Shown: piece by piece, positions 1 through 54,660 of the stretch | Numbering within the stretch: position 1 is the first letter of the stretch | Layout of the letters: the number at the start of each line of letters is the position of its first letter | NCBI GenBank assembly: GCA_024710585.1 | Contig: JANJUM010000130.1 | Span: 1 to 54,660 of the forward strand | From: Desulforhopalus sp. | GTDB lineage: Bacteria > Desulfobacterota > Desulfobulbia > Desulfobulbales > Desulfocapsaceae | Direction: 5' to 3' | Length of the DNA stretch: 54,660 nucleotides | Notes under the pieces: generated by a model | Database searches by the model: none | Told to the model about the DNA's origin: nothing | Seen by the model: the letters and a program-made list of their open reading frames with translations, nothing else | Program-made: the position numbers and the translations under genes

Positions 1-69
1 CCGCAGTGTCGCGCCGAAAACCTGCCCAACGCCTTGTTCTGCAACGAGTGCGGCGTGAAACTGGCGTGA
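1..69 (+). CDS. C-terminal end of a zinc-ribbon protein (partial)
   Basis: The window opens inside a reading frame that ends with TGA at 67-69. The visible 22 residues include C-x-x-x...F-C-N-E-C-G, the second half of a zinc-ribbon knuckle, close to the C-terminus. This is typical of small proteins that end in a zinc-ribbon domain. The rest lies upstream of the window, so function cannot be assigned. The next gene starts 4 bases later and also carries zinc ribbons, so the two are probably co-transcribed. Confidence 0.6.
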   Translation, partial: PQCRAENLPNALFCNECGVKLA

Positions 70-73
70 TCGG

Positions 74-1315
74 ATGGATCTGGTCATCGCCCAGAGCTGT
101 CCGTCCTGCGGCGCCGAGATTTCGTTGGCCGAGGACGACCGGCTGGTTCGCTGCCCCTATTGCGATGTCTACAACTATCGCGTAGCGGGCAGCGCCCCGC
201 GTTACCTGCTGCCGGGCAGGCTGCCGGCAGCGGTCGACCCGGCGGCGGTGGTTCATATTCCATATCTGCGTTTCAAGGGCACCGTCTACGAGGTTGGCGG
301 GGAGGGGGTTCACCATCGCATCGTCGATACCACCCGCCTTGGCATCGAGGAAGACGACCTGCCCCCTTCTCTTGGTCTGAGGCCCCAGGCGATGCGTCTA
401 TTGCCGCTGATCGCCTCCCGACCCGGAAGCTATCTCCGTCAGTCGGTGCCGGGCGAGGAGGCCTTCAACCAGGCCGTGGCCGTGGCTGGCCTGTTGCGCC
501 GGCGAGAGCGGCGCGCTCTCTACCATCGCGCCTTCATCGGCGAAACCCTGAGCCGCATCTACCAGCCTTGCTACCTCCATGGCGATACGGTCTTTGACGG
601 CGTCGTTGCGCGCCCCCTGGGCGGCGGAGAGCTGTTCTCACGCCATCGCTCCGTGGCTGCCGACCCGGCCTGGGAGCCACGCTTCATTTCCAGCCACTGC
701 CCGCGATGCAGCGGGGGACTGGAAGGGGAACGCGACACGCTGGTCCTGCGCTGCCGCGGCTGCCGCAGCGAGTGGCAGGAGGAGGGCGGGCGCTTCGTTC
801 CCGTCTCCTCGACGATGGTGCCGACATCCATCCGCGACGCGCTTCACCTGCCGTTCTGGCGGGTGACCATCGTCACCGAAGGGGTGCGGCTGACCGGCTT
901 CGGCGATTACCTGCGCTTCACCAACCAGCCGCTCGCGGTGCGGCCGGCCTTCGACAGCCTGCCTCTTTCCTTATGGGTGCCCGCCTTCAAGCTCAACCCC
1001 AGGTCCTTTCTGCAAGTGGCGGCGCAACTCACCCTCGGGCAGTGGCGCCTCCCCGCCGCAGAGGAAGGTTACGTCGACGAGGTCTATGGCGCAAACCTGC
1101 CCGCGCGGGAAGCGCTGCAGGCGGTGAAGACGGTGCTCGCCCACACTACGGTGAGCAAGAAAACCAGTCTGCCACTGCTGGCCGAACTGCGTATCGCCCG
1201 GCACGAAACCAGACTGATCTACGTGCCCTTTGTCGTCAGGGGGCTCGATTATGTCGAGGAACACAGCGGTGCGGCTCTGCTTGCCGCCGCCCTGCGCTTG
1301 GGCAAGACTTTGTGA
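74..1315 (+). CDS. Double zinc-ribbon protein of unknown function
   Basis: A 413-residue protein that I do not recognise as a named family. Two C-x2-C...C-x2-C zinc ribbons are visible: one at the N-terminus (C9, C12, C27, C30) and one in the middle (about C209, C212, C228, C231). No membrane segment or signal peptide is evident. The arrangement suggests a cytoplasmic zinc-binding adaptor, but this is inference. It starts 4 bases after another zinc-ribbon gene, and a nucleoside-deaminase-family gene begins 18 bases downstream, so a single transcript through the radical SAM gene is likely. Confidence 0.75.
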   Translation: MDLVIAQSCPSCGAEISLAEDDRLVRCPYCDVYNYRVAGSAPRYLLPGRLPAAVDPAAVVHIPYLRFKGTVYEVGGEGVHHRIVDTTRLGIEEDDLPPSLGLRPQAMRLLPLIASRPGSYLRQSVPGEEAFNQAVAVAGLLRRRERRALYHRAFIGETLSRIYQPCYLHGDTVFDGVVARPLGGGELFSRHRSVAADPAWEPRFISSHCPRCSGGLEGERDTLVLRCRGCRSEWQEEGGRFVPVSSTMVPTSIRDALHLPFWRVTIVTEGVRLTGFGDYLRFTNQPLAVRPAFDSLPLSLWVPAFKLNPRSFLQVAAQLTLGQWRLPAAEEGYVDEVYGANLPAREALQAVKTVLAHTTVSKKTSLPLLAELRIARHETRLIYVPFVVRGLDYVEEHSGAALLAAALRLGKTL

Positions 1316-1333
1316 AGAAAGAAGGGGTGGGTC

Positions 1334-1903
1334 GTGTCTGTGCGAAGTGAGGAAAAAGAGCATGTTAGCTTCATGGAACTGGCCCTGGAAGAGGCCGAAG
1401 CGGCTCTAACAGCCGGCGAATTTCCCGTCGGCTGTGTCATCGTCTCCGCCGGCAAAGTGGTGGCCAGCGGGCGGCGCAGCAGCACCAACGAGGTCATCAA
1501 CGAACTCGACCATGCCGAGATGGTCGCCCTGCGGCGCCTCCTGGCCAGCGGCTTTTCTGGGGCCATGAGGGATGTCACCGTCTACGCCACCATGGAACCC
1601 TGCCTGATGTGCTATGCCACCCTCCTCGTCAACGGGGTGCGACGATTCGTCTATGCCTACGAGGATGCCATGGGCGGAGGCACAAGCCTCCCCCTGGAGA
1701 AGCTGCCGCCCCTCTACCGGGACCTTCGCCCGCTGGTTATCGGCGGAGTGCTGCGCGAGCCCAGCCTGGCCTTCTTCAAACGTTTTTTTTCGTCGCCGAG
1801 CTGTCGTTACCTTGCCGACACCTTCCTGGCCCGCTACACCCTGGCCCAGGGGGAGGGGGCAGGCGGGCCGGCGGCAACGACCCCTCGGAGCCACACCCCA
1901 TGA
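1334..1903 (+). CDS. CMP/dCMP/tRNA-adenosine deaminase family protein (TadA-like)
   Basis: Zinc-dependent deaminase fold. The catalytic H-A-E motif (D-H-A-E-M near residue 57) and the second zinc motif P-C-L-M-C are both intact, so hydrolytic deamination of a nucleobase or nucleoside is expected. Length (189 aa) is somewhat above the usual 150-170 for TadA, with a C-terminal tail rich in Gly, Ala and Thr. The GTG start at 1334 follows a purine-rich AAGGGG at 1321-1327; ATG 1373 is an alternative. The stop overlaps the radical SAM start (ATGA). The substrate cannot be fixed from sequence: tRNA A34, guanine or cytosine are all possible. Confidence 0.8.
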   Translation: MSVRSEEKEHVSFMELALEEAEAALTAGEFPVGCVIVSAGKVVASGRRSSTNEVINELDHAEMVALRRLLASGFSGAMRDVTVYATMEPCLMCYATLLVNGVRRFVYAYEDAMGGGTSLPLEKLPPLYRDLRPLVIGGVLREPSLAFFKRFFSSPSCRYLADTFLARYTLAQGEGAGGPAATTPRSHTP

Positions 1904-2916
1904 GTATTTCTTCCAGAACCGTCGGCTTCAAGCCCGGCGAGCGCAACGTCTTTCTCCATATTCTCACCGCCTGCAATCTCTCCTGCCGCCACTGCTACAT
2001 CAACCGGGGCCAGCATGGCACGGAGATGGTCGATCGCCTGCAACTGGAGACCTGGCTGGAACTCTTCGCCGATCCCGGGCGGCGCTCCAATCTCATCCTC
2101 CTTGGCGGCGAACCGACCCTGCACCCCGATCTGCCTTTTGCGGTCAGGAGGTCCAAAGAATTGGGTTACAGCGTAACCGTCGATACCAACGGCTACCTCT
2201 TCCATGATTTCCTCGCCCGCACTTCGCCGCAGGACCTCGACTATCTCAGCTTCAGCCTTGACGGCCCAGACGCGCAGACCAACGATCCCATCCGCGGCGA
2301 CGGCGTCTTCACGGTCTGCACGAGGGGCATCGCCAGGGCGATCGCGGCGGGATTCAACGTCAGCCTCATCTACACGGTGAGCGAGAAAAACCTCGATGCC
2401 CTACCGCGCATGGTGCCCCTGCTGCAACAGCTCGGGGTGCGCCGCTGGTTCATCCAGGTGCTTGGCCTGCGCGGCAACTCGGCCAAGAGCGAGGGCGACG
2501 AGACCAGCCGTGTCAGCCGCAGGCGCTGGCTGGAGACGGTGCCGGAGGTGGCCGCACAGGCAGCGGCGGCCGGGGTGCACGTCATCTATCCCCAGGTGTT
2601 TCTCGAACAGGGCGAAACCTTCGAGTGCGCCGGCAACGTGGCGGAAAACTACTTCGTCTTCCCCAACGGCCGCGTCTATCGCTGCCCCCTGTGCGAAGAC
2701 TACCCGGTCAATGCCCTGCGTATCGAGGAGGGACGGCTCCTGCCCAATGACGGCCTCACTGAGGACCGCTTTTTCGCCCTGGATATCCCCGAAGGCTGCG
2801 TCATGAACAAGCTCCTCCAGCCCGACACCCTCGAGTACGATGAGCATGGCCGGCCGCGCTACCGCATCTCCTGCTGCCTGCTCAAGCGCGAGATCGGCTG
2901 GCAGGGCGCTGGCTGA
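1900..2916 (+). CDS. Radical SAM protein
   Basis: A 338-residue radical SAM enzyme. The 4Fe-4S motif C-x3-C-x2-C is at C25, C29, C32, followed by the L-G-G-E-P motif for SAM binding. The C-terminal third carries further cysteines (E-C-A-G, C-P-L-C, S-C-C), which could hold auxiliary clusters as in SPASM-type enzymes. The ATG at 1900 overlaps the deaminase stop by four bases, so translation is coupled; the open frame extends upstream of it but has no homologous sequence there. The reaction is unknown. Pairing with a deaminase-family enzyme might mean joint modification of a nucleotide or tRNA, which is inference. Confidence 0.85.
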   Translation: MSISSRTVGFKPGERNVFLHILTACNLSCRHCYINRGQHGTEMVDRLQLETWLELFADPGRRSNLILLGGEPTLHPDLPFAVRRSKELGYSVTVDTNGYLFHDFLARTSPQDLDYLSFSLDGPDAQTNDPIRGDGVFTVCTRGIARAIAAGFNVSLIYTVSEKNLDALPRMVPLLQQLGVRRWFIQVLGLRGNSAKSEGDETSRVSRRRWLETVPEVAAQAAAAGVHVIYPQVFLEQGETFECAGNVAENYFVFPNGRVYRCPLCEDYPVNALRIEEGRLLPNDGLTEDRFFALDIPEGCVMNKLLQPDTLEYDEHGRPRYRISCCLLKREIGWQGAG

Positions 2917-2919
2917 GAT

Positions 2920-3687
2920 TCAGGCCGCGGAGCTCTTCTTGCCGGAGAAAAGCCCGGTAAGGAAGATGCCCGCCTCGTAGAGCAGGAAGAGCGGGATGGC
3001 GAGGAGCACGGTGGCGACGGGGTCACCGGCGGTGAGCAGGAAGGACAGCACGACGATCGCCACGTAGAATGGTGTGCGCCGCTTTCTGAAGGTGGCGGCA
3101 GTGATGAAGCCCGCCTTGCCGGACATCACCATGAGGAAGGGGATCTGGAAGGCGATGCCGAAGGTGAGGATGGTGCGGGCGACGAAGGTCAGGTAGAGGC
3201 CGAGCTTGGGCAGGGGTTCGAGGTGGTCGCTGGCGTAGCTCATGAAGTAGACGAGCATCTTCGGCAGGACGACGAAGAAGGCGAACACCGCCCCCCCGCT
3301 AAAAAGCAGCATCGCCCAGAACACCACGACCAGCGCCAGCCGTTTCTCTGATTTTTTCAGGCCGGGAGCGACGAACATCCACAGCTGGTAGATTGCCACC
3401 GGCATGGCGCCGATGACCCCGACGAGAAAGGCCAGCTTGAGGTAGGCGACGAAGGCCTCGGGCAGGTTGGTATAGACGAGGCGGTAGACCAGCGGGCTGG
3501 CGGCGAAGAGCGGGGCGATGCAGAAGGCCGCGATCTTCTCGATGAACAGGTAGGCGACGACGCTGGCCAGCAGTACCGTCAGCATCACCTTGATCACCCG
3601 CCGGCGCAGCTCGAGGTGGTGGGGACGGAAGAGGGCGAGACTCCTCTCGAGGAGGGGGATCGAGGTCTGCAGGTTGTAACCGCTCAT
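2920..3687 (-). CDS. tatC: Sec-independent protein translocase TatC
   Basis: A 255-residue integral membrane protein with six predicted hydrophobic segments, the receptor subunit of the twin-arginine translocase for folded proteins. The conserved periplasmic N-L-P-E-A-F stretch and the cytoplasmic loop after P-G-L-K-K-S-E-K-R fit TatC. The N-terminus (about 25 residues before H-L-E-L-R-R-R) is slightly extended. Its ATG overlaps the stop of the upstream tatB-like gene (ATGA), so the two are translationally coupled. It ends 3 bases from the convergent radical SAM gene. Confidence 0.95.
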   Translation of the reverse strand: MSGYNLQTSIPLLERSLALFRPHHLELRRRVIKVMLTVLLASVVAYLFIEKIAAFCIAPLFAASPLVYRLVYTNLPEAFVAYLKLAFLVGVIGAMPVAIYQLWMFVAPGLKKSEKRLALVVVFWAMLLFSGGAVFAFFVVLPKMLVYFMSYASDHLEPLPKLGLYLTFVARTILTFGIAFQIPFLMVMSGKAGFITAATFRKRRTPFYVAIVVLSFLLTAGDPVATVLLAIPLFLLYEAGIFLTGLFSGKKSSAA

Positions 3688-4151
3688 TGCTGCGGGCCGC
3701 TCTCAGGCGGGGCGCCCCTGGTGTCGCGGACTTGCGCTGCCGGCATATCGGTGGGACCGGGGCCTGCCTCGGCTGGGCCTTCAGGGGGAGGCGCGTCGTT
3801 TTCCGCCTGCTGCTGCGTGCCGCGGCCAGCGGTCTCCTTGAGCAGCTCCTCGTAGGCGGCTGCCGCCATGGCGGCGGGGTCGGCAGGGGAGGCGACGCTG
3901 TCTGCCGGCCTCTCCTGGGAGTCGAGAAGATCGTTTTTAAGGGACTTGGCCGCCTCCTCGAGCTCGGGGCGGATTTCTTGCAGCACCTTGCTCTCTTCGG
4001 CCAGGGAGGACTTGAGGCTCTCGGCGGTTTTCTTGAGGTCGAGCAGCCCCTTGGCCATGGACCTGGCCAGGTCGGGGAGTTTGTCCGGTCCGATGACGAT
4101 CAGGGCCAGGGCCATGATGAGCAGCATTTCCGGCAGACCGATGCCAAACAT
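3684..4151 (-). CDS. tatB: TatA/TatB-family translocase subunit
   Basis: A 155-residue protein with one N-terminal membrane helix (M-F-G-I-G-L-P-E-M-L to V-I-G-P), then the G-P-D-K-L-P hinge, an amphipathic helix and an acidic, Pro/Ala-rich tail. Glu at position 8 and the long tail are TatB-like, but some Desulfobacterota use one TatA/B hybrid, so subtype is inferred. I chose ATG 4151 because M-F-G-I-G is the canonical start; the frame is open further upstream without family resemblance. Forms an operon with tatC behind the promoter at 4343-4371. Confidence 0.9.
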   Translation of the reverse strand: MFGIGLPEMLLIMALALIVIGPDKLPDLARSMAKGLLDLKKTAESLKSSLAEESKVLQEIRPELEEAAKSLKNDLLDSQERPADSVASPADPAAMAAAAYEELLKETAGRGTQQQAENDAPPPEGPAEAGPGPTDMPAAQVRDTRGAPPESGPQQ

Positions 4152-4342
4152 GAAGGGTGCCTCGCAGGGGTTTTCGAAGGGGGGGTGCCGTCGCCGGCCG
4201 GATCCCTTTTCGGCCGCAAGAAGGCAGAGAGACGGCGATCGGAACCACTCCGTGCAACTCGCTGCGCTGCTGGCCGTCGAAGAAAAGAAGATTCCGTGCA
4301 ACCCGGCACTCTCCGCAGGTCGTGGGGAGAGATAAGGGTGTC

Positions 4343-4371
4343 AATTTACGGTATTGCAGACGCCGTGTCAA
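4343..4371 (-). promoter_or_regulatory. Sigma-70 promoter for tatBC
   Basis: Read on the minus strand: -35 TTGACA (4371-4366), a 17-base spacer, -10 TAAATT (4348-4343). The start site would lie near 4336, giving a leader of about 185 bases before tatB. A second TTGACA on the same strand overlaps the -10. Confidence 0.5.
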
Positions 4372-4480
4372 TGGTCGACGCCACCTCAATGGAATGAAAC
4401 GTCGACGGAAAAATCTCCTAACTTGCCATAATCATTCTTTTTTACCTTGCGGTAGCGATCCTTGCTCTTGTTAATAATGA

Positions 4481-4509
4481 TTGACATAGGTGAAACTGTT
4501 TACTATAGT
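4481..4509 (+). promoter_or_regulatory. Strong sigma-70 promoter for purA
   Basis: A perfect -35 TTGACA (4481-4486), exactly 17 bases, then -10 TATAGT (4504-4509). Transcription would start near 4516, about 87 bases before purA. The 450-base tatB-purA gap (4152-4602) holds this and the divergent tat promoter; I saw nothing coding in it. Confidence 0.8.
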
Positions 4510-4557
4510 TGATTCCTTTGTCTTGCGCGTATTTGTTGCGATTTGCCGCGGCAATAG

Positions 4558-5904
<1,347 letters not shown>

Positions 5905-5968
5905 GGAGTGCGCGCTCCCCGTGGGAGCGCCTCCGCATCAACGACTGAGACTTACAAAGAGGGGCTTG

Positions 5969-6238
5969 ATGGCAAGAATTACCTGTGAAGATTGTCTGGA
6001 AACGGTCGGCAAGCAGAACCGGTTCAAACTGATCCACCTCACCGTGCAAAGGGTGAAGCAGCATCGTCAGGGCGAACCGTTTCTCGTCGAGGGAAAGAAC
6101 AAGGAGATCGTCATGACCCTGCGCGAAATCGCCGCGGGCAGCGTGACGTTCGACAATATCCACTCGCTGCCCGACAGATCCGAGCAGGCGAAGAAAGATG
6201 ACCAGCAGGAAACCGAGGTTGTTTCCGACCTTTCGTAA
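5969..6238 (+). CDS. rpoZ: RNA polymerase omega subunit
   Basis: An 89-residue protein matching omega: it begins M-A-R-I-T-C-E-D-C-L-E, then N-R-F-K-L-I-H-L-T-V-Q-R-V-K-Q, the helix that clamps the beta' C-terminus. It assists RNA polymerase assembly and forms part of the ppGpp site 1 in proteobacteria. The frame is open upstream, but this start (ATG 5969 after GAGGGG) gives the canonical N-terminus. The C-terminal tail is acidic and glutamine-rich. It sits 64 bases after purA. Confidence 0.92.
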   Translation: MARITCEDCLETVGKQNRFKLIHLTVQRVKQHRQGEPFLVEGKNKEIVMTLREIAAGSVTFDNIHSLPDRSEQAKKDDQQETEVVSDLS

Positions 6239-6262
6239 TTCCGCAGGCACTGTCGAAAAACC

Positions 6263-7384
6263 ATGAGCAACGATTATTACGATATCCTCTCCGTCGAGAG
6301 AACCGCCACGGCCGCAGAAATCAAGAAGGCCTACCGCAAGCTGGCGATGAAATACCACCCCGACCGCAATCCGGGTGACAAGGAGGCCGAGGAGAAGTTC
6401 AAGTCATGCACCGAGGCCTACGAGGTATTGAGCGACGAGAACAAGCGTAAGATCTATGACACCTATGGCCATGACGGTCTGAAAAACAGCGGCTACCGAG
6501 GACCGGGCAGCGCCGAGGACATCTTCTCGAGCTTTGGCGATATCTTTGGCGACCTCTTCGGTTTCGGCTCCGGAAGGTCGACCATGCGCCGCGACGGGCC
6601 GATACCCGGCAACGATCTGCGCTACGACGTCGAAATATCCTTCATGGAGGCGGTACACGGGGTTTCCAAGGAAGTTCAGCTGACACGGCGCGACACCTGC
6701 TGGACCTGCGAGGGCAGCGGCAGCCGCCCCGGCTACCAGAAGAAGACCTGCCCGACCTGCAACGGCCGCGGCCAGGTTGTGCGCTCCCAGGGCTTCTTCC
6801 AGATGAGTTCCACCTGCCCGCAGTGCCACGGCGAAGGGGCCATCGTCAGCCACCCCTGCAACGACTGCCATGGCAGCGGCCTGGTGGAAAAGACCAAGAA
6901 AGTCGCTCTGAAAATCCCCGCCGGCGTTGATACCGGCGCGCGCATGCGGCTGCGTGGCGAGGGTGAGGGGGGGCGGCGCGGCGGGCAGGCCGGCGACCTC
7001 TATGTGGTTGTCCATGTCCGCGAGCATGAGTTCTTCAAGCGCGAAGGCGACACCATCTATTGCCGTTACCCGGTGTCCATGGCCAAGGCAGCCCTGGGGA
7101 CGACGGTGGAGATCCCCACCGTGCACGGCAAGAAGGACCTCGACATCCCCGCCGGCAGCCAGTCCGGGCAGCTGTTCACCCTGCGCAACGAAGGGGTGCC
7201 GAGCCTGCGCGGACGCGGTCGTGGCGATATGATCGTCGAGTTGCAGGTGCTGACCCCGACCAATCTCTGCGAAGAGCAGAAGAAGGTGCTGCGGGAGTTC
7301 GATACGCTCTGTCAGCAGCACGGACAGCACAAGGAGGAGGAAGGCTTTTTCAAGCGCCTCTTCAACGAGGTTCTCGGCAAGTGA
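6263..7384 (+). CDS. dnaJ: Chaperone DnaJ
   Basis: A 373-residue class A J-protein. The J domain (about 1-70) has the HPD triad at 32-34; a Gly/Phe-rich linker follows ([11 protein letters not shown]). The zinc domain has four C-x-x-C-x-G-x-G repeats (C-W-T-C, C-P-T-C, C-P-Q-C, C-N-D-C), and the C-terminal substrate-binding domains are complete. It stimulates DnaK ATPase and delivers unfolded clients. No dnaK or grpE is nearby, unlike the common operon. It starts 24 bases after rpoZ. Confidence 0.96.
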
Positions 7385-7398
7385 GCGGGGGCGACACC

Positions 7399-7914
7399 AT
7401 GGCAACGGAAAAAGAGGCCGTACTGACCCACTTCGATAACGCCGGCAACGCCCGCATGGTCGATGTCGGCGGCAAGGTCGAGACCACGCGAGAAGCGACG
7501 GCGGCGGGGACGGTGACCATGTCGCGCACCGCCTTCGATCTCGTCAGGAGCGGCTCCATGGCCAAGGGCGATGTGCTTGGCATCGCGCGGGTGGCGGGGA
7601 TCATGGCCGCCAAGAAGGTCGATCAGCTCATCCCCCTGACGCATCCCTTGCTGATCACCAAGGTCGATGTGCACTTCGCCCTGCGTGAGGAGGAAAACGC
7701 CGTCGATATCTTCGCCACCGTGGGCATCTGTGGCAAGACCGGGGTGGAGATGGAGGCGCTCACCGCTGTTTCCGTTGCCGCCCTGACAATTTACGACATG
7801 TGCAAGGCCGTCGACAAAGGTATGGTCATCGGCGACGTTCGTCTCCTCAAGAAGAGTGGGGGCAAGAGCGGCATGTATGTTCGGGAGGAAACGGCTCCGC
7901 AGGGGGTCGTGTGA
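7399..7914 (+). CDS. moaC: Cyclic pyranopterin monophosphate synthase
   Basis: A 171-residue protein of molybdenum cofactor biosynthesis, converting the MoaA product (3',8-cyclo-GTP) to cyclic pyranopterin monophosphate. The family blocks are intact: [45 protein letters not shown] and [11 protein letters not shown] 7399 gives the correct N-terminus; the frame is open well upstream through dnaJ. No moaA partner lies nearby. It starts 14 bases after dnaJ. Confidence 0.95.
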
Positions 7915-7941
7915 TAGAGAAGGAGATGAAGGAGGTTGGCC

Positions 7942-8304
7942 ATGGATAAAGAACAATTGGAAATGTTCCGGCGGCAGCTGCAGCAGAAAAAGCAGGAGAT
8001 TATGGCCGAAGCCGGCAAGACCATGACGGAAATGACCGATCAGACCACCAATGTCCCCGACCCCAACGACCGGGCGACCCTGGAGTCGGGACGGAGCTTC
8101 GAACTGCGCATTCGCGACCGCGAGCGGCGCCTGCTGGTGAAGATCGATGAAGCCATAGGCCGCATTGACGAAGGCACCTACGGCATCTGCGAGGATTGCG
8201 GCGAGGAAATCGGCATCAAGCGTCTGGAGGCGCGGCCGGTGACTACCCTGTGCATCGACTGCAAGACCCTTCAGGAAACCCGGGAAAAGTCCGTGGGGCA
8301 ATAG
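7942..8304 (+). CDS. dksA: DksA/TraR-family zinc-finger transcription factor
   Basis: A 120-residue protein with an N-terminal coiled coil (residues about 1-75, Gln/Lys/Glu-rich), an acidic segment D-P-N-D-R-A at its tip, and a C4 zinc finger (C-E-D-C-G ... C-I-D-C). In this family the coiled coil enters the RNA polymerase secondary channel and acts with ppGpp. ATG 7942 follows GGAGG (7931-7935). Whether it is the main DksA or a paralogue cannot be decided here. rpoZ, the other ppGpp-site component, is in the same gene run. Confidence 0.88.
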   Translation: MDKEQLEMFRRQLQQKKQEIMAEAGKTMTEMTDQTTNVPDPNDRATLESGRSFELRIRDRERRLLVKIDEAIGRIDEGTYGICEDCGEEIGIKRLEARPVTTLCIDCKTLQETREKSVGQ

Positions 8305-8310
8305 ATCCCC

Positions 8311-9315
8311 ATGCCGGAACTGCGCAAGGATCCCGTTCTCGGGCGATGGATCATCATCTCCAAGGAGAGGAAGAAACGGCCCACCGACTTCCCCGTTGAG
8401 GTCAACAGCAGCATCGGCGGCTTCTGCCCTCTGTGCCCGGGGCATGAATCCTTCACCCCTGCCGAGGTGCTGGCCTTCAGCGAAGCAGGCCGCCAGCCGA
8501 ACGGCAGCGGCTGGCAGCTGCGGGTGGTCCCCAACAAGTATCCGGCGCTGATCATCGAGGGCGAGCTGGGCAAGGAGGGGCTCGGCCTTTACGACCGCAT
8601 GAACGGCATCGGTGCCCATGAGGTGATCATCGAGACCCCCCGGCACGAGCACAACTTCGCCGACTTCGCCATCGAGGAGATGGCCAGGGTCTTCACGGCC
8701 TACAAGGAACGGATCATCGACCTCGAGAAGGATCAGCGTTTCCGATACGTCATGGTCTTCAAAAACCATGGCCGTGCCGCCGGTGCCTCGCTGGAACATT
8801 CCCACTCGCAACTCATCGCCCTGCCCATCCTGCCGCGGATGATCGTCTCCGAGCTCGATGGCGCCCTGTCCCACTTCAAATACAAGGAACGCTGCATTTT
8901 CTGCGACATCATCCGTCAGGAGATGCAGATAAAGGAGCGGGTGGTGTGCGAAAATGACGGCTTCATCTGCATCATGCCGTTTGCGCCACGCACCCCCTTC
9001 GAGATGTGGATCCTCCCCAAGCGCCACAGCTCGTCCTTCTACTGCCAGAACGAACGCGACCTCCATAGCCTGGCGGCAATCTTCTCCGACGCCCTGCAGC
9101 GTCTGACGCGCTGTATCCCCGACGTACCCTACAACTACGTCCTGCATACCGACCCCTTGCGTTCCGGCGGCCTGGAGTATTACCACTGGCATTTCGAGAT
9201 CGTCCCCAAGCTCACCTCCATCGCCGGCTTCGAGTGGGGATCGGGGTTCTATATCAACCCGCTGCCGCCGGAAGAGGCCGCTCATTTTCTCCGTCAAGCC
9301 CTCGAGGCACCCTAA
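8311..9315 (+). CDS. galT: Galactose-1-phosphate uridylyltransferase family enzyme
   Basis: A 334-residue HIT-superfamily nucleotidylyltransferase. The zinc-site cysteines C-P-L-C are near residue 38, and the catalytic motif reads E-H-S-H-S-Q (H-x-H-x-Q) around residue 170, the histidine that forms the UMP intermediate. It would exchange UMP between UDP-glucose and galactose 1-phosphate in the Leloir pathway. No galK or galE is adjacent, so an alternative sugar-1-phosphate substrate is possible. It starts 6 bases after the dksA-like gene, probably in the same transcript. Confidence 0.88.
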   Translation: MPELRKDPVLGRWIIISKERKKRPTDFPVEVNSSIGGFCPLCPGHESFTPAEVLAFSEAGRQPNGSGWQLRVVPNKYPALIIEGELGKEGLGLYDRMNGIGAHEVIIETPRHEHNFADFAIEEMARVFTAYKERIIDLEKDQRFRYVMVFKNHGRAAGASLEHSHSQLIALPILPRMIVSELDGALSHFKYKERCIFCDIIRQEMQIKERVVCENDGFICIMPFAPRTPFEMWILPKRHSSSFYCQNERDLHSLAAIFSDALQRLTRCIPDVPYNYVLHTDPLRSGGLEYYHWHFEIVPKLTSIAGFEWGSGFYINPLPPEEAAHFLRQALEAP

Positions 9316-9327
9316 AAGGAGGAAATC

Positions 9328-9681
9328 GTGAAGAAACTCCTGCTCATCGACGACGAGGAAGCGATCCGCATGATCTACCGCGAGGAGTTCGAGAGTGATG
9401 GCTATCAGGTGGTCACCGCCGCCGATGGGCAGAGTGGTCTTGACCTCTTTCGCGTCGCTCAGCCCGATCTGGTCATCCTCGATATCCAGATGCCGGGGAT
9501 CAACGGCGTCGAGGTGCTGCGGCAAATGAAGATGCTCAACGCCGAGGTGCCGGTGATCCTGTGTAGCGCCTACCAGGAGTTCAAGCGCGACCTCGGCACC
9601 TGGGCCTCTGACGACTATGTGGTCAAGTCCGGCAATCTCGACGAACTCAAGGCCACGGTACGGCGCCTGCTCAAACTCTAA
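9328..9681 (+). CDS. Single-domain response regulator (CheY-like)
   Basis: A 117-residue stand-alone receiver domain without output domain. The acidic pair D-D-E is at 9-11, the phospho-acceptor Asp in L-V-I-L-D-I-Q-M-P-G, the conserved Ser in I-L-C-S-A, and the Lys in D-Y-V-V-K-S. It must signal through a protein partner. The GTG start has GGAGG upstream (9318-9322) and begins 12 bases after galT. No histidine kinase is nearby. Confidence 0.92.
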   Translation: MKKLLLIDDEEAIRMIYREEFESDGYQVVTAADGQSGLDLFRVAQPDLVILDIQMPGINGVEVLRQMKMLNAEVPVILCSAYQEFKRDLGTWASDDYVVKSGNLDELKATVRRLLKL

Positions 9682-9720
9682 CGAGGATCTGGCGGCAGCC
9701 GCATCGAGGAGCGTTCACCC

Positions 9721-10446
9721 ATGAAAGACATCCAGAGCCAGCGTGACAGCCGGAGGATCAACATCCAGAAGGTTGGCGTCAAGACCCTCTCCTATCCCAT
9801 CACCGTGCGCGACAAGGCCCAGAAAAGGCAGCATACCGTGGCGACGGTGAATATGTACGTCAACCTGCCGCACCGCTTCAAAGGCACCCACATGAGCCGC
9901 TTCGTCGAGATACTCAACGAGTTTCACGGCGAGGTGGACATCAAGAGCTTTAACAAGGTCCTCGGCAAGATGAAGCAGCGCCTCGACGCCGAGGCTTCGC
10001 ACCTGGAGATCGACTTCCCCTATTTCCTTTTCAAGGCGAGAAACGGCGAAGGCGGGCATCTCGCCCGCTATCGCTGCCAGATGCACGGCTCGCTGGAGGA
10101 CAGCGACGACCTCAAGCTGAGCGTCGAGGTGCCGATCAGCCTGCCCCTCACCGAGAAGACGCCACACCGCCTGCCAGGCTCTCTGGGGCGCTGGGGCAAA
10201 GCGATAGTCAGCCTGCGTTTTAGCCAGTTCTACTGGATCGAAGACATCATCCTGCTCATCGAGGAGGCGGTGGAAGCGGAGCTCTGCAGCCTTGCCGAAA
10301 AAGAGCGCCGGGTGATGTCGGTGGAGGCACTGACGCGCCGTGTCGGCGCGCTGCTCGACAAGATCGAGGCTGTCAAGTGGTTCTCCATCTGCATCCACAA
10401 TTTCGGCGACGAGTGTTCGACCTTCGCCGCCATGGAATCCTGCTGA
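9721..10446 (+). CDS. FolE2/MptA-family GTP cyclohydrolase homologue with altered active site
   Basis: A 241-residue protein that follows the FolE2 (COG1469) layout: D-I-Q-S-Q-R-D-S-R at the N-terminus, I-N-I-Q-K-V-G-V-K, then P-H-R-F-K-G-T-H-M-S-R-F and E-V-P-I. Where active FolE2 enzymes have C-P-C-S-K, this protein has P-L-T-E-K (about 142-146). The zinc His of the G-A-H-N-Q-R block is also missing (G-R-W-G-K-A), and the late E-N-F-E-S-I-H-N region is changed to H-N-F-G-D-E. It is therefore unlikely to be a normal GTP cyclohydrolase. The reading frame is intact. It lies between a response regulator and glyS. Confidence 0.8.
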   Translation: MKDIQSQRDSRRINIQKVGVKTLSYPITVRDKAQKRQHTVATVNMYVNLPHRFKGTHMSRFVEILNEFHGEVDIKSFNKVLGKMKQRLDAEASHLEIDFPYFLFKARNGEGGHLARYRCQMHGSLEDSDDLKLSVEVPISLPLTEKTPHRLPGSLGRWGKAIVSLRFSQFYWIEDIILLIEEAVEAELCSLAEKERRVMSVEALTRRVGALLDKIEAVKWFSICIHNFGDECSTFAAMESC

Positions 10447-10496
10447 AGTCTCGACCATACCGTCGCCACCCATAACCCTTCGAGTGTAAAATCACC

Positions 10497-12572
10497 ATGC
10501 GAGACCTACTCTTTGAAATTGGAATGGAGGAGATCCCGGCCGGTTTTCTCGAACCGGCCTTGAGCTTTCTGCAAAAACGGTTTGTCGACAAGGCGGCCGA
10601 GCTGCATATCGGCTGCGGCGCCACCAGGGCGATGGGCACGCCGCGCCGTCTCACCCTGATGGTTGAGAGGCTGGCGGAGATGCAGGAAGACACCAGCGAG
10701 GAACTCCTCGGACCCTCGAAAAAGGCTGGCCTCGACGATCAGGGACGGTTTACCCGCGCCGCCGAGGGCTTCGCCAGGTCGAAAGGCGCGGCCGTCGAGG
10801 AACTGCAGGTGGTCGACACGCCCAAAGGCGAGTACCTGATGCTTCGCCGCCGCCAGGCCGGTGTGGCCACCATCACCTTGCTCCCCGAGCTGCTGCATGG
10901 GCTGCTGCTCGACATTCCTTTCGCCAAGTCGATGCGCTGGGGCAGCAACCGCCATCCCTTCGCCCGACCCATCCAGTGGCTGGTGGCGATGTTCGGCGAC
11001 GAGGTGGTTTCCTTCGAACACGAGGGCATCGTTTCGGGCAGGACCAGCGGTGGCCACCGTTTCCTGGCGCCGCAACGCTTCGCCGTCGAGTCCATCGCTC
11101 TCTACGAGGAGCAGTTGCGTCAGCGCTTCGTGGTCGTCGATACCGCTCGGCGGCGGCAACAGGTGGTGTCGGCCATCGAGCAGGCGGTGGCCGGAGTGGA
11201 ACGGCTCGCCGGGGGCCGCGTCGCCATCGACGAAGGCCTGGTGGATACGGTCAACAACCTGGTGGAGATGCCGTTTGCCGTATGCGGCACCTTCGATGAA
11301 AAATTCCTGCAGCTGCCCGACGAGGTGCTCATCACCTCGATGCGCGAGCATCAGAAGTATTTCCCCGTTGTCGACGACAAGGGCCGGTTGCTGCCCGGTT
11401 TCGTCGCCGTCAACAACACCAGGGTCAATGACTTGGCGGTGACACGCAAGGGCCATCAGCGGGTGCTGCGGGCGCGCCTCGAAGACGCCCTGTTCTTCTT
11501 TGCGAGCGATCGCGAAAAGTCCCTCGCGGCTCGTGTCGAGGGCCTTGGCGGCATCATCTTCCAGGCCAGACTGGGGACGATGGCGGAGAAAAAGGATCGT
11601 CTTGTCAAGCTGGTCAAGGCCCTGGCCGACAAAATCGATCCGGCCCTGGCGGAAGACGGCTGTCGGGCCGCCCTGCTGTGCAAGGCCGACCTGCTCACCG
11701 ACATGGTTGGCGAGTTTCCCACCCTGCAGGGGATCATGGGCGGGGCCTATGCCCTCCATGACGGGGAGAAGGACAGCGTGGCCACGGCCATCGTCGAGCA
11801 CTATATGCCGCGTCGCGCCGGAGCCGACATTCCCGCCGGCGATCTCGGGGCGATCCTCGCCCTTGCCGACCGCTTCGACACCCTTGCCGGTTGTTTCGGT
11901 ATCGGCCAGGTGCCCAGCGGAACCGTCGATCCCTTTGGCCTGCGGCGCATCTCGCTGGGCATTCTCAATATCATCGCCGGGAAAGGGTACACCCTGTCGC
12001 TGCAGGAGATGGTGCACAAGGCCCTGGCCCTCTATGGCGATAAAGTCGCCGGGGGAGCCGAGACGGTGGCGGCGGTGATGGCTTTCATCAAGGGGCGCTT
12101 CGTCAACGACTGCGTCAGCCGCGGCATGGCGGCGGACGCGGTGGAGGCAGCCACCGCAGTGGCCTTCGACGATGTCAACGACTGCCTGTCGCGGATCAAC
12201 GCCATCCTCCGCTTCCGCCGTGAAGCTGCCTTTACGGTCCTCGCCGCTTCCTACAAGCGGGTGAAAAATATCGTCAAGGACAATCGCCTCGTCACTGTCG
12301 ATAGCCAGCTCTTCGCCCATGCCGCCGAAAAGGCTTTGTACGAGCTCTTCCTCGAGGTGGAAAAGGAAATGCAGGCATATCTGGGAAGAAAAGAGTACGA
12401 GGCCGCCCTGCAGGTTATGCTGCGCATGAAAGAACCGGTCGATGCCTTCTTCGACGGGGTGATGGTCATGGACGAAGATCTGGCGGTGCGCCAGAACCGG
12501 CTCAATCTGCTCACCGCCCTGGGCAACCTCATCCTCGAGATCGGCGATATCTCGCTGCTCCAGGAAGGTTGA
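10497..12572 (+). CDS. glyS: Glycyl-tRNA synthetase beta subunit
   Basis: A 691-residue subunit of the alpha2-beta2 glycyl-tRNA synthetase; it recognises tRNA-Gly and is needed for activity with GlyQ. It begins R-D-L-L-F-E-I-G-M-E-E-I-P-A, the family signature, and keeps R-W-G-S-N-R-H-P-F-A-R-P, the E-H-Q-K-Y-F-P motif and the C-terminal anticodon-binding-like part. Length is normal. The usual neighbour glyQ is not upstream and is absent from the window. A clear terminator follows. Confidence 0.96.
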   Translation: MRDLLFEIGMEEIPAGFLEPALSFLQKRFVDKAAELHIGCGATRAMGTPRRLTLMVERLAEMQEDTSEELLGPSKKAGLDDQGRFTRAAEGFARSKGAAVEELQVVDTPKGEYLMLRRRQAGVATITLLPELLHGLLLDIPFAKSMRWGSNRHPFARPIQWLVAMFGDEVVSFEHEGIVSGRTSGGHRFLAPQRFAVESIALYEEQLRQRFVVVDTARRRQQVVSAIEQAVAGVERLAGGRVAIDEGLVDTVNNLVEMPFAVCGTFDEKFLQLPDEVLITSMREHQKYFPVVDDKGRLLPGFVAVNNTRVNDLAVTRKGHQRVLRARLEDALFFFASDREKSLAARVEGLGGIIFQARLGTMAEKKDRLVKLVKALADKIDPALAEDGCRAALLCKADLLTDMVGEFPTLQGIMGGAYALHDGEKDSVATAIVEHYMPRRAGADIPAGDLGAILALADRFDTLAGCFGIGQVPSGTVDPFGLRRISLGILNIIAGKGYTLSLQEMVHKALALYGDKVAGGAETVAAVMAFIKGRFVNDCVSRGMAADAVEAATAVAFDDVNDCLSRINAILRFRREAAFTVLAASYKRVKNIVKDNRLVTVDSQLFAHAAEKALYELFLEVEKEMQAYLGRKEYEAALQVMLRMKEPVDAFFDGVMVMDEDLAVRQNRLNLLTALGNLILEIGDISLLQEG

Positions 12573-12600
12573 GCGGCGCCGTCCCGGTCGGGGAAAGAAC

Positions 12601-12640
12601 CGGGGGCCATCCGCTGATGCGGTTGGCCCCCGTCGTTTTT
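12601..12640 (+). terminator. Rho-independent terminator after glyS
   Basis: Inverted repeat GGGGGCC-AT-CCGC (12602-12614) with GCGG-TT-GGCCCCC (12619-12631), a 4-base loop TGAT, then a T-run at 12636-12640. It should end the purA-to-glyS gene run. Confidence 0.85.
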
Positions 12641-12744
12641 GTCTTCCTATCTTTTTCGTATCTTACCCGAATGACTCGCCTGCGGGGATTTGCGAACTCG
12701 CCACTCCGCTTTGGCCCGTCGCAACTACCTTTTCAACCCAAGGG

Positions 12745-13164
12745 CTATTCCTTGGCGTGACAGGTATCGCATTTGTCGATTTTCTTTGCCTTGTAGGCCT
12801 CGTCGTTCTTCTTCGCCTTGTGACATTCCTGACAGTTTCCATGACCGGCACCCTTCATGGTGTCGAGCTTATGAGCACCTTTGACCTTGCCGGCCAGCAC
12901 TTTCTCGTTATGGCAGGAGGCGCACTTCTTGATCTCCTGGCCATCGCTATAGGCAAGCTGTTTTCCCGCGGCGTCCATGCCATGGTGGCAGTCGCCGCAG
13001 GTGCTGAAGGCCTGATGGGCTTTATGGGGAAACTTGGCCGGTTTTTTGCCGCCCTCGCCAACCGTCATATCGGCCGGACCGGGATCGGCGGCGGCAAGGG
13101 TTGAGGACACCGAAGCAAACACCATACAGAGAGACAACAGACTGCAGGCAATGAGTTTTTTCAT
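12745..13164 (-). CDS. Periplasmic tetraheme cytochrome c (c3/c7 class)
   Basis: A 139-residue exported cytochrome. A signal peptide spans about residues 1-25 (M-K-K-L-I-A-C ... A-A-A). Four C-x-x-C-H heme sites follow: C-G-D-C-H, C-A-S-C-H, C-Q-E-C-H, C-D-T-C-H, and F-P-H-K-A-H can supply distal ligands. The pattern fits class III multiheme cytochromes that shuttle electrons in the periplasm of sulfate and metal reducers. ATG 13164 with GGAGAA upstream gives the signal peptide at the N-terminus. It has its own promoter (13236-13264) and lies beside the ccsB-resB maturation genes it would need. Confidence 0.93.
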   Translation of the reverse strand: MKKLIACSLLSLCMVFASVSSTLAAADPGPADMTVGEGGKKPAKFPHKAHQAFSTCGDCHHGMDAAGKQLAYSDGQEIKKCASCHNEKVLAGKVKGAHKLDTMKGAGHGNCQECHKAKKNDEAYKAKKIDKCDTCHAKE

Positions 13165-13235
13165 CGTGCGTTCTCCTTTTCGCGGTTGATGGTGTGGAAT
13201 GCGGCATGGTGCCGGGCCCAAGTCGATAAGAAAAG

Positions 13236-13264
13236 TATATACCGTCCCCTCTCTTCTTTGTCAA
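13236..13264 (-). promoter_or_regulatory. Sigma-70 promoter for the tetraheme cytochrome
   Basis: On the minus strand: -35 TTGACA (13264-13259), 17-base spacer, -10 TATATA (13241-13236). It lies between the end of ccsB and the cytochrome start, so the cytochrome can be expressed apart from ccsB-resB. Confidence 0.75.
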
Positions 13265-13328
13265 ACCCACCAGACGAGGTAATTAATCAATACTTCGACG
13301 AAATATGTCAGTGCTCATAGAGAGTGAC

Positions 13329-14171
13329 TCAACTCGCGCCATAGCTGTGCAGGCCCGAGAGGAGCAGGTTGACTCCCAGGTAGGTGAAGAGCACCGAGGC
13401 GAAGCCGCACAGGGCGAGCACCGCCAGGCGGTCGCCGTTCCAGCCTCTGGTGTAGCGGGCGTGCAGGGTAATGGCATAGAAGAACCAGGTGATCAGCGAC
13501 CATGTCTCCTTGGGGTCCCAGCTCCAGTAGGTTCCCCAGGCGGAGTTGGCCCAGATGGCGCCGGTGATGATGCCGACGCTCAGCCAGATGAAGCCGAAAA
13601 TCATCGTCTTATGAATGAGGTCGTCGAGAATTGGCAGCGGTGGCAAGAGTGTCGTCCGGGACGCCGTATTCGCCTGGTCGCGGGTCTTGAAGAGGTACAT
13701 GAGGCCGAGAGCGGCGGCGATGGCGAAGGCGGCATAGCCGATGAAGCAGGTGACCACGTGGGCGACCAGCCAGTTCGATTGCAGGGCCGGCACCAGGGGT
13801 GAGATACTCTTATCGATGCTGCCGGCGAAAGAGGCGTAGGCCATGGCAAAGAAGGCCAGGGGTACGGCGAAGGGGCCGATGGCCCTGGTGGCGAATTTCC
13901 ACTCGATATAAAGGTAGAGTGCGACGATGCTCCAGGCGAAGAAGACCAGCGATTCGTACATGTTGGTCAGCGGGGCGCGGCCGATGCCCATCTGGTAGGA
14001 CTCCACCCAGCGCAAAATGAGGCCGATGGTCTGCACCGCCAGGGCAACGGCAGTGAAGCCGGTGGCGACGCGTGCCAGCCGCTGGGTGTTGAACACCAGC
14101 AGGAAGACATAGAGCAGCGAGGAAAAGAGATAGGTGAAGGTGGTTATGCCGAGCAGCTGTGCGCTATCCAT
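13329..14171 (-). CDS. ccsB: Cytochrome c biogenesis protein CcsB (CcsA/CcsB heme-handling family)
   Basis: A 280-residue polytopic membrane protein with about eight hydrophobic segments. It carries the tryptophan-rich heme-binding W-G-T-Y-W-S-W-D-P-K-E-T-W motif of the heme-handling family, with conserved His before and after (A-H-V-V, L-H-A-R-Y). With ResB it forms the system II heme lyase that attaches heme to C-x-x-C-H sites outside the membrane. It follows resB with a 57-base gap in the same direction. Confidence 0.94.
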   Translation of the reverse strand: MDSAQLLGITTFTYLFSSLLYVFLLVFNTQRLARVATGFTAVALAVQTIGLILRWVESYQMGIGRAPLTNMYESLVFFAWSIVALYLYIEWKFATRAIGPFAVPLAFFAMAYASFAGSIDKSISPLVPALQSNWLVAHVVTCFIGYAAFAIAAALGLMYLFKTRDQANTASRTTLLPPLPILDDLIHKTMIFGFIWLSVGIITGAIWANSAWGTYWSWDPKETWSLITWFFYAITLHARYTRGWNGDRLAVLALCGFASVLFTYLGVNLLLSGLHSYGAS

Positions 14172-14228
14172 GGCTTTGCTCCGAGGTGATTTGGGGCCTT
14201 GCGACAGTCATTGTTCAAGGGTGGGCCG

Positions 14229-15554
14229 TCAGCCTGCGGTCCCTGTCCGCCGCTCGATGTCTTCCGCCAGTTGCTCGAAGGTTTTGGCGAAGGCGAGCTT
14301 GTTTTTATTGGTGACGCCGGCCAGGATGATGGCGACGCAACCGTTTTCCTCCTTGCCAAGCGACAGCCAGATACGGCGGTGGGAGAGGAAGAAGGCGACA
14401 TAGAGCCCGAAAACGAGCAGCAGGCAGCCTCCGTAAACGATCCATACCCCAGGGTCCCTGGCGACCTGCAGCCCGGTGGAGTAGAGCTGTTTGATGCGGA
14501 TGGCGTAGTCCTTGCCTTCGCTGGTCATGGTGACAGTCTCGTTGTCGGCCAGCCAGCGGGTCACTGGCTCGCCATCCCCCACCTTGAACCACAGCTTGGC
14601 CCGCACGGCACGCTGGCCGGAGCCTTCGGCGTTGATGACGCCAAAACGCAGGCCGCGCTCCTCCCACACCCTCTCCTCCTGGAAAGGCAGGGTGAAGAGC
14701 TTCGCGGCGCTGCCCGCCGGGGCGATGTCGACGATGAATTCGGGGTGCGGCTTGTAGCTCGACTGATAGAAGGTGATCCCCTTGTACTGCAGGGGGCTGT
14801 TGACGACGATGTCTCTGGAGAGGACCTCGCGACCTTCTTCGAGGATGGTCAGGCGGCTGCGGTACTCCTTGACCATGCCGCTGTCGTAGTAGTCGATGGT
14901 GAACGACTGGCAGCGCACGGTGAAACCTAAGGGGATCGGGGCCGAGTCGGCAGTGGCGAAGACACGGTCGGTTTCGTTTTGTTCGGGCAGCATGACGCTG
15001 CCCTTGAAGCCGAAGAGCTGGCCGATGCCGGCGCCGACGAAGATCACCAGGATGGAGAGATGCACGAGATAGACGCCGAGCCGGCTGTAGCGGCCACGTT
15101 CAACGAGGAAGAGGCTGCCATGCGCGTTGCTGGCCTCCTGCGCCCTGCCAAAGGGGCGAAGGAACTGCTGCCAGTTGATGGTGGCGGCCACCGGGGCCTT
15201 GATGACAAAGTGTCGCACGCTGGACATGGCGGCGAGGCGCGCCGGGCTGATGTCGAGGCTGTTGGCGCGTATCAGCCGCCATGCCGTCGGGAAGCGGTCG
15301 ATGCTGCAGACGACGAGGTTGATGGCCAGCATGGTGAGCAGGGCGTAAAACCACCACGAAGAGTACATCCTCGGAATATCGAGGATGTGGAAGAAGGTGG
15401 CGGTTTTCTCGCCAAAGCGCGCAAGGTACTCGGCGTGGGTCTCGCCCTGGGGCACCACGGTGCCGATGATGGAGGTGAGGGCGATGCAGCACAGGCTGAA
15501 GATGGCCAGCTGCACCGAGGCAAAAAAGGTCCACATCTGTTGCAGGAGCTTCAT
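14229..15554 (-). CDS. resB: ResB-family cytochrome c biogenesis protein
   Basis: A 441-residue membrane protein: hydrophobic segments at about 12-32 (V-Q-L-A-I-F-S-L-C-C), 70-90 (A-L-L-T-M-L-A-I-N-L-V-V), near 165 and near the C-terminus (V-Y-G-G-C-L-L-L-V), with a large periplasmic domain between the last two. It partners CcsB in system II. I chose M-K-L-L (15554) because homology to the family starts there, but it has a poor ribosome binding site; an in-frame ATG at 15644 is preceded by GGGG and would add 30 residues. A C-terminal extension of about 60 residues follows the last helix. Confidence 0.88.
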   Translation of the reverse strand: MKLLQQMWTFFASVQLAIFSLCCIALTSIIGTVVPQGETHAEYLARFGEKTATFFHILDIPRMYSSWWFYALLTMLAINLVVCSIDRFPTAWRLIRANSLDISPARLAAMSSVRHFVIKAPVAATINWQQFLRPFGRAQEASNAHGSLFLVERGRYSRLGVYLVHLSILVIFVGAGIGQLFGFKGSVMLPEQNETDRVFATADSAPIPLGFTVRCQSFTIDYYDSGMVKEYRSRLTILEEGREVLSRDIVVNSPLQYKGITFYQSSYKPHPEFIVDIAPAGSAAKLFTLPFQEERVWEERGLRFGVINAEGSGQRAVRAKLWFKVGDGEPVTRWLADNETVTMTSEGKDYAIRIKQLYSTGLQVARDPGVWIVYGGCLLLVFGLYVAFFLSHRRIWLSLGKEENGCVAIILAGVTNKNKLAFAKTFEQLAEDIERRTGTAG

Positions 15555-15876
15555 GAACGCAAAGGGCGGGAAGGGGTTGGCAATTGTCGGTCGGCTGTGG
15601 CGGCGGGCCACCGCCCACGGACGGAGCAGAGTGATGATAAACATGTTTTCCCCGGTAGTACCACTTTTTTCTACAAATGGTGGCATTCTCCAGGCGTCGG
15701 CTGCCGGTTGCCGGCTTCCGGTACAACTCGCCTGCCCGGCCTCTGCGGGGGAGGAAAAGCGGCATACGAAGGAGCATGGACCGATGGCCGCTTTGGGGTG
15801 CGAACGGTGGCGATTCCGGGGGCTTCGCCGGGATGCCGGGGAGTGATGTTCAGTGTCGTGACATGATGGAAAATCC

Positions 15877-15905
15877 TTGCCAATCTATGGAAAAGGGGGT
15901 ATTAA
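15877..15905 (+). promoter_or_regulatory. Sigma-70 promoter for rpmB
   Basis: -35 TTGCCA (15877-15882), 17 bases, -10 TATTAA (15900-15905), about 80 bases upstream of rpmB. The gap between resB and rpmB (15555-15992) shows this and GC-rich hairpins but no convincing gene. Confidence 0.6.
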
Positions 15906-15992
15906 ACCAAATTCTTGTGATGTGTTTGCCGATAAACCATTCAGCCATCCCTTAGCCCTATTGTGGCAGGGATGCCATAGAAGGAGATCAAC

Positions 15993-16187
15993 ATGGCTAA
16001 AGTATGCGAAATTTGCGGCAAGGGGCCGGTGACCGGCAACAATGTCTCCCATGCCCACAACAAGACCAAGCGGCGCTGGCTGCCCAATCTCAAAACGGTC
16101 CATATGGCCGCGGGTGGTGGCACCACCAAGAAAACCAGGGTGTGCACCAGATGCATCCGGTCGGGAGCGGTGGTCAAGGCTGCCTGA
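15993..16187 (+). CDS. rpmB: 50S ribosomal protein L28
   Basis: A 64-residue ribosomal protein. It begins [11 protein letters not shown] and contains the L28 core [17 protein letters not shown]. Cysteines at the start (C-E-I-C) and end (C-T-R-C) mark the zinc-binding form of L28, which some bacteria replace under zinc limitation. AAGGAG precedes the start. A terminator follows, so it is probably a single-gene transcript. Confidence 0.97.
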
Positions 16188-16209
16188 TCTGGTTCGACAG
16201 CAGGCTGTG

Positions 16210-16244
16210 AAAGGCGAGGGGAGAGTGTTCCTGCTCGCCTTTTT
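16210..16244 (+). terminator. Rho-independent terminator after rpmB
   Basis: AAAGGCGAG (16210-16218) pairs with CTCGCCTTT (16234-16242), and the T-run continues to 16244. Confidence 0.8.
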
Positions 16245-16292
16245 GCGTTTTAGCCGGTCCATGGGCCGGAGCTGACGTCATGGAGGAGCGAG

Positions 16293-16547
16293 ATGAGTGC
16301 GGATGAGATCAAATATATCAGTTATGACGAGGCGATTAACCTGGTAGGGGCCATCCAGGAGGAAGAGGATGTCGACAACCCGGAGAAGCGGGTTCTGATG
16401 GTCTACAGCGTCGATGACAAAGAGCTGTGCTGGTTCGATTTCGACGAGGTCATGGCGGCTGTCGGCACGGTCGAAGCCGGTGAGCGCAAGCTGGCGGTGC
16501 AGAACTACATCCTCAATCGCATTCCGGAGTGGGTCAGGGAGGCTTAG
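16293..16547 (+). CDS. Small conserved-looking hypothetical protein
   Basis: An 84-residue acidic protein without signal peptide or membrane segment; I do not recognise a family. It starts M-S-A-D-E-I-K-Y-I-S-Y-D-E-A and has an alternation of hydrophobic and acidic residues typical of a small alpha/beta fold. A GAGGAG at about 16281-16286 sits 7 bases before ATG 16293, so it is likely translated. It follows the rpmB terminator and converges on the DAC-domain gene, ending 10 bases from its stop. Confidence 0.65.
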   Translation: MSADEIKYISYDEAINLVGAIQEEEDVDNPEKRVLMVYSVDDKELCWFDFDEVMAAVGTVEAGERKLAVQNYILNRIPEWVREA

Positions 16548-16557
16548 GCCCTTCTTG

Positions 16558-18003
16558 CTACTCGGCGCCAGCCAGCCATTCCTCCAGGGTGAGGGGATAG
16601 AGATCGCACTGTGTGCCCAGCTGGGCACCGAAGCGGTTGGTGATTTCCCGGCCGTGGCGAAAGGTCGATACCGGGCGGTCGGCGGACACCACCACCACCA
16701 GGGTGTCGCGGTGCTGGGCGGTGAAGCGCAGGGCGGAGTTGTACCTCGCCCCGCGGGAGCGGTCTTCGTTTTCGACCCGGTGACCGTCGAGCAGGCAGGC
16801 GAAGGCGTGCAGGTGCAGGTCGGCGCGCAGGTGCAGGGCGCCATCGACCTTGGCCAGGCCGGCCGCCAGGGCCAGCTCGCGTGGCTCGCGCAGGTCGATG
16901 GGCGGGCTGAGCAGCTGCCCTGAGGTGGTTGTCGGCACTGGCGCCAGGTCGATGACGAACGAGCAGCCATACTTGTGCTCCTGGGCGAAATGCACCAGGG
17001 AGGTGATGATGGCGAACATGGCGGTGCCGACCTCGATGCCCAGCTCGAAATCGAGCAGGGCCTCTTCGAGTTCGAAGAGCTTGGCGCGATGGGTGTCGGA
17101 GCTGTAGCGGCCGTCATGGAAGCTGCACAGAGTCTCGCCGTCGACGGAGAGGAAGCCGAGCTTGCCGCGATAGTCGGCAGTGATATGGAAATGGTCCATT
17201 GGCCCGTCGGCGATGCCGATGAGGTATTTGCCGTCGGCGATCAGGGTGCGCTGTGAGTACTCCACCGCCTGCAGCAGCTTACGGACGTGCTTGTAATTTT
17301 CGAGAAGCGGCTGCTCGCCGCTCTTGAACTTGGCTATCCACGGGATGTCGTCGAGGAAGCGCGGCTCGATGAAGGTCAGCAGCCCCTGGGGCCTGACCTG
17401 CTCCTCGTTGGTCTTGGACACACCGAGCACCGTCTCGAGGATGGGGTAGACATGGAAGTGGAAATCGGGGCCGAGGGCTGCCCCGGCTTTGTCGAGAATG
17501 CAGTCGTGAATGGCGTGGGTGGCGTATTCCCGTAGAAAATTTCCGGAAATGCCGGTATAGAGGGTGCTGTCCTTGGCGATGTCGTGGGAGAAGCGCAGCA
17601 CGACATGCTCCAGCCAGCACAGGGTCGGCAGCACCGAGCAGAAATGGGGGTGGTGCTCGGTAAACCACATCTGGTAGAAGACCGGGGCGGAACTGCCACC
17701 CATGCACAACATGCCGTCGAGGCGCAGGTTGTCCTGGGGCTCGATATAGTTGTAGACGGAGCGGAAGGCCTCGCCATCGAAGGGGCGGCACCACTCCCGG
17801 CGCTCCCCGTAGAAGGCCTTCAGTTTCACTTCGTGGCCGCGCAGAAGGTTCTGCGGGTCGAAGATGTACAGTTCGTCTTCCTCTTCCAGGGAGAAGATGA
17901 CGGCGGCCCGACTCGGGCCGGAGAAGAGTGACAGGCCATCGCGAAGGCCGGTCAGCGTGTCGCGCAGGCAGCGGACGACGAAGGAGTTGAGGCGCACAGG
18001 CAT
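16558..18003 (-). CDS. DisA_N (DAC) domain protein, probable diadenylate cyclase
   Basis: A 481-residue protein. The C-terminal 120 residues resemble the diadenylate cyclase domain: the D-G-A motif (V-D-G-A-L-H-L), then [11 protein letters not shown] in place of the usual G-T-R-H-R-A-A, then L-V-V-V-V-S. This domain condenses two ATP into c-di-AMP. The N-terminal 350 residues are unlike the membrane CdaA or helix-hairpin-helix DisA types and could be a sensor. The Asp-Gly-Ala is intact, but the RHR triplet reads R-Y-N, so activity is likely yet not certain. No c-di-AMP phosphodiesterase is in the window. Confidence 0.75.
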
Positions 18004-18234
18004 ACCTTGAGAGAAAGGGAATGGGCGACCAGCCGGCAGCGGCAGGGCTCTTGGCCATTCCTACAGTATTTCCACCGTTCTTTCAATCGCCTTGGACGCT
18101 TGGAGCGGGGTGGGCGGATGCGACCGGGCCGATTTTTCTGCTGCCGGTCCTGTCGATTCTCTGGCGGGGTCGATGGCCTTGCCGCCAGAGCCCCGCAAGA
18201 TGTACAGAGACAATTTCTAACACTGAGGAAAGGG

Positions 18235-19578
18235 ATGAATGTAACGGTATTTGGCGTGGGCTATGTCGGCCTGGTGCAGGCGGCGGTACTGGCCGATGTC
18301 GGCCACAGTGTCTGCTGTGTCGATGTCGACGAAAAGAAGATCGAGGGCCTCAAAAATGGGGTCATACCCATCTTCGAGCCGGGGCTGACCGAACTGGTTC
18401 GCGAAAATTACAAGAAGGAGCGCCTCTTCTTCACCACCGATGCCGCCAGCGGTGTCGACCATGCCGAGGTGCTGTTCATCGCCGTCGGCACGCCCCCCGA
18501 TGAGGACGGCAGCGCCGACCTGCAGTATGTCCTGGCGGTGGCCGGGACCATTGCCCGGACCATGCGCGACAGCAAGATCGTCGTCGACAAGTCCACCGTG
18601 CCGGTGGGCACCGCCGACAAGGTGCGCAACCATATGGCCGCCATCCTTGCCGAGCGCCAGGTTGACATTCCCTTCCATGTCGTCTCCAACCCCGAGTTCC
18701 TCAAGGAAGGCTCGGCCCTCGAAGATTGCATGCGCCCGGAGCGGATCATCATCGGCACCGAGAGCGAGCAGGTCGAGGAGGTGATGCGCGAGCTCTACGA
18801 GCCGTTTTCGCGCAATCACGACAAGATCATGATCATGGACGTGCGCAGCGCCGAATTCACCAAGTATGCCGCCAACTGCCTGCTGGCCACCAAGATCTCC
18901 TTCATGAACGAGATGTCCAATCTCGCCGAGCGCCTCGGTGTCGATATCGAGCAGGTGCGGCGCGGCATCGGCTCGGATTCGCGCATCGGCTACCAGTTCA
19001 TTTATCCCGGCTGCGGCTATGGCGGCTCCTGTTTCCCCAAGGATGTTCAGGCGCTGGAGCGCTCGGCGCGGGAGATCGGCTACCAGGCGGAGATCCTTCA
19101 GGCGGTGGAGCGGGTCAACAAAAGGCAGAAGGAGAAGCTCTTCCAGCATATCTCCTCCTTCTACCGTGACGGCGTGGCCGGCAAGGTCTTCGCCGTGTGG
19201 GGGCTGTCGTTCAAGCCCAATACCGACGATATGCGCGAGGCCTCAAGCCGCGTGCTCCTCGAGGCCCTGTGGCGGGCCGGGGCAAGGGTACAGGCCTACG
19301 ACCCCGAGGCCATGGAAGAGGCGCAGCGCATCTACGGCAGCCGCGACGACCTTACCCTCATGGGCACCAAGGAGGCGGCTCTGCACGGGGCCGACGCCCT
19401 GGCCATCGTCACCGAGTGGAAGAGCTTCCGCGTCCCCGACTTCAAGGCCCTGGTGCGCGAGCTGCGCGACCGGGTAATCTTCGATGGCCGCAACCTCTAT
19501 GACCCGGCGCGGGTCGAGGCGCTGGGGCTGGCCTACTACGGCATCGGCCGCGGCCGCTCCATCCGCCTCGAGGGCTGA
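18235..19578 (+). CDS. ugd: UDP-glucose 6-dehydrogenase
   Basis: A 447-residue NAD-dependent enzyme that oxidises UDP-glucose to UDP-glucuronate. The N-terminal Rossmann motif G-V-G-Y-V-G-L, the mid-domain P-E-F-L-K-E-G and the catalytic Cys in [12 protein letters not shown] are intact, and the C-terminal UDP-binding domain keeps [12 protein letters not shown]. The start is ATG 18235 with GAGGAAAGGG upstream; the frame is open for 76 codons before it without similarity. It heads a run with gmd and fcl for cell-surface polysaccharide precursors. Confidence 0.95.
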
Positions 19579-19628
19579 GCGAGAAGGGTCGCGCGGCAAC
19601 TGGCGACAACGACATACATAGAGGTAAC

Positions 19629-20756
19629 ATGGCAACGAAAAAAGCTCTCATTACCGGCATCACCGGTCAGGACGGCGCCTATCTCGCCGAACTGCTCCTG
19701 CACAAAGGCTATGAGGTGCATGGCATCAAGCGCCGCGCCTCGCTCTTCAATACCGACCGCATCGATCATCTCTACCAGGATCCCCACGTCGGCAACCGCC
19801 GCTTCATCCTCCATCACGGCGATCTCACCGACAGCTCGAGCCTCATCCATATCATCGGCAAGGTCCGCCCGGACGAGATCTACAACCTCGCCGCCCAGTC
19901 CCATGTCGCGGTGTCCTTTGAAGAGCCGGAATACACCGCCAACTCCGACGCCCTCGGCACCCTGCGCGTGCTCGAGGCCATCCGTATCCTCGGCCTCACC
20001 GGGAAGACGAAATTCTACCAGGCCTCGACTTCCGAGCTCTACGGTCTGGTGCAGGAGATTCCGCAGACCGAGAAGACCCCCTTCTACCCACGCTCGCCCT
20101 ATGCGGTGGCCAAGCTCTACGCCTACTGGATCGTGGTCAACTACCGCGAGGCCTACAATATCTTCGCCTGCAACGGCATCCTCTTCAACCACGAGTCGCC
20201 GCTGCGCGGCGAGACCTTCGTCACCCGCAAGATCACCCGGGCGCTGGCGCGCATCCTGCTCGGCCTGCAGGACTGCCTCTACCTCGGCAACCTCGACGCC
20301 AGGCGCGACTGGGGCCATGCTCGCGACTATGTCGAGATGCAGTGGCTGATGTTGCAGCAGGACAAGCCGGAAGACTTCGTCATTGCCACCGGCGTGCAGC
20401 ACTCGGTACGCGATTTCGTCGACGCGGCGGCAGCCGAGCTTGGCGTGCGCCTGGAGTGGCGCGGCAAGGGACTGGAGGAGGTCGGTGTCGTTGCCGCCGT
20501 GCCGCCGGGGGCGGTGGAGGGCGGAGGGATGAAGGTCGGCGATACCGTGGTGCGTGTCGACCCCCGCTACTTCCGCCCCACCGAGGTGGAAACACTCCTT
20601 GGCGACCCGACCAAAGCGCGCGAGAAGCTCGGCTGGGTGCCGCGCACCACGTTTGCCGATCTGGTCGCCGAGATGATGCGCGCCGACCTCGAGGAGGCGC
20701 GGCGCGACGAGCTATGCCGCAACGAAGGCTTCCAGGTGCTCAACCATCACGAGTAG
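19629..20756 (+). CDS. gmd: GDP-mannose 4,6-dehydratase
   Basis: A 375-residue short-chain dehydrogenase-type enzyme making GDP-4-keto-6-deoxymannose. [11 protein letters not shown] binds NADP, S-T-S-E-L-Y-G holds the catalytic Thr/Ser and Glu, and Y-A-V-A-K is the Y-x3-K pair. F-N-H-E-S-P-L-R-G and [13 protein letters not shown] are standard. It begins 50 bases after ugd and stops 10 bases before fcl, which uses its product. Confidence 0.97.
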
Positions 20757-20766
20757 GGGTGCTGCC

Positions 20767-21861
20767 ATGGCCGATGCCGATCTCCGCCGACCGCTGAACC
20801 CTCGTGAGCGCATCTACGTCGCCGGCCATCGCGGCATGGTCGGCTCGGCCATCGTGCGCCACCTGCAGGCCATCGGCTGCAGCAACGTGGTGACGAGAAA
20901 CCATGGCGAGCTCGACCTCACCGACCAGCGGGCGGTAGGTCAGTTCTTCGCCACGGAAGGCATCGACCGCGTGGTGCTGGCCGCCGCCAAGGTCGGCGGC
21001 ATACATGCCAACAACAGCTATCCCGCCGAGTTCATCGCCGTTAACCTGCAGATCGAAGTCAACGTCATCGATGCCGCCTACCGTGCCGGGGTCAAGGATC
21101 TGCTCTTTCTCGGCAGTTCCTGCATCTATCCCAAATACGCCACGCAGCCCATGGACGAGGGGCAGCTGCTCACCGGCGTGCTCGAGCCCACCAACGAGCC
21201 CTATGCGGTGGCGAAGATCGCCGGCATCAAGCTGTGCGAGGCCTACAACCGCCAATACGGCACACGCTACCGCTCGCTGATGCCCACCAATCTCTACGGG
21301 CCGGGGGACAACTACCACCTCGAGAACAGCCATGTCATCCCGGCGATGATCCGTAAATATCACCTCGCCACCCTGGCGGTGAAGGGTGATGCCGCCGCCA
21401 TCCGCGCCGACGAGAAAGTCTATGGCGCCATTCCCGGCGACGTCGCCCGGGCCATCGGCTACCTGCCGGAAAGCGGCACGCTCGACATCTCCCGGCCTCC
21501 CAGGGTGCTCCTCTGGGGCAGCGGCTCGCCGCGGCGCGAGTTCCTCCATGTCGATGACATGGCCGCCGCCTCGGTGCATGTCATGACCCTGGCCCAGGAG
21601 GAGTTCCTGCCGCCGCACCCCTCCTTCGTCAATGTCGGCACCGGCAGCGACCTCACCATCCGCGAGGCGGCGGCGGAGATCGCCGCCATGGTCGGCTTCG
21701 CTGGCGAAACGGTCTATAATCCCCAACAGCCCGATGGCACGCCACGCAAGCTGCTCGACACCAGGCGTCTGGCAAGCCTCGGCTGGCGGCCGCGCCTCAG
21801 CTTCCGCGAAGGCCTCGCCGACGCCTACCGCCACTATCTCGCCCGCCTGGGACGAGCCTGA
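20767..21861 (+). CDS. fcl: GDP-L-fucose synthase
   Basis: A 364-residue epimerase/reductase converting GDP-4-keto-6-deoxymannose to GDP-L-fucose. G-H-R-G-M-V-G-S binds [12 protein letters not shown] and [10 protein letters not shown] carry the catalytic Ser/Cys and Tyr/Lys. [15 protein letters not shown] marks substrate binding. It is about 40 residues longer than the usual 320, the excess lying between H-V-I-P-A-M-I-R-K and W-G-S-G (around residues 200-245). It pairs with gmd. Confidence 0.95.
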
Positions 21862-21867
21862 GTCGTC

Positions 21868-21893
21868 AGCCCCTGGCCTTCGCCGGGGGCCAG
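21868..21893. terminator. Hairpin after fcl
   Basis: A GC-rich inverted repeat CCCCTGGC / GCCGGGGG with the loop CTTC lies just downstream of fcl. It lacks a T-run, so it may be only a weak or Rho-dependent end. Confidence 0.3.
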
Positions 21894-21998
21894 TCCCCGC
21901 CATATTCCTTGCCATCGACGCCTCCGCCACGCTGGTGGAGCCTCATACGGAGATGGGTCGGCTTGCCATTTCTGGCGGCAGGCGGCCTACGCCGGCCT

Positions 21999-24634
<2,636 letters not shown>

Positions 24635-24643
24635 CCGCAGACC

Positions 24644-25345
24644 ATGGAAACCGGTCGTCGTCAGACCCTGGCCGCGATTGGCAGGGGGGTGCGGCGGGCT
24701 CTGCCCATCGTTCTCGGCTATGTGCCCATCGGCTTCGCCTACGGGGTGCTGGCCGGCAAGAGCGGCATCTCCGAGGCCAACACCCTGCTCATGTCGCTGG
24801 TCGTCTTTGCCGGGTCGTCGCAGTTTATCGCCATCGGCCTGTTCGCCTCGGGCAGCGGGCCTGCGGCGGCGATCGTCACCACCTTCGTCGTCAACCTGCG
24901 CCATCTGCTCATGGCGGCCTCCCTGGCCCCATTCCTCTCCGGCTGGAAGAAGCGCCACCTGGCGTGGTTCTCCTTCCAGCTCACCGACGAGACCTTCGCC
25001 CTGCACAGCTCGGCGGCGGGCCGGCTCGGGCAGTGCCGCCCGGAGGCCCTGGCCCTCAACATGACTGCCCAGGCCTCATGGGTCCTGGGAACTCTGCTGG
25101 GCATCCTCGCCTCGGGGCTGATCGGTGATATCGGCCCCCTGGGTCTCGACTACGCCCTGGCGGCGATGTTCATCGCCCTGCTCGTCGGCCAATGCGAGAA
25201 CCGTGCGCGGGTGGTCACCGCCATCCTCTCCGCTGCCGTGGCCACCCTGCTCAACCTCGCCGGCTGGCAGCAGTTTCATGTCATCGTCGCCACGGTCATC
25301 GGCGCGAGCCTCGGCCTTTTCTACGAACAATGGACCAAGAGCTGA
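24644..25345 (+). CDS. azlC: AzlC-family branched-chain amino acid exporter, large subunit
   Basis: A 233-residue membrane protein with roughly five to six hydrophobic segments. It shows the family block P-I-V-L-G-Y-V-P-I-G-F-A-Y-G-V-L-A and F-A-G-S-S-Q-F. AzlC works with small AzlD partners (YgaZ-YgaH in E. coli) to export valine and related amino acids. It begins 9 bases after the dehydrogenase gene and overlaps azlD by 16 bases, so translation is coupled. Confidence 0.92.
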   Translation: METGRRQTLAAIGRGVRRALPIVLGYVPIGFAYGVLAGKSGISEANTLLMSLVVFAGSSQFIAIGLFASGSGPAAAIVTTFVVNLRHLLMAASLAPFLSGWKKRHLAWFSFQLTDETFALHSSAAGRLGQCRPEALALNMTAQASWVLGTLLGILASGLIGDIGPLGLDYALAAMFIALLVGQCENRARVVTAILSAAVATLLNLAGWQQFHVIVATVIGASLGLFYEQWTKS

Positions 25346-25662
25346 TCTTCTGGACAATCCTCGGCATGGCGGTGGTCACCTATGTGCCACGGCTGCTGCC
25401 ACCGCTTTTTCTCAGTGGCCGCAACCTGCAGCCGCTGCTGGTCGCCTGGCTGCGTCTCGTGCCGCCGGCGGTGCTGGCGGCGATGCTCGCCCCCTCGCTG
25501 CTCGTCAAGGGCGGCAGCATCGAACTCGGCTTCGACAACCTCTTCTTCTGGGCCGCCCTGGTCGCCTTTCCCGTGGCCTGGAAGAGCGGCAGCCTTTTTC
25601 TCACCGTAATTGTCGGCATGGGCCTGGTGGCGCTCGGCCGTTTTCTCGGCATCGGCCTCTAG
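25330..25662 (+). CDS. azlD: AzlD-family transporter small subunit
   Basis: A 110-residue membrane protein with three to four hydrophobic segments, typical of AzlD: an N-terminal T-Y-V-P-R-L-L-P motif, then L-R-L-V-P-P-A-V-L-A-A-M. It forms the two-component exporter with AzlC. The ATG at 25330 lies inside the end of azlC (16-base overlap). mutY starts 6 bases after its stop. Confidence 0.9.
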   Translation: MDQELIFWTILGMAVVTYVPRLLPPLFLSGRNLQPLLVAWLRLVPPAVLAAMLAPSLLVKGGSIELGFDNLFFWAALVAFPVAWKSGSLFLTVIVGMGLVALGRFLGIGL

Positions 25663-25668
25663 GCGCCC

Positions 25669-26829
25669 ATGGGCCTGAATTCCCGCGCCAGCCATAGCGA
25701 GGATAGCGGCCAGCAGCTGGCGCCCCGGCTGCTGCAGTGGTTTGCCAGCCATGGCCGTCCCTTGCCCTGGCGGAAGACCTACGATCCCTACCAGGTGTGG
25801 CTCTCCGAGGTGATGCTGCAGCAGACGCAGATGGAACGGGGCGTAGCCTATTTCAGACGCTGGCTGGAGCGTTTTCCCAACGTCGAGGCGGTGGCCGCGG
25901 CCTCTCGCGAAGAAATCCTCAAGGCTTGGGAAGGGCTGGGCTATTACGCCCGGGCGCGGAACCTGCACCAGGCCGCGCAGTGCATCGTCCGCGATCATCA
26001 AGGTCTCGTGCCCCGTTCCTACGAGACGCTGCGCAGCCTGCCGGGTATCGGCCCCTACACGGCGGCGGCGATTGCCAGCATCGCCGGCAACGAGGACGTG
26101 GCGGCGGTCGATGCCAACGTGCTGCGCGTCTACGCCCGGCTCTTCGACATCGACAGGCCGGTCGGCTCAGGTCCCGGTCGCAGGCAGGTGGAGGAACTGG
26201 CGGCAAGGCTGCTTCCCCCCGGTCGGGCGCGGCTCTACAACCAGGCGCTGATGGACTTCGGCGGGCTGGTCTGCCTGCCGCGCCTGCTGCGCTGCGCCAG
26301 CTGCCCGCTCTCCTCCCTGTGCCGTGCCGCGAGGGCGGGAACGGTGGCGCAGCGTCCGCTGGCGAAAGTGAAGAAGAAGCTGGTATGTCTGCAGCGGGCG
26401 GCGGCGGTGATTGTCGGTCCGGGCGGGCTGGTTCTCTGCCAGCGGCCGGCGGGTGAGCTCTGGGGGGGAATGTGGGAGTTTCCCGGTGGCAAGTATGGTG
26501 AGGAGGGTGCGGCCGAGGCCTTGCCATCCCTCATACGGCGGCAGACCGGCCTGGTGGTGCGCGTCGAGCGGGAGATCGTCACCGTGGTGCACCACTATAC
26601 CCATCACCGTGTGCAGTTGACGGCCCTGCTCTGCGCTGTGGTGGGCGGCGAGGCGCTGCGAGGCGGGGAAATGGGCACGGCCAGCCGCTGGGTGCCTCGC
26701 AATGAGCTGCATCGCTATGCCTTTCCCGCCGGGACGCGCAAGATCCTGGCCCATATCGAGGCTGTCTGCCCGGAACTGCTCCTTGGCCCGCAAGACGCCG
26801 CCGGTTGCGGCTGCCCGTCACTCTTCTGA
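25669..26829 (+). CDS. mutY: Adenine DNA glycosylase MutY
   Basis: A 386-residue base-excision enzyme that removes adenine opposite 8-oxoguanine. The catalytic Glu is at 47 in S-E-V-M-L-Q-Q-T-Q; the helix-hairpin-helix L-P-G-I-G-P-Y-T-A and catalytic Asp in V-D-A-N-V are intact. The C-x6-C-x2-C-x5-C cluster site is present (V-C-L-P...C-A-S-C...C). The C-terminal NUDIX-like domain (W-G-G-M-W-E-F-P-G-G) recognises 8-oxoG. It converges on the nth-xth fusion, so three base-excision activities are clustered here. Confidence 0.95.
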   Translation: MGLNSRASHSEDSGQQLAPRLLQWFASHGRPLPWRKTYDPYQVWLSEVMLQQTQMERGVAYFRRWLERFPNVEAVAAASREEILKAWEGLGYYARARNLHQAAQCIVRDHQGLVPRSYETLRSLPGIGPYTAAAIASIAGNEDVAAVDANVLRVYARLFDIDRPVGSGPGRRQVEELAARLLPPGRARLYNQALMDFGGLVCLPRLLRCASCPLSSLCRAARAGTVAQRPLAKVKKKLVCLQRAAAVIVGPGGLVLCQRPAGELWGGMWEFPGGKYGEEGAAEALPSLIRRQTGLVVRVEREIVTVVHHYTHHRVQLTALLCAVVGGEALRGGEMGTASRWVPRNELHRYAFPAGTRKILAHIEAVCPELLLGPQDAAGCGCPSLF

Positions 26830-26956
26830 CTCCCCATCGGGCGCATCCTTGCCTGACCCTTGCGACAAATTTCAGGGCGAATTACAGCCCCGGCTATGTC
26901 ATCTTCCGCGTGTTCTGGCGTAGCCCGGCGCGTCATGGCAGGCCTGCACCGCCCGT

Positions 26957-28405
26957 TCAGCTCTCCAGGGCGAGCTCGATGCTCACCGGGCAGTGGTCCG
27001 AGCCGGTGATCTCGGGCAAGATGCCGGCGCTGTGCACGCGCTGCCGCAGTTCCTCGCTGACACAGAAGTAGTCGATACGCCACCCGATGTTCTTGGCGCG
27101 GGCGTTGAAGCGGTAGCTCCACCAGGTGTACTGGCCCGGTTCCTGATTGAAGATGCGAAAAGTGTCGACATAGCCGGCAGCGACGAAGCCGTCCATGGAG
27201 GAGCGCTCTTCGGGGGTGAAGCCGGCGTTCTTGACATTGGCCTTGGGGTTGGTGAGGTCGATCTCCTTGTGGGCGACGTTGAAATCGCCGCAGAGGACCA
27301 CCGGCTTCTCTTTGCGCAGCGTCTCAGCGTAGCGAAGCAGGCTGGCGTTGAAGCGCAGCTTGAAGTCGAGGCGCTTGAGCTCGTCACCGCTGTTGGGGAA
27401 GTAGATATTGACGAAGAAACACCGCTCGAGCTCGAGGGTGATGACCCTGCCCTCGCAGTCGAACTCGGCCTCGCCGAGGCCGTAGCGCACCGCCAGCGGC
27501 GCGACGCGGCTGTAGATGGCCACCCCGGAGTAACCTTTGCGCTCGGCGCTGTGCCAGTAGGAGGTGTAGCCGGGGATGTCTTTCAGCTCGGCGGAGAGCT
27601 GCTCGACCTGGGCCTTGGTCTCCTGGATGGCGACGATGTCGGCGTCGAAGGAGAGCATCTGCTCGACAAAGCCCTTCTTTTCCACGGCCCGGATGCCGTT
27701 GACGTTCCAGGAGATGCATTTCAAGAGGGATGACTGGGCCATTTTTCCTCCAGGAGGTTTGCGGGGGCGCACCCCGTGTTGCGGACAGAGCCCCTGCAGC
27801 GGGCAGCGGTCGCAGTGCGGCGACACCGGCCGGCAGATGCTCTGTCCGAAGGCCACCAGCAGGGAGTTGATGGGGATCCAGTGGCGCTCGGGGAGGGTGG
27901 CGCGCAGGGCCATCTCGGTCTGCAGCGGGTTGGCGGTGTCCACGTATCGCCAGATATTGGTAATGCGGTGCACGTGGGTGTCAACGCAGATGGCCGGTTT
28001 TTTAAAGGCGACGCTGCGCACCAGGTTGGCGGTCTTGCGGCCGACGCCGGGAAGGGTGACCAGCTGCTCGATCTCTTCCGGCACCTTGCCGCCAAAGGCC
28101 TGCAGGGTTGACGGCAGGCGATGCAGGTGCTCCGCCTTGGTGCGGTAGAAGCCCACCGGGAAGATGAGCCGGGCGATCTCCTCGACCCCAAGCACCGCCA
28201 GTCCGTCGATGTCCGGTGCCCGGGCGAAGAGGCGGGCCGAGGCGGCGGCTGTGGTCTCGTCCTTGGTGCGCGCCGAGAGGATGGTGGCCACCAGGACCTT
28301 GTAAGGGTCCTCGGTCTGCACGGCGATGAGGTCGACCACCGGGGTGGTGGCATGGCGCACCGCCTCGGCAACGAGGTGGAGAAAACGGTCGATATCGACG
28401 TTCAT
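26957..28405 (-). CDS. nth-xth: Endonuclease III - exodeoxyribonuclease III in-frame fusion
   Basis: One uninterrupted 482-codon frame holding two repair enzymes. Residues 1-215 are endonuclease III: L-P-G-V-G-R-K-T with catalytic Lys124, Asp142 in V-D-T-H-V-H-R, and the 4Fe-4S ligands C191, C198, C201, C207. Residues 222-482 are an ExoIII-type AP endonuclease: W-N-V-N-G-I-R-A, Q-E-T-K, G-D-F-N-V-A and the C-terminal G-S-D-H-C-P. No stop separates them. Codon 222 is an ATG preceded by GGAGG, so a free 261-residue Xth can also be made. The gene follows the PLP decarboxylase by 15 bases. Confidence 0.9.
   Translation of the reverse strand: MNVDIDRFLHLVAEAVRHATTPVVDLIAVQTEDPYKVLVATILSARTKDETTAAASARLFARAPDIDGLAVLGVEEIARLIFPVGFYRTKAEHLHRLPSTLQAFGGKVPEEIEQLVTLPGVGRKTANLVRSVAFKKPAICVDTHVHRITNIWRYVDTANPLQTEMALRATLPERHWIPINSLLVAFGQSICRPVSPHCDRCPLQGLCPQHGVRPRKPPGGKMAQSSLLKCISWNVNGIRAVEKKGFVEQMLSFDADIVAIQETKAQVEQLSAELKDIPGYTSYWHSAERKGYSGVAIYSRVAPLAVRYGLGEAEFDCEGRVITLELERCFFVNIYFPNSGDELKRLDFKLRFNASLLRYAETLRKEKPVVLCGDFNVAHKEIDLTNPKANVKNAGFTPEERSSMDGFVAAGYVDTFRIFNQEPGQYTWWSYRFNARAKNIGWRIDYFCVSEELRQRVHSAGILPEITGSDHCPVSIELALES
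27742..27751 (-). promoter_or_regulatory. Internal ribosome binding site within nth-xth
   Basis: On the minus strand GGAGG (27751-27747), then AAAA, then an in-frame ATG at 27742. It encodes the linker P-G-G-K and also would place a ribosome at the first residue of the Xth half. Confidence 0.6.
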
Positions 28406-28420
28406 CGCTTGGCCTGCCGC

Positions 28421-29677
28421 CTAGGGCCGAAAGACGTCGGGGCCAAAGGAGAGGGTGGCGAAGTAGTCGTCCACCGTCTCGGCGCGACGGATCAGCTCGG
28501 TCGTGCCATCGCTGCGCAGGAGCAGCTCCTTGGGGCGCAGGTTGCCGTTGTAGTTGAAGCCCATGGCGATGCCATGGGCGCCGGTGTCGTGGATGACCAG
28601 CAGGTCGCCGTCGACGATCTTCGGCAGGGGGCGTTGAATGGCGAATTTGTCGTTGTTCTCGCACAGCGAGCCGACAACATCCACCACCTCCGTTGCACCG
28701 CCCTCTTTGCCTACCACGTCGATATGATGATAGGCTCCGTACATGCCGGGGCGCATCAGCGAGCTCATCGAGGCGTCAACCCCGACGTAGGTGCGATAGA
28801 TCTCTTTGCGGTTGATGGCGGTGGTGACCAGAACGCCGTGGGGGCCGGTCATGAAGCGTCCGCTCTCCATGTAGAGGGCAGGCTGGTAGCCATGGCGCGT
28901 CGCGAAAGCCTGGAAAAGGTCGGCGATCTCCCGGCCCATGCTGACGAGGTCGAGGTTCGCGGCGTCGGGACGGTAGGGGATGCCGAGGCCGCCGCCGATG
29001 TTGACGAACTCGAAGGTGATGCCCAGCTCGGCGGAGATCTCCTCCACCAGTTCGAGGAGCATGGCGGCGGTCTGCACCATGTAGCGGTAGTTGAGCTCGT
29101 TGGAGGCGAGCATGGTATGCAGGCCGAAGCGGCTGGCTCCCATCTCCCTGGCCTGGCGGAAGGCGGGGAGCAGCTGCTCGTGGCTGACCCCGTACTTCGA
29201 CTCCACCGGGTTGCCGATGATCTCGTTGCCGCTGCGCCGCTCCCCGGGGTTATAGCGGAAACAGATAAGTTCCGGCATCTCCGGCACCTTGGGGAGCAGG
29301 CTGATGTCGTCGAGGTTGAGGATCGAGCCGCCCTCGGCGGCCGCCTCGTCAAAGTCTTCGGCGCTGGTGTTGTTGGAGGTGAACATCAGGTCCTCGCCGC
29401 GCGCCCCGACGCGGCGGCTGAGACGCAGCTCGGCGATGGAGCTGCAGTCGAAGCCAAAGCCCATTTCGGCCATGACCGCCAGGACGCGGGGGTTGGGCAG
29501 GGCCTTGACCGCATAGTATTCGCGGAAGCGGGCCACGCCGGCAAAGGCCTCCTTGAGGCGCCGGCCGGTGTCGCGGATACCCTGTTCGTCGTAGATATGA
29601 AAGGGCGTGCCGTAGTGGGCGGCGATGGAGGGCAGGAGGGGAAAGAGTCGCTGTCTGAAGGTCTCGGGCATCGGCAT
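28421..29677 (-). CDS. lysA: PLP-dependent diaminopimelate decarboxylase-type enzyme
   Basis: A 418-residue fold-type III PLP decarboxylase. The PLP lysine is in Y-Y-A-V-K-A-L-P-N; the glycine-rich phosphate loop is V-N-I-G-G-G-L-G-I-P; the C-terminal partner motif has Cys in S-L-C-E-N-N-D and then G-A-H-G-I-A-M-G-F-N-Y-N. These fit meso-diaminopimelate decarboxylase (last step of lysine synthesis), but ornithine or carboxynorspermidine decarboxylases are related. It lies 5 bases after the Lrp-like regulator gene, which may control it. Confidence 0.85.
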   Translation of the reverse strand: MPMPETFRQRLFPLLPSIAAHYGTPFHIYDEQGIRDTGRRLKEAFAGVARFREYYAVKALPNPRVLAVMAEMGFGFDCSSIAELRLSRRVGARGEDLMFTSNNTSAEDFDEAAAEGGSILNLDDISLLPKVPEMPELICFRYNPGERRSGNEIIGNPVESKYGVSHEQLLPAFRQAREMGASRFGLHTMLASNELNYRYMVQTAAMLLELVEEISAELGITFEFVNIGGGLGIPYRPDAANLDLVSMGREIADLFQAFATRHGYQPALYMESGRFMTGPHGVLVTTAINRKEIYRTYVGVDASMSSLMRPGMYGAYHHIDVVGKEGGATEVVDVVGSLCENNDKFAIQRPLPKIVDGDLLVIHDTGAHGIAMGFNYNGNLRPKELLLRSDGTTELIRRAETVDDYFATLSFGPDVFRP

Positions 29678-29682
29678 GGTGG

Positions 29683-30147
29683 TCAGTCCTTGAAGTGTTC
29701 CGGAAGGGGGATGCGGCTGGTTTCCTTGATCGTCGCCAGTACGGTTTCGGTGGAGGTGGAGAGCACGCCGGGAATGGTGGCGAGGCGCTCGCCGAGAAAG
29801 GAGTGCAGGGACAGGGTGTCGGCGGTGCGCACCTTGATGAGGTAGCAGTCGTCGCCGGCGACGAAGTGGATCTCCTGCACCTCGCCCATCAGGCTGAGGG
29901 CATGGCCGACCGCTTCCCGGGCCGCCGCCGTCGTGCGCACGTGGACGAAGGCCACCTGGGCGAAGCGGAAGCGCTGCGGGTTGAGGCGTACCTCGTAGCC
30001 GTCGATAATCCCCTGCTTCTCCATCTTGCGGATGCGCTCGAGCACCGCCGAGGGGGCGAGCCCCACCTGGCGGGACACCTCGATATTGGGGATTCGCGCC
30101 TTTTCCTGGAGAATCTTGAGGATCTCCATGCTGATGCTGTCCAACAT
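29683..30147 (-). CDS. Lrp/AsnC-family transcriptional regulator
   Basis: A 154-residue regulator: N-terminal winged helix-turn-helix (I-L-K-I-L-Q-E-K-A-R-I-P-N-I-E-V-S-R-Q-V-G-L-A-P-S-A-V-L-E-R-I-R-K-M-E), then the RAM effector domain with G-D-D-C-Y. ATG 30147 is the natural start; the open frame upstream is antisense to the MBL gene. It probably senses an amino acid and controls the lysA-like gene 5 bases downstream. Its promoter carries two dyads that could be its own operator. Confidence 0.9.
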   Translation of the reverse strand: MLDSISMEILKILQEKARIPNIEVSRQVGLAPSAVLERIRKMEKQGIIDGYEVRLNPQRFRFAQVAFVHVRTTAAAREAVGHALSLMGEVQEIHFVAGDDCYLIKVRTADTLSLHSFLGERLATIPGVLSTSTETVLATIKETSRIPLPEHFKD

Positions 30148-30170
30148 TCCCTTTGTCCTCCTGAGGGCAG

Positions 30171-30211
30171 GAATATATTCTCTGATATGGATCAGGTCAA
30201 GAATATCGTTC
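30171..30211 (-). promoter_or_regulatory. Promoter and candidate operator of the Lrp-like gene
   Basis: On the minus strand: -35 TTGACC (30200-30195), 17 bases, -10 TATATT (30177-30172). The -10 lies inside the perfect palindrome GAATATATTC (30171-30180), and a second copy GAATATCGTTC (30201-30211, plus-strand sense) abuts the -35, 30 bases away. This is a classic layout for autorepression. A third partial copy GAATTTC is at about 30216. Confidence 0.6.
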
Positions 30212-30396
30212 TGTGGAATTTCAAATAAAGAGAAAATAATCTTGATCTCGGTGATGATCGGAAAATGCCTTGGGCTACGTTGAGGAAGGTATACAGCCGC
30301 CATCCCTTGATTTGTCGCCTTATCTTTGATACCAAAGGAAGAAAGGCCGATGCTGCCATGACGGCGGCGTCGAGCCGCTTGTGCAGGGAGCGCGCT

Positions 30397-31110
30397 ATGC
30401 AGACCTATTCGATCACTCCGCTCTTGACCGGGGTGCGCAATCCCGATCAGGGAATCATGACCTACCAGAAAGGCTACGGCAAACGCATCTGGCTGCCGAT
30501 CTGGGCTTTCCTGCTGCGGGGCGGCGCGCGCAATATCCTCGTCGACACCGGGCTCGACGAGAACGAACTCATGGTGCCCAGCGGTTTCTTCGAGGAGACT
30601 GGCATGGTGCCGCGTTCCATCGTCGACTGCCTGGCGGGCGAGGGCCTCGCCGTCGACAATATCGACACGGTCATCAACACCCACCTCCATGACGACCATT
30701 GCGGCAACAACGGCCTCTTCCGCCGGGCGAAGTTCTATGTACACGAAAGCGAGACCGCGTTCTGCCATCACCCCCACCCTATCGACCACCGCTACGACCC
30801 CTATTTCGTCGAGGGCATCGACTTCGTCGCCGTCGCCGATGGCGCGGAGATCGCTCCCGGCATCACCGTGATCCATTCCCCTGGCCATAGCCCCGGCTGC
30901 CTCTCGGTCCGCGTCGAAACCGGCGAGGGTCCGGCGGTGATCACCGGCTTTTGCTGCAACGCCGAGAATTTTCCCGCCCATGGGCCGGCGGTCTGCCCCG
31001 GCGTGCACCTCGACGCCATGGCTGCCTGGGACTCGATCCAGAAGATCAAGGGCCTGGGGGCGGTGATCCTCCCCCTGCACGAGCTGTCCCTGAAGCGAAT
31101 GGCCGGGTGA
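30397..31110 (+). CDS. Metallo-beta-lactamase-fold hydrolase (N-acyl homoserine lactonase-like)
   Basis: A 237-residue MBL-fold protein with the dinuclear metal motif H-L-H-D-D-H (T-H-L-H-D-D-H-C-G-N-N), a following metal His in P-G-H-S-P-G and a C-terminal H-E-L. The arrangement matches the AHL-lactonase branch, yet substrates vary widely. ATG 30397 has AGGGAG 6 bases upstream; the frame is open before it. It is divergent from the Lrp-like gene and only 7 bases before the glycosyltransferase. Confidence 0.85.
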   Translation: MQTYSITPLLTGVRNPDQGIMTYQKGYGKRIWLPIWAFLLRGGARNILVDTGLDENELMVPSGFFEETGMVPRSIVDCLAGEGLAVDNIDTVINTHLHDDHCGNNGLFRRAKFYVHESETAFCHHPHPIDHRYDPYFVEGIDFVAVADGAEIAPGITVIHSPGHSPGCLSVRVETGEGPAVITGFCCNAENFPAHGPAVCPGVHLDAMAAWDSIQKIKGLGAVILPLHELSLKRMAG

Positions 31111-31117
31111 GCGCGAC

Positions 31118-31882
31118 ATGGTTGCCGTAAACGATGGCTTTTCCGGGGAGGTTCAGCGGGCGGAGGGCAGGGCGGTGGTCACGGTGATCGTGCCGACCCT
31201 CAACGAGGAGGGCAACGTCGACCTCCTCCTGCAGCGGCTATTGCCCGTGCTGGCCCGGTGCCCGCTCTTCTGCGACGTGCTCTTCGTCGACTCCGCCTCG
31301 GCCGACCGTACCTGCGACAAGGTGCTTTCCTGGCGGGAGCGGGGGCCGGTGCGGCTGCTCTGCCGGGATATCAACACCGGGCTCGCCGGAGCGGTGCTCG
31401 CCGGGGCGGTGGCCAGCGAGGCGCCATGGGTGGTGGTCATGGATGCCGATCTCAGTCACCCACCGGAAAAAATCCCCGAACTGCTGGAGCCGCTGCTCCA
31501 CGGCCGCTGCGATATGGTGCTGGGCAGCAGGTATGTGGCCGGCGGGTCGATGCCCGATTGGCCTCTGGCGCGCAAGCTCTCCTCACGCCTGGCCACTCTT
31601 CCCGCCCTCTTCTTCTGCGATGTCAAGGACCCCCTGGCTGGCTTTTTCGCCCTGCGTCGCGAACTGCTGATCTCCCTGCCCGGGCCCGTGCCCGGTTTCA
31701 AGATCGCCCTGGCCGTGCTCGCCGAGTATCATCGGCGTCTGCGGGTGATGGAGGTGCCCATCGAGTTTCGCGACCGCGACTATGGCGAGTCGAAGATGAC
31801 GCGGCGGGTGGTGTGGCAATACCTGCAGCAGCTGGCCGGCCTGGCATGGCGACGGTTGGCGCGGCGCCCAGCGATGCTATAG
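31118..31882 (+). CDS. Family 2 glycosyltransferase (dolichol-phosphate mannosyltransferase-like)
   Basis: A 254-residue GT-A fold enzyme. V-I-V-P-T-L-N-E-E-G-N is the donor-binding start, V-D-S-A-S-A-D-R-T follows, and D-A-D-L-S-H-P-P is the DxD metal motif. Y-G-E-S-K-M near residue 230 matches polyprenol-phosphate mannose/glucose transferases. No C-terminal membrane segment is obvious, so it may be a soluble or membrane-associated DPM1-type enzyme. It follows the MBL hydrolase and is followed by a terminator-like hairpin. Confidence 0.9.
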   Translation: MVAVNDGFSGEVQRAEGRAVVTVIVPTLNEEGNVDLLLQRLLPVLARCPLFCDVLFVDSASADRTCDKVLSWRERGPVRLLCRDINTGLAGAVLAGAVASEAPWVVVMDADLSHPPEKIPELLEPLLHGRCDMVLGSRYVAGGSMPDWPLARKLSSRLATLPALFFCDVKDPLAGFFALRRELLISLPGPVPGFKIALAVLAEYHRRLRVMEVPIEFRDRDYGESKMTRRVVWQYLQQLAGLAWRRLARRPAML

Positions 31883-32007
31883 CCTGCACGACATCCTGCC
31901 CAACGACAGGAGGGGGGAACTGGTTGCGGAGGTGGGCATCTTGCGGCCAGCCTGGCAGGAGCCGGTTATCGCCGGCCAAGGGTCAGAGCCCTGGAAAAAG
32001 CAGCCTC

Positions 32008-32034
32008 CCCGACCTCTTCTCGTCGGGCCTTCTT
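32008..32034 (+). terminator. Terminator-like hairpin after the glycosyltransferase
   Basis: CCCGAC (32008-32013) pairs with GTCGGG (32022-32027), then CCTTCTTTC. It sits between two convergent genes; the T-run is broken. Confidence 0.5.
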
Positions 32035-33414
32035 TCAGCCGCCGTCGGCGAGCCGGGTTGGGTCGAGAAGACGCTCCAACTCTTCGCGGTCGATGTCGGT
32101 CAGTTCCGCCGCGACTTCGAGGATCGGGCGGCCCTCTTCCTGTGCTTTCTTGGCGATTTCCGCAGCGCGGAGGTAGCCGACTTTCGGGTTGAGGGCGGTA
32201 ACGAGGATCGGGTTGCGGGCCAGCGCCTCGCGGCAGGCCTCCTCGTTGACGACCAGGTCCTTGATCGCTTTCCACCACAGGGCGGCGGCGCTCTCGGCAA
32301 GAAGCACGATGGATTCGACAATCTTCTGCGCGGCCAGCGGCAGCATGGTGTTGAGCTGGAAATTGCCGCCCATGCCGGCCAGGGAGAGGGTGACGTCGTT
32401 GCCGACAATCTGCGCGCAGGCCATGCGTACCACCTCGGGAATCACCGGGTTGACCTTGGCCGGCATGATCGATGAGCCTGGCTGCAGGGCCAGCAGCCGC
32501 ACCTCGGCGAGGCCAGAGAGCGGGCCGTAGTTCATCCAGCGCAGATCCTCGGCGATCTTGTTGACCGCCATGGCCCCGGCCTTGAGGTGTCCGGAGAGTT
32601 CCACCACGGTGTCGAGGGTGGCGATGTTCTTGTAGCGGGATGGGGCGCTGGTGCAGGGGATGCCGGTGCTGATGGTGAGCAGGTTCAAGACCAGGGGGGC
32701 GAAATCGGGGTGGCAGTTGACCCCGGAACCGACCGCCGTGCCGCCGAGAGGCAGGCGGGCGAGACGCGGCAGACAGCTCTCGAGCCGCTGCACGCTTTCG
32801 TCGAGCTGCGCCGCCCAGGCCTCCATTTCTGCTTCGAGGCGGATGGGCAGGGCGTCCATGAGGTGGGTGCGCCCGGTCTTGATCACCGTGGGATGGCGGG
32901 CGGCGACTTCGCGAATGCCGGCGGCGAGGGAGGACAAGGTATGTATCAGCCGTTTCTTGACCATCTTGGCGGCGGTGAGGGCGATGGCGCTGGGGATGAC
33001 GTCATTGCTGCTCTGGCCGAGGTTGACATGGTCGTTGGCGGAGAGGCTCACCCCCTCGAGGCGCGCCAAGCCGACGATGACCTCGTTGACGTTCATGTTG
33101 GTGCTGGTGGCCGACCCTGTTTGATAGGCAGTAAGCGGAAAGTGTTCCACGGCGCGATCAGCGAGGAGCTTGGCTACTGCCTTCTCGATGGCTGTCGCCC
33201 GCTGGGCGTCGAGCAGGCCGAGGCGCCGGTTGGCGGTGGCGGCGGCGCTCTTGATTTCGAGGAGGACTTCGATGAACTGCCAGGGAAGCGGTGGCGCGGA
33301 GAAACGGAAATTATTGAGTGCGCGTTGTGTCTGCGGGCCATAGAGGGCCTGGATGGGTATCTCCACCTCGCCCATGCTGTCCATTTCCTTGCGGAACGCT
33401 CTTTCTCTCATCAT
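32035..33414 (-). CDS. fumC: Class II fumarate hydratase (fumarase/aspartase family)
   Basis: A 459-residue lyase. It opens E-M-D-S-M-G-E-V-E-I-P, typical of FumC, and has T-S-T-N-M-N-V-N-E-V-I, N-D-H-V-N-L-G-Q-S-S-N-D and the superfamily signature G-S-S-I-M-P-A-K-V-N-P with the catalytic Ser. It would interconvert fumarate and malate; aspartate ammonia-lyase is an alternative since the T-S-T-N-M-N wording is shared. Two adjacent ATGs (33414, 33411) follow AGGGGG; the second has better spacing. A consensus promoter lies at 33477-33505. Confidence 0.87.
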   Translation of the reverse strand: MMRERAFRKEMDSMGEVEIPIQALYGPQTQRALNNFRFSAPPLPWQFIEVLLEIKSAAATANRRLGLLDAQRATAIEKAVAKLLADRAVEHFPLTAYQTGSATSTNMNVNEVIVGLARLEGVSLSANDHVNLGQSSNDVIPSAIALTAAKMVKKRLIHTLSSLAAGIREVAARHPTVIKTGRTHLMDALPIRLEAEMEAWAAQLDESVQRLESCLPRLARLPLGGTAVGSGVNCHPDFAPLVLNLLTISTGIPCTSAPSRYKNIATLDTVVELSGHLKAGAMAVNKIAEDLRWMNYGPLSGLAEVRLLALQPGSSIMPAKVNPVIPEVVRMACAQIVGNDVTLSLAGMGGNFQLNTMLPLAAQKIVESIVLLAESAAALWWKAIKDLVVNEEACREALARNPILVTALNPKVGYLRAAEIAKKAQEEGRPILEVAAELTDIDREELERLLDPTRLADGG

Positions 33415-33476
33415 GCACCCCCTTATGTATCGCGATCGCCGTGGGTCGGAAGGGAAAACGAATGTACTCTGGTGAG

Positions 33477-33505
33477 AAACTACGGTTGTTACCGCGGCTT
33501 GTCAA
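33477..33505 (-). promoter_or_regulatory. Sigma-70 promoter for fumC
   Basis: On the minus strand: -35 TTGACA (33505-33500), 17 bases, -10 TAGTTT (33482-33477). The rest of the 465-base gap (33415-33879) has no convincing gene. Confidence 0.65.
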
Positions 33506-33545
33506 GAAGCCTGCCGCAGCGGCTACGGGAGGAGGGGGAGCGTTT

Positions 33546-33623
33546 CCTGTGACAGGGTGAAACCGGCGCCTGTCTGGAATAGCCCGCGTACGGCGCTGGG
33601 GTGTGACAGGGGTCTGTGACAGG
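33546..33623. repeat. Three TGTGACAGG repeats upstream of fumC
   Basis: TGTGACAGG occurs at 33548-33556, 33602-33610 and 33615-33623. The first and third are dyads (CCTGT-G-ACAGG and CTGT-G-ACAG). They lie 40-120 bases upstream of the fumC -35. Confidence 0.45.
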
Positions 33624-33840
33624 AGGAAGCGTCGGTGGCAAGGGGCGCCAGGGGAGGAGGAAAAAGGCAGAAGGGCGGCACCGTGTGAGGCAACGATTCG
33701 GTGCGATAAGGTGGCAACCTGCTGGCAGGCGGGTCGGCTGCAAGCGATGCGGGGATATCAGGTGAGAGGAGGAAAATCAGGTGCCGCGAAATGTTGCTGC
33801 TGGCAGGAGGAAAAAAGCGGGGCGGGATGCGAGGACTGCC

Positions 33841-33863
33841 GCCGGACGCCAGTGGCGCCCGGC
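33841..33863. terminator. Hairpin downstream of desulfoferrodoxin
   Basis: GCCGGACGCC / GGCGCCCGGC with a 3-base loop and one mismatch, just after the desulfoferrodoxin stop on the minus strand. There is no T-run, so termination is uncertain. Confidence 0.35.
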
Positions 33864-33879
33864 GCTTACAGCAAGGAGT

Positions 33880-34254
33880 CTACTTCTTCCACAAGCCGTG
33901 CAGGTTGCAGTAGGCGCGGGCGCTGACCGCATCGCCGGCCACCGGGAAGAAGGCGGTCGGTTTTTCGCCGGGATTGAGGAACTGCCGATAGACGGCATTG
34001 CCGAAGGAGAGCTCGATCCACTCGATGAAGTGGGCGTCGGTCATCGGGTGCTCGACACTGCCGACAGTTACCTGCCAGCCGCCATCTTTGCGTTCCAGAG
34101 CGGGAACATGCTTCTCCACGGCGGCATCGGTGGTGTTTTCTGTCTGCAGGACCATCGGCTGTCCGCAGCACATCATGTCGGCGCCGCCGGCGGTGAGAAC
34201 TTCGACGATGTTGCCGCACACGTTACACTTGTAGACTCCGAGTTTTTTTGCCAT
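33880..34254 (-). CDS. dfx: Desulfoferrodoxin (two-iron superoxide reductase)
   Basis: A 124-residue cytoplasmic enzyme that reduces superoxide to peroxide without making oxygen. The N-terminal desulforedoxin domain has C10, C13, C29, C30 for centre I. The catalytic centre II has the sensing E-K-H, then H in V-E-H-P, H in A-H-F-I-E-W, and the C-N-L-H-G-L-W end (Cys and His). It takes electrons from rubredoxin in sulfate reducers; a rubredoxin gene is at 40.6 kb. A good promoter lies at 34369-34397. Confidence 0.96.
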   Translation of the reverse strand: MAKKLGVYKCNVCGNIVEVLTAGGADMMCCGQPMVLQTENTTDAAVEKHVPALERKDGGWQVTVGSVEHPMTDAHFIEWIELSFGNAVYRQFLNPGEKPTAFFPVAGDAVSARAYCNLHGLWKK

Positions 34255-34368
34255 TCGTCTTCCTCCTCGATGGTTTTTGTGGGGTTTGCCGCCGCATCGC
34301 CGCCACGGGGGCCGCTGGGGCCTCTTCCGGGGCAGCCTGGGCACGGCCGCTGTTTGTCAACGGCCATT

Positions 34369-34397
34369 AGAATAAGCACCTTTGGCCGAGGTCGCAA
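34369..34397 (-). promoter_or_regulatory. Sigma-70 promoter for desulfoferrodoxin
   Basis: On the minus strand: -35 TTGCGA (34397-34392), 17 bases, -10 TATTCT (34374-34369), about 115 bases before the start codon. In the divergent direction, TGCTACACT ending at 34495 could be an extended -10 for the DOMON gene. Confidence 0.55.
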
Positions 34398-34414
34398 ATC
34401 TTTTCCCGAGTTAG

Positions 34415-34431
34415 ATGAAAAAAATTCTCAT
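34415..34431. promoter_or_regulatory. AT-rich dyad, possible Fur/PerR-type operator
   Basis: ATGAAAA-AAA-TTCTCAT, a 7-3-7 inverted repeat with one mismatch, in the divergent desulfoferrodoxin/DOMON promoter region, about 18 bases upstream of the dfx -35. Fur-family factors often control dfx genes. Confidence 0.35.
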
Positions 34432-34601
34432 TAGCACAATTCGGGAGAGAAAAGGGGGCTCGTCGCTTTCTTTGAGTGGCAGTCTGTGCTACACTTTTCC
34501 AGCTGAAAGAGGTTACACTGAAAATCGCCGGGCATGCTGTGACTGCAGGTTGCGAGTCACCAGCCACAGCTTCGCCGGCAAACAACGAACAAGGAGATGA
34601 T

Positions 34602-35150
34602 ATGCGAGCAAAAGCATGGTGCGGTGCCCTGGCGGGCATGGGGATGATGCTGCTGACGGCCAGCGCGGTCGTGGCGGCGCAATACGATCACGAGATCAAA
34701 GAACAGAAAATGACCTTCGCCTGGAAGGTTGACGGCAACACCCTGGCGGTGAAGATGAGCGCGCAGACCGAAGGCTGGGTGGGAGTGGGCTTCAACCCCA
34801 GTAAGGAGATGAAGGATGCCAATTATGTCCTCGGCTATGTCAAGGATGGTAAAGCGACGATCACCGACGAGTTCGGCGACTCCGAGACGTCCCACGTCAG
34901 CGACGAGAGCAGGGGCGGCAGCAATGACGTCACCCTGGTGGGTGGCAGCGAGAGTGGCGGGGTGACCACCATCGAATTCACCATGCCGCTCAAATCGGCC
35001 GACAAGCAGGACGGGGCCATCGACGGCGGTGGTGAAAACGTTGTTCTGCTGGCCTATGGCGGCGGACGTGACAGTTTCAAAACCAAGCACAATTACCGCA
35101 CGGCCCTGAAGGTCAACCTGGCCACAGGATCCTCGCAGAAGGCCAAGTAG
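34602..35150 (+). CDS. Exported DOMON-domain protein
   Basis: A 182-residue secreted protein. A signal peptide spans about 1-25 (M-R-A-K-A-W-C ... V-V-A-A), followed by a DOMON beta-sandwich (M-T-F-A-W-K-V-D-G-N-T-L, E-G-W-V-G-V-G-F-N-P, M-K-D-A-N-Y-V-L-G-Y). DOMON domains bind heme or sugars; family members in Desulfobacterota are often predicted b-heme electron carriers. ATG 34602 follows AAGGAG. It ends 3 bases before the SCO gene and so probably belongs to the oxidase operon, perhaps as an electron donor (inference). Confidence 0.85.
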   Translation: MRAKAWCGALAGMGMMLLTASAVVAAQYDHEIKEQKMTFAWKVDGNTLAVKMSAQTEGWVGVGFNPSKEMKDANYVLGYVKDGKATITDEFGDSETSHVSDESRGGSNDVTLVGGSESGGVTTIEFTMPLKSADKQDGAIDGGGENVVLLAYGGGRDSFKTKHNYRTALKVNLATGSSQKAK

Positions 35151-35153
35151 GAC

Positions 35154-36029
35154 GTGCCTGTGAGCGTTTTTCCGCGCCTCACCGCACTTTTGGCGGCGCT
35201 GGCGCTGGTGCTAGCCCTGAGCATGACCCCTGCCGCCAGCGAAGACCGCGGCGGGGGCCTGCTCGAGGCCACCAAGGGCCTCCTGCAGTCTTCCGGCCAG
35301 GACGATGCTTCTTCCTGGGTGGTGGAAAAGATTGGCGAGTATCTGCCCCTGGACATGGAGTTCGTCGACGAGGAGGGACAGCGGGTGCGACTCGATGAAC
35401 TCATCGACCGCCCGACGCTGTTTCTGCCCATCTACTACTACTGCCCCAACATCTGCAGCAAGAACCTCGCCAACCTCGCCGTGGCCCTCGGCGGCCTCAG
35501 CGCCCTGCCGGGCATCGACTACCAGGTTGTCGCCCTGAGCTTCAACGATGTCGAGGGCCCCAAGGATGCCGCCGCCGCCAAGAACAACTACGTCAAGATC
35601 CTCCCCGAGGGCTGGCCGCACAAGGAGTGGCGCTTTCTCACCGGCGATGCCGGGGCCATCAAGAGAGCCACCGATGGGGTCGGCTTTCGCTTCGAGAAGG
35701 TCGACGACGAGACCTTCATCCACCCTGCGGCGCTCATTGTCCTTGCCGGGGACGGCAAGATCATTCGCTATGTCTACGGCAGCTTCCTCGCCGGCGACAT
35801 CGATCTGGCTCTCGCCGCGGCTGCCGCAGGCACACCGATGATGTCGGTCAAGCGCCTGCTCGGCTTCTGTTTCAACTACGACCCCCACGGCGGTGGCACC
35901 TCGATCTTCGAAATGGTGAAAATCATCGTTCTAGCGGTTTTCGCCGTGGCGCTCGGGGCGGTTTTTCTCTACTATAGGCGCAGAGGGCGGTCAGCACGGG
36001 CTGCCGCCGATGGCAACGAACAGTCCTGA
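35154..36029 (+). CDS. SCO1/SenC-family copper chaperone
   Basis: A 291-residue membrane-anchored protein with a signal-like N-terminus (about 1-28), a thioredoxin-fold SCO domain and a C-terminal membrane helix near 255-277. The copper ligands are C97 and C101 in C-P-N-I-C and the His in F-I-H-P-A-A. SCO proteins load the CuA site of oxidase subunit II. The GTG start at 35154 is 3 bases after the DOMON stop; GTG 35160 is an alternative. It directly precedes the oxidase genes. Confidence 0.92.
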   Translation: MPVSVFPRLTALLAALALVLALSMTPAASEDRGGGLLEATKGLLQSSGQDDASSWVVEKIGEYLPLDMEFVDEEGQRVRLDELIDRPTLFLPIYYYCPNICSKNLANLAVALGGLSALPGIDYQVVALSFNDVEGPKDAAAAKNNYVKILPEGWPHKEWRFLTGDAGAIKRATDGVGFRFEKVDDETFIHPAALIVLAGDGKIIRYVYGSFLAGDIDLALAAAAAGTPMMSVKRLLGFCFNYDPHGGGTSIFEMVKIIVLAVFAVALGAVFLYYRRRGRSARAAADGNEQS

Positions 36030-36041
36030 CGGGATATCTCC

Positions 36042-37673
36042 ATGACCGCGATACCATCCTTCTTTACGCAATCGTCACCCCCCGGCCTGACCGGCATCAA
36101 GGCCTGGCTGCTGACCCACGACCACAAGCGCCTCGGCCTGATGTACCTCTACGCGGTCCTCTTCTGGTTCGTCGTCGCCATGGTCATCGGCCTGCTCATC
36201 CGCACCGAGCTGATGAGCCAGGGGCGCACCATCATGGGGCCGGGGATGTACAACTCCCTGTTCACCCTGCATGGGGTGATCATGATCTTTCTCTTCGTCA
36301 TCCCTGCCATCCCGGCCATCTTCGGCAATTTTTTCCTGCCCATCCAGCTGGGTACCGACGATGTATTCTTCCCCCGGCTCAACCTCTTCAGCTGGTACCT
36401 GTTCATGTTCGGCGGCATCTTCGCCCTGGTGGCCCTGTTCACCGGCGACGGCTTCCCCGACACCGGCTGGACTTTCTACGTGCCCTTCAGCGTACAGAGC
36501 AGCTCCAATGTCGGGCTTACCGTCTCCGCCGCTTTCATCCTCGGCATGTCGTCGATGCTCACCGGGCTCAACTTCGTCACCACCTTCCACCGCATGCGCG
36601 ACAAGCGCATGGGGCTGATGCAGATCCCGCTGTTCACCTGGTCGCTGTACGCCACCGCCTGGGTGCAGATCCTCGCCACACCGGTGATTTCCATCACCTT
36701 CGTACTGGTGGTCATGGAGCGGTTGCTCTCCATCGGCCTCTTCGACCCAGCCAGAGGTGGCGACCCCATCCTCTACCAGCATCTCTTCTGGATGTACTCC
36801 CATCCAGCGGTGTATATCATGATCCTCCCCGGCATGGGAGTGGTCTCGGAGATCATCCCGGTCTTTTCGCGCAAGTCAATCTTCGGCTACAAGGCCATCG
36901 TCTGGTCGTCCATGGGCATCGCCATCGCCGGCTCGCTGGTGTGGGCGCACCACATGTACACCAGCGGCATGAGCGATGTCTCGGTGTTCGTCTTCTCGCT
37001 GCTCACCTTCCTCGTTGCCATCCCTTCGGCGGTCAAGGTCTTCTCCTGGGTGGCGACGATGTACAAGGGCTCCATAGAGATGACTCCACCGCTCCTGCTT
37101 TCGCTGATCTTCATCTATTTGTTCAGCGTCGGCGGCCTGACCGGGCTGGTGCTCGGGGCAGTGGGCACCGATATCCACGTCCATGACACGCACTTCGTCG
37201 TCGCGCATTTTCACTTCGTCATGTTCGGCGGCACCGGCTTCGCCTTCCTTGCCGCCTTGCACTACTGGTGGCCGAAGATGTTCGGCATCATGTACCCCTT
37301 CCGACCCGCCTACATCGGGGCGGTGCTGACTGCGGTGGGGTTTCTCTTCCACTATGTGCCGATGCTGATTCTCGGCCTGCAGGGCATGCCGCGCCGCTAC
37401 TACGACTACCTGCCCCAGTACGAGACCGGCAACTTCCTCGCCGGGTTTGGAGGCTATCTGTTGTGTATCGGCCTGGTGGTAATGTTCGTCAATCTCCTCG
37501 CCAGCCTGCGCCACCGCGTCGCCGCCCCCGCCGACCCCTGGGGGGCGACCACCCTGGAGTGGCGGGTTCCCTCGCCACCGCCGGTGCACAATTTCGTCGA
37601 CAAACCGGAAATCATGGATTTTCCTTACGATTTCCGTCAGGTCGGAGATAACTCGGCCAGCCAGCGCTCCTAG
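36042..37673 (+). CDS. ctaD: Heme-copper oxidase subunit I, A2 type
   Basis: A 543-residue polytopic protein, the catalytic subunit of an oxygen-reducing proton pump. Low-spin heme His in T-L-H-G-V; CuB His in S-H-P-A-V-Y with the cross-linked Tyr; the H-H pair in W-A-H-H-M; heme a/a3 His in H-F-V-V-A-H-F-H. The helix VI motif is Y-S-H-P-A-V-Y rather than G-H-P-E-V-Y, marking type A2, where Tyr-Ser replaces the channel Glu. It starts 12 bases after the SCO gene and heads subunits III, IV and II. Confidence 0.96.
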   Translation: MTAIPSFFTQSSPPGLTGIKAWLLTHDHKRLGLMYLYAVLFWFVVAMVIGLLIRTELMSQGRTIMGPGMYNSLFTLHGVIMIFLFVIPAIPAIFGNFFLPIQLGTDDVFFPRLNLFSWYLFMFGGIFALVALFTGDGFPDTGWTFYVPFSVQSSSNVGLTVSAAFILGMSSMLTGLNFVTTFHRMRDKRMGLMQIPLFTWSLYATAWVQILATPVISITFVLVVMERLLSIGLFDPARGGDPILYQHLFWMYSHPAVYIMILPGMGVVSEIIPVFSRKSIFGYKAIVWSSMGIAIAGSLVWAHHMYTSGMSDVSVFVFSLLTFLVAIPSAVKVFSWVATMYKGSIEMTPPLLLSLIFIYLFSVGGLTGLVLGAVGTDIHVHDTHFVVAHFHFVMFGGTGFAFLAALHYWWPKMFGIMYPFRPAYIGAVLTAVGFLFHYVPMLILGLQGMPRRYYDYLPQYETGNFLAGFGGYLLCIGLVVMFVNLLASLRHRVAAPADPWGATTLEWRVPSPPPVHNFVDKPEIMDFPYDFRQVGDNSASQRS

Positions 37674-37682
37674 GGGGATGCC

Positions 37683-38279
37683 ATGCACCGCGAAAGTGAC
37701 CAGGTAGGCATCAAGATCGGCATGTGGCTGTTTCTCTATTCGGAGATCATCCTCTTCGGGGGGCTGTTCGTCCTCTATGCCGCCTATTTTTTCGAGCACC
37801 CGCAGTCCTTTGTCGCAGGCGGCAAGGAACTCAACCGCATCATCGGCGCCCTGAACACCATCGTGCTGCTGGTGTCGAGTTTCACCGTCGCCGCCTCGAT
37901 CACCGCCATCAGGCGGGACGATGCGAAGAGGGCGCAGCGGCTGCTGCTCTTTTCCCTGCTGTGCGGGGTGGTCTTTCTCGTCAACAAGTACTTCGAGTGG
38001 GGGGCGAAGATCGACCACGGCATCTATCCCAATTCCGAGACCCTGGTCAACGGGGAGCCGGGGCTGAACATCTTCTTCGGCCTCTACTATGTCATCACCG
38101 GCCTGCATGGCCTGCACGTCATCATCGGCATGGCGCTTCTCGCGGTGAGCCTGTTCTTCATCCGCAGCGGCCGGGTCAGCGGCAGCCGCTATGCGATGCT
38201 CGACAATGCCGGGCTCTACTGGCATCTCGTCGATCTCATCTGGATCTTCGTCTTTCCCCTGTTTTACCTCGTCCTCTAG
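37683..38279 (+). CDS. ctaE: Cytochrome c oxidase subunit III
   Basis: A 198-residue membrane protein with five hydrophobic segments, the short bacterial form. The Y-S-E-I-I-L-F-G helix and the F-G-L-Y-Y-V-I-T-G-L-H-G-L-H-V block with its Glu/His residues are family features. It stabilises subunit I and its proton uptake. It begins 9 bases after subunit I. Confidence 0.94.
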   Translation: MHRESDQVGIKIGMWLFLYSEIILFGGLFVLYAAYFFEHPQSFVAGGKELNRIIGALNTIVLLVSSFTVAASITAIRRDDAKRAQRLLLFSLLCGVVFLVNKYFEWGAKIDHGIYPNSETLVNGEPGLNIFFGLYYVITGLHGLHVIIGMALLAVSLFFIRSGRVSGSRYAMLDNAGLYWHLVDLIWIFVFPLFYLVL

Positions 38280-38309
38280 GGGGACGAGCCATTATCGCGG
38301 AGAACCATC

Positions 38310-38597
38310 GTGGAACACGAGACCGTCCATCCCCCCATGAGCTATAAAGCGCTCGCAGCCGTGCTCGTCGCGCTGCTGCTGCTCACCGTGGTCACCGTCG
38401 CCGTCTCCTATGTCGACCTCGGCTTTTTCAACGTGCCGGTGGCCCTGGGGGTCGCCTGCCTCAAGGTGACCCTGGTGCTGCTGTTCTTCATGCACCTCAA
38501 GTACGAGGGGCCGATCATCGTCTTCTCGTTCATCGGCACCGTGACCTTTCTCATCATCATGATCGGCTTCACCTTCTGGGACGTAGCCTTCAGATAA
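38310..38597 (+). CDS. Cytochrome c oxidase subunit IV family protein
   Basis: A 95-residue membrane protein with three hydrophobic helices, matching the small prokaryotic subunit IV (CtaF/CyoD-like): A-C-L-K-V-T-L-V-L-L-F-F-M-H-L-K-Y is the recognisable block. It probably assists CuB assembly. The start is GTG 38310; the GGAGA before it supports it. It lies between subunits III and II. Confidence 0.9.
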   Translation: MEHETVHPPMSYKALAAVLVALLLLTVVTVAVSYVDLGFFNVPVALGVACLKVTLVLLFFMHLKYEGPIIVFSFIGTVTFLIIMIGFTFWDVAFR

Positions 38598-38612
38598 CTG
38601 GCGGAGAACACT

Positions 38613-39209
38613 ATGACCCCGGTACAGGGAGTGGATCTGGCATTCTGGTATATCCTGGGCATCTCCGTGGTGCTGCTCTTTGGCATCACCGCCGTCATGG
38701 TCTATTTCGTGGTGCGCTTCCGCCGCAGCAGGCATCCGGTGGCATCCGACATCCGCGACAACTACAAGCTGGAGATACTCTGGACGATCATTCCCACCCT
38801 CATCGCCCTGTCGATGTTCTATGTCGGCTGGCATTCCTACCTCGGCCTGCGGGCGGTGCCCGACGACGCCATGAACGTCGCCGTCGAGGCGCAGATGTTC
38901 TCCTGGCTGTTCATCTATGAAAACGACAAGGAGAGCGAGAACGAGCTGGTGGTGCCTGTGGGCAGGGCGGTCAAGCTCAACGTCAGCTCGGTGGACGTGC
39001 TGCACAGCCTGTTCATCGCCGCTTTCCGCATCAAGGTCGATGCCATCAAAGGCATCCCCACCTATGCCTGGTTCTACGCCGACAAGGTCGGCGAGTATGA
39101 CATTCAGTGCACCGAGTATTGCGGGGTCAACCATTCGGCAATGGTCGCCAAGCTGCGTATCGTCCCGCAGGAGGAGTTCGAGGCATGGCTGGCCGAGGAC
39201 GGCAACTGA
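38613..39209 (+). CDS. ctaC: Cytochrome c oxidase subunit II
   Basis: A 198-residue protein with two N-terminal membrane helices (about 10-33 and 50-70) and a periplasmic cupredoxin domain. The binuclear CuA site is complete: His in V-L-H-S-L, then C166-x3-C170 with His174 and a Met (C-T-E-Y-C-G-V-N-H-S-A-M). There is no fused cytochrome c domain, so an external electron donor is needed. There is no recognisable lipobox signal. It overlaps ctaB by 25 bases. Confidence 0.95.
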   Translation: MTPVQGVDLAFWYILGISVVLLFGITAVMVYFVVRFRRSRHPVASDIRDNYKLEILWTIIPTLIALSMFYVGWHSYLGLRAVPDDAMNVAVEAQMFSWLFIYENDKESENELVVPVGRAVKLNVSSVDVLHSLFIAAFRIKVDAIKGIPTYAWFYADKVGEYDIQCTEYCGVNHSAMVAKLRIVPQEEFEAWLAEDGN

Positions 39210-40144
39210 CGAGGGCGCTGCTTCCTTGCCTGCGGTTGGCCAAGTTGCCGCTCTGCTTTCTTGTCGGCCTGTCGGCCTTGTTTGGCGCCATGGTTGCCGG
39301 AGGAACGCCCGGTAAGGAGACGATAGCCACCGTCTTCGGTGTTTTTCTCGCTGCCTGTGGCGCGGCAAGCCTCAATTCCCTGCAGGAAAAAGAACTCGAT
39401 GGCGCCATGCGCCGCACCCGGGAGCGGCCCTTGCCGCGAGGCGAGGTCAGTGCCCTCTTCGCCGGCGTGCAGGCCGGCCTTCTCCTCACCCTCGCCCTGG
39501 CACTGCTTTTAGCTGCAGGAACAGCGCCGACGACACTGCTCACCGCCACGGCGGTTTTGCTCTATAACGGGGTCTACACCCCCTTGAAGAGAACGACGTC
39601 CCTGGCCATCGTCCCCGGACTGCTTTCTGGCGCCCTGCCGGCCTATATCGGCTGGCTCGCCGGGGGCGGCGCGCCCCTGGCCTTTGCCGCCCTGCTGCTC
39701 TTCGCGCTGCTGGTCCTCTGGCAGGTTCCCCACGTTCACCTCATCCTGCTCGACAATAGCGAGGATTACCGCTGCGGCCAGCTGCCGACACTGTTGACCT
39801 GCCTGACCGCGCCAGGCCTGCACCGCCTGCTCCTGCCCTGGGTGGGGGGCCTGGTCTGCCTGATGATGATGTTCGCTGTCCTTCCTCTGGCCATGCCGAT
39901 CGCGTATCGCATCGCCATAGTGGCCAACGCCGTGCTGTTGCCGCTGGTCCTGCTGCCGCTGGCCGCCAGGGCGGCGCGGGAGGGAGGCTATCGCAGTCTC
40001 TTTCTTGTCCTCAATCTCTTTATTCTGCTGCACATGGGAGTGGTGGCGGCGGGGCGGGTAGCCGCGACGCCGCAGGCGGGGACAGCAATCTCGACAATGG
40101 AGGAAAGCATGGAAATCGACTGGGCCTATCTGCGCAAGAACTGA
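39185..40144 (+). CDS. ctaB: Protoheme IX farnesyltransferase-like UbiA prenyltransferase
   Basis: A 319-residue polytopic UbiA-family enzyme, probably making heme O for the oxidase. It has a divergent first motif (N-S-L-Q-E-K-E-L-D-G-A-M-R-R-T-R-E-R-P-L-P), then Y-T-P-L-K-R-T-T and W-Q-V-P-H-V-H. ATG 39185 overlaps subunit II by 25 bases behind AGGAGG. The last helix ends near V-V-A-A-G-R. There is no ordinary stop: the frame runs through the ATG of the next gene and ends only at TGA 40142-40144, which is also a candidate selenocysteine codon. Confidence 0.88.
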   Translation: MAGRGRQLTRALLPCLRLAKLPLCFLVGLSALFGAMVAGGTPGKETIATVFGVFLAACGAASLNSLQEKELDGAMRRTRERPLPRGEVSALFAGVQAGLLLTLALALLLAAGTAPTTLLTATAVLLYNGVYTPLKRTTSLAIVPGLLSGALPAYIGWLAGGGAPLAFAALLLFALLVLWQVPHVHLILLDNSEDYRCGQLPTLLTCLTAPGLHRLLLPWVGGLVCLMMMFAVLPLAMPIAYRIAIVANAVLLPLVLLPLAARAAREGGYRSLFLVLNLFILLHMGVVAAGRVAATPQAGTAISTMEESMEIDWAYLRKN

Positions 40145-40447
40145 GTGTCCTGCAACAACGCACGGGCTGCGTTGGGCGCCGGGCAGTGGCTCATCAAAGA
40201 GGAGGTCGACGCCAGGAAGACGGCCATCGACGCCGAGGAGGCCTGGCAGCTGCTGGCCGCAGCAGACCTGGTGGTGGCGGCGGCAGGGAAGAAGGTCCTT
40301 CGCCTCGTCCCCAAGGATATCGCCCGCGACGAGTTGCTGGCAAAGGTCATCGGCCCTTCCGGCAAACTCCGCGCGCCGACTCTGCGCATTGGCAGGACGT
40401 ACTACGTCGGCTTTCATCCCCAGGTCTATGGGGAGCTCAAGGCCTAA
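40109..40447 (+). CDS. Candidate selenoprotein, ArsC/glutaredoxin-like (UxxC)
   Basis: A predicted 112-residue thioredoxin-fold protein if TGA at 40142-40144 is read as selenocysteine: M-E-I-D-W-A-Y-L-R-K-N-U-V-S-C, a U12-x-x-C15 redox motif. The downstream part follows the ArsC-like family to the L-R-A-P-T-L-R-I-G ... V-G-F block. ATG 40109 has GGAGG at 40099-40103, five bases away, inside the ctaB frame. A SECIS-like hairpin follows the TGA. Without recoding the part after TGA has no good start, GTG 40145 being merely the next codon. Function is unknown; placement after the oxidase genes suggests a redox or assembly role. The call is inference from sequence. Confidence 0.72.
40156..40174 (+). 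promoter_or_regulatory. Candidate bacterial SECIS hairpin
   Basis: A perfect 7-bp stem CAACGCA / TGCGTTG with the loop CGGGC. Counting the T of TGA as 1, the loop spans positions 22-26; in E. coli fdhF the GGUC loop spans 22-25. G residues in the apical loop and this spacing fit SelB recognition. Confidence 0.6.
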
Positions 40448-40453
40448 ACAGAA

Positions 40454-40484
40454 AAGGGGGGAAAGGTTTTATCCTCTCCCCCTT
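40454..40484. terminator. Hairpin after the candidate selenoprotein
   Basis: AAGGGGG (40454-40460) pairs with CCCCCTT (40478-40484), with AGG/CCT in the inner part. No T-run follows. Confidence 0.4.
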
Positions 40485-40540
40485 GATGATCGGGCCGATG
40501 TTCCGTGGCCGCCGATTCATTGCAGAGCTGAAACAAGACA

Positions 40541-40569
40541 GCGGAGGCGGCCCGGCAGGCCACCTCCGC
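40541..40569 (-). terminator. Terminator of the rubredoxin gene
   Basis: GCGGAGG-C-GGCC / GGCC-A-CCTCCGC with a 5-base loop; on the minus strand TGTCTTGTTT follows. It lies 36 bases after the rubredoxin stop. Confidence 0.6.
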
Positions 40570-40604
40570 TGCTGTACATCGTGATTGTTTAGCGCCCGGT
40601 CAGC

Positions 40605-40763
40605 TTACTCGGCTTTCCAGAACGCTTCCTTCTCCGCGCCGCACAGGGGGCAGACCCAGCTCTCCGGCACGTCTTCCCAGGCCGTTCCCGCCGCTACGCC
40701 GTGATCGGGGTCGCCTTCTGCCGGGTCATAAATATAGCCGCACGGACATTCCCATTTCTGCAT
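40605..40763 (-). CDS. Rubredoxin with a C-x-C first knuckle
   Basis: A 52-residue rubredoxin: [14 protein letters not shown], a middle [11 protein letters not shown], then [11 protein letters not shown]. The Fe(SCys)4 ligands would be C6, C8, C38, C41. The first knuckle is C-x-C-G, one residue shorter than C-x-x-C-G. It could donate electrons to the desulfoferrodoxin at 33.9 kb. GGAGAGAG precedes ATG. A weak promoter (TTGAGT-17-TAAGGT, plus-strand span 40829-40857) overlaps the end of the next gene. Confidence 0.9.
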
Positions 40764-40853
40764 GACTCTCTCCTTTTGCTGAAGTTACAGTGTTGCAATA
40801 GTTCTCATCACCTGACAAGAATACCTTCACCTTACCAAGAGCAGCACAAAAAC

Positions 40854-42275
40854 TCAACGAATCGCGGCCCCCGGTGTGGCGCGGGCGATGATCGCCTTGG
40901 CCGGCAGCAGCGCCGTGGCCGTCGCCGAGACGATATTGCCGGCTACCCCGGGGCCGTCACCGGCAACGAACAGCCCGCGCAGCGAGGTCTCGAGGTTGCT
41001 GTCGGTGGTCACCTGGGTGGCGAAGAACTTGATCTCCGGGGCATAGAGCAAGGTCTCGTCGTTGGCCACGCCGGGGATGACCTGGTTGAGCTGATCCAGA
41101 CCATCGATGAGGTTGGTGAGGATGCGTTCCGGCAATGCCATGGCGATGTCGCCGCAGGTGACGCTTTTCAGAGTCGGTTAGATATAGCTGTTCTGGACGC
41201 GATTCCAGGTGGAGCGGCGGCCGCGCTTGAGGTCACCGTAGCGTTGCAGGATGGGTTTGCCGCCTCCGATCAGCGTCGCCAGCTTGCCGATGGACTCGCC
41301 GTAGGCCTGGTTGTCCTCCACCGGATCGGTGAGCACCACCTTGGAGAGGAAGGCAAAATTGGTGTTGCTGGACTTCTTGTCCATATAGGCGTGGCCGTTG
41401 ACGCAGACGAAGTTCTGATAGTTCTCGAGAGCCACATAGCCGCCGAGGTTGGTGCAGAAGGTCCGCGTCTGGTCGTCGTATTTCGAAGTGCGCACGAAGA
41501 AGGTAGGGTCGTAGATGACCGAGCAGAGATCCTGCATGATCTCGTTGTGGACCTCGACGCGCACCCCCACCTCGATGCCGCGCTGCGACACTTCGATATC
41601 GTGCTGGCGGGCGATGGCGGCCATCCACTCCGCCCCGACGCGGCCGGGGGCGAGGATGACCTGCGGGGCGAAGTAGTCGGCGCGGCTGGTGCGCACCCCC
41701 TGCACCGCGCCCCGGTCGACGAGGAGTTCGCGCACCTCCTCGGAGTGGTGAAAGGCCACGCCGCGGTCGGCGATATAATCGGCCATCCTGGCGATATGGT
41801 TGGGGAGATTGTCGCTGCCGAGGTGCTTCTGCTTGATGATGAGCAGGTCGATGCCCTGCTTGCGGGCCTCCTTGCGGATGGTGTGCGCCTTGTCCATGTC
41901 GGTGGGGAAGACCTTGCCGTCCATGCCGAAGCGGTTGAAGATGGCCTCGGTCTCGTCGATCAGCGCCATGGCGGCGGAGACATCGAGAAACTGGGTGAGG
42001 TCGGTCTTGCCAAGCTTATGGATGAAGTTGAGCTTGCCGTCGGAAAAGAGCCCGGCGCCGCCAATGCCGCAGAGGATGTTGCAGGGGCGGCATTTGATGC
42101 AGCCGCCGTCCTTGATCGGGCATTTGCGCTTGAGCGAGGCCTTGCCCTTTTCGATGAGCAGCACCTTGAGGTTCGAGTGCTCTGAGAGGTAATAGGCGGC
42201 AAAGAGTCCGGCGGGGCCGCCGCCGACGATGATGACGTCGTAGGTGTTGGATTTTTTCGGGGTCACGGTGTTCAC
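40854..42275 (-). pseudogene. FAD-dependent dehydrogenase interrupted by an in-frame TAA
   Basis: A two-dinucleotide-binding flavoprotein of the COG2509 kind. G-G-G-P-A-G-L-F-A-A is the FAD motif, and Cys-rich K-C-P-I-K-D-G-G-C-I-K-C-R-P-C-N-I-L-C-G follows. The frame stops at TAA 41180-41178 after V-Q-N-S-Y-I; the same frame resumes with P-T-L-K-S-V-T and keeps the family C-terminus (G-L-F-V-A-G-D-G-P-G-V-A-G-N-I). A single substitution would restore it, so it is a recent nonsense mutation or a sequence error. The start is probably GTG 42275; no clear ribosome binding site. Confidence 0.8.
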
Positions 42276-42288
42276 GGCTGAGGTGATG

Positions 42289-42313
42289 GCGGGGGCCTGG
42301 CAAGGGCCCCCGC
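42289..42313. terminator. Strong hairpin between recA and the flavoprotein gene
   Basis: A perfect 9-bp inverted repeat GCGGGGGCC / GGCCCCCGC with a 7-base loop, without a T-run, 29 bases after the recA stop on the minus strand. It may end or slow recA transcription. Confidence 0.5.
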
Positions 42314-42342
42314 CGCGATAGGGGTGACGGGGCGGGCTGGGC

Positions 42343-43389
<1,047 letters not shown>

Positions 43390-43511
43390 GATGATCTCCA
43401 AAGGTGAAGGTGGTTGCCTGGATGGTTCGTTTACGTGGCGCCGTCACTATACCATGGCGGAGCCAGAAAACATGTACGTCGCTGCCCGGAGGGGGCAATT
43501 TGTGGCGAGGG

Positions 43512-44759
43512 TCACGCCCCCGCCTGCTGCAGCAGGTACTTGCGTACCAGGTCGAGGCCGCTCAAGGCGGTGAGTTCGCGTACCTGCTGGCGGTCGCCGC
43601 GGAAGAGGAACTTGGTGCCCCACTGCTCCTCGGCGGTGGCGATGGCGATATAGACCGTGCCCACCGGCTTGTCGTCGCTGCCGCCCCCTGGCCCGGCGAT
43701 GCCGGTGACGGCAAGGCCGATGTCGGCGCCGCTCAGCGTTCTCACCCCCCTGGCCATGGCCTCGGCGACCTCGCGGCTGACCGCGCCATGGGCGGCGATC
43801 AGCTCCGGGGCCACGCCGAGGAAACCGCTCTTCATCTCGTTGGCATAGGCGACGACGCCGCCGAGAAAATATTGCGAGCTGCCCGGGGTATCGGTGACCT
43901 TGGCGGCAATCAGCCCGCCGGTGCAGGATTCGGCCACCGCCAGGCGCAGGCCGCGGTCGCCGAGGAGCCGGCCGGTGACCATGGCCATGTTGTCGCCGTC
44001 GTGGCCATAGATGGCGTCGCCGAGCACGGTGGTAATGGCGTGGCAGGATGACTTGAAGAGCCGCTCGGCATTGTTGGTCTCCTTGTCGCGCACGGTGAGG
44101 CTGAGGTGGACTTCAGGGAAGACCGGGTAATAGCCAATATGGGCGTCGGCGCTGAGGTCGAGGGTGTTGATGCGGCGGTTGACCTCGGTTTCCGGCAGGT
44201 TGAAGATGCGGAAGACGCGCTGGTAGGTGGTCAGCCGATGGTCCTTCTGCCAGGCGGACAGTTTGGGCAGCACCTGCTCGACGAGGAGCCGCCGCATCTG
44301 GCTGGGAATGCCGGGCAGGAAGAAGATCGGCTTGTCGTCGTGCACCAGCAGGTAGCCGGCCATACGCGACTGCGGGCTGAGGGCTTCCGCCCCCGAAGGC
44401 AGCCAGGCGAGCTTTTCCAGCTGGCTCACCGGGGTGTTGGTGATCTCGTCGAGGTGGCTGCGGATGTTGGCGAGGATCTCGTAGTTGGGCATGGTCGGCC
44501 GGTTGAGGGCCTTGGATACCGCCTCGTTGGTGAGGTCGTCGTCGGTGGTGCCGAGTCCGCCGGTGACGAGCACCGCGTCGGCTCTGCCCAAGGCCTGTTT
44601 GAGGGCTTCGCCGATGAGGTTGGGGGCGTCGCCGATGGTGTTCATGCCATAGATCTCATAGCCAGCCTCGAAGAGGTTCCGTGCTGCGAAGCTGCTGGTG
44701 GTGTTGAGGATTCTCCCCGAGGTGAGTTCGTTGCCGATGGCGATGATCTCGATCTTCAT
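43512..44759 (-). CDS. cinA: CinA-family protein (competence/damage-inducible)
   Basis: A 415-residue two-domain protein. The N-terminal MoCF/COG1058 domain (E-I-I-A-I-G-N-E-L-T-S-G, V-T-G-G-L-G-T-T-D-D-D) is linked to NMN deamidase-like C-terminal domain (A-E-S-C-T-G-G-L-I, V-T-G-I-A-G-P-G-G). The family hydrolyses ADP-ribose or deamidates NMN. Its ATG overlaps the mtaB stop by four bases. Its position next to recA is a common arrangement. Confidence 0.93.
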   Translation of the reverse strand: MKIEIIAIGNELTSGRILNTTSSFAARNLFEAGYEIYGMNTIGDAPNLIGEALKQALGRADAVLVTGGLGTTDDDLTNEAVSKALNRPTMPNYEILANIRSHLDEITNTPVSQLEKLAWLPSGAEALSPQSRMAGYLLVHDDKPIFFLPGIPSQMRRLLVEQVLPKLSAWQKDHRLTTYQRVFRIFNLPETEVNRRINTLDLSADAHIGYYPVFPEVHLSLTVRDKETNNAERLFKSSCHAITTVLGDAIYGHDGDNMAMVTGRLLGDRGLRLAVAESCTGGLIAAKVTDTPGSSQYFLGGVVAYANEMKSGFLGVAPELIAAHGAVSREVAEAMARGVRTLSGADIGLAVTGIAGPGGGSDDKPVGTVYIAIATAEEQWGTKFLFRGDRQQVRELTALSGLDLVRKYLLQQAGA

Positions 44760-46063
44760 TGCTGCGCGATCTCCCCTAGAAGGTGGTCGTTGCCTTCGCC
44801 GCACAGCCGTACCGGGAGGATCTCGCCAAGGTGGCGAGCCTCGCCGGGGAAGTGCACGAGGATATAGTTGTCGGTGAAGCCGTGCAGGAAGCCGTTGCCG
44901 TCGTCGCCCTCCACCAGCACCTTGCGGGTGGTGCCGAGGAAGCGCCGCGCGAAGGCCCGCTTCTTTTCTTCGCCCAGCGCCAGCAGCACGGCGACGCGGC
45001 GTGCCTTCTCGGCGGCTGGCACCTGGTCGGGAAAGCCGGCCGCCCTGGTGCCGGGCCGCATCGAGTAGGGAAAGACGTGGAGGTAGGTACAGGGCAGGGT
45101 GGAGAGAAAGTTGCGGCACTCCTCGAAGTGGCCTTCCGTTTCGCCGGGAAAGCCGACAAGCACGTCGACGCCGACTGCCAGGTCGGGCACCGCTTCCAGG
45201 CAGGAGGCGATGGTCGCGGCGAACTGGGTGGTGCTGTACCGGCGGTTCATGCGTTCGAGGATATGGTCGCTGCCGCTCTGCAGGGGGATGTGCAGATGCG
45301 GGCGGATGTTGTCGCGACCGGCAATGAGGCGCAGCAGGACGGTGTCGATCTCCATCGGTTCCAGCGAGCTGAGTCGGAAGCCAACCTCGGGAATGGCCAG
45401 GCTGAGCAGGTCGAGCAGCCCGCCGAGGCTCTCCGCCGGTTGCAGATCCTTGCCGTAGTTGCCGAGGTGGATGCCGGTGAGGACGATCTCGCGGTGCCCG
45501 CTGGCGGCGAAGAGGCGGGCCTGCTGTAGGGCCTCCTGCGGCGGCAGGCTGCGATTCGGGCCACGGGTATAGGGGACGATGCAGTAGCTGCAGAAGCTTT
45601 CGCAGCCATCCTGGACGCGCAGGTAGGCGCGGCAGCGCTCGCCGAAGTGCTTCAGCGGCAGGCGGCAGATGGTTTTGGCGGCGCGGATGTCGTGCAGGTG
45701 CAGGGCTGGCGAGTCCTCGCCCTCGAGAGCGAGAGAAACCAGCCGGTCCTTGACGGCGTTGCCGACCACCAGCAGGCTGCGCCCGGCGAGGCGTTCATCC
45801 TGCACCAGGCGTCGCCCTTCCAGCTCGGCGTAGCAGCCGCAGACGACGATCTTCGCGCGTGGGTGGCGGCGCAGCAGGCGGAGGACGAGACGCCGCGACT
45901 GCGCCCCCGCCGAGGCGGTGACGGCACAGGTGTTGACGACGACGATGTCGGCATCGTCGCAGGTGGACACGGCGAGGCCGTGCTCTTCGAACGCGCTTTT
46001 GAAGGCCGCCGACTCGAACTGGTTGACCTTGCAGCCGAGGGTGCTGATGACCACTGTTTTCAT
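44756..46063 (-). CDS. mtaB: tRNA t6A37 methylthiotransferase MtaB
   Basis: A 435-residue methylthiotransferase that turns t6A37 into ms2t6A37. The N-terminal UPF0004 domain has three Cys (L-G-C-K-V-N, N-T-C-A-V-T, C-G-C-Y), the radical SAM domain has C-x3-C-x2-C in F-C-S-Y-C with E-S before it, and a C-terminal TRAM domain binds tRNA. It overlaps mnmA upstream and cinA downstream by ATGA, so the three are co-translated. Confidence 0.93.
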   Translation of the reverse strand: MKTVVISTLGCKVNQFESAAFKSAFEEHGLAVSTCDDADIVVVNTCAVTASAGAQSRRLVLRLLRRHPRAKIVVCGCYAELEGRRLVQDERLAGRSLLVVGNAVKDRLVSLALEGEDSPALHLHDIRAAKTICRLPLKHFGERCRAYLRVQDGCESFCSYCIVPYTRGPNRSLPPQEALQQARLFAASGHREIVLTGIHLGNYGKDLQPAESLGGLLDLLSLAIPEVGFRLSSLEPMEIDTVLLRLIAGRDNIRPHLHIPLQSGSDHILERMNRRYSTTQFAATIASCLEAVPDLAVGVDVLVGFPGETEGHFEECRNFLSTLPCTYLHVFPYSMRPGTRAAGFPDQVPAAEKARRVAVLLALGEEKKRAFARRFLGTTRKVLVEGDDGNGFLHGFTDNYILVHFPGEARHLGEILPVRLCGEGNDHLLGEIAQQ

Positions 46064-47109
46064 GGCTGCGTCGCCGCTCCGACGATGACCGCCGAACCGA
46101 GCAGCTCGTCGCCATCGTAGACCACCGCGTACTGGCCGGGGGTGACGGCGCGCTGGGGCTCGCTGAAACGGATGCCGCCCCCGGCCTCGGCAGGCTGCAG
46201 CACGGCCTCGGCGCCCTTATGGGTCGAGCGGATGCACACCGTCAGCAGGCGTCCCTCAGGCGGCGGCGTCCCTGCGAGCCAGTGCCAGTCGCGCACCCTG
46301 ACCAGGTCGCTGTACAGTTCGCGCTCCTCGCCGACCACCACGGTGTTGGTCGCAGGGTGCAGGGCGATGACATAGAGGGGGTAGGGGGCGGCGAGTCCCA
46401 GGCCGCGCCGCTGGCCGATGGTGTGCCGGAAAAGGCCGCGATGGCGGCCAAGCACTCTCCCGGAAGTGTCGACGATCGGGCCACCGGCCGGATCGGCGCC
46501 ATAGCGCCTGGCGAGGAAATCGCCGAGCTCGCCGGGGTCGAGAAAGCAGACGTCCTGGCTCTCCAGCCCGCGAAAATCGCTGAAGCCGTGCTCTTCCACC
46601 AATCGGTAGGTCTCTTCCTTGTCCTGATCACCGAGGGGGAAGAGAGTACGTGCCAGCTGCTCGGCGCACAGGCGGGAGAGAAAATAGCTCTGGTCTTTGC
46701 GCCGGTCGGCGCCGCGAAAAAGGCGCGGCCGCGGGCCGTCGTGCACCAGGCGCGCGTAGTGGCCGGTGGCCATGGCGGCAAGGCCTTGGGCGAGGACCCT
46801 GTCCTGCAGCAGGCCGAACTTGATGGTCGGGTTGCAGATCATGCAGGGATTGGGGGTCTTCCCGGAAAAATACTCGGCAGTAAAGGGGGAAAGAACGAAT
46901 TCCTCGAATTGTTCGGAAAGATCGATGACGTGCAGCGGGAGGTCGAGGTTCCGGGCAAGACGGCGCACCCGCTCTTCCTGCTCGGCGCCGCGGCGATGCG
47001 GCAGGCGCATGAAGAAGCCTTCGACGCGGTGCCTGCGGGAGAGGATCAGGGCGCTGGCGGTGGAGTCGACGCCGCCGCTCATCGCTATGCCGATGGATGA
47101 CTCTTTCAC
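46060..47109 (-). CDS. mnmA: tRNA 2-thiouridylase MnmA
   Basis: A 349-residue PP-loop ATPase that thiolates U34 of tRNA-Lys, -Glu and -Gln. The P-loop S-G-G-V-D-S is at residues 11-16; the nucleophilic Cys is in N-P-C-M-I-C-N and the persulfide Cys in S-Q-D-V-C-F. T-G-H-Y-A-R and I-G-Q-R-R-G-L-G are standard. It heads mnmA-mtaB-cinA, so tRNA thiolation enzymes are grouped. It is divergent from the U32 gene with a 161-base gap. Confidence 0.95.
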   Translation of the reverse strand: MKESSIGIAMSGGVDSTASALILSRRHRVEGFFMRLPHRRGAEQEERVRRLARNLDLPLHVIDLSEQFEEFVLSPFTAEYFSGKTPNPCMICNPTIKFGLLQDRVLAQGLAAMATGHYARLVHDGPRPRLFRGADRRKDQSYFLSRLCAEQLARTLFPLGDQDKEETYRLVEEHGFSDFRGLESQDVCFLDPGELGDFLARRYGADPAGGPIVDTSGRVLGRHRGLFRHTIGQRRGLGLAAPYPLYVIALHPATNTVVVGEERELYSDLVRVRDWHWLAGTPPPEGRLLTVCIRSTHKGAEAVLQPAEAGGGIRFSEPQRAVTPGQYAVVYDGDELLGSAVIVGAATQP

Positions 47110-47270
47110 TCTCGCTGTTGCAATCCCGAGTCGCTTGCTCTATGAAGGGGGTTGAAAAATGGGCGGCCGACACCCGGCTCATCGCCGTTTTCGGTCCCGC
47201 CGCTGGCGGGCTGCGCTGTCGATGGCGGCAGGGACGCCGCCGTGCACGTGCCCCTTTACCATACAATACC

Positions 47271-48563
47271 ATGGACGACAATGAAAGCGGCAAGGCTTTG
47301 CCGCCGTACATCCCCGAGCTCCTCGCCCCCGCCGGGACCTTCGCCAAGCTGATCACCGCCATCCACTATGGCGCCGACGCCGTCTACCTCAGTGGCAAGC
47401 GTTTTGGCCTCCGCGAGAAGGCGGGCAACTTTGCCGAGGAGGAGATCGCCCGGGCGGTCGACCATGCCAGGGCAAGAGGCGTCAAAGTCTACGTCACCGT
47501 CAATATCTTCGCCCATCACGACGATATCGAGCTGCTGCCACCCTATCTGCTGCGGCTGGCCGACCTGGGCGTCGACGGGCTGATCGTCGCCGACCCCGGC
47601 GTGCTCGCCCTGGCCCGCGACACCGTGCCGAACCTCTCCCTGCATCTCTCTACCCAGGCCAATGTCACCAACAGCCGCGCCGCCCGCTTCTGGGCCACCC
47701 AGGGGGTGAGCCGCATCAATCCGGCGCGGGAGCTGTCCCTGGAAGAGCTGCGCCTCCTGCGGGCCGGCACGGATGCGGAGCTCGAGGTCTTCGTCCATGG
47801 CGCCCTGTGTATCTCCTATTCCGGGCGCTGCCTGCTGTCGAGCTACATGACGGGTCGCGACGCCAATCGCGGCCATTGTGCCCACCCCTGCCGCTACCGC
47901 TATCAATTGGTCGAGGAGACCCGCCCGGGAGAGTATTTCCCGGTGGAGGAGGACAGTCGCGGCACCTATATCTTCAACTCCAAGGACCTCTGCCTGCTCG
48001 ATCGGCTGCCGCAGCTGGTCGCCCTCGGTGTCGACGCCCTGAAGATTGAGGGTCGCATGAAGTCTCTCTTCTATGTTGGCGGAGTGGTGCGCGTTTATCG
48101 CGCTGCGCTAGACTATCTCGCCACGCTTCCCGCACAGGCCTGGCGCGATCCGGCGGCCATCATCTTGCCAGAGGAGTTCGCAGCGGAAATCGCCCGCATC
48201 GGCACCCGCGGCCTGTCGCGCAACTTTTTCGATGGCCCGCCCGGCGCAGGGGAAATGATCTATGACAGCCCGCGCCATGGGCAGAGCTATGAACCGGTGG
48301 CGGTGGTTGTCGAGACCGGGGCAGGGGCGGTGACGGTCGAGTTCCGCAATCAGGTGTGCCTCGGCGAGGAAGTGGAATATATGGAACGCGGTCTTGCCGT
48401 GCAGCGCGTGGTGCTGACCGCCATGGCCAGCGAGGAGGGCGGGGCGGTAACCCAGGCCAACCCGGGCAACCGCCTCAAGGTGGTCACCGAGCCTCCGCTT
48501 ATCGGGGTGGAGGTCGATGCCCTGCTGCGGCGGAGGAAGAGAGCGAAGCCTCACGGTGATTGA
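47271..48563 (+). CDS. Peptidase U32 family protein
   Basis: A 430-residue U32 protein. The family signature E-L-E-V-F-V-H-G-A-L-C-I-S-Y-S-G-R-C is present, followed by cysteines in R-G-H-C-A-H-P-C-R-Y. Members now known mostly include RlhA/TrhP-type RNA hydroxylases acting with prephenate rather than proteases, so either role is possible. ATG 47271 is chosen because I-P-E-L-L-A-P-A-G starts shortly after it; the frame is open before. It lies opposite mnmA. Confidence 0.88.
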   Translation: MDDNESGKALPPYIPELLAPAGTFAKLITAIHYGADAVYLSGKRFGLREKAGNFAEEEIARAVDHARARGVKVYVTVNIFAHHDDIELLPPYLLRLADLGVDGLIVADPGVLALARDTVPNLSLHLSTQANVTNSRAARFWATQGVSRINPARELSLEELRLLRAGTDAELEVFVHGALCISYSGRCLLSSYMTGRDANRGHCAHPCRYRYQLVEETRPGEYFPVEEDSRGTYIFNSKDLCLLDRLPQLVALGVDALKIEGRMKSLFYVGGVVRVYRAALDYLATLPAQAWRDPAAIILPEEFAAEIARIGTRGLSRNFFDGPPGAGEMIYDSPRHGQSYEPVAVVVETGAGAVTVEFRNQVCLGEEVEYMERGLAVQRVVLTAMASEEGGAVTQANPGNRLKVVTEPPLIGVEVDALLRRRKRAKPHGD

Positions 48564-48774
48564 GCCTGGCCGGATGCCGTGACCGATCCTGAAGTGGCCT
48601 ATGGCGAGGCTGGCCACTGGCACCGGTCGATGCGCGGGGGCTTCGGTCTGGCGAGAGCGCCTTTGCCGCCGGCGGCAAGGTGGACGAAAATTCCATGCGT
48701 TCCCGTGCAAAGCGGTGTATTCTTCCCCTTCTTTTTATGGTGCCGCGAGGCGAAAAGAGGGTAAGGAGCTGTCG

Positions 48775-49167
48775 ATGCAACATCCCCTGGAAACGGTCCG
48801 GCTCGACAAATGGTTGTGGGCGGCGCGCTTTTTCAAGACCCGCTCCATGGCCACCGAGGCGGTCTCCGGCGGCAGGGTGCACCTTAACGGCAATCGCAGC
48901 AAGCCGGCGCATCCGCTGCGCGTCGGCGATCGCCTCTCGATAACCATTGGCCCCTACCAGTTCGATGTGCAGGTGCTGGCCCTGAACGAATTGCGCCGCC
49001 CGGCATCTGAGGCGCGGCTGCTCTACGAGGAGTCGGCAGAGAGCATCGCCCAGCGCCAGCGGCAGAGAGAATTGAAGAAGATGGCGGACGGCGGCTTCTC
49101 GGCTCCCGACCGCCGCCCTGGCAAGCGGGACCGCCGCAAGATCAGGGATTTTACCGGAAAGAACTGA
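48775..49167 (+). CDS. S4-domain RNA-binding protein (Hsp15/RqcP-like)
   Basis: A 130-residue basic protein with an S4 domain near the N-terminus: V-R-L-D-K-W-L-W-A-A-R-F-F-K-T-R and S-G-G-R-V-H-L-N-G. The C-terminal 45 residues are Arg/Lys-rich. Hsp15 binds free 50S subunits with stalled peptidyl-tRNA. GTAAGGAG lies before ATG 48775. It precedes the purine genes with 45 bases. Confidence 0.9.
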   Translation: MQHPLETVRLDKWLWAARFFKTRSMATEAVSGGRVHLNGNRSKPAHPLRVGDRLSITIGPYQFDVQVLALNELRRPASEARLLYEESAESIAQRQRQRELKKMADGGFSAPDRRPGKRDRRKIRDFTGKN

Positions 49168-49218
49168 TGGCACGGGGGCTCTTCTCCGGCCACCAACCCC
49201 AGGTATGCGAGTGTGCTT

Positions 49219-49848
49219 ATGGAAAAGATGACGCGGGCGCTGATCAGCCTTACTGACAAGGCCGGCATCGAAGGTTTCGCCAGGGAACTGGCAAAGTTCG
49301 GTGTCGAGATTCTCTCCACCGGCGGCACGGCCGCCAAGCTCCGCGATGCGGGCCTCGCCGTGATCGACGTCTCGGCCTTCACCGGTTTTCCCGAGATGCT
49401 CGACGGCCGGGTCAAGACCCTGCACCCCAGGGTACACGGCGGCATCCTCTTTCAGCGCGGCAACGCCGCGCACCGCGAGCAGTGCCGGGCGCATGACATC
49501 GTGCCCATCGACCTCATCGCCGTCAATCTCTACGCCTTCGAGAAGACGGTGGCCGATCCGGCCTGCAGCCTCGAGACGGCCATCGAGAATATCGATATCG
49601 GCGGGCCGACCATGCTGCGCGCCGCCGCCAAGAATTTCCACGACGTCACCGTCATCGTCGACCCCGCCGACTACCCGCGGGTGCTCTCCGAGATCGCCGC
49701 CAGCGGCAACACCACCCTGGCCACCCGCTTCTACCTGATGAAGAAGGTCTACGCCCTCACCGCCCGCTACGACAGCGCCATTTCGGCCTGGCTGGAGAGC
49801 GTCGATACCGCCGCCAACCCGTTGTTCTCGGAGAAGAAGCAATGTTGA
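49219..49848 (+). CDS. Stand-alone IMP cyclohydrolase (PurH N-terminal domain)
   Basis: A 209-residue MGS-like domain corresponding to residues 1-200 of bifunctional PurH; it closes FAICAR to [23 protein letters not shown] and [17 protein letters not shown] are intact. The AICAR transformylase half is absent. ATG 49219 is preferred; GTG 49213 adds two residues. It overlaps the purN-like gene by 7 bases, so they are coupled. Confidence 0.9.
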
Positions 49849-50429
49849 ACATGGCCGTGTTGCTGTCGGGCAGTGGGCGCACCCTCGACAATTTTCACCA
49901 GCGTATCGGCGAGGGCAGCCTGGCGGCAGACATCAAGGTGGTGATCAGCAATGTCGGCAGCGCCCTGGGCCTGGCCAAGGCGGAGCGCTACGGCTATCCT
50001 GCCTTCCATTGCCGTGACAACCGGGCCATCAACCAGACCCTGGCCAGCTACGACGTCGACATCGTCTGCCTCGCCGGCTACCTCAAGCTCTATGTGCCGC
50101 CCCCGGCCCTGGCGCGGGCGGTGATCAATATCCACCCAGCCCTCATCCCCAGTTTCTGCGGGCCGGGGTATTACGGACACCATGTCCACGAGGCGGTCAA
50201 AAAGCGCGGCTGCACGGTCAGCGGCTGCACCGTGCATTTTGCCGACGGCCTCTACGATAACGGGCCGATCATTCTTCAGCAGTGCGTCGAGCTTGGCTAC
50301 GACGACGATGTCGACACCATCGCCGCCAAGGTCTTTGCCGTCGAGTGCCAGGCCTTTCCCGAGGCGATCAACCGCGTCGACAGGCTGGGCATCGACTATT
50401 TCTGGCAGCGGGTGGGAGGTGAGCGATGA
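49842..50429 (+). CDS. purN: PurN-like phosphoribosylglycinamide formyltransferase
   Basis: A 195-residue formyl-THF-dependent transformylase. The catalytic Asn and His are in [10 protein letters not shown], and the catalytic Asp in the [13 protein letters not shown] stretch; the V-H-E-A-V loop matches the Gram-positive-type PurN. The likely substrate is GAR, giving FGAR. Its coupling to an IMP cyclohydrolase lacking the AICAR-transformylase half raises another possibility, that it contributes formyl transfer to AICAR (inference). Confidence 0.9.
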
Positions 50430-50956
50430 ACAGACGTCTGGTGATGAGCGCTGCAGATATTGACCTCGCTATTCAGCGCATCGCCCTGCAGATTCTCGAG
50501 AGGAACCATGACGGCGGCTCCCTGGCCCTGGTCGGCATCCATACCTGCGGGGTCTACGTGGCGCGGCGCATCCACGAGAAGCTGACAGCGCGGCTCGGCG
50601 CCGCGCCGGCCTTCGGCTCGCTGGACATCAACCTCTATCGCGACGACTGGAGCCTGCGCAGCCAGAACCCGGTGGTCAAGACCACCGACATCCCCTTCGT
50701 CGTCGACGACACCAACCTGGTGCTGGTCGACGACGTCATCTTCACCGGACGCACCATCCGCGCCGCCATGGACGCGATCATCGACTATGGCCGGCCGCGC
50801 ACCATCCAGCTCGCTGCCCTGGTGGATCGTGGCGGCCGCGAGCTGCCCATCCAGCCGGACTGTGTCGGCCTGGCGGTGGGCATCCTCCCTGACGAGCGCA
50901 TCCGCGTGCTCCTCGACCCGCAGGGGAGTGCCGGCGAGGTGGTGCTGGAGAGCTGA
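50426..50956 (+). CDS. pyrR: Pyrimidine regulatory protein PyrR
   Basis: A 176-residue phosphoribosyltransferase-fold protein. The PRPP loop is L-V-L-V-D-D-V-I-F-T-G-R-T-I-R-A-A. PyrR binds pyr mRNA in Gram-positives to cause attenuation and has uracil phosphoribosyltransferase activity; in proteobacteria only the enzyme role may apply. The start overlaps the purN-like stop (ATGA) and the stop overlaps the U32 start. No pyr biosynthetic gene adjoins it. Confidence 0.92.
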   Translation: MNRRLVMSAADIDLAIQRIALQILERNHDGGSLALVGIHTCGVYVARRIHEKLTARLGAAPAFGSLDINLYRDDWSLRSQNPVVKTTDIPFVVDDTNLVLVDDVIFTGRTIRAAMDAIIDYGRPRTIQLAALVDRGGRELPIQPDCVGLAVGILPDERIRVLLDPQGSAGEVVLES

Positions 50957-53154
50957 TGGCACAAGTGGAACTCCTTGCCCCGGCGGGCAGCGTCGAGACC
51001 TTTCTCGCCGCCCTCGACGGCGGTGCCGACGCCATCTATGTCGGCGCCCCCGCCTTTAACGCCCGCAACCTCTCCCGCGATCTGCGCCTCGAAGAGATCG
51101 CGGCGATGATCGGCCACTGCCATCGTCTCGGCAAGAAGCTCTTTGTCGCCGCCAACAGCTTGGTGCTGGAAGAAGAGCTGCCGCAGCTTCTGGAACTGCT
51201 TGCCCTCCTGCGCGAACTGCGCCCCGACGGGCTGATCGTCCAGGATCTCGGCCTGCTGCGTCTCGCCAGACGCCACTTCCCCGAGTTGCCCCTTCATGCC
51301 TCGACCCTGATGTTTGCCCATAACCACGAGGCGGTCCAGGCCTTGGCCGCCCTCGGCTGCCGCCGCGTGGTGCTGGCGCGGGAGCTGACCTTGAAGGAGA
51401 TCGCCGCCATCGCTCAGCGCCGCGGCGACACCGAGCTCGAGGTCTTTATCCACGGGGCGATGTGCTTTTCCTATTCAGGGCTCTGCCTGTTCTCATCCTA
51501 TCTCGGCGGCAAGAGCGGCTTGCGCGGCCGCTGCGTGCAGCCATGCCGGCGTGGCTATGGCGAGATGGGCCGCGGCCGCGCCGACCGCGAAGGGGCCAGC
51601 CGCTACCTCTTCTCGATGAACGACCTCAGTGCCCTCGACGTCCTTGGCGAGCTGATCGATACCGGCATCACCTCCCTCAAGATCGAAGGGCGGCAGCGTT
51701 CGGCCACCTATGTCGAGCAGGTCGTTGGCGCCTATCGCCTGGTGCTCGACGCCACCGCCGAAGGCCGGCACGAGGCGGTGGCCGCCGCTCGCCTCAGGAT
51801 CGAGCGGGCCATGAGCCGCCGCACCGGCAGCGGCTATTTCCTCTCGCCGCAACCGGCGGAAGCCATCACCCCCTATCATTCCGGTAATCTCGGCGTGCAC
51901 CTCGGGCGCTTTTCGACGGTTAGGCAGGGAGGCGGCGAGCAGGTCTGCCGCCTGGTGCTGAAGAGCGGCCTGTGCGTTGGCGACCGACTGCGGCTGCACC
52001 GTGAGCCTTCGGGGGAGAGGGTCGCCTTCCGCGTCAGGAGCATGTTTGTCGGCGCAGGCCTCGCCGAGCGCGCCGAAGCGGGCGACAAGGTCTCCCTGGC
52101 CCTGCCTGCGGGGTTTTCCATGGCCAGCGACAGCCATGTCGAGGTCTACAAGGTCGACGGCGGCGAGAGCGGCCCCTCGCCGAGCATGGCGGGGACCAGC
52201 GAGGCAGCCGCCCACCTGGTGGCGATACGCCGACGCATCGCCCGGCCACTGGGTGCACTGCTGGCCGCCTACGCCCCGCCGCCCTCGAGCGTTCCTGAGG
52301 CACCCGCTGCCGGGCAGGGCCGCAAGGGCGGAGGGGAGAGGCGGCGACCGGCGCTGCAGACGTGGCTGAAGACCGATTCGCTGAAGATCATCCTCGACCG
52401 CAGCTTCACCCCCGACCGCTACGTGCTGCCCCTGTCGCGGCAGCTCCTCGCCCAGGTGGCGGCCATCAGGGCCGGCCTGGGGCGCAACGTGCGTTCGGTG
52501 GTCTGGGCCCTGCCGCCGCTGATCAGCGAGGGAGAACTGGCGCGCTATCGGCGGCAGATTACCGTGCTGCTCCGCTCCGGCTTTCGCCTCTTCCAACTCG
52601 GCCATATCAGCCAGGCGGCGCTCTTTGCCGGGGAAAAGGCGCAGCTCTACGCCGACTACACCTGCAACCTCGCCAACCGCGAGGCCATGGCCATGGCCGC
52701 CGGCCTCGGATTGGCCGGGGCGCAGGCCTCCATCGAGCTCGATCGCCAGGCGCTCGCCGCACTGCTTGCCGGGGTCGCCGGCGAAGCGGCGCCCGACGAG
52801 GAGGGGCGGCGACGCCGGCTGGCGGTGGGGCTGACCGTCTTCGGCAGCCCGGCCCTGTTCACCTCGCGTCTCGCCCCGGCGCACTTCCATTTCCAGCGGC
52901 AGATCCGCAGCCCGAAAAACGAGCTTTATCAGCTAAAGAAAGTCGACGGCGGCAGCATCGTCGTCGCCGACAAGCCCTTTTCCCTGCTTCCCTTTCGGGA
53001 AGAGTTGCGCGACCTCGGTCTCGATTACGCGGTGGTCGACATCACCGGCATGGCGCCTTCGTCCCGTACCCTCGAGGAGCTGCGCGAGCGCCTCGCCAAC
53101 AGCGGCCGCTATGGCAAGCTGCCGACCTTCAACTACCTGGGCAAACTCTTGTAG
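50956..53154 (+). CDS. Long peptidase U32 family protein
   Basis: A 732-residue U32 protein. The N-terminal 330 residues are the U32 barrel (V-E-L-L-A-P-A-G-S-V-E-T at 3-14, signature E-L-E-V-F-I-H-G-A-M-C-F-S-Y-S-G near 157), followed by C-V-Q-P-C-R-R. The remaining 400 residues hold a beta-rich middle and a second barrel-like end (R-Q-I-R-S-P-K-N-E). The architecture resembles long U32 proteins such as RlhA, which hydroxylates 23S rRNA C2501. It starts on the last base of the pyrR stop, so it is coupled, which is unusual. Confidence 0.88.
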   Translation: MAQVELLAPAGSVETFLAALDGGADAIYVGAPAFNARNLSRDLRLEEIAAMIGHCHRLGKKLFVAANSLVLEEELPQLLELLALLRELRPDGLIVQDLGLLRLARRHFPELPLHASTLMFAHNHEAVQALAALGCRRVVLARELTLKEIAAIAQRRGDTELEVFIHGAMCFSYSGLCLFSSYLGGKSGLRGRCVQPCRRGYGEMGRGRADREGASRYLFSMNDLSALDVLGELIDTGITSLKIEGRQRSATYVEQVVGAYRLVLDATAEGRHEAVAAARLRIERAMSRRTGSGYFLSPQPAEAITPYHSGNLGVHLGRFSTVRQGGGEQVCRLVLKSGLCVGDRLRLHREPSGERVAFRVRSMFVGAGLAERAEAGDKVSLALPAGFSMASDSHVEVYKVDGGESGPSPSMAGTSEAAAHLVAIRRRIARPLGALLAAYAPPPSSVPEAPAAGQGRKGGGERRRPALQTWLKTDSLKIILDRSFTPDRYVLPLSRQLLAQVAAIRAGLGRNVRSVVWALPPLISEGELARYRRQITVLLRSGFRLFQLGHISQAALFAGEKAQLYADYTCNLANREAMAMAAGLGLAGAQASIELDRQALAALLAGVAGEAAPDEEGRRRRLAVGLTVFGSPALFTSRLAPAHFHFQRQIRSPKNELYQLKKVDGGSIVVADKPFSLLPFREELRDLGLDYAVVDITGMAPSSRTLEELRERLANSGRYGKLPTFNYLGKLL

Positions 53155-53185
53155 AGCAGGCGGAAAAGGCGCTTCAGGGGCCTGT

Positions 53186-54283
53186 TCAGTTGCTTTTCTG
53201 GTTCTTGCCTTCGTCCATGCGGCGCATGCCTTCCATGAGCAGCTTCATGAAGAAGCCAATCTCCGGGGTGGAGAAGTCTTCCGGAGCGATGCCGGGGGTG
53301 AAGCGGAAGCGCCCCGACTTCTCCTTGAGGATCTGGTAGAAGGCGAGGTCGCCGACATGTTCACCGTACTTGGCCTTGATTAGCGACCCCTGGCGGAAGG
53401 AGAAACGGGCGGTGCCGCGGGTCAGGTCGGTGATGGTGAGGATGCCGGTCTTGCTGTTCATGTTGAGAGTCTGGAAGAGCGCCTCGGCGGGGATCTCGGC
53501 GAGGTTGCCGGTCATCCCCGAGCTGAGGTCCTCGGCGCGGATGCGGTTCGACTTGATCAGCCGTTCCGCCATGAGGCGTGAGAAATAGAGCTGGATGGCC
53601 GGGTAGATATCGAGGATCTTCTGGAAGTTCGGCTGGTTGATATGGAGAATGGTGCTCGCCTCCTTGACCTGGATGGTGGCGTTGACGCAATCGTTGCAGA
53701 TCAGGCTCATTTCGCCGAAGACCTCGCCGCGGTCAAGGGTCGAGATGACGATGCCGGCGTCGTTGAGGACATTGACGCTGCCCGAGACGATGATGAAAAA
53801 GCGCCCGCCCGGGTCGCCCTTTCTGATGACGATGTCGCCGGGCTTGTACTTGTTGATCTTGAAGTAGCTGATGACCGTCTCGAGGTGCTTTTCGTCGATA
53901 TTCTTGAAAAAGGAGAAACTGCTCAGCAGGTGCATCATCGAGCCCAGCTCTTCGCTGAGCGTGCCGCCGCCGTTTTTGAGGAGGTGCTCATCCTTGCTGT
54001 GCTCGAGCTTGACCGAGCCGGTGCAGCCGCTGCAGCTGATCATGCATACCGGGATCTTGTCGGCGCGTTCGTACTGGATGACGATCTTGCCGAGGTCTCC
54101 ATCGAGGATCTTGCAGACCTTGCGATCCAAGGGGAACTTGACGATCGTGGTGGTGATGAAGCTGTTTTCGTTCTCGCTGGACAGGGGTACGGCGATGCCG
54201 GAGAGTTCGAAGACATCGCCGTACTGGTAGAGCGGGCAGCTGCGGTTTTCGACGATGCGAAAGAGGATCTTGGGGAAACCCAT
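53186..54283 (-). CDS. Cyclic-nucleotide-binding domain protein with C-terminal DUF4388-like region
   Basis: A 365-residue signalling protein. An N-terminal region has a cysteine group C-M-I-S-C-S-G-C; a central cNMP-binding domain (about 145-255) has G-D-I-V-I-R-K-G-D, F-F-I-I-V-S-G-S-V and G-E-V-F-G-E-M-S-L; the C-terminal 100 residues look like DUF4388 (G-I-L-T-I-T-D-L, A-R-F-S-F-R-Q-G-S-L-I-K-A). It has no helix-turn-helix, so it is probably not a transcription factor. ATG 54283 is chosen over the one at 54328. Confidence 0.8.
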   Translation of the reverse strand: MGFPKILFRIVENRSCPLYQYGDVFELSGIAVPLSSENENSFITTTIVKFPLDRKVCKILDGDLGKIVIQYERADKIPVCMISCSGCTGSVKLEHSKDEHLLKNGGGTLSEELGSMMHLLSSFSFFKNIDEKHLETVISYFKINKYKPGDIVIRKGDPGGRFFIIVSGSVNVLNDAGIVISTLDRGEVFGEMSLICNDCVNATIQVKEASTILHINQPNFQKILDIYPAIQLYFSRLMAERLIKSNRIRAEDLSSGMTGNLAEIPAEALFQTLNMNSKTGILTITDLTRGTARFSFRQGSLIKAKYGEHVGDLAFYQILKEKSGRFRFTPGIAPEDFSTPEIGFFMKLLMEGMRRMDEGKNQKSN

Positions 54284-54453
54284 CTGCTGTTCCTGGGGCT
54301 GGGGAGTGCCGGGGACTGCGGCGGGCAAGGGACAAGCCCCAGTGTCCGCCGGCCGTTTCCTGTTCTCGATTCTTGAGCTTAGCCGATGGCTGCGGCCGGT
54401 GTCAAATTTTCACGCCGCTCAGGTGGGCATACATCAGTTCCAGATGATAATTG

Positions 54454-54482
54454 TTGACTTCTTTCTGTCGTTACAGTATATA
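54454..54482 (+). promoter_or_regulatory. Sigma-70 promoter for rpsT
   Basis: -35 TTGACT (54454-54459), 17 bases, -10 TATATA (54477-54482), about 110 bases before rpsT. The 315-base gap 54284-54598 holds this and the AT-rich leader; no gene seen. Confidence 0.7.
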
Positions 54483-54598
54483 TCTCAGTCTTTCGTGGAA
54501 AAATGTTCCGTGCCGCTTTCCGCTTGCCCCGGTCGCGGCCACCAACTCGACCGTACAGGTTTTTCTAGTAATGATATATTCTCGGGAGGAGAATCTAC

Positions 54599-54660
54599 GT
54601 GGCTAATCATAAATCCGCTGAAAAGAGAAGTCGTCAGGCCCAGGCGCAGCGTCTGCGCAA
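54599..54660 (+). CDS. rpsT: 30S ribosomal protein S20 (5' end)
   Basis: The first 20 codons of rpsT: a GTG start, then A-N-H-K-S-A-E-K-R-S-R-Q-A, the S20 N-terminus. S20 binds 16S rRNA early in 30S assembly. GGGAGGAG (54584-54591) lies 7 bases before the GTG. The gene continues beyond the window. A non-ATG start is also known for rpsT elsewhere and may limit expression. Confidence 0.92.
   Translation, partial: MANHKSAEKRSRQAQAQRLR

Follow-up and report, generated by a model that had tools for sequence, protein, structure and literature searches.

A very probable ArsC-related selenoprotein of Desulforhopalus sp., encoded across a conserved in-frame TGA at the end of an open ctaB frame

Positions 40109-40447 of the window, the 54,660-nucleotide stretch of a Desulforhopalus sp. 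draft genome that was analysed here, very probably hold a genuine selenoprotein gene of the NF041106 family, in which, judging from sequence comparison, the UGA at 40142-40144 would be decoded as selenocysteine (Sec) by SelB with Sec-tRNA, aided by a hairpin just downstream. The protein is not new in kind but an ordinary further member of a catalogued family. The window copy differs from that family in having Asn at residue 11, Lys at residue 86 and an upstream ctaB frame that is open into the Sec codon. The features concerned are these:

35154..39209, + strand: SCO1-like, COX1, COX3, COX4 and COX2 genes (named by Pfam), upstream of ctaB
39197..40144, + strand: frame of ctaB (heme o synthase-like, UbiA family); start tentative, the longest ORF running from GTG 39107
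40099..40103, + strand: GGAGG Shine-Dalgarno sequence, 5 nt 5' of the ATG and within the open ctaB frame
40109..40447, + strand: ArsC-related selenoprotein gene (NF041106), predicted product of 112 residues with Sec at residue 12, stop TAA 40445-40447
40142..40144, + strand: predicted Sec codon TGA, first residue of U-V-S-C, TGA in 66 of 66 distinct homologues
40156..40174, + strand: candidate bacterial SECIS hairpin, 7 bp with loop CGGGC, from a stem search; folding favoured family-wide, no better than chance for the window alone
40614..40760, - strand: rubredoxin (49 residues scanned; Pfam)

Translation from the ATG at 40109-40111 gives MEIDWAYLRKN up to the TGA, after which the same frame continues as VSCNNARAAL...LRAPTLR...VGF to the TAA. 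The original prediction, made from the letters of the DNA, that a single protein with U at position 12 spans the TGA is thus borne out, and the GGAGG that it placed ahead of the ATG is indeed there. With U written as C, the protein matches the NCBIfam model NF041106 (ArsC_rel_Se_1, 'ArsC family (seleno)protein') over its whole length at 111.6 bits, against a cut-off of 85, and at 103.9 bits in the genome search. The model calls for UxxC with either an in-frame TGA or Cys in first place, and the window protein has TGA at codon 12 and Cys at 15. Because this curated model covers the family, the further statement that ordinary annotation would miss the gene is out of date. On the + strand of 39900-40800 a scan for promoters and terminators found none, and neither an Rfam scan of the window nor a PADLOC search gave a match.

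Among 57 genomes, those of the window and of its relatives, 39 have a match to NF041106 above the cut-off, as do 28 of 395 drawn from the phylum, a set that overlaps with the first; each copy contains a single TGA. Searching named genomes at the protein level gave nine loci, with the titles Desulfobulbaceae, Desulfuromonadaceae, Desulfobacteraceae, Desulfobulbus or Desulfogranum. The cultivated species Desulfobulbus elongatus (L059) and Desulfogranum mediterraneum (L058) are among those with the gene. Altogether 68 rows were collected, which come to 66 distinct genes once two duplicates (L072, identical to L058, and L081, identical to L060) are removed. A lone open frame across one TGA is no proof by itself, but a TGA at codon 12 in all 66 is far beyond chance. 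The segment ahead of the TGA also appears to be under constraint, since Tyr7 and Arg9 are identical in every member and Trp5 in 65. Residue 15 is Cys in 65 of the 66, locus L046 (genome G056) being the sole U-x-x-S among the U-x-x-C proteins. The window copy deviates at two conserved places: residue 11 is Gly in the 65 other members and Asn here only, and residue 86, Asn in 58 members, is here Lys. Identity to the window protein lies between 32 and 58% among the 51 sequences aligned with it, an alignment that, like the structure model below, was built from 52 of 59 genes. The aligned start codon is ATG in 59 of the 66; the other seven, whose positions are tentative, are ATA twice, GCG, TTG, AAA, AGG and AAG. 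A Shine-Dalgarno-like motif, loosely defined, precedes 62.

Homologues with Cys at position 12 had been proposed as a check, and none occurs among the 66 members, so that support for Sec comes from the constant TGA and not from Cys-containing relatives. Likewise, no Cys form scored above the NF041106 cut-off in the 57 genomes or in the 395 of the phylum. Eight matches below the cut-off were seen in the latter set, five of them with one TGA in the matched part and three without (G361, G090 and G335). One of the eight, in G168, begins at position 44, and its TGA lies elsewhere than at the Sec site. A distant Cys relative is possible in G335 or G090. Sixty-six distinct members with no Cys form among them suggest that selenium is important for the activity of the protein.

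The gene upstream belongs to the UbiA family (PF01040, 114.8 against a cut-off of 34.2). Its best-matching family is heme o synthase (TIGR01473), at 144.5 bits and below the cut-off of 210.3, and ctaB is therefore used here as the closest available name. At least 18 of the 68 rows, the window included, have ctaB upstream, a lower bound because the loci from whole genomes hold only about 1.5 kb of upstream sequence. The arrangement in the window is unusual among them. Its ctaB frame, which is also that of the selenoprotein, continues without a stop as far as the Sec UGA, crossing the Shine-Dalgarno sequence and ATG of the selenoprotein gene, a point missed by the original prediction. The CtaB sequence is preserved as far as the conserved G-R of its C-terminus, which shows that the frame has not shifted within the conserved part, and a further 28 codons are then open to the TGA. 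As a consequence 1008 nt are open upstream of the ATG, against 360 nt for the next longest such stretch among the 68 rows. Each of the 17 remaining rows of this kind has a ctaB stop ahead of the selenoprotein, and in seven closely spaced pairs (L045, L032, L086, L040, L029, L026 and L088) that stop lies 28-53 nt from the selenoprotein start; for L086 a gap of 25 nt is listed, but a stop already closes the frame 46 nt ahead of the selenoprotein start.

Translation of the selenoprotein in this genome most likely starts at its own ATG, within the last part of the ctaB frame, so that ribosomes on ctaB also meet the UGA. Provided that the assembly is correct, these would either stop there or insert Sec and yield a fusion. 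CtaB and the selenoprotein might then be made as one fused membrane protein, the UGA acting as a selenium-dependent switch that at low selenium gives a short form, CtaB plus tail. The unbroken frame and the intact CtaB are what such a product would need, yet the arrangement is seen in one of the 18 rows with ctaB upstream and the 17 others have a prior stop, the seven close pairs among them, while a good Shine-Dalgarno sequence and ATG stand immediately ahead of the selenoprotein. If the C-terminus lies outside the membrane, as would be expected for the heme o synthase family, a redox domain of cytoplasmic type would end up on the wrong side. The open junction is moreover found in one draft assembly and may be an assembly error. 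We consider the fusion unlikely. It is similarly unlikely that one Sec UGA serves two proteins, ending CtaB with a 28-residue tail when undecoded and giving the fusion when decoded, besides the free selenoprotein. If it did, selenium supply would determine which form is made of an enzyme in cytochrome oxidase assembly, and the junction may be a natural case of one UGA used as both stop and Sec codon; a limited literature search found no report of a ctaB fusion.

As for the fold, the AlphaFold2 model of the selenoprotein, made from the alignment of 52, has a mean pLDDT of 94.2. Foldseek comparison with the PDB placed Spx best, followed by YffB, an ArsC-related protein, and NrdH-like glutaredoxins; TM-scores for the Spx and ArsC group are modest, about 0.5. 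Spx also ranks first with the family profile (E = 3.9e-5). The profile alignment with Spx (structures such as 1z3e, 3l78 and 6gho) pairs position 12 with the leading Cys of the Spx motif C-T-S-C-R-K-A, and L-R-A-P of the selenoprotein with L-R-R-P. Identity in the structural alignments is 17-19%, Spx having Cys where the selenoprotein has U12. The similarity is a remote one: the NCBIfam matches to the window protein up to E = 10 include no Spx model, and membership of that family is rejected on this ground. The original description of the product as a thioredoxin-type, ArsC- or glutaredoxin-like protein is thereby upheld, with profile, model and structural matches all supporting a fold of Spx/ArsC/glutaredoxin type.

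The product would then be a small thioredoxin-fold protein of the Spx/ArsC type, whose first helix begins with the redox pair U12-x-x-C15 and which has a conserved L-R-A-P loop. Its most likely activity is that of a thiol/selenol-disulfide oxidoreductase, in which the selenolate would attack either a disulfide or an oxidised thiol, and C15 would then resolve the intermediate. This division of roles, selenolate as the attacking group and C15 as the resolving one, would follow from the established general chemistry of the fold.

The name of the family raises the question of whether the protein is a true arsenate reductase that uses Sec. Beyond the name, this can draw on the fold that it has in common with the ArsC family (PF03960, TIGR00014) and on a weak, distant similarity to PF03960 in 27 of the 52 aligned members at E up to 0.1, the best being 0.001. 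A similarly weak resemblance to glutaredoxin is however commoner (34 of 52, best 9.7e-5), and the nearest solved structures are Spx. The window protein itself, which bears the UxxC motif, rises above no ArsC cut-off; indeed no Pfam model, PF03960 included, reached its gathering cut-off. No ars gene is found among the named neighbours, and a 2026 review (PMC13188914) lists UxxS, as against the UxxC seen here, for Sec-containing arsenate reductase. That arsenate reductase is the literal function is accordingly very improbable, and with no ArsC match in the window protein and glutaredoxin likeness the commoner we reject it.

The same review lists NF041106 as 'Arsenate reductase-like protein' with UxxC, citing PMC2398784, and the family has UxxC and a thioredoxin-like fold in common with the window protein. 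In the cited study, by Zhang and Gladyshev in 2008, the name is 'Arsenate reductase 2' (cd03032, UxxC; PMC2398784), and an arsenate reductase-like UxxC protein is also among those given in PMC9312934. Another paper lists an ArsC-like selenoprotein for Desulfotalea psychrophila and, for Desulfuromonas acetoxidans, a distant homologue of ArsC (PMC1794560); these likely belong to the same family as the window protein. In these papers the family is named only from resemblance.

Sec decoding calls for dedicated machinery, and the genes proposed for checking, selA, selB, selC and selD, are all present in the window's genome, a draft of 276 contigs that is 95.8% complete and 2.0% contaminated. There, selA scores 620.8 bits and selB 319.9 bits, the latter cut by a contig end off which its 587-residue ORF runs. 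ARAGORN finds a tRNA-Sec with anticodon TCA; a second tRNA-Sec match above the cut-off (47.1 bits) is actually a tRNA-Trp. Two selD genes score 371.4 and 358.4 bits, and in both a single TGA lies ten residues into the region matched (G-U-A-A-K). They are distinct genes of the one draft genome, at C173:17961 and C132:12886 (L019 and L020). Together with the constant TGA and the NF041106 match, the machinery supports Sec recoding at the TGA, and a call made correctly from sequence alone is so confirmed by comparison.

Across the 39 gene-bearing genomes a SelA match is present in 32, in 31 of them above the cut-off and in G022 below it. Of the seven without a match (G001, G002, G019, G021, G025, G027 and G029), four are less than 90% complete and three 94-97%. 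SelA is also present in 17 of the 18 relatives that lack the selenoprotein gene. That the TGA merely terminates ctaB, with the frame beyond it starting at GTG 40145 or being the remnant of a pseudogene, is extremely unlikely: although the TGA is the sole stop of the open ctaB frame, the copy has unusual residues at 11 and 86 and SelA is missed in those seven genomes, the retention of a single TGA at the same codon in every homologue, the conserved residues that precede it and the SelA matches in the 32 other genomes, the window's included, together speak against it, and both a plain stop and a plain pseudogene are rejected.

Two of the SelA-less genomes, G027 and G019, are of the window's family and consist of single contigs. 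They contain the selenoprotein with its TGA (L039 and L051), a tRNA-Sec (TCA) and selB at 385 and 365 bits (L093, L094, L096 and L098 being the related loci). No SelA is above the cut-off in either, the best PF03841 matches having 11.4 and 19.4 bits against 22.8, and neither has a SepSecS match. Either these genomes miss a stretch or their Sec is made by an unrecognised enzyme. In G025, also SelA-less, neither selB nor tRNA-Sec was found above the cut-off. The selA match of 13 assemblies from the window's family starts on the + strand 195-557 bases from the first base of a contig (for example G007:C3:316, G006:C219:244, G030:C96:217 and G016:C170:195), as if the preceding sequence breaks assemblies. 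In G028 selA is preceded, at a distance of about 5 kb, by an LSU rRNA gene, perhaps the cause and perhaps not.

Returning to the predicted Sec codon, the hairpin in the window comprises CAACGCA (40156-40162), the loop CGGGC (40163-40167) and TGCGTTG (40168-40174). The perfect 7-bp stem originally described, with CGGGC at bases 22-26 counted from the U of the UGA, is therefore present; the folding check proposed with it gave a less favourable answer, the window's own fold being no better than chance against dinucleotide shuffles (z = -0.19) or synonymous recodings (z = -0.41). The energy test and stem search covered 59 of the 66 distinct genes. On average over these 59, folding of the 17-codon stretch that begins with the TGA is favoured by 2.94 +/- 0.36 kcal/mol over synonymous recodings of the same protein. 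With the same control seven other offsets along the gene gave values from +0.16 to -1.53, of which two (-1.45 and -1.53) are also about three standard errors below zero, making the contrast one of degree. Each of the 59 genes has a stem of four or more pairs close to the hairpin site, an uncontrolled count in which registers differ: 21 genes have the register of the window and 14, 12, 8 and 4 have others. Within the 21 sequences of the same register one stem pair varies as C-G, G-C, A-T, G-T and T-A, although, as these were grouped by pairing, the count of paired changes is biased towards structure.

The downstream neighbour of the selenoprotein gene in the window is the rubredoxin gene on the opposite strand. 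Neighbours were clustered for 59 loci, with at most 2.6 kb per side and often less, and the common ones were named by Pfam from one representative each. They include ferritin (nine loci), an AhpC-type peroxiredoxin (five) and a rhodanese-rubrerythrin protein (four), the remaining loci having different common neighbours. The neighbouring genes would suggest, less firmly than the oxidoreductase activity, a role in protection from oxygen or peroxide. The recurrent link with ctaB, along with the ferritin, peroxiredoxin and rubrerythrin-like genes of some loci, makes for a testable function.

A second Spx/ArsC-like protein, with TGA in U-T-T-C, was seen in another family of the same phylum (L084 in G361 and L085 in G121, two of the eight matches below the NF041106 cut-off). 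In both loci the TGA is directly before T-T-C, lying in L084 just beyond the match. L085 scores 39.3 bits against NF041106 (cut-off 85) and is closest to TIGR01617, Spx/MgsR, at 72.6 bits (cut-off 75.05); it is probably a further Sec form of the Spx/ArsC group.
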